DNA of 37,274 bases from Streptomyces sp. LS1784. GTDB lineage: Bacteria > Actinomycetota > Actinomycetes > Streptomycetales > Streptomycetaceae. Where the stretch lies: contig NZ_JAHSQD010000023.1 of NCBI RefSeq assembly GCF_020103755.1, positions 1 through 37,274 on the forward strand. The letters are read 5' to 3'. Positions 1 to 37,274 of this stretch are shown here, one piece after another. Every line of letters begins with the position of its first letter. Position 1 is the stretch's first letter. The notes under the pieces are model-generated. The model did no database searches. It was not told where the DNA came from and was given only the letters and a program-made list of their open reading frames with translations. Both the position numbers and the translations under genes were made by a program.

Positions 1-206
1 GACGGCTCGGCGGTCGCCGTCACGCTCGGCGTGGCCGCTCCCGCCCCGGCCGAGGCCGTCGGCCCGTCCCCGCCGCCGGAGGCCGCCCAGACCGAGCCGC
101 CCACCAGCACCAGTGCCGCCAGCCCGGCCGGCACCACCAGCCGGGGCTGAAGGAACCTCCGCCGCCGCGTTCCCTCGTCCGTTCCCGCCGTCGTCGCTTC
201 CGCCAT
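1..206 (-). CDS. N-terminus of a membrane-anchored or secreted protein (partial)
   Basis: An ATG at 204-206 is preceded by a G-rich ribosome-binding sequence (AGCGGGGGGAA) and opens a frame that leaves the window at base 1, so only about 68 codons are seen. The N-terminus is basic (TRRRRFLQPR), followed by one hydrophobic stretch (roughly residues 23-41, rich in L, V, A and G) and then an Ala/Thr/Ser/Pro-rich linker. This is the layout of a signal peptide or signal anchor followed by an extracytoplasmic region. No conserved domain lies inside the window, so function cannot be assigned; a cell-wall enzyme would be one guess. It lies downstream of polA on the same strand, beyond a terminator-like hairpin, so it probably has its own promoter. 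Confidence 0.6.
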   Translation of the reverse strand, partial: MAEATTAGTDEGTRRRRFLQPRLVVPAGLAALVLVGGSVWAASGGGDGPTASAGAGAATPSVTATAEP

Positions 207-266
207 CGCCGTTCCCCCCGCTCACAGCCGCGCCCACTGCGCGGCGGACCGGCAGGATCGTAGCGA

Positions 267-296
267 CGGGCCCGGACACTCGCGCGCCCGGGCCCG
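267..296 (-). terminator. Terminator-like hairpin after polA
   Basis: CGGGCCCGG (267-275) and CCGGGCCCG (288-296) form a perfect 9-bp stem with a 12-nt loop, starting 17 nt beyond the polA stop codon. There is no U-tract, which is usual for actinobacterial terminators. Confidence 0.55.
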
Positions 297-312
297 CCCG
301 GAAACCATCGCG

Positions 313-3090
313 TCAGTGCGCGGCGGCCTCCCAGTTCGGGCCGACGCCGACGGAGACGTCCAGCGGGGCGCGCAGCGGGTAGGCGCCCGCCATCTGCTCG
401 CGGACGAGGGCCTCGACCTGCTCGCGCTCGCCCGGGGCCAGCTCCAGCACGATTTCGTCGTGCACCTGGAGCAGCATCCGGGAGGTGAGGCCGGCCGTGC
501 GCAGCGCCTCGTCCACCCGGAGCATGGCGATCTTGACGATGTCGGCGGCCGAGCCCTGGATCGGGGCGTTCAGGGCCATCCGCTCGGCCATCTCGCGGCG
601 CTGGCGGTTGTCGCTGTTGAGGTCCGGCAGGTAGCGGCGGCGGCCGAGCAGGGTCTCGGTGTAGCCCGTCGCCCGGGCCTCGTCGACGACCCGGCGCAGG
701 TAGTCCCGCACGCCGCCGAAGCGCTCGAAGTAGGTGTCCATCAGGCCCTGGGCCTCGGCCGGCTTGATGCCGAGCTGCTGCGAGAGCCCGTACGCGGACA
801 GCCCGTACGCCAGGCCGTAGGACATCGCCTTGATCTTGCGGCGCATCTCGGCGTCCACCGCGGCGCGCGGCACCTCGAAGACCTGGGAGGCGACGGTGTT
901 GTGGAGGTCCTCGCCGGAGGCGAAGGCCTCGATCAGCGCCTCGTCCTCGGACAGGTGCGCCATGATCCGCAGCTCGATCTGCGAGTAGTCGGCGGTGAGC
1001 AGCGACTCGTAGCCCTCGCCGACGATGAAGGCGCGGCGGATCGCCCGGCCCTCCTCGGTGCGGACCGGGATGTTCTGCAGGTTCGGGTCCTGCGAGGAGA
1101 GCCGGCCGGTGGCGGCGACCATCTGGTTGAAGGTGGTGTGGATGCGGCCCTTGGGCGAGACGGTCTTGAGCAGGCCCTCGACGGTGGTGCGCAGCTTGGC
1201 CTGGTCGCGGTGGCGCAGCAGGATGACCGGCAGTTCGTTGTCGGTCTGGGTGGCCAGCCAGGTGAGCGCGTCGGCGTCGGTGGTGTAGCCGGTCTTGATC
1301 TTCTTGGTCTTGGGGAGCGCGAGCTCGCCGAAGAGGATCTCCTGGAGCTGCTTGGGCGAGCCGAGGTTGAACTCGTGCCCGGCGGCGGCGTGCGCCTCCT
1401 CCACCACGCGCTGGATCTCGGCGGCGAACTGGGCCTCCAGGCCGGTGAGCCACTGGCGGTCGGCGGCGATGCCGTAGCGCTCCATGCGGGCCAGCAGGTC
1501 GGCGATGGGCAGTTCCATGTCGTGCATCAGCCCGGTGGCGCCGACCTCGGCGAGGCGGGTGTCGAAGAGCGCGGCGAGGTCGAGCACGGCGCGGGCCTGC
1601 AGCATCAGCGACTGGGCGTGCGCGGTCGGGTCCTCCTCCGGTGCGTCGAAGGCGAGTTGGCCGCTCTCGGCGGCGGGGGCCGGGCTGAGCGAGCGGGCCA
1701 GGTACTCCTCGGAGAGCACCTCCAGGGTGAAGGTGCGGCGGCCGGGCTTCTCCAGGTAGGCGGCGAGCGCGGTGTCGGCGACGACGCCCTGGATCGTCCA
1801 GCCGCGCTCCGCGAAGGCGCGCTTGACCTGCTTGGCGATGTGCAGGGCCTTGGGGGCGGTGGCGTCGGCGAGCCAGTCGGCGAAGGCCCGCTCGTCCTCC
1901 TCCGCGAGCAGCGCCGGGTCGAACCAGGCGGCGGCCTCCCCGGCGGCGAGGGCCACTTCGGTGACCTCGCCGGCGCCGAGCGCCCACTGGTAGACGGCGG
2001 CGAGCGCGACGGTGGTCTTGCCGTCGGAGGCGTGCTCGGCCAGCCAGGCGGCCAGGGTGCCCGGGTCGGTGAGGAGTTCGCCGTCCACCTCGACGCCGGG
2101 GGCGAGCTCGGCGGCTTCCTCCTCGCCGGCGGACGGGTCGATGCCGAAGACCCGGTCGCGGAAGTTGGCGTTGCGGAACTCCAGCGACTCCATCAGGGTG
2201 CCGACGGCGCCCTTGTCGAACGGCTTGCGGTCCAGGTCGGCGACGCCGAGCGGGAGTTCGACGTCGCGCACCAGCTCGGTGAGCACCCGGTTGCGCCTGA
2301 CCGAGTCGAGGTGGTCGCGCAGCTTCTCGCCGATCTTGCCCTTGACCTCGTCGGCGCGGGCGACGAGTTCGTCGAAGGAGCCGAACTGGTTGACCCACTT
2401 GGCGGCGGTCTTCTCGCCGACGCCGGGGATGCCGGGCAGGTTGTCGGACGGGTCCCCGCGCAGCGCGGCGAGGTCCGGGTACTGGCGCGGGGTGACGCCG
2501 TACTTCTCGGTGACCTTCTCCGGGGTGAAGCGGGTGAGCTCGGAGACGCCCTTGGTCGGGTAGAGCACGGTGATGTGGTCGGTGACCAGCTGGAGCGAGT
2601 CACGGTCGCCGGTGACGATGTCGACGTCGTAGCCGGCCGCCTCGGCGGCGGTGGCCAGGGTGGCGATGATGTCGTCGGCCTCGAAGCCCTCGGCCGTCAG
2701 CCGGGGGACGTTCATGGCGTCGAGCAGTTCGCCGATCAGGCCGACCTGGCTGCGGAACTCGTCCGGCGTCTTGGCGCGGTTGGCCTTGTAGTCGGGGAAC
2801 TCGACGGAGCGGAAGGTCTGCCGGGAGAGGTCGAAGGCGACGGCGAGGTGGGTGGGCTGCTCGTCCCGGACGGTGTTGGCGAGCATCGAGGCGAAGCCGT
2901 AGACCGCGTTGGTGGGCTGGCCGGTGGAGGTGTTGAAGTTCTCCACGGGCAGGGCGTAGAAGGCCCGGTAGGCCATCGAGTGCCCGTCGAGCAGCATCAG
3001 CCGGGGCCGCGGGCCGGCCCCGCCGCCACCCGTCGCGCCCTTGTCCGTACTCTGCGTAGCCACGTCAACGTCCGTTCCTGCCGATTCCAC
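313..3090 (-). CDS. polA: DNA polymerase I
   Basis: DNA polymerase I, for Okazaki-fragment processing and repair synthesis. Residue numbers use the GTG at 3090 (925 aa). The 5'-nuclease domain spans about 28-320 (DGHSMAYRAFYALP, then GDRDSLQLV). A degenerate 3'-exonuclease-like domain covers about 335-530, and the polymerase domain 545-925. Motif A is DYSQIELR from D701, motif B is RRKIKAMSYG near 750, and motif C is VHDE with H877-D878-E879. The metal-binding residues of the proofreading domain look lost: no DxE at Exo I, and AKQVKRA where NLKYD-type residues are expected. This is common in actinobacterial PolA. A second GTG at 3063 follows AGGAACGG and could be the true start (916 aa). It is transcribed divergently from the thioesterase gene. 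Confidence 0.97.
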   Translation of the reverse strand: MESAGTDVDVATQSTDKGATGGGGAGPRPRLMLLDGHSMAYRAFYALPVENFNTSTGQPTNAVYGFASMLANTVRDEQPTHLAVAFDLSRQTFRSVEFPDYKANRAKTPDEFRSQVGLIGELLDAMNVPRLTAEGFEADDIIATLATAAEAAGYDVDIVTGDRDSLQLVTDHITVLYPTKGVSELTRFTPEKVTEKYGVTPRQYPDLAALRGDPSDNLPGIPGVGEKTAAKWVNQFGSFDELVARADEVKGKIGEKLRDHLDSVRRNRVLTELVRDVELPLGVADLDRKPFDKGAVGTLMESLEFRNANFRDRVFGIDPSAGEEEAAELAPGVEVDGELLTDPGTLAAWLAEHASDGKTTVALAAVYQWALGAGEVTEVALAAGEAAAWFDPALLAEEDERAFADWLADATAPKALHIAKQVKRAFAERGWTIQGVVADTALAAYLEKPGRRTFTLEVLSEEYLARSLSPAPAAESGQLAFDAPEEDPTAHAQSLMLQARAVLDLAALFDTRLAEVGATGLMHDMELPIADLLARMERYGIAADRQWLTGLEAQFAAEIQRVVEEAHAAAGHEFNLGSPKQLQEILFGELALPKTKKIKTGYTTDADALTWLATQTDNELPVILLRHRDQAKLRTTVEGLLKTVSPKGRIHTTFNQMVAATGRLSSQDPNLQNIPVRTEEGRAIRRAFIVGEGYESLLTADYSQIELRIMAHLSEDEALIEAFASGEDLHNTVASQVFEVPRAAVDAEMRRKIKAMSYGLAYGLSAYGLSQQLGIKPAEAQGLMDTYFERFGGVRDYLRRVVDEARATGYTETLLGRRRYLPDLNSDNRQRREMAERMALNAPIQGSAADIVKIAMLRVDEALRTAGLTSRMLLQVHDEIVLELAPGEREQVEALVREQMAGAYPLRAPLDVSVGVGPNWEAAAH

Positions 3091-3159
3091 TACCGGCCAC
3101 CGATCCTATGGCCCGGCACCGACAAAAAGGACGCCGCGCCGGTCCGACCGCACCTGCTA

Positions 3160-3184
3160 CCTACGAGTAGGACGGTCGTACGAT
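3160..3184 (+). promoter_or_regulatory. Palindrome and possible -10 in the polA/thioesterase divergent region
   Basis: CCTAC-GA-GTAGG (3160-3171) is a perfect 12-bp inverted repeat. It is followed by TACGAT (3179-3184), a fair -10 hexamer about 40 nt before the thioesterase ATG; no convincing -35 is seen. It could be an operator or simply a promoter region; assignment is tentative. Confidence 0.3.
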
Positions 3185-3221
3185 CACAGGCGGCACATCC
3201 CCGAGCGGCAGGAGCTTCCCC

Positions 3222-3686
3222 ATGACCGATGCGGCCCCCGACACCGCCCCCGTCCTGCACGTCCCGCAGGACGTGCTGGACCACTTCGCCAAGCTCGGCG
3301 TGAACCCGGAGACCTTCTCCGGCGGCCACCTCGGCGAGAAGCTCGGCATCCGGGTCGTCGAGGCCTCCGGCGACCGCGTGGTCGGCACCATGCCCGTGGA
3401 GGGCAACCAGCAGCCGTACGGGCTGCTGCACGGCGGCGCGTCGGCGGCGCTGGCCGAGACGCTGGGCTCGATCGGGGCGATGCTGCACGCCGGCCCCGGC
3501 CGGTACGCGGTCGGCGTGGACCTCAACGCCACCCACCACCGCTCGGCCACCTCCGGGCTGGTGACCGGGGTCGCGACGGCCGTGTTCAAGGGCCGTACCG
3601 CCGCCACCTACGAGATCGCGATCACCGACGACACCGGCCGGCGGATCACTAGCTGCCGGCTGACCTGCATGCTGCGCGACCTCTGA
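3222..3686 (+). CDS. PaaI-family hotdog-fold acyl-CoA thioesterase
   Basis: A 154-residue single hotdog domain that should hydrolyse a (hydroxy)aryl- or acyl-CoA thioester in the cytoplasm. The signature is clear: YGLLHGGASAALAETLGS, with H70-G71-G72 and the candidate catalytic acid E79 on the central helix, as in the PaaI / 4-hydroxybenzoyl-CoA / DHNA-CoA thioesterase group. A second family motif, GVDLNATHHRSA, follows. The ATG is preceded by AGGAG at good spacing. The substrate cannot be read from the sequence: phenylacetyl-CoA-type housekeeping and 1,4-dihydroxy-2-naphthoyl-CoA hydrolysis (menaquinone synthesis) are both possible. It stands alone, divergent from polA and followed by a long stem-loop. 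Confidence 0.9.
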   Translation: MTDAAPDTAPVLHVPQDVLDHFAKLGVNPETFSGGHLGEKLGIRVVEASGDRVVGTMPVEGNQQPYGLLHGGASAALAETLGSIGAMLHAGPGRYAVGVDLNATHHRSATSGLVTGVATAVFKGRTAATYEIAITDDTGRRITSCRLTCMLRDL

Positions 3687-3755
3687 CCCCCAAAGACCCG
3701 ACAACGTCCGTCAGGCATCCACGAGTTCACTCCGGACGACATCAAGTCCCTTTTC

Positions 3756-3813
3756 CGCCCCCTTGTTTGACCTTCCGCCACCCTGGGCAGGCGTTGGTCT
3801 GGACAAGGGGGCG
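3756..3813 (+). terminator. Long three-segment stem-loop after the thioesterase gene
   Basis: CGCCCCCTTGT (3756-3766) is perfectly complementary to ACAAGGGGGCG (3803-3813). Inside it GACC (3769-3772) pairs with GGTC (3796-3799), and CGCC (3776-3779) with GGCG (3790-3793). The result is a 58-nt hairpin of 11+4+4 bp broken by small internal loops. It may terminate the thioesterase transcript, but it is more elaborate than the other terminators here and could belong to a structured RNA. Confidence 0.55.
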
Positions 3814-3852
3814 TTCGCATGTCCGGGCGCAGCCGGCGCACAACCGGCGCCC

Positions 3853-3867
3853 GTAACGTTGCGTTAC
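3853..3867. promoter_or_regulatory. Inverted repeat GTAACG-N3-CGTTAC
   Basis: A perfect 6-bp inverted repeat with a 3-nt centre (TTG), about 420 nt upstream of livJ. Its size and symmetry fit a dimeric regulator's operator. It does not match the GlnR pattern (GTnAC-N6-GnAAC), because the second half is TTACA. Confidence 0.35.
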
Positions 3868-3940
3868 AAGTAGGAAATCCGATCAATTGCCGGTTCCGGG
3901 GCCTCCAGGCGCCCCGGGGCCGCTCGGTCGCGCCCTCGAT

Positions 3941-3996
3941 GTCCGCAATCCGGACGCTCAAGGTCGAAACCAGGGCATCGGACACCAGTGTCCGAT
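3941..3996. promoter_or_regulatory. Two related inverted repeats upstream of livJ, candidate operators
   Basis: ATCGGACAC (3977-3985) and GTGTCCGAT (3988-3996) form a perfect 9-bp inverted repeat around CA. Just upstream, GTCCG (3941-3945) and CGGAC (3951-3955) form a second repeat from similar words with a 5-nt spacer. Both lie about 290-345 nt before the livJ start, in a stretch with no convincing gene. Repeats this perfect in an intergenic region usually bind a dimeric transcription factor. The regulator is unknown. Confidence 0.45.
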
Positions 3997-4179
3997 AGTC
4001 GGTGCTGCCAGCTGCAACCCCCATTTCTGGCCCTTGCATCGCCCCACCAGCGCGTAAACGCCCGACATCGCGGGGTCGATCGAGCCGGAACGACCACATG
4101 GTGAGACAAATGCTCTGTGTGCTCATAACAAGAGAATCACAGCCTGCTCCCAACACTGCCCGAGCCGCCCAACGGCATC

Positions 4180-4185
4180 TAGAGT
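4180..4185 (+). promoter_or_regulatory. Possible -10 hexamer of livJ
   Basis: TAGAGT fits the TANNNT -10 pattern of the Streptomyces housekeeping sigma factor and lies about 100 nt upstream of the livJ GTG. No good -35 is seen at 16-19 nt. Apart from this and the inverted repeats, I see no gene in 3687-4284; a short minus-strand frame at 3864-4109 is not convincing. Confidence 0.25.
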
Positions 4186-4284
4186 CACGGCCAGTCACCG
4201 CGCCATTCGATTGGGCCAGGCCCTCCGCGCATTTCGGCTCCCGCCACTCAGGCGCGGGCGCCTCCTGAACCGAAGGGGACCCTC

Positions 4285-5514
4285 GTGCGTCACCGTTCAG
4301 CAGTTGTCGTGAGCATTGCCGTGATCGGCGCCCTCAGCCTCAGCGCCTGCGGCTCCCGCGGAGAGAAGAAGAGCGGCGACGGCGGCAACGCCAACTCCGG
4401 CGCCACCACCGTCGTCATCGGTGTCGACGCCCCGCTCACCGGCGACCTCTCCGCCCTCGGCCTCGGCATCCGCAACTCCGTCGACCTCGCGGTCAAGAAG
4501 GCCAACGAGACCAACGAGGTCCCCGGCGTCAAGTTCGAGATCAAGGCCCTCGACGACACCGGCAAGCCCGCCCCCGGCCAGCAGAACGCCACCCAGCTGG
4601 TCGGCGACTCCAAGGTCCTCGGCGTCGTCGGCCCGCTCAACTCCAGTGTGGCGCAGTCGATGCAGCAGATCTTCGACGACGCGAACCTGGTCGAGGTCTC
4701 CCCCGCCAACACCGGCGTCGCCCTCAGCCAGGGCGAGAAGTGGGCCAACGGCGAGAAGAAGCGCCCGTTCAAGTCCTACTTCCGCACCGCCACCACCGAC
4801 GCCGTCCAGGGCCCGTTCGCCGCCCAGTTCCTCTACAACGACGCCAAGAAGACCAAGGTCTTCCTGATCGACGACCAGAAGACCTACGGCGCGGGCCTGG
4901 CCGGCACCTTCAAGGGCGAGTTCACCAAGCTCGGCGGCACCCTGGTCGGCGAGGAGCACGTCAACCCCGACGACCGCGACTTCGCCGCCATCGTCACCAA
5001 GGTCAGGAGCTCCGGCGCCGAAGCCGTCTACTACGGCGGCGAGTACCCCGCGGCCGGCCCGCTCTCCCTCCAGCTCAAGGAAGCCGGCGTCAGCATCCCG
5101 CTGATGGGCGGCGACGGCATGCAGAGCGGCGACTACATCAAGCTCAACCCCAAGAGCGCGGGCGACTACGCCACCGCCGTCGGCCTGCCCGTCGAGACCC
5201 TCGACACCGCCAAGAAGTACATCGCCGACTACAAGACGGCCGGCTACAAGGACGCCTACGAGACCTACGGCGGCTACTCCTACGACAGCGCCTGGGCCAT
5301 CATCCAGGGCGTCAAGCAGGCCGTGAAGGACAACAACGGCAAGGTCCCCGACCGCAAGGCCGTCCGCGACGCCGTCCAGAAGGTCACCTTCGACGGCGTG
5401 ACCGGCCCGGTCTCCTTCGACGAGTTCGGCGACACCACCAACAAGCAGCTCACCGTCTACGTCGTCAAGGACGGCAAGTGGGCCGTGGAGAAGTCCGGCA
5501 CCTTCAAGGGCTGA
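4285..5514 (+). CDS. livJ: Branched-chain amino acid ABC transporter substrate-binding lipoprotein
   Basis: A 409-residue extracytoplasmic binding protein that captures leucine, isoleucine and valine (or related amino acids) for the LivHMGF permease. The N-terminus is a lipoprotein signal: basic MRHR, a hydrophobic core, then lipobox LSAC with the lipidated cysteine near residue 22. The mature part begins with the family pattern VVIGVDAPLTGDLSALGLG and continues with VLGVVGPLNSSVAQSM and VFLIDDQKTYGAGLAG, typical of the type I periplasmic-binding (Peripla_BP_6) fold. A GTG start follows GAAGGGGAC. It is first in the livJHMGF cluster and separated from livH by a hairpin, which often allows excess binding protein relative to permease. 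Confidence 0.95.
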   Translation: MRHRSAVVVSIAVIGALSLSACGSRGEKKSGDGGNANSGATTVVIGVDAPLTGDLSALGLGIRNSVDLAVKKANETNEVPGVKFEIKALDDTGKPAPGQQNATQLVGDSKVLGVVGPLNSSVAQSMQQIFDDANLVEVSPANTGVALSQGEKWANGEKKRPFKSYFRTATTDAVQGPFAAQFLYNDAKKTKVFLIDDQKTYGAGLAGTFKGEFTKLGGTLVGEEHVNPDDRDFAAIVTKVRSSGAEAVYYGGEYPAAGPLSLQLKEAGVSIPLMGGDGMQSGDYIKLNPKSAGDYATAVGLPVETLDTAKKYIADYKTAGYKDAYETYGGYSYDSAWAIIQGVKQAVKDNNGKVPDRKAVRDAVQKVTFDGVTGPVSFDEFGDTTNKQLTVYVVKDGKWAVEKSGTFKG

Positions 5515-5558
5515 CACTCGGTCACCGACAGCACCACCAGCGCCACTTCTCCACCACC

Positions 5559-5591
5559 GCGCGCGGGGGCGCCACGAGTGCCCCCGCGCGC
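5559..5591 (+). terminator. Intercistronic hairpin between livJ and livH
   Basis: GCGCGCGGGGGC (5559-5570) and GCCCCCGCGCGC (5580-5591) make a perfect 12-bp stem with a 9-nt loop in the 131-nt livJ-livH gap. Likely roles are partial termination or 3'-end protection of livJ mRNA. Confidence 0.6.
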
Positions 5592-5645
5592 ACCCACATC
5601 CACCACCCACGCGGACACCCCCGAACGCACTACGGAGGCCCAGCG

Positions 5646-6575
5646 GTGCACGACCTACCGCAGCAGCTGGCCAACGGCCTGATCCTCGGCGCCCTCTACG
5701 GGCTCGTCGCGATCGGCTACACGATGGTCTACGGCATCGTCCAGCTCATCAACTTCGCCCACGGCGAGATCGTCATGGTCGGCGGCTTCGGCGCCCTGAC
5801 CGCCTACCTCGCCCTCCCCGGCGGCACCACCCTGTGGCTGGCCCTGCCGCTCATGCTGATCGCCGGCATCCTGGTCTCCACCCTCACCGCCGTCGCCGCC
5901 GAGCGCTTCGCCTACCGCCCCCTGCGCAACGCGCCCCGGCTGGCCCCGCTGATCACCGCCATCGGGCTGTCCATCTTCCTCCAGCAGCTCGTCTTCTCGT
6001 TCTACCCGGACGCCAAGAAGGCCCGGGTCTTCCCCAAGCTCCCCGGCGACCCGTTCAGCCTCGGCTCCGTCACCATCCAGCGCAGCGACCTCTTCCTGAT
6101 CATCGCCGCCCCGCTGTGCATGCTCGCCCTCGGCTGGTTCGTCACCCGCACCCGCTCCGGCCGCGCCATGCAGGCCACCAGCCAGGACCCGGACACCGCC
6201 AAGCTGATGGGCATCGACACCGACCGCATCATCGTCATGGCCTTCGCCATCGGCGCCGCGTTCGCCGCCGTCGCCGCCGTCGCCTACGGACTGCGCAGCG
6301 GCCAGGTCGACTTCCGGATGGGCTTCATCCTCGGCCTCAAGGCCTTCACCGCCGCCGTCCTCGGCGGCATCGGCAACATCTACGGCGCCATGCTCGGCGG
6401 CATCGCCCTCGGCCTCGCCGAAGCCCTCGCCACCGGCTACATCCAGCACCTGCCCGGCATGCACCTCTTCGGGGGCGGCGCCTGGAAGGACGTCTGGGCC
6501 TTCGTTCTCCTCATCCTCGTACTCCTGATCCGGCCCCAGGGCCTGCTCGGCGAGCGCGTCGCGGACAGGGCGTGA
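5646..6575 (+). CDS. livH: Branched-chain amino acid ABC transporter permease LivH
   Basis: A 309-residue inner-membrane permease, one half of the transmembrane channel with LivM. It starts at GTG 5646 after a GGAGG ribosome-binding site (the frame continues upstream without a start). Eight or so hydrophobic segments are visible. The opening NGLILGALYGLVAIGYTMVYG and the FAHGEIVMVGGF motif are diagnostic of LivH. The cytoplasmic coupling loop that contacts the ATPases is GRAMQATSQDPDTAKLMGID (near 178-197). It ends in the Streptomyces-type GLLGERVADRA. The stop overlaps the livM GTG start, indicating coupled translation. Confidence 0.95.
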   Translation: MHDLPQQLANGLILGALYGLVAIGYTMVYGIVQLINFAHGEIVMVGGFGALTAYLALPGGTTLWLALPLMLIAGILVSTLTAVAAERFAYRPLRNAPRLAPLITAIGLSIFLQQLVFSFYPDAKKARVFPKLPGDPFSLGSVTIQRSDLFLIIAAPLCMLALGWFVTRTRSGRAMQATSQDPDTAKLMGIDTDRIIVMAFAIGAAFAAVAAVAYGLRSGQVDFRMGFILGLKAFTAAVLGGIGNIYGAMLGGIALGLAEALATGYIQHLPGMHLFGGGAWKDVWAFVLLILVLLIRPQGLLGERVADRA

Positions 6576-8512
6576 CCACCATGACCACCACCCACACCGA
6601 GACGACCCCGGTCATCCCGCTCCCGGCCCGCGCCGCCGCGGCCGTCACCGGGCTCGGCGCCCTCGCCACCGCCGCCTCCGCCGCCATGTCCTGGACCTGG
6701 ACCTCCGAGTTCCCCGGCGACCTCACGTACTACGGCTCCCCGGCCGGCCTCCAGTGGCTCGCCCTCGCCGCCGGCCTGCTCACCCTCGTCCTGCTGCTCG
6801 CCGGCCAGGGCGTCCCCGGCCTGCGCTGGGCCGCCCCCGCCCGCAGCAACAACGCCGTCCTGTACGCCGCCACCGGCGCCCTCGCCGTCGCCGTCTACGC
6901 GGTCGCCTCCATCTCCGCCGAACTCGGCGGCCTCGCCAACCTCGAACCCGGCGGCTGGGTACTCACCGCGGGCGGTCTGATCGCCGTCCTCGGCGCCCTC
7001 GGCCTGCCGCTCGACCGCCGCACCGCCGTCCCGCTGCGGATCCTCGACAAGCGCCTCTTCCTGCTCGTCCCGGTCGCCCCCGCCGCCTGGTTCGGTGCCC
7101 ACGCCATCCCCGAGGACAAGCCGGTCGCCCCGGTCATGACCGCCCTGGCCGGCGGCCTCGTCATCGCGGCCGGCGCCGTCCTGCTGCTCCAGCTCGGCCA
7201 CCTCGCCAACAGCGGGCTGCGGCTCGGCCGGATCGACCGCCCGCTGGCCACGCCGCGCGCGCTCCCCTCCTGGGTCGAGGTGCTGCTGATCGTCCTCGCC
7301 TTCGGGATCGGACTGTTCGCGATCACCTTCGGCATCGACACCGAGTACGGCGAACTCTTCACCGGCTACCTGCTGTTCGTCGCCCTCGCCGTCCCCGCCC
7401 TCGCCAAGTCCGGCCTGCTCGCCCGGCTGCGCGCGCTGACCGTCAAACACCGCCCGGTCACCACCGGCGCCGCCTTCGCCGCCGCCGCCGGCTTCCCGTT
7501 CACCCAGACCAGCGACCAGTACACCTCGGTCGCCACCAACATCCTGATCTTCGCCACCGTCGCCCTCGGCCTCAACATCGTCGTCGGCCTGGCCGGCCTG
7601 CTCGACCTCGGGTACGTCGCCTTCCTCGGCGTCGGCGCCTACGCCGCCGCCCTGGTCTCCGGCTCCCCCGCCTCGCCCATCCACGTCCAGTTCCCCTTCT
7701 GGGCCGCGATGCTCACCGGCGCGGTCGTCTCGATGATCTTCGGCGTCCTGATCGGCGCCCCCACCCTGCGGCTGCGCGGCGACTACCTCGCCATCGTCAC
7801 CCTCGGGTTCGGTGAGATCTTCCGCATCACCATGCTCAACCTCAACGGCACCACCGGCCCCAAGGTCACCAACGGCTCCAACGGCATCCCCCGCATCCCG
7901 GACCTCCAGATCTTCGGCTTCGACCTCGGCGACCCGCACACCGTCCTCGGCGTCGAACTCGGCCGCTTCTCCAACTACTACCTGCTGATGCTGCTGGTCA
8001 CCGCCCTCGTCGTGCTGGTCTTCGCCCGGGTCGGCAACTCCCGCATCGGCCGCGCCTGGGTCGCCATCCGCGAGGACGAGACCGCCGCCGAGGCCATGGG
8101 CATCAACGGCTTCCGGCTCAAGCTGCTCGCCTTCGCCCTCGGCGCCCTGCTGGCCGGCCTGGCCGGCACCGTCCAGGCCCACGTCAGCTACACCGTCACC
8201 CCCGACCAGTACACCTTCGCCGAAGCCCTCCCGCCGAACTCCGCCTTCCTGCTCGCCGCGGTCATCCTCGGCGGCATGGGCACCATCAGCGGCCCGCTGG
8301 CCGGCGCCACCCTGCTCTTCCTCATCCCGAAGAAGCTCGAATTCCTCGCCGACTACCAGCTCCTCGCCTTCGGCGCCGCCCTCATCGTGCTCATGCGGGT
8401 GCGTCCCGAGGGCCTCATCCCCAACCGGCGCCGGCAGCTGGAGTTCCACGAGGCCTCCGTCCCGGCCCAGGCCTCCGACGAGCCGACCGCACTCACCAAG
8501 GCAGGGGCGTGA
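6572..8512 (+). CDS. livM: Branched-chain amino acid ABC transporter permease LivM, with long N-terminal membrane extension
   Basis: The second permease subunit, 646 aa from GTG 6572 (overlapping the livH stop) or 643 aa from ATG 6581. The canonical LivM core starts only near residue 305 (ATNILIFATVALGLNIVVGLAGLLDLG) and carries the GDYLAIVTLGFGEIFRI motif and the coupling loop WVAIREDETAAEAMGINGFRLK. The preceding 300 residues hold several further hydrophobic segments absent from the short E. coli-type protein. The first is near 16-38, with more between about 60 and 290. Long LivM proteins are usual in Streptomyces as far as I recall; the role of the extension is unknown. The C-terminus is hydrophilic. 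Confidence 0.93.
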   Translation: MTTMTTTHTETTPVIPLPARAAAAVTGLGALATAASAAMSWTWTSEFPGDLTYYGSPAGLQWLALAAGLLTLVLLLAGQGVPGLRWAAPARSNNAVLYAATGALAVAVYAVASISAELGGLANLEPGGWVLTAGGLIAVLGALGLPLDRRTAVPLRILDKRLFLLVPVAPAAWFGAHAIPEDKPVAPVMTALAGGLVIAAGAVLLLQLGHLANSGLRLGRIDRPLATPRALPSWVEVLLIVLAFGIGLFAITFGIDTEYGELFTGYLLFVALAVPALAKSGLLARLRALTVKHRPVTTGAAFAAAAGFPFTQTSDQYTSVATNILIFATVALGLNIVVGLAGLLDLGYVAFLGVGAYAAALVSGSPASPIHVQFPFWAAMLTGAVVSMIFGVLIGAPTLRLRGDYLAIVTLGFGEIFRITMLNLNGTTGPKVTNGSNGIPRIPDLQIFGFDLGDPHTVLGVELGRFSNYYLLMLLVTALVVLVFARVGNSRIGRAWVAIREDETAAEAMGINGFRLKLLAFALGALLAGLAGTVQAHVSYTVTPDQYTFAEALPPNSAFLLAAVILGGMGTISGPLAGATLLFLIPKKLEFLADYQLLAFGAALIVLMRVRPEGLIPNRRRQLEFHEASVPAQASDEPTALTKAGA

Positions 8513-9330
8513 CCGACCCGATGACCACCACCGCCGCACCCCTGCTCGAAGTCACCGGCGTCACCATGCGCTTCGGCGGCCTCACCGCGGTCAACGACGT
8601 CTCGCTGACCGTCGGCGAGGGCGAGATCATCGGTCTGATCGGCCCCAACGGCGCCGGCAAGACCACCTTCTTCAACTGCCTCACCGGCCTGTACGTCCCC
8701 ACCGAGGGCGCCGTCCGCTTCCGCGACACCCTGCTGCCGCCCAAGCCCCACCTGGTCACCCAGGCCGGCATCGCCCGCACCTTCCAGAACATCCGGCTGT
8801 TCGCCAACATGACCGTCCTGGAGAACGTCCTGGTCGGCCGGCACACCCGCACCAAGGAGGGCATCTTCTCCGCCATCCTGCGCGGCCCCGGCTACCACCG
8901 CGCCGAGGCGCAGAGCCGCGAGAAGGCCATGGAACTCCTGGAGTTCACCGGCCTCGCCGAGAAGGCCGACCACCTCGCCCGCAACCTCCCGTACGGCGAG
9001 CAGCGCAAGCTGGAGATCGCCCGCGCACTGGCCTCCGAACCCGGCCTGCTGCTGCTCGACGAACCCACCGCCGGCATGAACCCCCAGGAGACCCGGGCCG
9101 CCGAGGAACTCGTCTTCGCGATCCGCGACAAGGGGATCTCCATCCTCGTCATCGAGCACGACATGCGCTTCATCTTCAACCTCTGCGACCGCACCGCGGT
9201 GCTCGTCCAGGGCCAGAAGATCGTCGAGGGCGACCGCGAGACCGTCCAGAACGACGAACGCGTCATCACCGCCTACCTGGGCGCCCCGCTCGAAGGCACT
9301 AACCCGGCTGTTACGGAGTCCGACCAGTGA
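8509..9330 (+). CDS. livG: Branched-chain amino acid ABC transporter ATP-binding protein LivG
   Basis: A 273-residue ATPase that powers the LivHM channel from the cytoplasmic face. Walker A is GPNGAGKTT (45-53), followed by the LivG-typical QAGIARTFQNIRLFANMTVLENVLVG. The signature is LPYGEQRKLEIARAL, Walker B is LLLLDEPTAGMNP, and the switch histidine is in VIEHDMRF. The GTG start at 8509 overlaps the livM stop by 4 nt (GTGA); a second start (ATG) lies four codons in. It is the usual LivG length, with the characteristic insertion between Walker A and the signature. Confidence 0.95.
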   Translation: MTDPMTTTAAPLLEVTGVTMRFGGLTAVNDVSLTVGEGEIIGLIGPNGAGKTTFFNCLTGLYVPTEGAVRFRDTLLPPKPHLVTQAGIARTFQNIRLFANMTVLENVLVGRHTRTKEGIFSAILRGPGYHRAEAQSREKAMELLEFTGLAEKADHLARNLPYGEQRKLEIARALASEPGLLLLDEPTAGMNPQETRAAEELVFAIRDKGISILVIEHDMRFIFNLCDRTAVLVQGQKIVEGDRETVQNDERVITAYLGAPLEGTNPAVTESDQ

Positions 9331-10043
9331 CCGCACTTCTCGAAGTTCAGGACCTCCGCGTCGCCTACGGCAAGATCGAGGCCGTCAAGGGCATCAGCTT
9401 CACCGTCGAACAGGGCGAGGTCACCACCCTCATCGGCACCAACGGCGCCGGCAAGACCACCACCCTGCGCACCCTGTCCGGCCTGCTCAAGCCCACCGCC
9501 GGACGGATCACCTTCGACGGCCAGGACCTCTCGACCGTCCCCGCCCACAAGATCGTCGCGCTCGGCCTCGCCCACTCCCCCGAGGGCCGGCACATCTTCC
9601 CCCGGATGACCATCGAGGAGAACCTCCTCCTCGGCGCCTTCCTGCGCACCGACGCGGCCGGCATCACGGCCGACGTCGAGCGGGCCTACGGCCTGTTCCC
9701 GATCCTCGGCGAACGCCGGCGGCAGGCGGCGGGCACGCTCTCCGGCGGCGAGCAGCAGATGCTCGCGATGGGCCGGGCGCTGATGTCCCAGCCCAAGCTG
9801 CTCATGCTGGACGAGCCCTCGATGGGCCTGTCCCCGCTGATGATGCAGAAGATCATGTCCACCATCGTGGAGCTGAAGGCGTCCGGTACGACCATCCTGC
9901 TGGTCGAGCAGAACGCCCAGGCGGCGCTGTCACTCTCCGACCGCGGCTACGTCATGGAGACCGGCCGCATCGTCCTCTCCGGGACGGGAGCCGACCTCCT
10001 GCACGACGAGTCGGTCCGCAAGGCCTACCTCGGCGAGGACTGA
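9327..10043 (+). CDS. livF: Branched-chain amino acid ABC transporter ATP-binding protein LivF
   Basis: A 238-residue ATPase, partner of LivG. Walker A is GTNGAGKTT (37-45), followed by LSPEGRHIF-like text (HSPEGRHIFPRMTIEENL) diagnostic of LivF. The signature is LSGGEQQMLAMGRAL, Walker B is LLMLDEPSMGLSP, and the switch region is LLVEQNAQAAL. It starts at GTG 9327 with a 4-nt overlap with livG, and it is the last gene of the operon. A 19-bp hairpin begins 9 nt after its stop. Confidence 0.95.
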   Translation: MTALLEVQDLRVAYGKIEAVKGISFTVEQGEVTTLIGTNGAGKTTTLRTLSGLLKPTAGRITFDGQDLSTVPAHKIVALGLAHSPEGRHIFPRMTIEENLLLGAFLRTDAAGITADVERAYGLFPILGERRRQAAGTLSGGEQQMLAMGRALMSQPKLLMLDEPSMGLSPLMMQKIMSTIVELKASGTTILLVEQNAQAALSLSDRGYVMETGRIVLSGTGADLLHDESVRKAYLGED

Positions 10044-10051
10044 CGCCTGTA

Positions 10052-10092
10052 CGCGAAGGGCCCGGCAGAAACGTTCTGCCGGGCCCTTCGCG
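10052..10092. terminator. Bidirectional terminator between livF and the ANTAR regulator
   Basis: CGCGAAGGGCCCGGCAGAA (10052-10070) and its perfect complement TTCTGCCGGGCCCTTCGCG (10074-10092) form a 19-bp stem with a 3-nt loop (ACG) between two convergent genes. It should end transcription from both sides. Confidence 0.9.
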
Positions 10093-10098
10093 CATGCC

Positions 10099-10755
10099 TT
10101 ATTCGGACTTGCCCTCTTCCGCCTTCTTGCGGTCCTGGGCCTCGCCCTCCTCGATGACCGCCTCGGCCACCGCCGCCATCGTCATCCGACGGTCCATCGA
10201 GGTCTTCTGGATCCACCGGAAGGCCGCCGGCTCGTTCAGCCCGAACTTGGTCTGGAGCACACTCTTCGCCCGGTCCACCAGCTTCCGGGTCTCCAGCCGC
10301 TGGCTGAGATCCCCGATCTCCTTCTCCAGCGCCCGCATCTCCGCGTACCGGGAGACCGCCATCTCGATCGCCGGCACCAGATCCGACTTCGAGAACGGCT
10401 TGACGATGTACGCCATCGCCCCGGCGTCGCGGGCCCGGTCCACCAGCTCCCGCTGCGAGAACGCCGTCAGCATCAGCACGGGGGCCAGGTGCTTCTCGTG
10501 GATCTGCTCGGCGGCCGAGAGCCCGTCCAGCACCGGCATCTTCACGTCGAAGATCGCCAGATCCGGCTTCAGCTCCTCCACGAGCCGCACCGCCGTCTCC
10601 CCGTCGCCGGCCTCACCGACGACGGTGTACCCCTCCTCCTCCAGCATCTCCTTCAGGTCGAGGCGGATCAGCGCCTCGTCCTCGGCAATCACAATCCGGG
10701 TGATCTGGGGCATATCGGTCTCAAGCGGCTGCGCCTGCTCGTCGGCGGTGCTCAC
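10099..10755 (-). CDS. pdtaR: Response regulator with C-terminal ANTAR RNA-binding domain (PdtaR-like)
   Basis: A 218-residue two-component output protein. The receiver domain (about 18-135) has the acidic pair E25-D26, phospho-acceptor D70 (LAIFDVKMPVLDG), T97 and K119 (YIVKPF). The C-terminal part (about 145-210) matches the ANTAR fold: an RLETRKLVDRAKSVLQTKFGL helix, then AFRWIQKTSMDRRMTMAAVAEAVI. ANTAR domains bind paired hexaloop hairpins in mRNA and cause antitermination, so this protein probably acts on RNA rather than DNA. The chosen GTG at 10755 has GGAG four bases upstream (AGGAGCCCCGTG); the frame stays open to 10785 but lacks a better site. The partner kinase is not in the window. 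Confidence 0.9.
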   Translation of the reverse strand: MSTADEQAQPLETDMPQITRIVIAEDEALIRLDLKEMLEEEGYTVVGEAGDGETAVRLVEELKPDLAIFDVKMPVLDGLSAAEQIHEKHLAPVLMLTAFSQRELVDRARDAGAMAYIVKPFSKSDLVPAIEMAVSRYAEMRALEKEIGDLSQRLETRKLVDRAKSVLQTKFGLNEPAAFRWIQKTSMDRRMTMAAVAEAVIEEGEAQDRKKAEEGKSE

Positions 10756-10851
10756 GGGGCTCCTAGTTCCGGCGGGGTACTGCATGCACGAGGGTACCTA
10801 GACACGGTATGTTTGAGACACGACGCCAAGGCAATCGCCTTCAAATCGTAG

Positions 10852-10926
10852 GCCCCGATAGCCCAATTGGCATGAGGCAATGGTCTCAAACACCATACAG
10901 TGTGGGTTCGAATCCCACTCGGGGCA
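10852..10926 (+). tRNA. tRNA with CAA anticodon (tRNA-Leu), class I body
   Basis: All arms fold by hand. The acceptor stem is 7 bp, GCCCCGA/TCGGGGC (10852-10858/10919-10925), with discriminator A73. The D-arm has a 3-bp stem and GG in its loop. The anticodon stem is ATGGT/ACCAT with loop CTCAAAC, giving anticodon CAA at 10887-10889, which reads UUG. The variable loop is only 5 nt (ACAGT). The T-arm is GTGGG-TTCGAAT-CCCAC. CCA is not fully encoded (ACCT). The anticodon is leucine, yet bacterial tRNA-Leu normally has a long class II variable arm; this one has none. Confidence 0.9.
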
Positions 10927-10973
10927 CCTTTCCTTCGATTCGAAGGTTTCAGTATTCGGTCCAACGGTTTTCA

Positions 10974-11017
10974 AAACTAGGGGATCTTCACTCGACCGAG
11001 TGAAGATCCCCTAGTTT
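10974..11017. terminator. 20-bp perfect hairpin between the tRNA and the LAGLIDADG gene
   Basis: AAACTAGGGGATCTTCACTC (10974-10993) and GAGTGAAGATCCCCTAGTTT (10998-11017) are perfectly complementary around a 4-nt loop. The A/T ends (AAAC...GTTT) give a short U-run on either strand, so it can serve as a bidirectional terminator. It would end the tRNA transcript and separates it from the downstream gene. Confidence 0.75.
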
Positions 11018-11056
11018 GCATGCGGACAACGGCCCCGAGCGGGCAATCTCGCCCAT

Positions 11057-11830
11057 GTGTACGACACCGCGACACGCCAGCGGGCATTGAAGCTCCACGC
11101 ATCCGGGCTGACCTTCAGCCAGGTCAGCCGTGCGACCGGTATCTCCCGATTCGCGATCCGCGACTGGGCGTCCGGCGCCGTACCCAGCCCACGCATGACG
11201 GCCGAACGCCCGATCCGCGACAACCGACTCGATCCCTCGCGCCCGCCTGCCGACTACGCTTACCTGCTCGGCCTCTACCTCGGCGATGGCTGCATCAGCG
11301 AGGGTCGCCGCCAGGTCTACGCCCTCCGCATCGCCTGCTGCGACACATGGCCCGGCCTCATCGGCGAGTGCGAGCGGGCAGTCTCCACCGTCATGCCGCA
11401 CAACAAGGTCAACCGGGTCCAGGCCCCCGGCTGCACGAGCGTCGTCAGCACCAGCAAGCACTGGCCCTGCCTCTTCCCCCAGCACGGCCCCGGCCCGAAG
11501 CGCCTGCGACAGATCGCCCTCGCACCCTGGCAGCAGGAGATCGTGGACACCCACCCCTGGGAGTTCTTACGCGGCCTGATCCACTCCGACGGCTGCCGCA
11601 TCACCAACTGGGCGACCCGCACGGTCGGCGGCGTCAAGAAGCGCTACGAGTACCCGCGTTACTTCTTCACCAACACCTCGACCGACATCGTCGGTCTCTT
11701 CACCGCCACCCTCGACGCCGTCGGCGTCCAGTGGAAGCACGCCTCCCGGTCCAACGGCGGCTTCAACATCTCCATCGCCCGCAAGGACTCCGTGGCCCTC
11801 ATGGACGCCCACATCGGGCCCAAGTACTGA
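11057..11830 (+). CDS. HTH protein with two LAGLIDADG-like motifs (homing-endonuclease-like)
   Basis: A 257-residue protein from GTG 11057; the ribosome-binding site is weak. Residues 5-40 form a helix-turn-helix of the Hin/transposase type (QRALKLHASGLTFSQVSRAT, then SRFAIRDW). Two LAGLIDADG-type helices follow: LLGLYLGDG (70-78, acidic D77) and FLRGLIHSDG (170-179, acidic D178), with about 100 residues between them. That is the spacing of a single-chain LAGLIDADG homing endonuclease or of its domesticated regulatory relatives. Both acidic residues are kept, so nuclease activity is possible but unproven. Codon 171, inside the second motif, is TTA (11567-11569), the rare codon read by the developmental tRNA bldA; codon 11 is TTG. 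No intein or intron context is seen; it sits directly beside a tRNA. Confidence 0.8.
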   Translation: MYDTATRQRALKLHASGLTFSQVSRATGISRFAIRDWASGAVPSPRMTAERPIRDNRLDPSRPPADYAYLLGLYLGDGCISEGRRQVYALRIACCDTWPGLIGECERAVSTVMPHNKVNRVQAPGCTSVVSTSKHWPCLFPQHGPGPKRLRQIALAPWQQEIVDTHPWEFLRGLIHSDGCRITNWATRTVGGVKKRYEYPRYFFTNTSTDIVGLFTATLDAVGVQWKHASRSNGGFNISIARKDSVALMDAHIGPKY

Positions 11831-11834
11831 CGGC

Positions 11835-11978
11835 TCAGGCGTCCTCGGGCTCCTCCTCCCCTTGCTGCTCCTCGCGTTCGAAGCGGGCCCTGGCGGCCTC
11901 GTAGGCCGCGCCGGCGCCGGGGCGGCTGAGGACCTCCTCGCGGAGGTCGCACCAGAGTGCGTGGTGGTGGTCGCTCAT
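11835..11978 (-). CDS. 47-residue ORF, similar to the N-terminus of HigA-type proteins
   Basis: The frame runs from ATG 11976-11978 to a TCA-complement stop at 11835, convergent with the LAGLIDADG gene (4 nt between the stops). The reading LREEVLSRPGAGAAYEAARARFE resembles the short leader segment that precedes the helix-turn-helix in many actinobacterial HigA-like antitoxins. Here the HTH is missing and the chain ends in an acidic tail (EREEQQGEEEPEDA). It may be a truncated antitoxin remnant or a genuine small protein. The ribosome-binding site is weak. It overlaps no other gene. Confidence 0.5.
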   Translation of the reverse strand: MSDHHHALWCDLREEVLSRPGAGAAYEAARARFEREEQQGEEEPEDA

Positions 11979-12006
11979 CCCACTGATTCTCACCCGGACC
12001 AGCGCG

Positions 12007-12040
12007 CGGGCGGCATCCCTCACACGGGGGATGCCGCCCG
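12007..12040 (-). terminator. Terminator of pyk
   Basis: CGGGCGGCATCCC (12007-12019) and GGGATGCCGCCCG (12028-12040) form a perfect 13-bp stem with an 8-nt loop, starting 12 nt after the pyk stop on the minus strand. Confidence 0.8.
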
Positions 12041-12052
12041 GTGGAATCCCAC

Positions 12053-13483
12053 TCAGACGTCCAGCGTCCCCACGTGGTGGACGCGGACGAGGTTGGTGGA
12101 GCCGGCCAGGCCGGGGGGCGAGCCCGCCGTGATGACGACGATGTCGCCCTTCTGGCAGCGGCCGAGCGAGAGCAGCGCCGCGTCGACCTGTTCGACCATC
12201 TGGTCCGTCGTCGGGGCGAACGGGCCGAGGAAGGTCTCCACGCCCCAGGTGAGGGCGAGTTGGCTGCGTACGGCCGGTTCGTAGGTGAAGGCGAGCACCG
12301 GAATCGGCGAGCGGTAGCGGGTCAGCCGGCGGGCGGTGTCGCCGGACTGGGTGAAGGCGACGAGGTACTTGGCGTGCAGGAAGTCGCCGATCTCGGCGGC
12401 CGCGCGGGCGACGGCGCCGCCCTGGGTCCGCGGCTTGCTGCCGGTGGTGAGCGGCGGGAGGCCCGCGGCGAGGATGTCGGTCTCGGCGGCCTCGACGATC
12501 CGGGCCATCGTCTTGACCGTCTCGACCGGGTACTTGCCCACCGAGGTCTCCCCGGAGAGCATCACCGCGTCCGTGCCGTCCAGGACGGCGTTGGCGACGT
12601 CGGAGGCCTCCGCGCGGGTCGGCCGGGAGGCGTTGATCATCGAGTCGAGCATCTGGGTCGCCACGATGACCGGCTTGGCGTTGCGGCGGGCCAGCTTGAT
12701 GGCGCGCTTCTGGACCAGCGGGACCTGTTCGAGGGGCATCTCCACGCCCAGGTCGCCGCGGGCCACCATGATCCCGTCGAAGGCGTCGACGACGGACTCC
12801 AGGTTCTCCACCGCCTGCGGCTTCTCGATCTTGGCGATCACCGGGACGTGGCGCCCCTCCTCCGCCATGATCCGGTGGACGTCCTCGATGTCCCGCCCGC
12901 TGCGGACGAACGAGAGCGCGATGAGGTCGGCCCCGGTCCGCAGCGCCCACCGCAGGTCGGCGACGTCCTTGTCGCCGAGTGCGGGGACGGAGACGGCGAT
13001 GCCGGGCAGGTTGAGGCCCTTGTGGTCGGAGACCAGGCCGCCCTCGATGACCAGGCACCGCACGTGCGGCCCGTCGACGGCGACGACCTCCAGGGTGACC
13101 CGGCCGTCGTCGACCAGGATGCGCTCACCGCGGGTGACGTCCCCGGCGAGCCCGGAATAGGTGGTTCCGCAGCGGTCCTTGTCCCCCACGACGCCCTTGT
13201 CGGTGGAGATGGTGAACTCGTCGCCGCGTTCGAGAAGTACCGGCCCGTGGGCGAAGGTGTCGAGCCGGATCTTCGGGCCTTGAAGGTCGACGAGGATGCC
13301 GACGCTGCGGCCGGTCTCGTCGGCGGCCTTGCGGACGCGGCGGTAGCGTTCCTCGTGCTCGGCGTGCGTGCCGTGGCTGAGGTTCAGTCGGGCGATGTCC
13401 ATCCCGGCGTCGACCAGGGACTTGATCTGGTCGTACGAGTCGGTGGCGGGCCCGAGGGTACAGACGATTTTTGCTCGGCGCAT
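12053..13483 (-). CDS. pyk: Pyruvate kinase
   Basis: Catalyses phosphoenolpyruvate + ADP to pyruvate + ATP, the last step of glycolysis. With the ATG at 13481-13483 (MRRAKIVCTLGPAT) it is 476 aa, the usual size; an upstream in-frame extension lacks family similarity. Core motifs seen: RLNLSHG near 33, VDLQGPKIR, and the substrate/metal segment IAKIEKPQAVENL with the catalytic lysine. VARGDLGVEMPLEQVP, ATQMLDSMI and TDAVMLSGETSVGKYPVE follow. The C-terminal allosteric domain is complete, ending HHVGTLDV. It is divergent from the SBP/VWA operon, sharing a 313-nt intergenic region. No strong ribosome-binding site precedes either candidate ATG. Confidence 0.96.
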   Translation of the reverse strand: MRRAKIVCTLGPATDSYDQIKSLVDAGMDIARLNLSHGTHAEHEERYRRVRKAADETGRSVGILVDLQGPKIRLDTFAHGPVLLERGDEFTISTDKGVVGDKDRCGTTYSGLAGDVTRGERILVDDGRVTLEVVAVDGPHVRCLVIEGGLVSDHKGLNLPGIAVSVPALGDKDVADLRWALRTGADLIALSFVRSGRDIEDVHRIMAEEGRHVPVIAKIEKPQAVENLESVVDAFDGIMVARGDLGVEMPLEQVPLVQKRAIKLARRNAKPVIVATQMLDSMINASRPTRAEASDVANAVLDGTDAVMLSGETSVGKYPVETVKTMARIVEAAETDILAAGLPPLTTGSKPRTQGGAVARAAAEIGDFLHAKYLVAFTQSGDTARRLTRYRSPIPVLAFTYEPAVRSQLALTWGVETFLGPFAPTTDQMVEQVDAALLSLGRCQKGDIVVITAGSPPGLAGSTNLVRVHHVGTLDV

Positions 13484-13664
13484 AGTGCTGAGACTAGGCA
13501 TTACCGGTGCGTAACCACGACGCGGGTCCGGACTGCGGGATGACCGTTGCCATAAGGCCAGTTGAACAATCTGACACATCCTCGGACCGCTGTGCGAGCG
13601 CCCCTCCCCACGCCCCTCCCGCACGCCCGCCGAGCCACCCGCCGATGCAATTCCGTGAAGGGGT

Positions 13665-13686
13665 GTTCACCCGCGGTTCACCGCCG
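13665..13686 (+). promoter_or_regulatory. PHO-box-like direct repeat, candidate PhoP site
   Basis: GTTCACCCGCG (13665-13675) is followed directly by GTTCACCGCCG (13676-13686). Two 11-bp units beginning GTTCAC in head-to-tail register match the known architecture of PhoP boxes in Streptomyces. A third, weak unit (CTTCCGCCACC) follows. The site lies 111 nt upstream of the SBP/VWA operon and about 180 nt upstream of pyk, so either could be the target. The rest of 13484-13796 shows no gene. Confidence 0.55.
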
Positions 13687-13796
13687 CTTCCGCCACCGCT
13701 CCCCGCCCGGCGGGACGCTCGTCACCCCCGGGTGGCTGCCCGGGCGCCCCGGGTGACCACCCGGACGAAGTAGCGGACGAGGGGGAGGCGTTCGGC

Positions 13797-14891
13797 ATGC
13801 GACGCGCACTGGGAGTGGTTGCGGCCCTGGCCCTGCTGGGCGGGGTCGCCTTCGCGCTGATCCCCGACGACCCGAAGAAGGACACCACCAAGACGGTCAC
13901 CGTCACCGGCCTGATCGGCTCGGAGAAGCGCGCCTTCTTCGACAACCCGGATGTCAAGGCCGAGTTGGCGAAGCAGGGCCTGGACGTCCGGACCGACTCG
14001 ACCGGCTCCTGGACGATGAGCGACCAGGCGGACAAGACCCCGGGGCTGGACTTCGCCTTCCCGGCGAGCGCCGCACCGGCGCGGGAGATCCAGCGCATCT
14101 GGAAGCTGCAGGACTCCCCGATGGTGCCGTTCTACTCGCCGCTGGTGATCGTGGCCCACGAGCCGGTGGCCCAGGTCCTGAGGAACAACAAGCTGGCCGA
14201 CGTGGACACCGCCACCGGCGTCTGGACGTTCCGGATGGACGAGTACGTCAACGCGCTGAAGAGCGGCCGCAGATGGGAGGACCTGGCCGGCGCCCGAGAG
14301 CACCCCGAGCTGTCCGGCCAGCTCTTCGTGACCACCACCGATCCGGAGAGCTCGTCCTCCGGCGCGATGTACCTCGCGCTGCTCTCCTACATCGCGAACA
14401 ACCACCAGGTGGTGTCGGACGACACCGGTGTCGCCGCCGTCAAGGACGTCCTGCACACCGCGAACGCGCTGCAGGGCATTCAGAAGAGCAGCAGCGACGA
14501 GCCGTTCCGGGACTTCGGCGCGGGGATCGGCAGCCCGCTGATCTTCGCGTACGAGTCGCAGGCCGCCGCCCTGTCGCTGCAGGGCAAGCCCACCGGGGAC
14601 ATGGTGGTGCTGTACCCGGACACCACGGTCTACTCGGACCACACCGTCGTGGCCCACACCGACAACGGCCGCAAGCTCGCCGACGTCCTCCAGAACAACG
14701 AGGTGCTGCGCGGTCTGGAGGCCCGGTTCGGGCTCCGGCCGCAGGCCAAGCCGGAGGCCTTCGCGAACCTGATGCGGGACAAGAAACCGACCTTCGCACC
14801 CGATCTGACCGCCGCCAAGGTCAAGCAGGCGACCCTGCCCTCGCTGGACAACCTGATCAAGCTGACCGCCGCGGCGAAGGGGACCAAGTGA
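13797..14891 (+). CDS. Membrane-anchored extracellular solute-binding-like protein, first gene of SBP/VWA operon
   Basis: A 364-residue protein with an N-terminal signal anchor (residues 4-22, ALGVVAALALLGGVAFAL) and no lipobox, so it is likely tethered outside by its N-terminus. The body resembles a type II binding-protein fold: VTVTGLIGSEKRAFFDNPDVKAEL, then PMVPFYSPLVIVAHEPVAQVL and GDMVVLYPDTTVYSDHTVVAH. No permease or ATPase is nearby, so transport in the classical sense is doubtful. Its stop overlaps the start of the VWA lipoprotein (GTGA), showing translational coupling. Function is unknown; it may sense or present a ligand to its VWA partner. Confidence 0.75.
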   Translation: MRRALGVVAALALLGGVAFALIPDDPKKDTTKTVTVTGLIGSEKRAFFDNPDVKAELAKQGLDVRTDSTGSWTMSDQADKTPGLDFAFPASAAPAREIQRIWKLQDSPMVPFYSPLVIVAHEPVAQVLRNNKLADVDTATGVWTFRMDEYVNALKSGRRWEDLAGAREHPELSGQLFVTTTDPESSSSGAMYLALLSYIANNHQVVSDDTGVAAVKDVLHTANALQGIQKSSSDEPFRDFGAGIGSPLIFAYESQAAALSLQGKPTGDMVVLYPDTTVYSDHTVVAHTDNGRKLADVLQNNEVLRGLEARFGLRPQAKPEAFANLMRDKKPTFAPDLTAAKVKQATLPSLDNLIKLTAAAKGTK

Positions 14892-16543
14892 CCATCCCGA
14901 CGAAACGCCGCGGCCGGATCGTGGCCGCGCTGGCCGCCGTGCTCGCCGCGGCCACCGCCTGCACCTCCTCCGGCGGCACCGGCCCCGGCCCCAAGCCCAC
15001 CGACCCGCCCGCCGAGACGGCCCGCCCCGGGGTGCTGCGCGTCCTGGCCGGCAGTGAACTCCAGGACCTGGCACCGGTCCTGGAGGACGCGCGGAAGGCC
15101 ACCGGGGTGACCGTGCAGTTCTCCTGGACGGGCTCCCTGGACGGCGCGGACACCGTCTCCTCGGGCCGGGCCGACGGCAAGTACGACGCCGTGTGGTTCC
15201 CGTCCAACCAGTACCTGCGACTCGATCCGGCGGGCAAGTCCAAGGTGGTCTCCGAGACCCCGGTGATGGTCTCGCCGGTGGCGATCGGGGTGCGTTCCTC
15301 GGCGCTCGGCGAACTCGGCTGGGGCGACGGCTCGAAGGTCACCTGGGCGCAGGTCGGCGACGCGGCCGCGGCCGGCAAGCTGCCGTACGGGATGGCCGAC
15401 CCGTCCCGCTCCAACTCGGGCTTCTCCACGCTCGTCGCGGTGGCCTCGGCCTTCTCCGGCGCGGGCGCGGCGCTGACCGACGCGGACGTGCAGAAGGCGA
15501 GCCCGCAGCTGAAGGAGTTCTTCAAGGGCCAGAAGCTGACCTCCGGTTCCTCCGGCTGGCTGGCGCAGGCGTACACCCGGGCCGAGTCGGGCGTGGTGGG
15601 CGCACTGGTGAACTACGAGTCGGTGCTGCTGTCGCTGAACAAGACGCTGCCGCCGCAGCAGCAGCTGACCGTGGTGCGGCCGGTGGACGGCGTGGTGTCG
15701 GCGGACTACCCGCTCTCGCTGATGTCCTCCGCCGCGCCGGAGCAGCGCGACTCCTTCCAGCGGCTGACCACGTACCTGCTCAAGGAGGACGTGCAGAAAC
15801 GCATCTCCGAGGTGACGCTGCGCCGTCCGGTGACGGCGGGCGTGGCCCCGGCCGCCGGGCTGCCCACGGACCGTCGCAAGGAGCTGCCGTTCCCGGGCAC
15901 CAGGGCGGTCGCGGACGGCCTGCTGGCCGCGTACCAGAACGAGCTGCGCCGCCCGTCCCGGACGGTGTACGTGCTGGACACCTCGGGCTCGATGGAGGGC
16001 CCGCGGATCGCCGCGCTGAAGACCGCGCTGGGTCGGCTGACCGGGGCGGACGACACCCGCGGGGTGCGCCGCTTCCGCGACCGCGAGGAGATCACGCTGC
16101 TCTCCTTCGCCTCCTCGGTGAAGTGGACCAAGACCCACGTGGTGCCGGCCACCGGCAGTCAGCCGGGCCCGCAGGCGGAGCTGGCGTCGATCGACGCGGA
16201 CGTGCAGTCGCTGGCCGCCTCGGGCGGCACGGCGGTGTACTCCTCGCTGGAGGAGGCGTACCGGGTGATCGAGCGCCAGCAGGCGGCGGCCGGCGACGAC
16301 CGGTTCACCTCGATCGTGCTGATGACCGACGGCGAGAGCAACGCCGGCGCGACGGACGGTGACTTCAAGCGCTTCCACGACGCGCTGCCGGCCGGGGAGA
16401 AGTCGATCCCGGTGTTCCCGATCAAGTTCGGGGAGGCGGCGGTGAACCAGCTCCAGGGGATCGCGGACCTGAGCGGCGGCAAGCTGTTCGACGGGACGGG
16501 CTCGCTGGACGGGGTGTTCGAGGAGATCCGTGGCTACCAGTGA
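14888..16543 (+). CDS. Lipoprotein with solute-binding domain fused to a von Willebrand factor A domain
   Basis: 551 residues from GTG 14888. A lipoprotein signal ends in ATAC with C25 as the lipidated cysteine, followed by a Gly/Pro linker. Residues about 45-325 form an extracellular solute-binding domain (GVLRVLAGSELQDLAPVLED; YDAVWFPSNQYL). Residues 357-551 form a VWA domain with a complete MIDAS metal site: D364-T-S366-G-S368, T448 (SGGTAVYSS) and D481 (LMTDGESN). VWA domains with an intact MIDAS bind protein partners through a divalent metal, so this is probably an adhesion or assembly module on the cell surface. The next gene overlaps its end by 14 nt. Confidence 0.85.
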   Translation: MTIPTKRRGRIVAALAAVLAAATACTSSGGTGPGPKPTDPPAETARPGVLRVLAGSELQDLAPVLEDARKATGVTVQFSWTGSLDGADTVSSGRADGKYDAVWFPSNQYLRLDPAGKSKVVSETPVMVSPVAIGVRSSALGELGWGDGSKVTWAQVGDAAAAGKLPYGMADPSRSNSGFSTLVAVASAFSGAGAALTDADVQKASPQLKEFFKGQKLTSGSSGWLAQAYTRAESGVVGALVNYESVLLSLNKTLPPQQQLTVVRPVDGVVSADYPLSLMSSAAPEQRDSFQRLTTYLLKEDVQKRISEVTLRRPVTAGVAPAAGLPTDRRKELPFPGTRAVADGLLAAYQNELRRPSRTVYVLDTSGSMEGPRIAALKTALGRLTGADDTRGVRRFRDREEITLLSFASSVKWTKTHVVPATGSQPGPQAELASIDADVQSLAASGGTAVYSSLEEAYRVIERQQAAAGDDRFTSIVLMTDGESNAGATDGDFKRFHDALPAGEKSIPVFPIKFGEAAVNQLQGIADLSGGKLFDGTGSLDGVFEEIRGYQ

Positions 16544-17087
16544 CGGGTTCGGCCCCCGGGTGCTGCGCTACCTGGAGTCGGCCCGGAACCTGGTCGGCTG
16601 CGCGGGCGGCGCGGTCGGCCTGGGGCTGCACTTCGCCGGGCTGGGCGGGGCCTGGTGGCCGGGGGTCGTGGCCGGGCTGTACGGGGTGGGCGCGCTGCTG
16701 ACGCCCGCCCCGGAGCCCCGCCCGGAAACGACGCGCCAAGGGCAGGCGGACGGTCCCGGGTCGCAGGTGCCGGAGCACGGGGAGCCGCCGCGTGCGCTGT
16801 CCGAGCCGGAGCCGGCCCCCGCACCCGACCCGGAGCTGGTGGCGCTGGCCGCGTACCTGGACAGCGTGCCGCTGCCGCCCTCGGCCGGGGTGGACGGCCT
16901 GCTGGCGGCGCTGCGCGAGGCCGGGCCGGGCCCGAAGGCGGAGCGGATCGTCCGGCACCGGCTGCCGGTCGCGGTGGCCGGTTACCTGCGGGCACGGACC
17001 TGGCAGCCCTGGGCGGGGCCGGACGATCCGGACCCGGCGCTCCGGCTGGGCCACGAGGTCGACCGGTTGATGGGCGAACTGTCCTGA
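16530..17087 (+). CDS. Small membrane protein, third gene of the SBP/VWA operon
   Basis: 185 residues from GTG 16530, overlapping the VWA gene by 14 nt. Two closely spaced hydrophobic segments lie at about 20-40 and 43-60 (NLVGCAGGAVGLGLHFAGLG; WWPGVVAGLYGVGALL). A Pro/Glu-rich linker and a helical C-terminal region (about 100-185, ELVALAAYLDSVPLPPSAGV and ERIVRHRLPVAVAGYL) follow. I do not recognise the family. Tight overlap argues that it works with the two surface proteins before it, perhaps as their membrane partner. Confidence 0.7.
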   Translation: MATSDGFGPRVLRYLESARNLVGCAGGAVGLGLHFAGLGGAWWPGVVAGLYGVGALLTPAPEPRPETTRQGQADGPGSQVPEHGEPPRALSEPEPAPAPDPELVALAAYLDSVPLPPSAGVDGLLAALREAGPGPKAERIVRHRLPVAVAGYLRARTWQPWAGPDDPDPALRLGHEVDRLMGELS

Positions 17088-17167
17088 CCCACCGTCCGCC
17101 CTACCACCCCGGACCTCCCCCGTTCCCGTCACGAACGAGTCGCCAAGATCTCACCTCCTGGACAGGT

Positions 17168-17190
17168 CCGGGGGCTATCCAGCACCCCGG
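17168..17190 (+). terminator. Possible terminator after the SBP/VWA operon
   Basis: CCGGGG (17168-17173) and CCCCGG (17185-17190) can form a 6-bp GC stem with an 11-nt loop about 80 nt after the last stop. It is weaker than the other terminators in the window. Confidence 0.35.
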
Positions 17191-17203
17191 CCCGCACGGC
17201 ACA

Positions 17204-17231
17204 CTTCTACGCGCGTCCTTCTACGCGCGTC
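17204..17231 (+). repeat. Two tandem 14-bp repeats upstream of the nucleotidase gene
   Basis: CTTCTACGCGCGTC occurs twice in perfect head-to-tail order (17204-17217 and 17218-17231), 78 nt before the nucleotidase ATG. It may be a regulator-binding repeat or a slippage duplication. It does not match the PHO-box sequence. Confidence 0.6.
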
Positions 17232-17308
17232 GACGCGTACACGCACACTTGCCAACGAATGCCAGTTGACGGTCCATCCGCCGTCGTTCCCACTCGGGAG
17301 AGTCGTCC

Positions 17309-19144
17309 ATGCCCCTGAACCGCCGTGACTTCGTCACCCGGTCCGCCGCCACCGCCGCCGGCGCCGCCCTGGCCGGTGGTGCCGCCCTGGCCGCCGCCCC
17401 CTCCGCCGCGGCCGCTCAGCCGGACACGGCGGCCGCCAAGGGCCAGCAGCGCAACCCGCACAAGCAGGCCTTCACCGTCATGGGCACCACCGATCTGCAC
17501 GGCCGGGTGCTCAACTGGGACTACTTCACCGACGCCGAGTACACCGACAAGGCCCACAACGCGGTCGGCCTCGCCAAGATCTCCACCCTGGCCAACCAGG
17601 TGCGTGAGGAGAAGGGCTGGGACCGCTGCCTGCTGATCGACGCCGGCGACACCATCCAGGGCACCCAGCTGTCCTACTACTACGCCCGGATCGAGTCGAT
17701 CGACACCGAGGCCAACACCGTGCCGGACCACCCGATGGCCGTCGCCATGAACCTCATGGAGTACGACGCCGCCGCACTCGGCAACCACGAGTTCAACTAC
17801 GGCATCCCGCTCCTGAAGGCCTACCAGGACCAGCTGGAGTTCCCGCTGCTGGGTGCCAACGCGCTGAACGCGAAGAACGAGAAGCCGGCCTTCAAGCCGT
17901 ACGTGATCAAGGAGCTGCGCCTGGGCGGGGGCCGTCCGGTGAAGGTCGGCATCCTCGGCCTCACCAACCCCGGCATCGCGATCTGGGACAAGGCCAACGT
18001 CAGCGGCAAGATGGTCTTCCCGGGCATCGTCGAGACCGCCGCCACCTGGGTGCCGCGGATGAAGGCGGCGGGCGCGGACGTCATCGTGGTCTCCTCGCAC
18101 TCCGGCTGCGACGAGGCGACCACCTGGGGCGACCAGCTGCCCTGGGCCGAGAACGCCTCGGTGGCGCTGGCGGAGACCGTCCCCGACATCGACGCGGTGC
18201 TGGTGGGCCACGCCCACAAGGAGATCGCGCAGCGCCTGGTCGTCAACAAGAAGACCGGCAGGACGGTCGTGCTCTCCGAGCCGCTCTGCTACGGCCAGCG
18301 GCTGACCTGCTTCGACTTCGAGGTCGAGTTCGCGGGCGGCGTCTGGAAGGTCGCCTCGGTCTCCTCCCGGCTGCTGAACTCCAACACCGTGCCGGAGAAC
18401 CCGGAGATCACCAACGCGATCACCCAGCAGCACAAGAAGGTCGTCGCGTACGTCAACCAGAACATCGGCACCAGCAAGATCGAGCTGTCGATCGCCGACG
18501 CCCGTTTCAAGGCCACCCCGATCATCGACCTGATCGGCAAGGTCCAGGCCGACGCCGTCAAGGCCGCGCTGGCGGGCGGGCAGTACGCCAACCTCCCGGT
18601 GCTGGCCCAGGCCGCCCCGTTCAACCGCACCGCCCTGATCCCGTCCGGCCAGGTCAAGCTGCGCGACGCCGCGGGCCTCTACATCTACGAGAACACCCTG
18701 GAGGCCCGCATCCTGACGGGCGCCCAGCTCAAGGACTACCTGGAGTACTCGGTCAAGTACTACAACCAGCTCGCCCCGGGTGCCCCGGTCGACAAGGAGG
18801 CCCTGACCGGCGCCGAGGCCACCCCGGACTACAACTACGACTCGGTCTACGGCCTGAGCTACGACATCGACATCGCCCAGCCGAAGGGCCAGCGGATCGT
18901 CAACCTGTCCTTCCAGGGCAAGCCGATCGACCCGGCCGCCGAGTTCGTCCTCGCCGTCAACAACTACCGCGCCAACGGCGGCGGCAACTTCCCGCACGTC
19001 GCCAAGGCCAAGATGGTCTGGTCGAACTCCGACGAGATCCGCAACACCATGATCGCCTGGGTGAAGGCCAAGGGCACCATCGACCCCGCCGACTTCTTCA
19101 CCGACTCCTGGCGCCTCGTCCGCGCCGGCCAGCCGGTCTTCTGA
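17309..19144 (+). CDS. Tat-exported bifunctional metallophosphatase / 5'-nucleotidase
   Basis: 611 residues; hydrolyses nucleotides or related phosphate esters outside the membrane. The N-terminus is a twin-arginine signal (NRRDFVTRS, then an Ala-rich core ending about residue 39). The calcineurin-type metallophosphoesterase domain follows, with metal ligands in TTDLHGR, DAGDTIQG, LGNHEFNYG, VVSSHSG and VGHAHKE. The C-terminal 5'-nucleotidase domain (about 345-600) carries the substrate-site segment NNYRANGGGNFP. The ATG at 17309 has GGGAGA upstream. It is a single gene with its own terminator, downstream of the SBP/VWA operon. Export suggests phosphate or nucleoside scavenging, which fits the neighbouring PHO-box-like site but is inference. 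Confidence 0.93.
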   Translation: MPLNRRDFVTRSAATAAGAALAGGAALAAAPSAAAAQPDTAAAKGQQRNPHKQAFTVMGTTDLHGRVLNWDYFTDAEYTDKAHNAVGLAKISTLANQVREEKGWDRCLLIDAGDTIQGTQLSYYYARIESIDTEANTVPDHPMAVAMNLMEYDAAALGNHEFNYGIPLLKAYQDQLEFPLLGANALNAKNEKPAFKPYVIKELRLGGGRPVKVGILGLTNPGIAIWDKANVSGKMVFPGIVETAATWVPRMKAAGADVIVVSSHSGCDEATTWGDQLPWAENASVALAETVPDIDAVLVGHAHKEIAQRLVVNKKTGRTVVLSEPLCYGQRLTCFDFEVEFAGGVWKVASVSSRLLNSNTVPENPEITNAITQQHKKVVAYVNQNIGTSKIELSIADARFKATPIIDLIGKVQADAVKAALAGGQYANLPVLAQAAPFNRTALIPSGQVKLRDAAGLYIYENTLEARILTGAQLKDYLEYSVKYYNQLAPGAPVDKEALTGAEATPDYNYDSVYGLSYDIDIAQPKGQRIVNLSFQGKPIDPAAEFVLAVNNYRANGGGNFPHVAKAKMVWSNSDEIRNTMIAWVKAKGTIDPADFFTDSWRLVRAGQPVF

Positions 19145-19156
19145 CCGACAGTCCTC

Positions 19157-19195
19157 GCCGAAAGGCCGTCGCCCCGCCGGCGACGGCCTTTCGGC
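19157..19195 (+). terminator. Terminator of the nucleotidase gene
   Basis: GCCGAAAGGCCGTCGCC (19157-19173) pairs perfectly with GGCGACGGCCTTTCGGC (19179-19195), a 17-bp stem with a 5-nt loop, 12 nt past the stop. Confidence 0.88.
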
Positions 19196-19239
19196 CTGTC
19201 CGGTGGAGACCGTCTCCCCGTCGAACCGGCCGCTGTCGG

Positions 19240-19335
19240 ACGGCTCGCAACGGTGAGTTCGGCGATCTTGTCCCGATCCCGGCCCCCTTCGGCTTCGAAC
19301 TCGCCACCGACGGCCTGATCCGCCACCCGGCCTGA
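19240..19335 (+). pseudogene. Probable C-terminal remnant of a Uma2-family (DUF820) protein
   Basis: A short plus-strand frame ending at TGA 19333-19335 reads EFGDLVPIPAPFGFELATDG. This closely resembles the C-terminal strand region common in actinobacterial Uma2-family putative nucleases. The similarity fades upstream of about 19240, and the nucleotidase terminator lies just before it, so there is no room for the 180-residue domain. It is best read as a decayed fragment. The match is from memory of the family pattern, not an alignment. Confidence 0.35.
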
Positions 19336-19346
19336 ACGGTCAGGCA

Positions 19347-19385
19347 GCGCGGGCCTCCCGGCGGCTGCCGCCAGGAGACCCGCGC
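19347..19385 (-). terminator. Terminator of the aldehyde dehydrogenase gene
   Basis: GCGCGGGCCTCC (19347-19358) and GGAGACCCGCGC (19374-19385) pair over 12 positions with one mismatch and a 15-nt loop, 16 nt beyond the dehydrogenase stop on the minus strand. Confidence 0.65.
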
Positions 19386-19401
19386 GTTCGGCACCCCCGG
19401 A

Positions 19402-20859
19402 TCAGAAGGGGAAGACCGCGCGCTCGTGCTGGACGGAGATCCACTTCAGGGTGGTGAAGGCGTCCACCGTGGACTCGCCGTTGAGGCGGCCGACGCCGGA
19501 GTTCTTCTCGCCGCCGAAGGGCACGCCCGGCTCGTCGGCGATGGTGCCGCCGTTGACGTGGATCATGCCGGTCTCGATCCGCTGGGCGAGCTTCACGCCG
19601 CGCTCGATGTTCGCGGTGTGCACCGCGCCGCTGAGCCCGAACGGCGTGTTGTTGGCGAGCCGCACGGCCTCGTCCTCGCCCTCGAAGGGCACCAGCAGCA
19701 CGACCGGGCCGAAGAGCTCGTTCCGCAGGATCGGCGCGTCCTCCGCCAGGCCGGTGAGCACCGTCGGCGCCATCAGGCTGCCGACCGTGCTGCCGCGCAG
19801 CAGCGCGGTGGCGCCGGCCGCGACCGCCTGGTCGACCTGGGCGGAGAGGACGTCGGCCTGGACGGAGTTGATCAGCGGACCGATGTGGGTGGCCGGGTCC
19901 TTCGGGTCGCCGACGGTGAGCGAGGCGACCTTGGCGACGAACTTCTCGGTGAACTCGGCCTCGATGCCGCGGTCCACCAGCACCCGGTTGGCGGCCATGC
20001 AGACCTGCCCCTGGTGGACGAAGCGGCTGAACACCGCGGCGTCCACGGCGTGGTCCACGTCGGCGTCGTCCAGCACGATCAGCGCGCTGTTGCCGCCGAG
20101 CTCCAGGACCGTCCGCTTGAAGTGCGCGGCGGCGACGGTGGCGACGTGCCGGCCGACCTTGTCGGAGCCGGTGAAGGAGATCACCTTGGGCACCGGGTGC
20201 TCGATGAAGCTGTCGCCGATCTCGGCGATGTCGGTGACCACCACGTTCAGCAGGCCGGGCGGCAGCCCCGCGTCCTCGAAGAGCTTCGCGATCAGCCCGC
20301 CGCCGACCACCGGGGTCTCCTGGTGCGGCTTGAGGACGACGCCGTTGCCGAGCGCGAGCGCCGGGCCGACGGCCTTGAGCGCCAGGAACAGCGGGAAGTT
20401 GAACGGACTGATCACGCCGACCACGCCGACCGGCAGCCGGTAGAGCCGGTTCTCCCGGCCCGGGGCGGGCGAGGCCAGCAGCCGGCCCTCGGAGGCCACC
20501 GACAGGTGCAGGCACTCCCGCAGCACGTCCTTGACCAGCGACAGCTCGAAGCCCGCCTTCAGCGCGGTGCCGCCGAGCTCGGTCATGATCGCCCGGACGA
20601 TCTCCGGCTCACGGTCCTCCAGCAGTCGCAGCGCGCGCTCGAACACCAGCCGCCGCTGGTACGGGTTGGTGGCGGCCCACTCCTTCTGGGCGCGCTCGGC
20701 GGCGCGGTAGGCCAGATCGACCTCGGCGATGGTGGCGACGGTGATGGTGGCGAGCTTGTCGCCGGTGTAGGGGTCGACGTCCACGATGTCCCAGGAGCCA
20801 CTGCCAGTGCGCCACTCACCATCGATGTACTGCAGCGCCAACTCGGAGAAGTACGACAT
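19402..20859 (-). CDS. NAD(P)-dependent aldehyde dehydrogenase (aromatic-aldehyde type)
   Basis: 485 residues; oxidises an aldehyde to the acid. The family is unmistakable: coenzyme segment PFNFPLFLALKAVGPALALGN with KPHQETP, glycine motif FTGSDKVGR, catalytic Glu in LELGGNSALIV, nucleophilic Cys in QGQVCMAANR, and ELFGPVV then GGEKNSGVGR near the end. The overall pattern is closest to benzaldehyde/vanillin-type dehydrogenases, but substrate cannot be proved. The ATG at 20857-20859 follows GAGAGGGATCAG; an ATG 6 codons upstream (frame start 20877) is less well placed. It begins 49 nt after the XRE-DUF5753 gene on the same strand, so the two may be co-transcribed. Confidence 0.93.
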   Translation of the reverse strand: MSYFSELALQYIDGEWRTGSGSWDIVDVDPYTGDKLATITVATIAEVDLAYRAAERAQKEWAATNPYQRRLVFERALRLLEDREPEIVRAIMTELGGTALKAGFELSLVKDVLRECLHLSVASEGRLLASPAPGRENRLYRLPVGVVGVISPFNFPLFLALKAVGPALALGNGVVLKPHQETPVVGGGLIAKLFEDAGLPPGLLNVVVTDIAEIGDSFIEHPVPKVISFTGSDKVGRHVATVAAAHFKRTVLELGGNSALIVLDDADVDHAVDAAVFSRFVHQGQVCMAANRVLVDRGIEAEFTEKFVAKVASLTVGDPKDPATHIGPLINSVQADVLSAQVDQAVAAGATALLRGSTVGSLMAPTVLTGLAEDAPILRNELFGPVVLLVPFEGEDEAVRLANNTPFGLSGAVHTANIERGVKLAQRIETGMIHVNGGTIADEPGVPFGGEKNSGVGRLNGESTVDAFTTLKWISVQHERAVFPF

Positions 20860-20908
20860 CTGATCCCTCTCATGCACCGACCTGATGGAAATTCATCGTA
20901 CTGACGTA

Positions 20909-21775
20909 CTACAACTCCTGGCGCACCGCTTGCAGAAGTTCACGGGTCCGCTCCGGGCTCAGGCTGTCGGCGACCAGGTCGTCCATCGCCTGCCGGTACT
21001 CGGCCACCTCGGCGGGTTTGTCGAGGTAGAGCGCGGTGGTGAACTGCTCCAGGTACACGACGTCCGCCAACTCGGCCTCGGCGAAGCCCAGGACGGTGAA
21101 GGCGCCGCTCTCCGCGCTCAGCCCGGCGTTGCCCAGCGGCAGCACCTGGAGCCGGACGTTGGGCAGCTCGCCGAGCTCCAGCAGCCGGTCCAGCTGGCCG
21201 CGCATCTGCTCCGGCCCGCCCCAGGGCCGGCGCAGCGCGGCCTCGTCCAGCACCGCGACCAGTTGCGGTGCCTGCTCGCCGGTCAGCACCGCCTGCCGCC
21301 TGAGCCGTACGTCGACCCGGCGCTCGATCTCCTCCGGCCCGTTGGCGTGGCCGCCGGCGGTGACCACTGCCCGGGCGTAGTCGGCGGTCTGGAGCAGCCC
21401 GTGGACGAACTGGACCTCGTAGCTGCGGATCTCGGCCGCGGCCTCCTCCAGCCCCAGGTAGTTCTGGAACCAGCCGGGCAGCACGTCCCCGTACTCGTGC
21501 CACCAGGAGCTGGCGTTGGCATCGTGCAGCAGCCCGAGGACGGTGGCGCGCTCCTGCTCGGCCTCGACCCCGTACAGGGTCAGCAGGTCGGCCACGTCGC
21601 GCTCCTTGAAGCCGACCCTGCCGAGCTCCATCCGGCTGATCTTGGACTCGGAGGCCCGGATCGAGTACCCGGCCTCCTCCCGGCTGACGCCTCTGGCCTC
21701 GCGGAGCTTGCGCAGCTGTGTGCCGAGCAGCAGCCGCCGTACGGTGGCGCCCCCGCCTGCCTGAGTCGTGCCCAT
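20909..21775 (-). CDS. XRE-family regulator with C-terminal DUF5753 domain
   Basis: 288 residues. An N-terminal helix-turn-helix (about 15-70: LGTQLRKLREARGVSREEAG, then IRASESKISRMELGRVGF) is followed by the DUF5753 region (about 100-280), with typical text WFQNYLGLEEAAAEIRSYE, VHGLLQTADYARAV, RRQAVLT and LPLGNAGLSA. These proteins are very numerous in Streptomyces, where they usually sit beside a DUF397 gene and influence development or secondary metabolism. No DUF397 gene is present here; the neighbour is an aldehyde dehydrogenase. The ATG at 21775 follows GGAGG at 9 nt. Two inverted repeats upstream may be its own operator. Confidence 0.92.
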   Translation of the reverse strand: MGTTQAGGGATVRRLLLGTQLRKLREARGVSREEAGYSIRASESKISRMELGRVGFKERDVADLLTLYGVEAEQERATVLGLLHDANASSWWHEYGDVLPGWFQNYLGLEEAAAEIRSYEVQFVHGLLQTADYARAVVTAGGHANGPEEIERRVDVRLRRQAVLTGEQAPQLVAVLDEAALRRPWGGPEQMRGQLDRLLELGELPNVRLQVLPLGNAGLSAESGAFTVLGFAEAELADVVYLEQFTTALYLDKPAEVAEYRQAMDDLVADSLSPERTRELLQAVRQEL

Positions 21776-21840
21776 CGAAGTCAACCTCCGCACTAGCCCA
21801 GCCCCCCGGCCGTCGGCGGCAGTCTGCCACCTGGCACCGA

Positions 21841-21901
21841 CGAACAACAGCCTACTGTTCGGGATCACGCCGGGCCTCGGACAACTTCGCACGTTTGTCC
21901 G
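21841..21901. promoter_or_regulatory. Two inverted repeats upstream of the XRE-DUF5753 gene
   Basis: CGAACA-N9-TGTTCG (21841-21861) and CGGACAA-N10-TTGTCCG (21878-21901) share the pattern CGnACA ... TGTnCG and lie 66-126 nt upstream of the regulator start. Paired, similar palindromes in front of an HTH gene suggest autoregulation. The remaining sequence to 22148 holds hairpins but no gene. Confidence 0.45.
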
Positions 21902-22004
21902 ACGGTTGACGCAACCCCGGGGCCGCGCCCGGTCGTCTCCCCCGGTGTGCTCCGACGCCTCCCGATCGCCGCAAGCCGAGCGGACCTTCCCCGGAGAACG
22001 CGAC

Positions 22005-22045
22005 GGCGCCCGCCCTCCAACTGGTCGGGGAAGAGGGCAGGCGCC
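22005..22045. terminator. Hairpin in the regulator/gltD gap
   Basis: GGCGCCCGCCCTC (22005-22017) and GAGGGCAGGCGCC (22033-22045) pair at 12 of 13 positions with a 15-nt loop, about 100 nt beyond gltD. It is probably a transcription terminator for gltBD. Confidence 0.5.
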
Positions 22046-22094
22046 AGGAGACCGCGTTGGCCCGGCGACACTGGCGGGGGCAGCGGGTTGAGCT

Positions 22095-22114
22095 CCCGGC
22101 GATGCGGCGCCGGG
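22095..22114 (-). terminator. Short hairpin after gltD
   Basis: CCCGGCG (22095-22101) and CGCCGGG (22108-22114) form a 7-bp stem with a 6-nt loop, 35 nt beyond the gltD stop; a first-line terminator candidate. Confidence 0.45.
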
Positions 22115-22148
22115 CGTTCGGTGGGGGCCGGTCGGGACCGTCCGCCCG

Positions 22149-23601
22149 TCAGACCACCAGGGGGCGGTCCGTGGGCCGGATCGGGGCCGGAAGCGGGGTC
22201 TTGCCGCCCAGGTATCCGTCCACCGCGGCGGCGGCCGAACGGCCCTCCGCGATGGCCCAGACGATCAACGACTGGCCACGGCCGGCGTCTCCGCAGACGT
22301 ACACGCCATCGACATTGGTGGCGAACCGGCCATCGCGGGCAATGTTACCGCGCGCGTCGAGGTCCACTCCCAGCTGCTCGACCAGCCCGTTCCTCACGTC
22401 CGTCCCGGTGAAGCCCATGGCCAGGGTGACCAGCTGCGCCGGGACGGCCCGCTCGGTGCCCGGCACCGGCTCGAACCGGCCGTCCTTGAACTCCACCTCG
22501 ACCAGGTGCAGTTCCCGGACGTTGCCGTCCTCGTCGCCGCTGAAGTGGGTGGTGCTGACGGAGTAGATCCGCTCGCCGCCCTCCTCGTGCGCGGAGGTGA
22601 CCTTGTACGTCATCGGCATGGTCGGCCACGGCTGGTGGCCGGGCCGCTCCTCGCCGGGCCGCGGCATGATCTCCAGCTGGGTGACGGAGGCCGCCCCCTG
22701 CCGGTGCGCGGTGCCGACGCAGTCCGCGCCGGTGTCGCCGCCGCCGATCACCACCACGTGCTTGCCCTTGGCGCTGATCGGCGACTCGACGAAGTCGCCC
22801 TCCTGCACCTTGTTGGCCAGCGGCAGGTACTCCATGGCCTGGTACACGCCCTTGAGCTCGCGCCCGGGCACCGGCAGGTCGCGGGCGGTCGTGGCGCCGG
22901 CCGCGACCACCACGGCGTCGAAGCGCTCGCGCAGCTGCTGCCCGGTGATGTCCTCGCCGACGTGCACGCCGGTGCGGAACCGGGTGCCCTCCGCCCGCAT
23001 CTGCTCGATGCGGCGGTTGATGTGGCGCTTCTCCATCTTGAACTCGGGGATGCCGTAGCGCAGCAGTCCGCCGATCCGGTCGGCCCGCTCGTACACCACC
23101 ACGGTGTGCCCGGCCCGGGTGAGCTGCTGGGCGGCGGCGAGGCCGGCCGGGCCGGAGCCCACCACGGCGACGGTCTTGCCGGACAGCCGCTCGGGCACCT
23201 GCGGGGTGACCCCACCCCGGTCCCAGGCCTTGTCGATGATGGTGACCTCGACGTTCTTGATGGTCACCGCGTCCTGGTTGATGCCGAGGACGCACGCGGA
23301 CTCGCACGGGGCCGGGCACAGGCGGCCCGTGAACTCCGGGAAGTTGTTGGTGGCGTGCAGCCGTTCGATCGCCCCGGCGAAGTCGTCCCGGTAGGCCAGG
23401 TCGTTCCACTCGGGGATGAGGTTTCCGAGCGGGCAGCCGTTGTGGCAGAACGGGATGCCGCAGTCCATGCAGCGGCCGGCCTGCTTGGTGATGATCGGCA
23501 GGAGGCTGCGCTCGACGTAGACCTCGTTCCAGTCCTTGATCCGGACGTCGACCGGGCGGCGCTCCGCCGGCTGCTTGGGCGTGGTCAGGAAGCCCTTGGG
23601 G

Positions 23602-23609
<8 letters not shown>
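22149..23609 (-). CDS. gltD: Glutamate synthase small (beta) subunit
   Basis: 486 residues; supplies electrons from NAD(P)H through FAD and iron-sulfur clusters to the large subunit for the reductive transfer of glutamine amide nitrogen to 2-oxoglutarate. N-terminal cysteine motifs [18 protein letters not shown] and CPAPCESAC are the 4Fe-4S ligands. FAD-binding [17 protein letters not shown] lies near 150, and NADPH-binding [15 protein letters not shown] near 290. The C-terminal part ends in [22 protein letters not shown]. The ATG overlaps the gltB stop by 8 nt and uses GGAGG located inside gltB, so translation is coupled. Confidence 0.96.
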
Positions 23610-28257
<4,648 letters not shown>

Positions 28258-28328
28258 CGGCTCTCCCGTCGTCGTCTTTCGGCAAGTGGTGCAAGGAGGG
28301 ACGACGTTGGCCCTGATGCGATGGTGCG

Positions 28329-28344
28329 GTGTCGTGCAAGTTAC
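28329..28344 (-). promoter_or_regulatory. GlnR-like box upstream of gltB
   Basis: On the minus strand the sequence reads GTAAC-TTGCAC-GACAC, one mismatch from the actinobacterial GlnR pattern GTnAC-N6-GnAAC, and lies 72 nt before the gltB start. GlnR is the global nitrogen regulator, so a site here is biologically sensible. No binding evidence is available. Confidence 0.45.
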
Positions 28345-28473
28345 ATGATGCCCGTGATCCCGAGAAGCGGAATACCCCGTCCACATGGCGGGATGATGCG
28401 CTGGTCAGGGGCTGTGTGAGGAGGACGTGCCACAGTGCACGTCCCGACGATTGTGCCCAACCGTCCACGGCCT

Positions 28474-28489
28474 GAAACAGGGGCGAAAC
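28474..28489 (+). promoter_or_regulatory. Second GlnR-like half-site pair
   Basis: GAAAC-AGGGGC-GAAAC has the correct 6-nt spacing of a GlnR site, but its first half deviates from GTnAC at the T. It lies about 217 nt before gltB. The stretch 28258-28660 contains no other gene that I can support. Confidence 0.25.
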
Positions 28490-28660
28490 CGGATCGCCAC
28501 CGGAGCCGATCATGGGCGCCTGCGAATCCATCTCGGGAGCCCGTCCGCGGTTGCGAATCCGCGGCACGGGGGCCCGAATGATGAGACTAGGCCAGGCGTT
28601 GCCCGATGCCCATGTGTGAAACGTCACTCACTGTCCAGCATAACCATGCACGGTTGCCGG

Positions 28661-29398
28661 TCACCCCACGTGGCCGCCGATCAGCCACCCGAGCAGGTAG
28701 GTCACCCCGGCCGCCGCACTGCCCAGCACCAGCTGCCGCAGCCCGCTGAACCACCAGCTGCGCGCCGTCACCCGGGCCACCACCGCGCCGCACAGGAACA
28801 GCCCGGCCCCCGCCAGAAGCAGTGCGGGCAGCAGCGAGGTCGCCCCCAGCAGGTACGGCAGCAGCGGCAGCAGCGCACCGAGCGCGAAGAACAGGAACGA
28901 CGAGCCGGCCGCCACCAGCGGCGAGGGCAGCTCGGTCGGGTCGATGCCCAGCTCCTCGCGGGCGTGCACCTCCAGGGCCAGCTCCGGGTCCGCGGACAGC
29001 TGCCGGGCCACCTCGTGGGCCAGCTCCGGGTCCACCCCGCGCGAGACGTACAGCTGGGCCAGCTCGGCCAGCTCCCCGTGCGGGTTGCGGCTCAGCTCCA
29101 GCCGCTCGGCCTCGATCTCGGCCTGCACCAGCTCCCGCTGCGAGGCCACCGAGGTGTACTCCCCCGCCGCCATCGAGCAGGCGCCGGCCGCCAGGCCCGC
29201 CAGCCCGGTCAGGATCACCGTCCCGTTGGACGCCGCACCGCCGACCACCCCGGTCATCAGCGCGAAGTTGGACACCAGCCCGTCCACCGCACCGAACACG
29301 GCCGGCCGCAGCCAACCGCCGTTGACATCCCGGTGGTGGTCGGCCGCGGGTATCCGGGGCTGGTGTCCGGCATCGGCTTCCACAGCGATCGCACTCAT
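28661..29398 (-). CDS. VIT1/CCC1-family iron/manganese transporter
   Basis: 245 residues; a membrane transporter of the vacuolar-iron-transporter family that in bacteria moves Fe(II) or Mn(II). The first transmembrane segment carries the family motif GAVDGLVSNFALMTGVVGG. The second follows (AGLAAGACSMAAGEYTSVASQREL), then a cytoplasmic metal-binding helical region rich in Glu (QAEIEAERLEL, HAREELGIDP). Three more membrane segments run through 165-240. The ATG at 29398 has GGAGGGGAACGACG upstream. An iron-box-like sequence lies 66 nt upstream, in agreement with a metal role. Direction of transport and metal preference cannot be decided here. Confidence 0.93.
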   Translation of the reverse strand: MSAIAVEADAGHQPRIPAADHHRDVNGGWLRPAVFGAVDGLVSNFALMTGVVGGAASNGTVILTGLAGLAAGACSMAAGEYTSVASQRELVQAEIEAERLELSRNPHGELAELAQLYVSRGVDPELAHEVARQLSADPELALEVHAREELGIDPTELPSPLVAAGSSFLFFALGALLPLLPYLLGATSLLPALLLAGAGLFLCGAVVARVTARSWWFSGLRQLVLGSAAAGVTYLLGWLIGGHVG

Positions 29399-29463
29399 CG
29401 TCGTTCCCCTCCGTCGTCGTTCGTCAGCCCCGAACGTAGCCCGTCTGACCTGGGCATTTCCAG

Positions 29464-29482
29464 CAAAGTAAGGCTGTCCGAA
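29464..29482 (-). promoter_or_regulatory. Iron-box-like site (DmdR1/IdeR type) overlapping a -10
   Basis: The minus strand reads TTCGGACAGCCTTACTTTG. It agrees with the DtxR/IdeR/DmdR pattern TWAGGTWAGSCTWACCTWA at 14 of 19 positions, mainly the right half. TACTTT inside it could be the -10 of the transporter gene, so a bound repressor would block transcription. Confidence 0.4.
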
Positions 29483-29487
29483 CACCA

Positions 29488-29528
29488 CTGAGGCCACCCT
29501 TCGCAAACCTCGCGAAGGGTGGCCTCAG
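29488..29528 (-). terminator. Terminator of lgt
   Basis: CTGAGGCCACCCTTCGC (29488-29504) and GCGAAGGGTGGCCTCAG (29512-29528) form a perfect 17-bp stem with a 7-nt loop, 17 nt beyond the lgt stop and just before the transporter promoter. Confidence 0.88.
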
Positions 29529-29545
29529 CCGGGGGAAGTCCCAGG

Positions 29546-30517
29546 TCAGATCGGGTTCCTGGCGTCCTCGCCGACCGCTTCGGCGGCCACCTTCTCGTCC
29601 TCGGGCTCCGCGGGCTTGCGCGGTACCGGCTTCCCCCTGCCCTTCTCGTCGCTCTTCCCCTCGGCCTGGGCGTCCTCCGCCACGTGCGCGGCCGGATCGA
29701 TGCTCGCCGGATCCTCCCGCCCGGGCCGCTTCTTCCCCACGATCACGAAGTACGCCACGGCGCCGATGAACACCGCGATGGACACCCAGTCGTTCAGCCG
29801 GAGGCCGAGGTAGACGTGCGCCTCGTCGATCCGCAGCCACTCGGTCCAGAACCGGCCCACCGTGTACGCGGCCACGTACAGCGCGAACACCCGGCCGTGG
29901 CCCAGCTTGAACCGGCGGTCCGCCCAGATCACCAGCAGCGCGACACCGACGCACCACAGCGACTCGTACAGGAAGGTCGGGTGGTAGACGCCCTTCACGA
30001 CTTCGCCGTCGGGCAGCGTCCTGTTGATCTCCAGGCCCCACGGCAGGGTGGTCGACCGGCCGTACAGCTCCTGGTTGAAGTAGTTGCCCCAGCGGCCCAG
30101 CGCCTGCGCGAGCGCGATGCCCGGCGCGATGGCGTCGGCGTACGCGGGCAGCGGCACGCCCCGGCGTCGGGCGCCGATCCAGGCGCCGACCGCGCCCAGT
30201 GCGACCGCGCCCCAGATGCCGAGGCCGCCCTCCCAGATCTTGAGGGCGTCCCAGGGGTTCTTCCCCTCGGCGAAGTACAGTCGGCCGCCGTCGGTGATCA
30301 CGTGATACAGGCGGCCGCCGACCAGGCCGAAGGGCACGGCCCACACGGCGATGTCGCCGACGGTGTGCTTGGCGCCGCCCCTGGCGACCCAGCGCTTGCT
30401 GCCGAGCCAGACGGCGACGACGACACCGAGGATGATGCAGAAGGCGTAGGCGCGCAGCGGGATCGGTCCGAGGTACAGGACGCCCCGCGACGGGCTGGGA
30501 ATGTAGGCGATATCCAT
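29546..30517 (-). CDS. lgt: Prolipoprotein diacylglyceryl transferase
   Basis: 323 residues; transfers diacylglycerol from phosphatidylglycerol to the lipobox cysteine of prelipoproteins, the first step of lipoprotein maturation (needed for LivJ and the VWA lipoprotein encoded here). Multi-pass membrane protein with GPIPLRAYAFCIILGVV, VGGRLYHVITD, and the Lgt signature GRWGNYFNQELYGRST (near 143-158), then HPTFLYESLW. The C-terminal 60 residues are a charged Lys/Glu/Pro tail, longer than in E. coli and common in actinobacteria. The start is the ATG at 30515-30517 (MDIAYIPSPS). Confidence 0.96.
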   Translation of the reverse strand: MDIAYIPSPSRGVLYLGPIPLRAYAFCIILGVVVAVWLGSKRWVARGGAKHTVGDIAVWAVPFGLVGGRLYHVITDGGRLYFAEGKNPWDALKIWEGGLGIWGAVALGAVGAWIGARRRGVPLPAYADAIAPGIALAQALGRWGNYFNQELYGRSTTLPWGLEINRTLPDGEVVKGVYHPTFLYESLWCVGVALLVIWADRRFKLGHGRVFALYVAAYTVGRFWTEWLRIDEAHVYLGLRLNDWVSIAVFIGAVAYFVIVGKKRPGREDPASIDPAAHVAEDAQAEGKSDEKGRGKPVPRKPAEPEDEKVAAEAVGEDARNPI

Positions 30518-30590
30518 GGCAGTTCCGACGCTACAGGGTCCGAAGGCCCGCTCGGACACCCTTGGGGTCACAGAAATCGAACAACGGGCG

Positions 30591-30624
30591 GCGCCGCCCC
30601 CTCCGGACGGGGAGGGGGCGGCGC
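30591..30624 (-). terminator. Terminator of the DsbA-like gene
   Basis: GCGCCGCCCCCTCC (30591-30604) and GGAGGGGGCGGCGC (30611-30624) form a perfect 14-bp GC stem with a 6-nt loop, 12 nt after the stop. Confidence 0.85.
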
Positions 30625-30636
30625 GGCGGAACGGGC

Positions 30637-31500
30637 TCAGCCGGCCGTCGGCGACGGGTTGTTCGCCTCCGACGCGGTGCTGGTCGGCGCCGGCGTCTGC
30701 CCGTGCGAGCCCGCCGTGCCCAGCTGTTTGCCCTGGTTCGCGGCGTCCACCCATTTCACCAGGTTCGCCGGGGTGATCTCCTCGCTGCCGTTCTTCGGGT
30801 AGATCGGCTGGCCGTTGAGCAGCACCGTGGGAGTGGACTTGAAGCTGGACTTGTCGAAGTCCTGCTGCACCGCGGACACCCACCCACCGAACTTGTTCTC
30901 CTTGACGCAGGACTGGAACTCGGGCGTGTCCAGGCCGTTGACCTGCTTGGCCAGGCCGATCAGGACGGCCTTGTCGGCGAAGGCGTCGTTGGTCTCGTCC
31001 GGCTGGTTGCGGTACAGCACGTCGTGGTAGTCGCGGAAGTGCCCGGCGTTCTGGGCGCAGCCCAGCGCGTTGGCGGCCGTCCTGGAGCCCTTGCCCCCCG
31101 CGGCCCGGTCGATGAACGACACGATGTGGTAGTTCGTGTAGATCTTCCCGCCGTCCTCCAGCTGGTCGATGGTCGACGAGAACTCGCGCTCGAAGGCGCC
31201 GCAGGCGGGGCAGCGCGGGTCCTCGTAGACCGTCAGGACGGCGGGCGCGTTGCCCGCGCCGACCGGGATGACCAGGTTCTTGTCGCCGATCGTCCCGGCC
31301 GGGGCGGCGGTCGGCGTCTCCGGCTTGGAGCGCTGGTTCTGCACCACGACGCCGACGATCACCGCGGCGGCGATCACCGTGAGCACGGAACCGCCCACGA
31401 TCAGCTTCTTCCTGCGCCGGGAGGAGACCTCCTCGGCCGCCCGGTGCTCCTGCATCCGCTCGCGGGCGGTGCGCTTGCCTTCTCGGTTCTTCTCGCTCAT
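30637..31500 (-). CDS. Membrane-anchored DsbA-like thiol-disulfide oxidoreductase
   Basis: 287 residues; expected to form or shuffle disulfides in exported proteins. A basic cytoplasmic N-terminus (residues 1-32) is followed by one membrane anchor (about 33-53), a short linker, and a DsbA/thioredoxin_4 domain with active site C97-P-A-C100 (YEDPRCPACGAF). The cis-proline loop STPTVLLNG comes later. Two more cysteines (LGCAQN, QSCVKEN) could form a structural disulfide. The C-terminus is a Ser/Thr/Pro tail. It follows the MauE-like gene by about 50 nt on the same strand; MauE-type proteins recycle such oxidoreductases. Confidence 0.92.
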   Translation of the reverse strand: MSEKNREGKRTARERMQEHRAAEEVSSRRRKKLIVGGSVLTVIAAAVIVGVVVQNQRSKPETPTAAPAGTIGDKNLVIPVGAGNAPAVLTVYEDPRCPACGAFEREFSSTIDQLEDGGKIYTNYHIVSFIDRAAGGKGSRTAANALGCAQNAGHFRDYHDVLYRNQPDETNDAFADKAVLIGLAKQVNGLDTPEFQSCVKENKFGGWVSAVQQDFDKSSFKSTPTVLLNGQPIYPKNGSEEITPANLVKWVDAANQGKQLGTAGSHGQTPAPTSTASEANNPSPTAG

Positions 31501-31550
31501 TGCCTTGACATCCACGGTCGGGGCCTTCGTCGGGTGCAGGGATGTGGGGG

Positions 31551-32060
31551 TCAGCTCGCCAGCCAGCGGTCCACCGACAGCCGGGTACGGGGCCGCCACA
31601 GCAGCCGGCCGGCCAGCAACAGGAACCCGGTGTCGCGCAGGATCTCCTGGAGGTACTTCGTCTGGGACTCGTCGACGTGCCCGCCGCCGCCGAAGCAGCC
31701 GCAGTCGATCGAGATGCCGCGCGACCAGGCGGAGGCGATCCCGGCGATGAAGGCCAGCAGCAGCAGCGCGGAGACTCCGGCCACCAGCCGGACACCGAGG
31801 CCCACCAGCAGCAGCAGCGCCAGCGCCAGTTCCAGGAACGGCAGGCCGTAACCGACCGGCTTGACCAGGCCCTCGGGCAGGATCTCGTAGGCCCGGACGG
31901 CCTGCGCGGCCTCCGCCGGGTCGGAGATCTTCGCCAACCCGGCCCACCCCCAGACCACCGCGAGGCCGAGCCGGACGACCGTGCCGAGCCACTCACTCCA
32001 GACCGGCACCGGCCGGCCCGCCGTCGACGTGGGCGCGGAGCCGTCGGGCTGCGCGACCAT
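31551..32060 (-). CDS. MauE/DoxX-family membrane protein, probable redox partner of the DsbA-like protein
   Basis: 169 residues from the ATG at 32058-32060, preceded by GAGGGGGGTTCCCTG. About four membrane segments: 26-42, 70-90, 92-112 and near 145-155. The cysteine pair C120-G-C122 in DCGCFGGGG is the hallmark of MauE-like (methylamine utilisation) proteins, which pass electrons or disulfide equivalents across the membrane. The Lys-Asp-rich loop AKISDPAEAAQAV is typical of the DoxX superfamily. Methylamine genes are absent, so a general disulfide-exchange role with the neighbouring DsbA-like protein is likely. Confidence 0.88.
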   Translation of the reverse strand: MVAQPDGSAPTSTAGRPVPVWSEWLGTVVRLGLAVVWGWAGLAKISDPAEAAQAVRAYEILPEGLVKPVGYGLPFLELALALLLLVGLGVRLVAGVSALLLLAFIAGIASAWSRGISIDCGCFGGGGHVDESQTKYLQEILRDTGFLLLAGRLLWRPRTRLSVDRWLAS

Positions 32061-32188
32061 CAGGGAACCCCCCTCGGGAAACTCGTTCACTCCCTGATGA
32101 ACCGTCAGAGGCGGAGGGTGGTTCCTCCGTATTCGGGAATTAAGCCTGGTGGGTGACGTTCTGTCCGAACAAACCGAACATCCGCACG

Positions 32189-32413
32189 TCAGCGACACCC
32201 CGCCGGCCACCCCGCCTCGAACAGATCCGGATGTCGAGCCGCCTCCGCACAGGCCACCGCCTCCCGCTCCGCCCGCTCGGCCCCCCGCTTGGCCAGCGCG
32301 TGCCCCACCTGGGCATGCACCCCGACCGCACCACCCAGCACCAACACGGCGGCCGCCGCCCGCAGCAGAACGGCCCGCTGGAGACCCCGCACCGGCTTAC
32401 CCCTTCCACTCAC
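32189..32413 (-). CDS. Small hypothetical membrane-anchored protein
   Basis: 74 residues if translation begins at the GTG at 32411-32413; GTG 32419 or TTG 32449 are alternatives and no start has a strong ribosome-binding site. A basic N-terminus (GRGKPVRGLQR) leads into one hydrophobic segment (VLLRAAAAVLVLGGAVGVHA). A helical Ala/Arg/Glu-rich stretch (HALAKRGAERAEREAVACAE) follows. I do not recognise a family. It fills the gap between trpA and the MauE-like gene on the same strand. The remaining sequence up to trpA (32414-32581) appears empty. Confidence 0.5.
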   Translation of the reverse strand: MSGRGKPVRGLQRAVLLRAAAAVLVLGGAVGVHAQVGHALAKRGAERAEREAVACAEAARHPDLFEAGWPAGCR

Positions 32414-32581
32414 CCCCACAACCGTTCGTGTACTCGTCCCTCCTCTCAACGTCGGTCAACCCCGGCTGATGCGTGTCCCCACTCTTTGTTCACCCGTTCG
32501 GGTCCGCACCCCCACCGCCTCCCCACCCCGCCCGTCCCACCCACCCCCACCCTCCCGAAAGCCCACCCCAGCCCTCAAAGC

Positions 32582-32621
32582 CCGGCGGCCCCCCACTCCC
32601 GAAGGAGTGAGGGGCCGCCGG
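32582..32621 (-). terminator. Terminator of the trp operon
   Basis: CCGGCGGCCCCCCACTCC (32582-32599) and GGAGTGAGGGGCCGCCGG (32604-32621) pair at 17 of 18 positions around a 4-nt loop (CGAA), 20 nt past trpA. Confidence 0.88.
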
Positions 32622-32641
32622 TCCGGCGTTTCCACCGCGCG

Positions 32642-33468
32642 TCAGCGCCTCCGCACGCCCGAAGCCAGCTCCCCCGCCAGCCCCCGCACGGCATCCAGCG
32701 CCGCCGCCTCGTCCTGGCCCGCGGCCAGGATCCGCTTCACGAACGCCGACCCCACGATCACCCCGTCCGCGAACCGGGCGACCTCCGCCGCCTGCACCGC
32801 GTCCGAGACCCCGAGCCCGACACAGACCGGCAGGTCCGTCGTCGCCCGGGTCCGAGCGACCAGGTCCTCGGCCATCGAGCCGACCGCGGTCCGGGTCCCG
32901 GTCACGCCCATCACCGCGGCCGCGTACACGAACCCGCTCCCCGCCGCCGTGACCTCCGCCAGCCGCGCGTCCTTGCTGCTGGGAGCGACCACGAACACGG
33001 TGTCCAGTCCGTGCTCGTCCGCCGCCTTGCGCCACTCCTCGGACTCCTCGACCGGCAGGTCCGGCAGGATGCATCCGGCCCCACCCGCGGCCGCCAGGTC
33101 TGCCGCGAACCGCGCCACGCCGTAGCGGTCGACGGGGTTCCAGTACGTCATCACGAGCACCGCCGCCTCGGGGTGCGCAGCGGCGACCTCCTGGACGGTC
33201 CGCAGCACGTCCTTGATCCGCACACCGCCCCGCAGCGCGATGTCGTCGGCGGTCTGGATGACCGAACCGTCGAGCACCGGGTCGGAGTGCGGCAGCCCGA
33301 CCTCGACCACGTCGCAGCCGCCCTCGATCAGCGCCTTGATCGCCCGGATGCCGCCGTCCACGGTCGGGAACCCGGCCGGCAGGTATCCGATCAGCGCGGC
33401 CCGGTCCTCCGCCTTGGCGGCCGCCAGCCTGCCACTGAGCTTGCCGGCACTCGGCTTGGAAGTCATGA

Positions 33469-33472
<4 letters not shown>
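32642..33472 (-). CDS. trpA: Tryptophan synthase alpha subunit
   Basis: 276 residues; cleaves indole-3-glycerol phosphate to indole and glyceraldehyde 3-phosphate, passing indole to TrpB. The TIM-barrel signature [19 protein letters not shown] contains the catalytic Glu and Asp. [23 protein letters not shown] and the phosphate-binding GSAF ([13 protein letters not shown]) follow. The GTG start at 33472 overlaps the trpB stop (GTGA), with AGGGGGG upstream; an ATG two codons later is possible. It is the last gene of trpC-M-B-A. Confidence 0.96.
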
Positions 33473-34731
<1,259 letters not shown>

Positions 34732-34810
34732 GGTGTTTTCCCTTGACGAAGACGGAGATGAACGACGATGACGTCTGACCGGCCGAGGATCCGGCCGATC
34801 GGCTGGTTCC

Positions 34811-34960
34811 TCAGCCGGACGTCACGCGCCATCGCCGCCCCGGCACCTGCCCGGGCTCGCACCCGATGACGTACCGCACCCGACGCCCCAGCACCCGGCG
34901 TGCGGGTGCACGGCAGCCGCGCGGGCGGCAGCCGGGGGCGAGTCGGGTGGCGATCTTCAT
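34811..34960 (-). CDS. trpM: TrpM-like tryptophan biosynthesis modulator peptide
   Basis: A 49-residue ORF (ATG 34958-34960, stop at 34811-34813) in the trpC-trpB gap. It is strongly basic, reading [20 protein letters not shown] with cysteines 11, 16 and 34, then [15 protein letters not shown]. In Streptomyces coelicolor a small trpM gene at the same place in trpC-M-B-A modulates tryptophan production and interacts with other proteins; the position and the CRPRGCRAP-type pattern suggest the same gene. No nucleotide- or metal-binding motif is provable. It begins 10 nt after the trpC stop, so it is translated from the operon mRNA. Confidence 0.75.
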
Positions 34961-34969
34961 CGGGTGGCG

Positions 34970-35776
34970 TCAGTCCTTGTGCCGGACGGCGGGGTGGGCC
35001 CCGGCGGCGACCAGGTCGGCGACCGCCGCCCGCGGGTCCTTGCCGGTCACCAGGGATTCGCCGACCAGCACCGCGTCGGCGCCGAGGTTGGCGTAGTTGA
35101 TCACGTCCAGCGGGCCGCGCACGCCGGACTCGGCGATCTTGACGATGCCCTCCGGGATGGCGTGGGCGACGTTCTCGAAGGTGTTGCGGTCCACTTCGAG
35201 CGTCTTCAGGTTGCGCGCGTTGACACCGATGATCCGGGCGCCGGCGTCCACCGCGCGCTTGATCTCCTCCTCGTCGTGCACCTCGACCAGCGGGGTGAGG
35301 CCGATCGACTCGGCACGCTCGATCAGCGACACCAGGGCCGGCTGGTCGAGGGCCGCGACGATCAGCAGCGCGAGGTCGGCGCCGTGCGCGCGGGCCTCCC
35401 ACAGCTGGTAGGCGGTGACGATGAAGTCCTTGCGCAGCAGCGGGGTGTCCACCGCGGCGCGGACGGCGTCCAGGTCGGCCAGCGAACCGCCGAAGCGGCG
35501 CTGTTCGGTCAGCACGCTGATCGCGGCGGCACCGCCGGCCGCGTAGTCGACCGCCAGGGCGGCCGGATCCGCGATCGAGGCCAGGGCGCCCTTGGACGGG
35601 CTGGAGCGCTTCACCTCGCAGATCACCCGGACCCCGTCGCCCCTGAGGGCGGCGACGCCGTCCTTGGCCTCCGGTGCCTTGGCGGCGAGTTCCTTGAGCT
35701 CGTCCAGGGAGACCCGGGCCTGCCGCTCGGCGAGGTCCTCGCGGACCCCTTCGATGATCGAGTCGAGCACACTCAC
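34970..35776 (-). CDS. trpC: Indole-3-glycerol phosphate synthase
   Basis: 268 residues; closes the ring of CdRP to form indole-3-glycerol phosphate. The TIM barrel has [13 protein letters not shown] (catalytic Glu and Lys, near 53-63), [50 protein letters not shown], and [11 protein letters not shown] with VLVGESLV binding phosphate. The GTG start has GGGGG seven bases upstream. It heads trpC-M-B-A as far as the window shows, with no attenuator leader upstream; 35777-36036 contains only short tandem repeats. Confidence 0.96.
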
Positions 35777-35984
35777 TCAGGAGCCCCCATCTTTTCTGCC
35801 AGTTGGCCAGCACGAGCCGGCGGGCGACAGCCCACCAGCTCTTCGATGGTATCGGCACCCGGGGGCGGGGGGCGCATCGGTTCGAACCGCGTCTCGCGGA
35901 CCGGACGCCCGTTCCAGCGGTCCTCAGCTGCGCTTTCACCGGCCCCGCACCGGTTTTCGGACGGACTTGGGGCCGATTGCGGCC

Positions 35985-36035
35985 GGTGGCCGGGAAGCGC
36001 GGTTCGGTGGCCGGGAAACACGCTTCGGCGGCCGG
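35985..36035. repeat. 2.4 tandem copies of a 21-bp repeat
   Basis: GGTGGCCGGGAAGCGCGGTTC (first copy 35985-36005) is followed by a copy differing at three positions (36006-36026), then a partial GGCGGCCGG (36027-36035). It abuts the stop codon of the DUF2752 gene. Confidence 0.7.
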
Positions 36036-36036
36036 C

Positions 36037-36477
36037 TCAGACCAGCGGCGGCGCCAGCCCCGCGCCGACCGGCGAGTTCCGCACCACCGTGAACACCAGC
36101 ACCAGCAAGGCGATCAGCGCCCAGCGCCGGACCCCGACGGTGATCCGGGGCGGCGGCCCGCCGGTCAGCGCGGCCCAGGCCCAGCGCAGCCAGAGCACCG
36201 CCAGCACGCCGAACAGCAGGACGGCGACGGCGTTGTCGTGCAGGGCGCCGGTGAGGTCCCCGTGGGTCAACGCGTGGACGCAGCGCAACCCCCCGCAGCC
36301 GGGGCACCACCGGCCGGTGGCGGTCAGGAACGGGCAGTCGGGGTAGTGCCCGGGGGTGTTCGGGTCCACCACGGCGACGTACGCGGTGGGGACGGCCACC
36401 GCCGCCAGCGCGGTCAGCGGCGGGCTCAGCCGGCGCAGCACGGGCGGCAGGGCGGAGGCGGTGGGGGCGGCGTTCAC
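36037..36477 (-). CDS. DUF2752 membrane protein
   Basis: 146 residues from the GTG at 36475-36477. About three hydrophobic segments: 20-36, 80-100 and 112-130. The family signature lies between the first two: CPFLTATGRWCPGCGGLRCVHAL, with a CPGCG cysteine cluster and His, suggestive of a metal or redox site. Function of DUF2752 is unknown. It is found near trp genes in Streptomyces as I recall. A terminator separates it from the upstream HGxxPAAW gene, so it should have its own promoter. Confidence 0.88.
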   Translation of the reverse strand: MNAAPTASALPPVLRRLSPPLTALAAVAVPTAYVAVVDPNTPGHYPDCPFLTATGRWCPGCGGLRCVHALTHGDLTGALHDNAVAVLLFGVLAVLWLRWAWAALTGGPPPRITVGVRRWALIALLVLVFTVVRNSPVGAGLAPPLV

Positions 36478-36514
36478 GCCCCGATTCTGCCCGGGTCGGG
36501 CCCGGACACGACGA

Positions 36515-36541
36515 AACGGCGGGCGTGGCGCGCCCGCCGTT
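36515..36541 (-). terminator. Terminator after the HGxxPAAW gene
   Basis: AACGGCGGGCG (36515-36525) and CGCCCGCCGTT (36531-36541) form a perfect 11-bp stem with a 5-nt loop, 38 nt past the stop. Confidence 0.8.
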
Positions 36542-36579
36542 CCGATGTACGACAAACGTGTGGTGCGACGAGCCGGTCG

Positions 36580-36843
36580 TCAGGCGGCGACGGCGGCGCG
36601 AGCCTCACGGGCCGCGAGCTGCTCCTCGGTCGACTTGTAGACGTTGGCGCTGGCCTGCTGGCCCATGCCGGCGAGGGACATCGCCTTGCCGACCACACCG
36701 CCGGCCAGGACGACCGCCAGGCCGACCCACACCAGCAGCACCGACGGCAGGATCATCGCGACGCCCGCGACGCCGAAGCCGACGAAGGAGATGACGACGC
36801 CGGTCCAGGCGGCGGGGGTGTGGCCGTGTGCTGCTGCTGCCAT
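36580..36843 (-). CDS. HGxxPAAW-family small membrane protein
   Basis: 87 residues from the ATG at 36841-36843, with AAGGAGCACC upstream. The family motif HGHTPAAW opens the protein, followed by two hydrophobic segments (about 14-32 and 34-54) and a charged C-terminal helix. The function of this actinobacterial family is unknown; it is regularly found close to trpE and trpC. It is separated from the next upstream gene (36980) by 136 nt holding a possible promoter: TTGGGT and CACAAT, minus strand, 36913-36942. Confidence 0.9.
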   Translation of the reverse strand: MAAAAHGHTPAAWTGVVISFVGFGVAGVAMILPSVLLVWVGLAVVLAGGVVGKAMSLAGMGQQASANVYKSTEEQLAAREARAAVAA

Positions 36844-36912
36844 CTGAATGGTGCTCCTTGGCTCTCGGGGCCCGGCCGGGCCTGCGGGGCCGCCGGCGGG
36901 TTGACGGGTTCC

Positions 36913-36942
36913 ATTGTGCCGGGCCACACATCGGTGACCCAA
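36913..36942 (-). promoter_or_regulatory. Possible promoter of the HGxxPAAW gene
   Basis: On the minus strand TTGGGT (36937-36942) and CACAAT (36913-36918) are separated by 18 nt, a fair but imperfect match to the housekeeping -35/-10. Confidence 0.3.
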
Positions 36943-36979
36943 AGCGGGTGGCGGGTCTATCGCGTCACATGCGCGCAGC

Positions 36980-37274
36980 TCACACCGCGGTCGGGTCCTC
37001 GCCGCGGTCCAGCGCCTTCCACAGGTCGCCCGGTGTGTCGGTCCTCGCCGGGGTCCGGCGGGTCGGAGCCTCGTAGCGGCTGCCCATGGCCGGCCAGCCC
37101 CGCCCGTAGCGCAGGGTGAGCAGTCCGGCGAGGGCCAGCAGCACCCCGCCGACCAGCGCGACCCAGGGCCACCCGGTGTGCGCGACCTCGGTGGCCGCCG
37201 AGCCGCTCAGCGCCAGCTTGCGGGCGGCCTCGGCGTCCAGCGCGGCGGTGTCGCCCGCCCCGGCCACCGAGGCG
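36980..37274 (-). CDS. C-terminus of the Trp-biosynthesis-associated membrane protein (TIGR02234 type, partial)
   Basis: About 97 residues of the C-terminus are inside the window; the frame runs off the right edge. A hydrophobic segment (WPWVALVGGVLLALAGLLTL) is followed by the tail RGWPAMGSRYEAP and LWKALDRGEDPTA. Both are typical of the TIGR02234 family, which lies between trpE and the HGxxPAAW gene in Streptomyces. Function is unproven; a role linked to tryptophan synthesis is inferred only from genomic association. Confidence 0.85.
   Translation of the reverse strand, partial: ASVAGAGDTAALDAEAARKLALSGSAATEVAHTGWPWVALVGGVLLALAGLLTLRYGRGWPAMGSRYEAPTRRTPARTDTPGDLWKALDRGEDPTAV

Follow-up and report, generated by a model that had tools for sequence, protein, structure and literature searches.

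A short-looped class I tRNA-Leu(CAA) in Streptomyces, very probably a genuine leucine tRNA and one of two interchangeable forms

Leucine tRNAs with and without the long arm

In the excerpts consulted of a 2023 review, tRNA-Leu is described as long-armed everywhere except in animal mitochondria, where leucyl-tRNA synthetase (LeuRS)—the human mitochondrial enzyme—accepts a short-armed tRNA (PMC9976931). According to the same excerpts, leucine identity in E. coli rests on A73, A15–U48, G18G19, and A20a, whereas neither the anticodon nor the long arm contributes, and tRNAs without the arm stay active. An excerpt of a 2014 review calls the long arm important for synthetase recognition, stated in general (PMC4033280); hence, the print is divided on the arm. 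Short-armed leucine tRNAs are, as far as the excerpts go, noted in print only in passing. A single sentence is given to a short-loop tRNA-Leu(TAG) from a tRNA cluster of Mycobacterium (PMC6582537), and some Leu, Ser, and Tyr tRNAs of a data set are described as short-armed without being named individually (PMC2265525 and PMC2474678). For six Streptomyces, one CAA tRNA gene each is reported, the arm going unmentioned in the excerpt (PMC4932002). In the open-licence PubMed Central literature, no account was found of a chromosomal short-armed bacterial tRNA-Leu or of an exchange of forms.

The tRNA gene described herein is located in a window of 37,274 nt—the whole stretch of DNA that was analyzed—from Streptomyces sp. 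LS1784. It is very likely a genuine, translating tRNA-Leu(CAA) that has a class I body, decodes UUG as leucine, is leucylated by the ordinary LeuRS, and represents one of two interchangeable forms exchanged as a block. With the canonical class II tRNA-Leu(CAA), it shares the site (in sister species), the anticodon, A73, the D-loop elements, and the codon; it differs in having no long arm, in a C13–A22 mismatch of the D stem, and in the sequence of the acceptor and D stems. Animal mitochondrial tRNA-Leu is likewise a leucine tRNA without the long arm, whereas the class I genes are bacterial-chromosomal and phage-borne, form a full cloverleaf, and are not organellar. The Mycobacterium tRNA-Leu(TAG) has a leucine anticodon and a short variable loop as well. 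In the excerpt, it is an extra cluster copy beside a long-armed isoacceptor, whereas the class I CAA tRNA is the only CAA tRNA found in most class I genomes. The dual-identity tRNAs termed tRNA-ProX, which exist in the Streptomyces group according to an excerpt of PMC11415595, resemble it in their unusual combination of body and anticodon and in the bacterial group where they occur. On points other than proline features, they are set apart from the window tRNA by its leucine anticodon set and by a surrounding in which no synthetase gene adjoins it.

Architecture of the tRNA and its locus

ARAGORN calls a single tRNA in the window, a tRNA-Leu(caa) at 10852–10928 of the forward strand, which is the label that the initial annotation had expected annotators to give. 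The general tRNA model of Rfam (RF00005) fits it over the full length (71 of 71 positions, 60.2 bits, E 8.8e-11). Both programs give a variable loop of 5 nt, as opposed to the 10 nt or more of a class II tRNA-Leu. The central claim of the initial annotation, a leucine anticodon in a class I body with a five-nucleotide loop, is thereby borne out, and the covariance search with the general Rfam model reveals no long arm. Its further statement that all stems are intact holds for the acceptor (7 bp), anticodon (5 bp), and T stems (5 bp), which are complete by numbering, and fails for the D stem, in which the fourth pair is the C13–A22 mismatch. The discriminator A73 (position 10926) and the GG of the D-loop (G18G19), both named there, are present; together with A15–U48 and A20a, the tRNA contains all leucine determinants known from E. 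coli. The gene order is pdtaR, tRNA, LAGLIDADG ORF, and pyk (Table 1), where pdtaR is the name that we take to apply to the upstream gene and the downstream ORF is presumably pyruvate kinase, judging from its sequence.

Table 1. Features of the tRNA-Leu(CAA) locus in coordinates of the window
Feature	Coordinates	Strand	Basis and remarks
Response regulator, pdtaR-like (receiver + ANTAR; gene name presumed); conserved upstream neighbor	10099..10785	-	Pfam; adjoins the tRNA at 37/37 same-genus loci
TATGTT, probable -10 element of the tRNA promoter	10808..10813	+	Upstream of the tRNA in 24/24 same-genus class I loci; role presumed from this position
Class I tRNA-Leu(CAA)	10852..10926	+	ARAGORN, Rfam, relatives; of the CCA end, the gene includes the CC (10927-10928) but not the final A
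Positions 8–26 including the D arm, TAGCCCAATTGGCATGAGGCA	10859..10879	+	Sequence, parsed with relatives; A14, A15, G18G19, A20a, C13–A22
Anticodon CAA (reads UUG)	10887..10889	+	ARAGORN; CAA in 30/30 fetched best matches
Variable loop ACAGT, 5 nt, in place of the class II arm	10897..10901	+	Rfam alignment; 5 nt in 135/144 relatives
Inverted repeat of ~20 bp, hairpin downstream of the tRNA	10974..11017	+	Fold; self-complementary match
ORF with N-terminal helix-turn-helix and two LAGLIDADG motifs, predicted homing-endonuclease fold	11057..11830	+	Pfam just under cut-off, motifs, AlphaFold, Foldseek
Presumed pyruvate kinase ORF (pyk), downstream neighbor	12053..13624	-	ORF; tblastn matches in many, not all, related pieces, which often end before pyk

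Conservation in actinobacteria

The relatives comprise 148 class I sequences, 49 from loci chosen otherwise and 99 viral, of which 144 are unique. Among these 144, the stem pairs vary compensatorily, and the tertiary pair 15–48 covaries, being A–U in 130 and G–C in 11. A73 occurs in all of them. The C13–A22 mismatch is common to 139 and hence typical of the family, and A at position 20a to 141, with the D-arm counts being partly selected because the 99 viral rows were preselected on a loose D-arm filter.

The conservation exceeds what chance would give. In a first sample of relatives, 42 of 61 genomes contain matches of the tRNA region (E ≤ 0.001), some only partial; two of the 42 (G003 and G018) match at class II loci. 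The 30 best matches were fetched, and all are CAA tRNAs. Class I CAA tRNAs recur at the pdtaR site across the genus. A class-wide sample of 148 genomes from 82 genera was scanned with a pattern for the class I CAA tRNA; 55 genomes and 32 genera have it, mostly as unfolded pattern matches. Thirteen of these places (12 genomes, eight families) were fetched, and in every case the piece contains both a class I tRNA-Leu(caa) and a pdtaR homologue. The class I tRNA of another family (G059, L051) is 91% identical to that of the window. A UAA version of this short scaffold exists in other actinobacteria (L152, L154, L155, L156, L181, and L184); the fetched pieces of the first four, from other actinobacterial families, gave no pdtaR match. 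With many actinobacteria having a short-armed tRNA as the single CAA tRNA found, the rule of a long arm everywhere but in animal mitochondria, as worded in the excerpts of PMC9976931, would not hold, and annotation models expecting class II could be corrected.

Family f21 accounts for seven of the 55 pattern-matching genomes, and the tRNA in the five fetched (L354–L358) is of a different sequence type. It is a second, distinct class I tRNA-Leu(CAA) adjoining pdtaR, GGCCCGGTAGGCAAATTGGCAAAGCC..., and possibly reflects a separate loss of the long arm. Copies of this type are up to 88% identical in Mycobacterium phages.

The short scaffold in viruses

Phages infecting Mycobacterium, Streptomyces, Enterococcus, and Lactobacillus carry this short scaffold too; BLAST matches, taken unfolded, extend to phages of other hosts including E. 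coli, Erwinia, and Pseudomonas. An anticodon-blind scan of viral contigs with the 19-nt D-arm pattern TAGCCCAANNGGCAGAGGC gave at least 127 sites in at least 120 pieces. ARAGORN calls at least 118 tRNAs with this pattern, and 117 of the 118 among the matches listed have leucine anticodons: UAA (51), UAG (30), CAA (29), CAG (3), GAG (3), and AAG (1). Hence, six leucine anticodons are found on one short scaffold among the viral matches listed, a further exception to the long-arm rule. The remaining tRNA (L306) is called as stop-reading, probably through a shifted loop. Apart from it, no non-leucine tRNA with the D-arm pattern was found among the matches listed, in which the viral pieces carry 860 tRNAs, 193 of them for leucine, and eight D-arm sites are without a tRNA call. 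A longer scaffold pattern gave zero viral matches, probably through wrong spacing. The tRNA-Leu(caa) of phage Gaia is class II.

One site with two forms

In 37 genomes of the genus, the window's own included, pdtaR adjoins a tRNA-Leu(CAA) that belongs to class I in 25 and to class II in 12. The distribution of the two forms is complementary. All 37 other pattern matches in the 25 class I genomes were run through ARAGORN, and further CAA tRNAs are confined to G002 (two of class II) and G012 (one, in a tRNA array). In its own genome, the window tRNA is the only CAA tRNA found. The class I pattern is present in 22 of 33 additional genus genomes, and the other 11 all have a class II CAA tRNA beside pdtaR; in G093, which is among the 22, class II occupies the site and the class I copy lies elsewhere. 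By pattern, a CAA tRNA is thus present in 70 of 70 genomes and both classes in two (G002 and G093). The two forms can occur together, G002 combining class I at the site with its two extra class II CAA tRNAs. Synteny was checked individually at the loci of the 37 genomes, at the 12 of class II among the 33, and in G061 and G066, which have second class I CAA copies. Other families show the same choice beside pdtaR, with class II in, e.g., G037, G045, G049, G050, and G053.

These counts rely on pattern searches because a tRNA list of the genome by Rfam, with 61 matches, was without some expected tRNAs (e.g., His and Leu(UAA)) in the sequences inspected. A scan of a named genome collection, in which near records may be left out, returned seven stretches, none titled as this genus, as opposed to 47 of the 70 genus genomes matching a similar pattern.

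The additional class I CAA tRNAs that G093, G061, and G066 carry outside the pdtaR site (L421, L422, and L424) are nearly identical to each other; the copy of G093 lies near ORFs that are, by eye, thioesterase-like and phosphoesterase-like. The array of G012 (L131/L384) contains class I leucine tRNAs for CAG and GAG in addition to an odd CAA tRNA, and the genome also carries the class I gene at the pdtaR site.

Exchange of the forms as a block

The tRNA class is scattered without regard to kinship, since its changes along two gene trees are close to those of shuffled labels. The pdtaR tree requires 10 changes of class, compared with a shuffled mean of 10.4 (239–250 of 500 shuffles are as low). 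The LeuRS tree, with rows for 30 of the 37 genomes (all 12 of class II and 18 of the 25 of class I), also requires 10, compared with 9.6. In both trees, the window's genome (G000, class I) pairs with a class II genome (G018).

Five class I/class II pairs were aligned in 100-base steps. G000 and G018 are 91 to 100% identical up to ~10,780 and then 40 to 54% over promoter, tRNA, and early ORF; the rest of the ORF follows with 51 to 89%, then an indel, and finally pyk with 93 to 96%. G025 (class I) and G033 (class II) are 93 to 100% identical outside the block and 36 to 52% inside. G002/G024 show a short differing stretch (tRNA 48–49%, ORF 64–82%), and G003/G009 as well as G010/G027 are highly identical only toward pdtaR. 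Two of the five pairs, G000/G018 and G025/G033, therefore show a large block with near-identical flanks on both sides. Since promoter, tRNA, and ORF start differ together in these two, a block of ~0.6 to 1.1 kb has been replaced, as opposed to an arm lost in place. The pdtaR–pyk site holds either a class I or a class II tRNA-Leu(CAA), and species very probably exchange the forms as a block by recombination.

The LAGLIDADG ORF beside the tRNA may drive the exchange. The ORF scores 22.0 bits for Pfam LAGLIDADG_3 (cut-off 22.5). Its motifs are LLGLYLGDG and LRGLIHSDG, wherein G76-D77-G78 and S177-D178-G179 are invariant in 29 of 29 aligned sequences, an alignment from which broken copies were left out. 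The AlphaFold model (mean pLDDT 89.6) matches best to I-Tsp061I in Foldseek (E 5.4e-10), followed by I-AniI and others. Two motifs with the putative catalytic aspartates D77 and D178 and the predicted fold thus point to a homing endonuclease. The ORF occurs in 11 of 15 genomes searched, each time at this tRNA only. No relatives were found in phage and plasmid collections at E ≤ 1e-3. At the 25 class I loci, at least 180 aligned ORF residues in one frame are present at 16, remnants at two, and nothing at seven. Some of the ORF is present at each class II locus (12 of 12) in the 37 genomes, with at least two copies interrupted (G006 and G022); 12 further class II loci have it at 11, G093 being without.

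The chances are about even that the exchange is ordinary homologous recombination via the conserved flanks, with the ORF as a mere passenger. The flanks are highly conserved; nine of the 25 class I loci have the class I form yet no ORF or a remnant only; class II sites without the ORF exist (G093, G045, and G053); and in G002/G024 and G003/G009 much of the ORF is 64 to 86% alike despite a differing tRNA stretch. Against a passenger stand its restriction to this site in the 11 ORF-bearing genomes, the invariance of both motifs, and its tree. This tree (31 rows) follows the tRNA class with six changes compared with a shuffled mean of 10.2 (one to four of 500 shuffles are as low), whereas the tree of the flanking gene pdtaR does not. 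One ORF type consists of ten rows, all class I, and the other of ten class II and six class I rows, and these six inside a mainly class II clade again favor a passenger.

A homing locus is a tentative reading of the same sequences and rather doubtful. Here, a free-standing endonuclease would cut the other tRNA allele, and repair would copy in its gene along with that of a leucine tRNA of different structure that resists cutting; the two classes would then compete as alleles that owe their spread to the endonuclease and not to any demand of translation, and the class I body may have come from phages. Co-conversion of the tRNA would explain both the swaps and the linkage, as would plain recombination with a passenger gene. 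Homing is weakened by G093, G002/G024, and G003/G009, which show that ORF and tRNA form can part. If the endonuclease does drive the swaps, a probably essential tRNA gene would be the payload of a selfish element.

That the long arm was lost in place several times over, giving both forms at the site without any block exchange, is improbable. The f21 type beside pdtaR, with an anticodon stem like that of the class II relative in G053, suggests that separate losses may occur. However, in G000/G018 and G025/G033 promoter, tRNA, and at least the ORF start differ together, with ~36 to 54% identity between flanks of 91 to 100%, and class I tRNAs are alike across families, as in G059.

Decoding and charging

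UUG appears to be read as leucine. In the genes of LeuRS, PdtaR, Pyk, and LivF, leucine-consensus columns hold 35 of the 36 TTG codons of class I genomes and 10 of the 10 of class II genomes, the sole exception lying in a variable N-terminal column. This test alone is no proof of leucine delivery by the window tRNA because a UAA tRNA (bldA type) might also read UUG by wobble. A pattern for the UAA leucine tRNA matches in 34 of the 37 genomes and gave no match in the window's own genome, G002, and G023, which indicates that pattern searches may miss tRNAs.

The window's own genome has one LeuRS above the family cut-off. Between the sister genomes G000 and G018, the enzyme differs in 25 alignment columns over 962 residues, two of the 25 being gaps; hence, nearly the same enzyme would serve both tRNA forms. 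No LeuRS residue separates the 18 class I from the 12 class II genomes (1066 tests, lowest p 0.018), and none tracks the tRNA form convincingly. We infer that LeuRS would accept the class I body with A73 and the D-loop/hinge elements A14, A15–U48, G18G19, and A20a, since the determinants are kept and bacterial LeuRS, in the E. coli work excerpted from PMC9976931, reads neither the long arm nor the anticodon. The initial annotation had started from the view that recognition by bacterial LeuRS normally depends on the long arm; these E. coli data say otherwise, with the general statement of PMC4033280 on the other side. The natural swap of forms in sister species with nearly the same LeuRS makes the true needs of this enzyme directly testable.

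From its premise, the initial annotation had considered poor charging, charging by another synthetase, or a non-translational role. These suggestions find no support: a CAA tRNA occupies the locus in 37 of 37 genus genomes, no class II CAA tRNA was found in 24 of the 25 class I genomes, UUG occurs where leucine is conserved, and leucine anticodons occur on at least 117 of 118 viral scaffolds among the matches listed. The window tRNA is real, conserved, and very probably leucylated, and the suspicion of a degenerate or re-assigned tRNA falls accordingly.

Charging by another synthetase could place a second amino acid at UUG, a programmed mistranslation in the manner of tRNA-ProX. A class I body with a leucine anticodon does resemble a dual-identity tRNA, and such tRNAs exist in the group, as stated in the excerpt of PMC11415595. 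Such mistranslation is nevertheless very unlikely, given that UUG is kept at conserved leucine sites (35 of 36), that 117 of 118 viral scaffold tRNAs among the matches listed have leucine anticodons, and that the leucine determinants are retained. The genes adjoining the tRNA are pdtaR, the LAGLIDADG ORF, and pyk, with no synthetase gene among them. An extra prolyl-tRNA synthetase is the typical neighbor of tRNA-ProX.

Still further down, a pseudogene or a non-translational tRNA—a regulator, an attachment site, or a cell-wall donor—is scarcely credible: the odd architecture and the use of tRNA-Leu-CAA genes as attB by mycobacterial integrases (in the excerpt of PMC10865867) speak for it, whereas the compensatory stem changes, the covarying 15–48 pair, the CAA in 30 of 30 fetched best matches, and the class II tRNA-Leu at the same site in sister species speak against it, and 24 of the 25 class I genomes would then be without any CAA tRNA found, apart from the array copy of G012. 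Searches aimed at the attachment site of phage Omega did not have this site among their matches.

Promoter, leader, and downstream hairpin

A scan for the sigma-70 consensus found no site, the TATGTT upstream of the tRNA included. The leader TATGTTTGAGAC (10808–10822) is complementary to the anticodon arm, probably by chance. Pairing of 10808–10821 with GTCTCAAACA as a means of regulation was ruled out by the variation in relatives, which keep TATGTT (24 of 24) or TATGTTTG (22 of 24), whereas the rest varies.

A scan for intrinsic terminators found none, and no T run was found at the downstream hairpin. A core like TTCACTC..GAGTGA is present within 110 nt downstream of the tRNA in nine of 24 same-genus class I loci. 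The hairpin might mark the end of the transcript, perhaps as a terminator, or might be a candidate binding site of the LAGLIDADG protein. By eye, a similar hairpin core is also seen at some class II loci.
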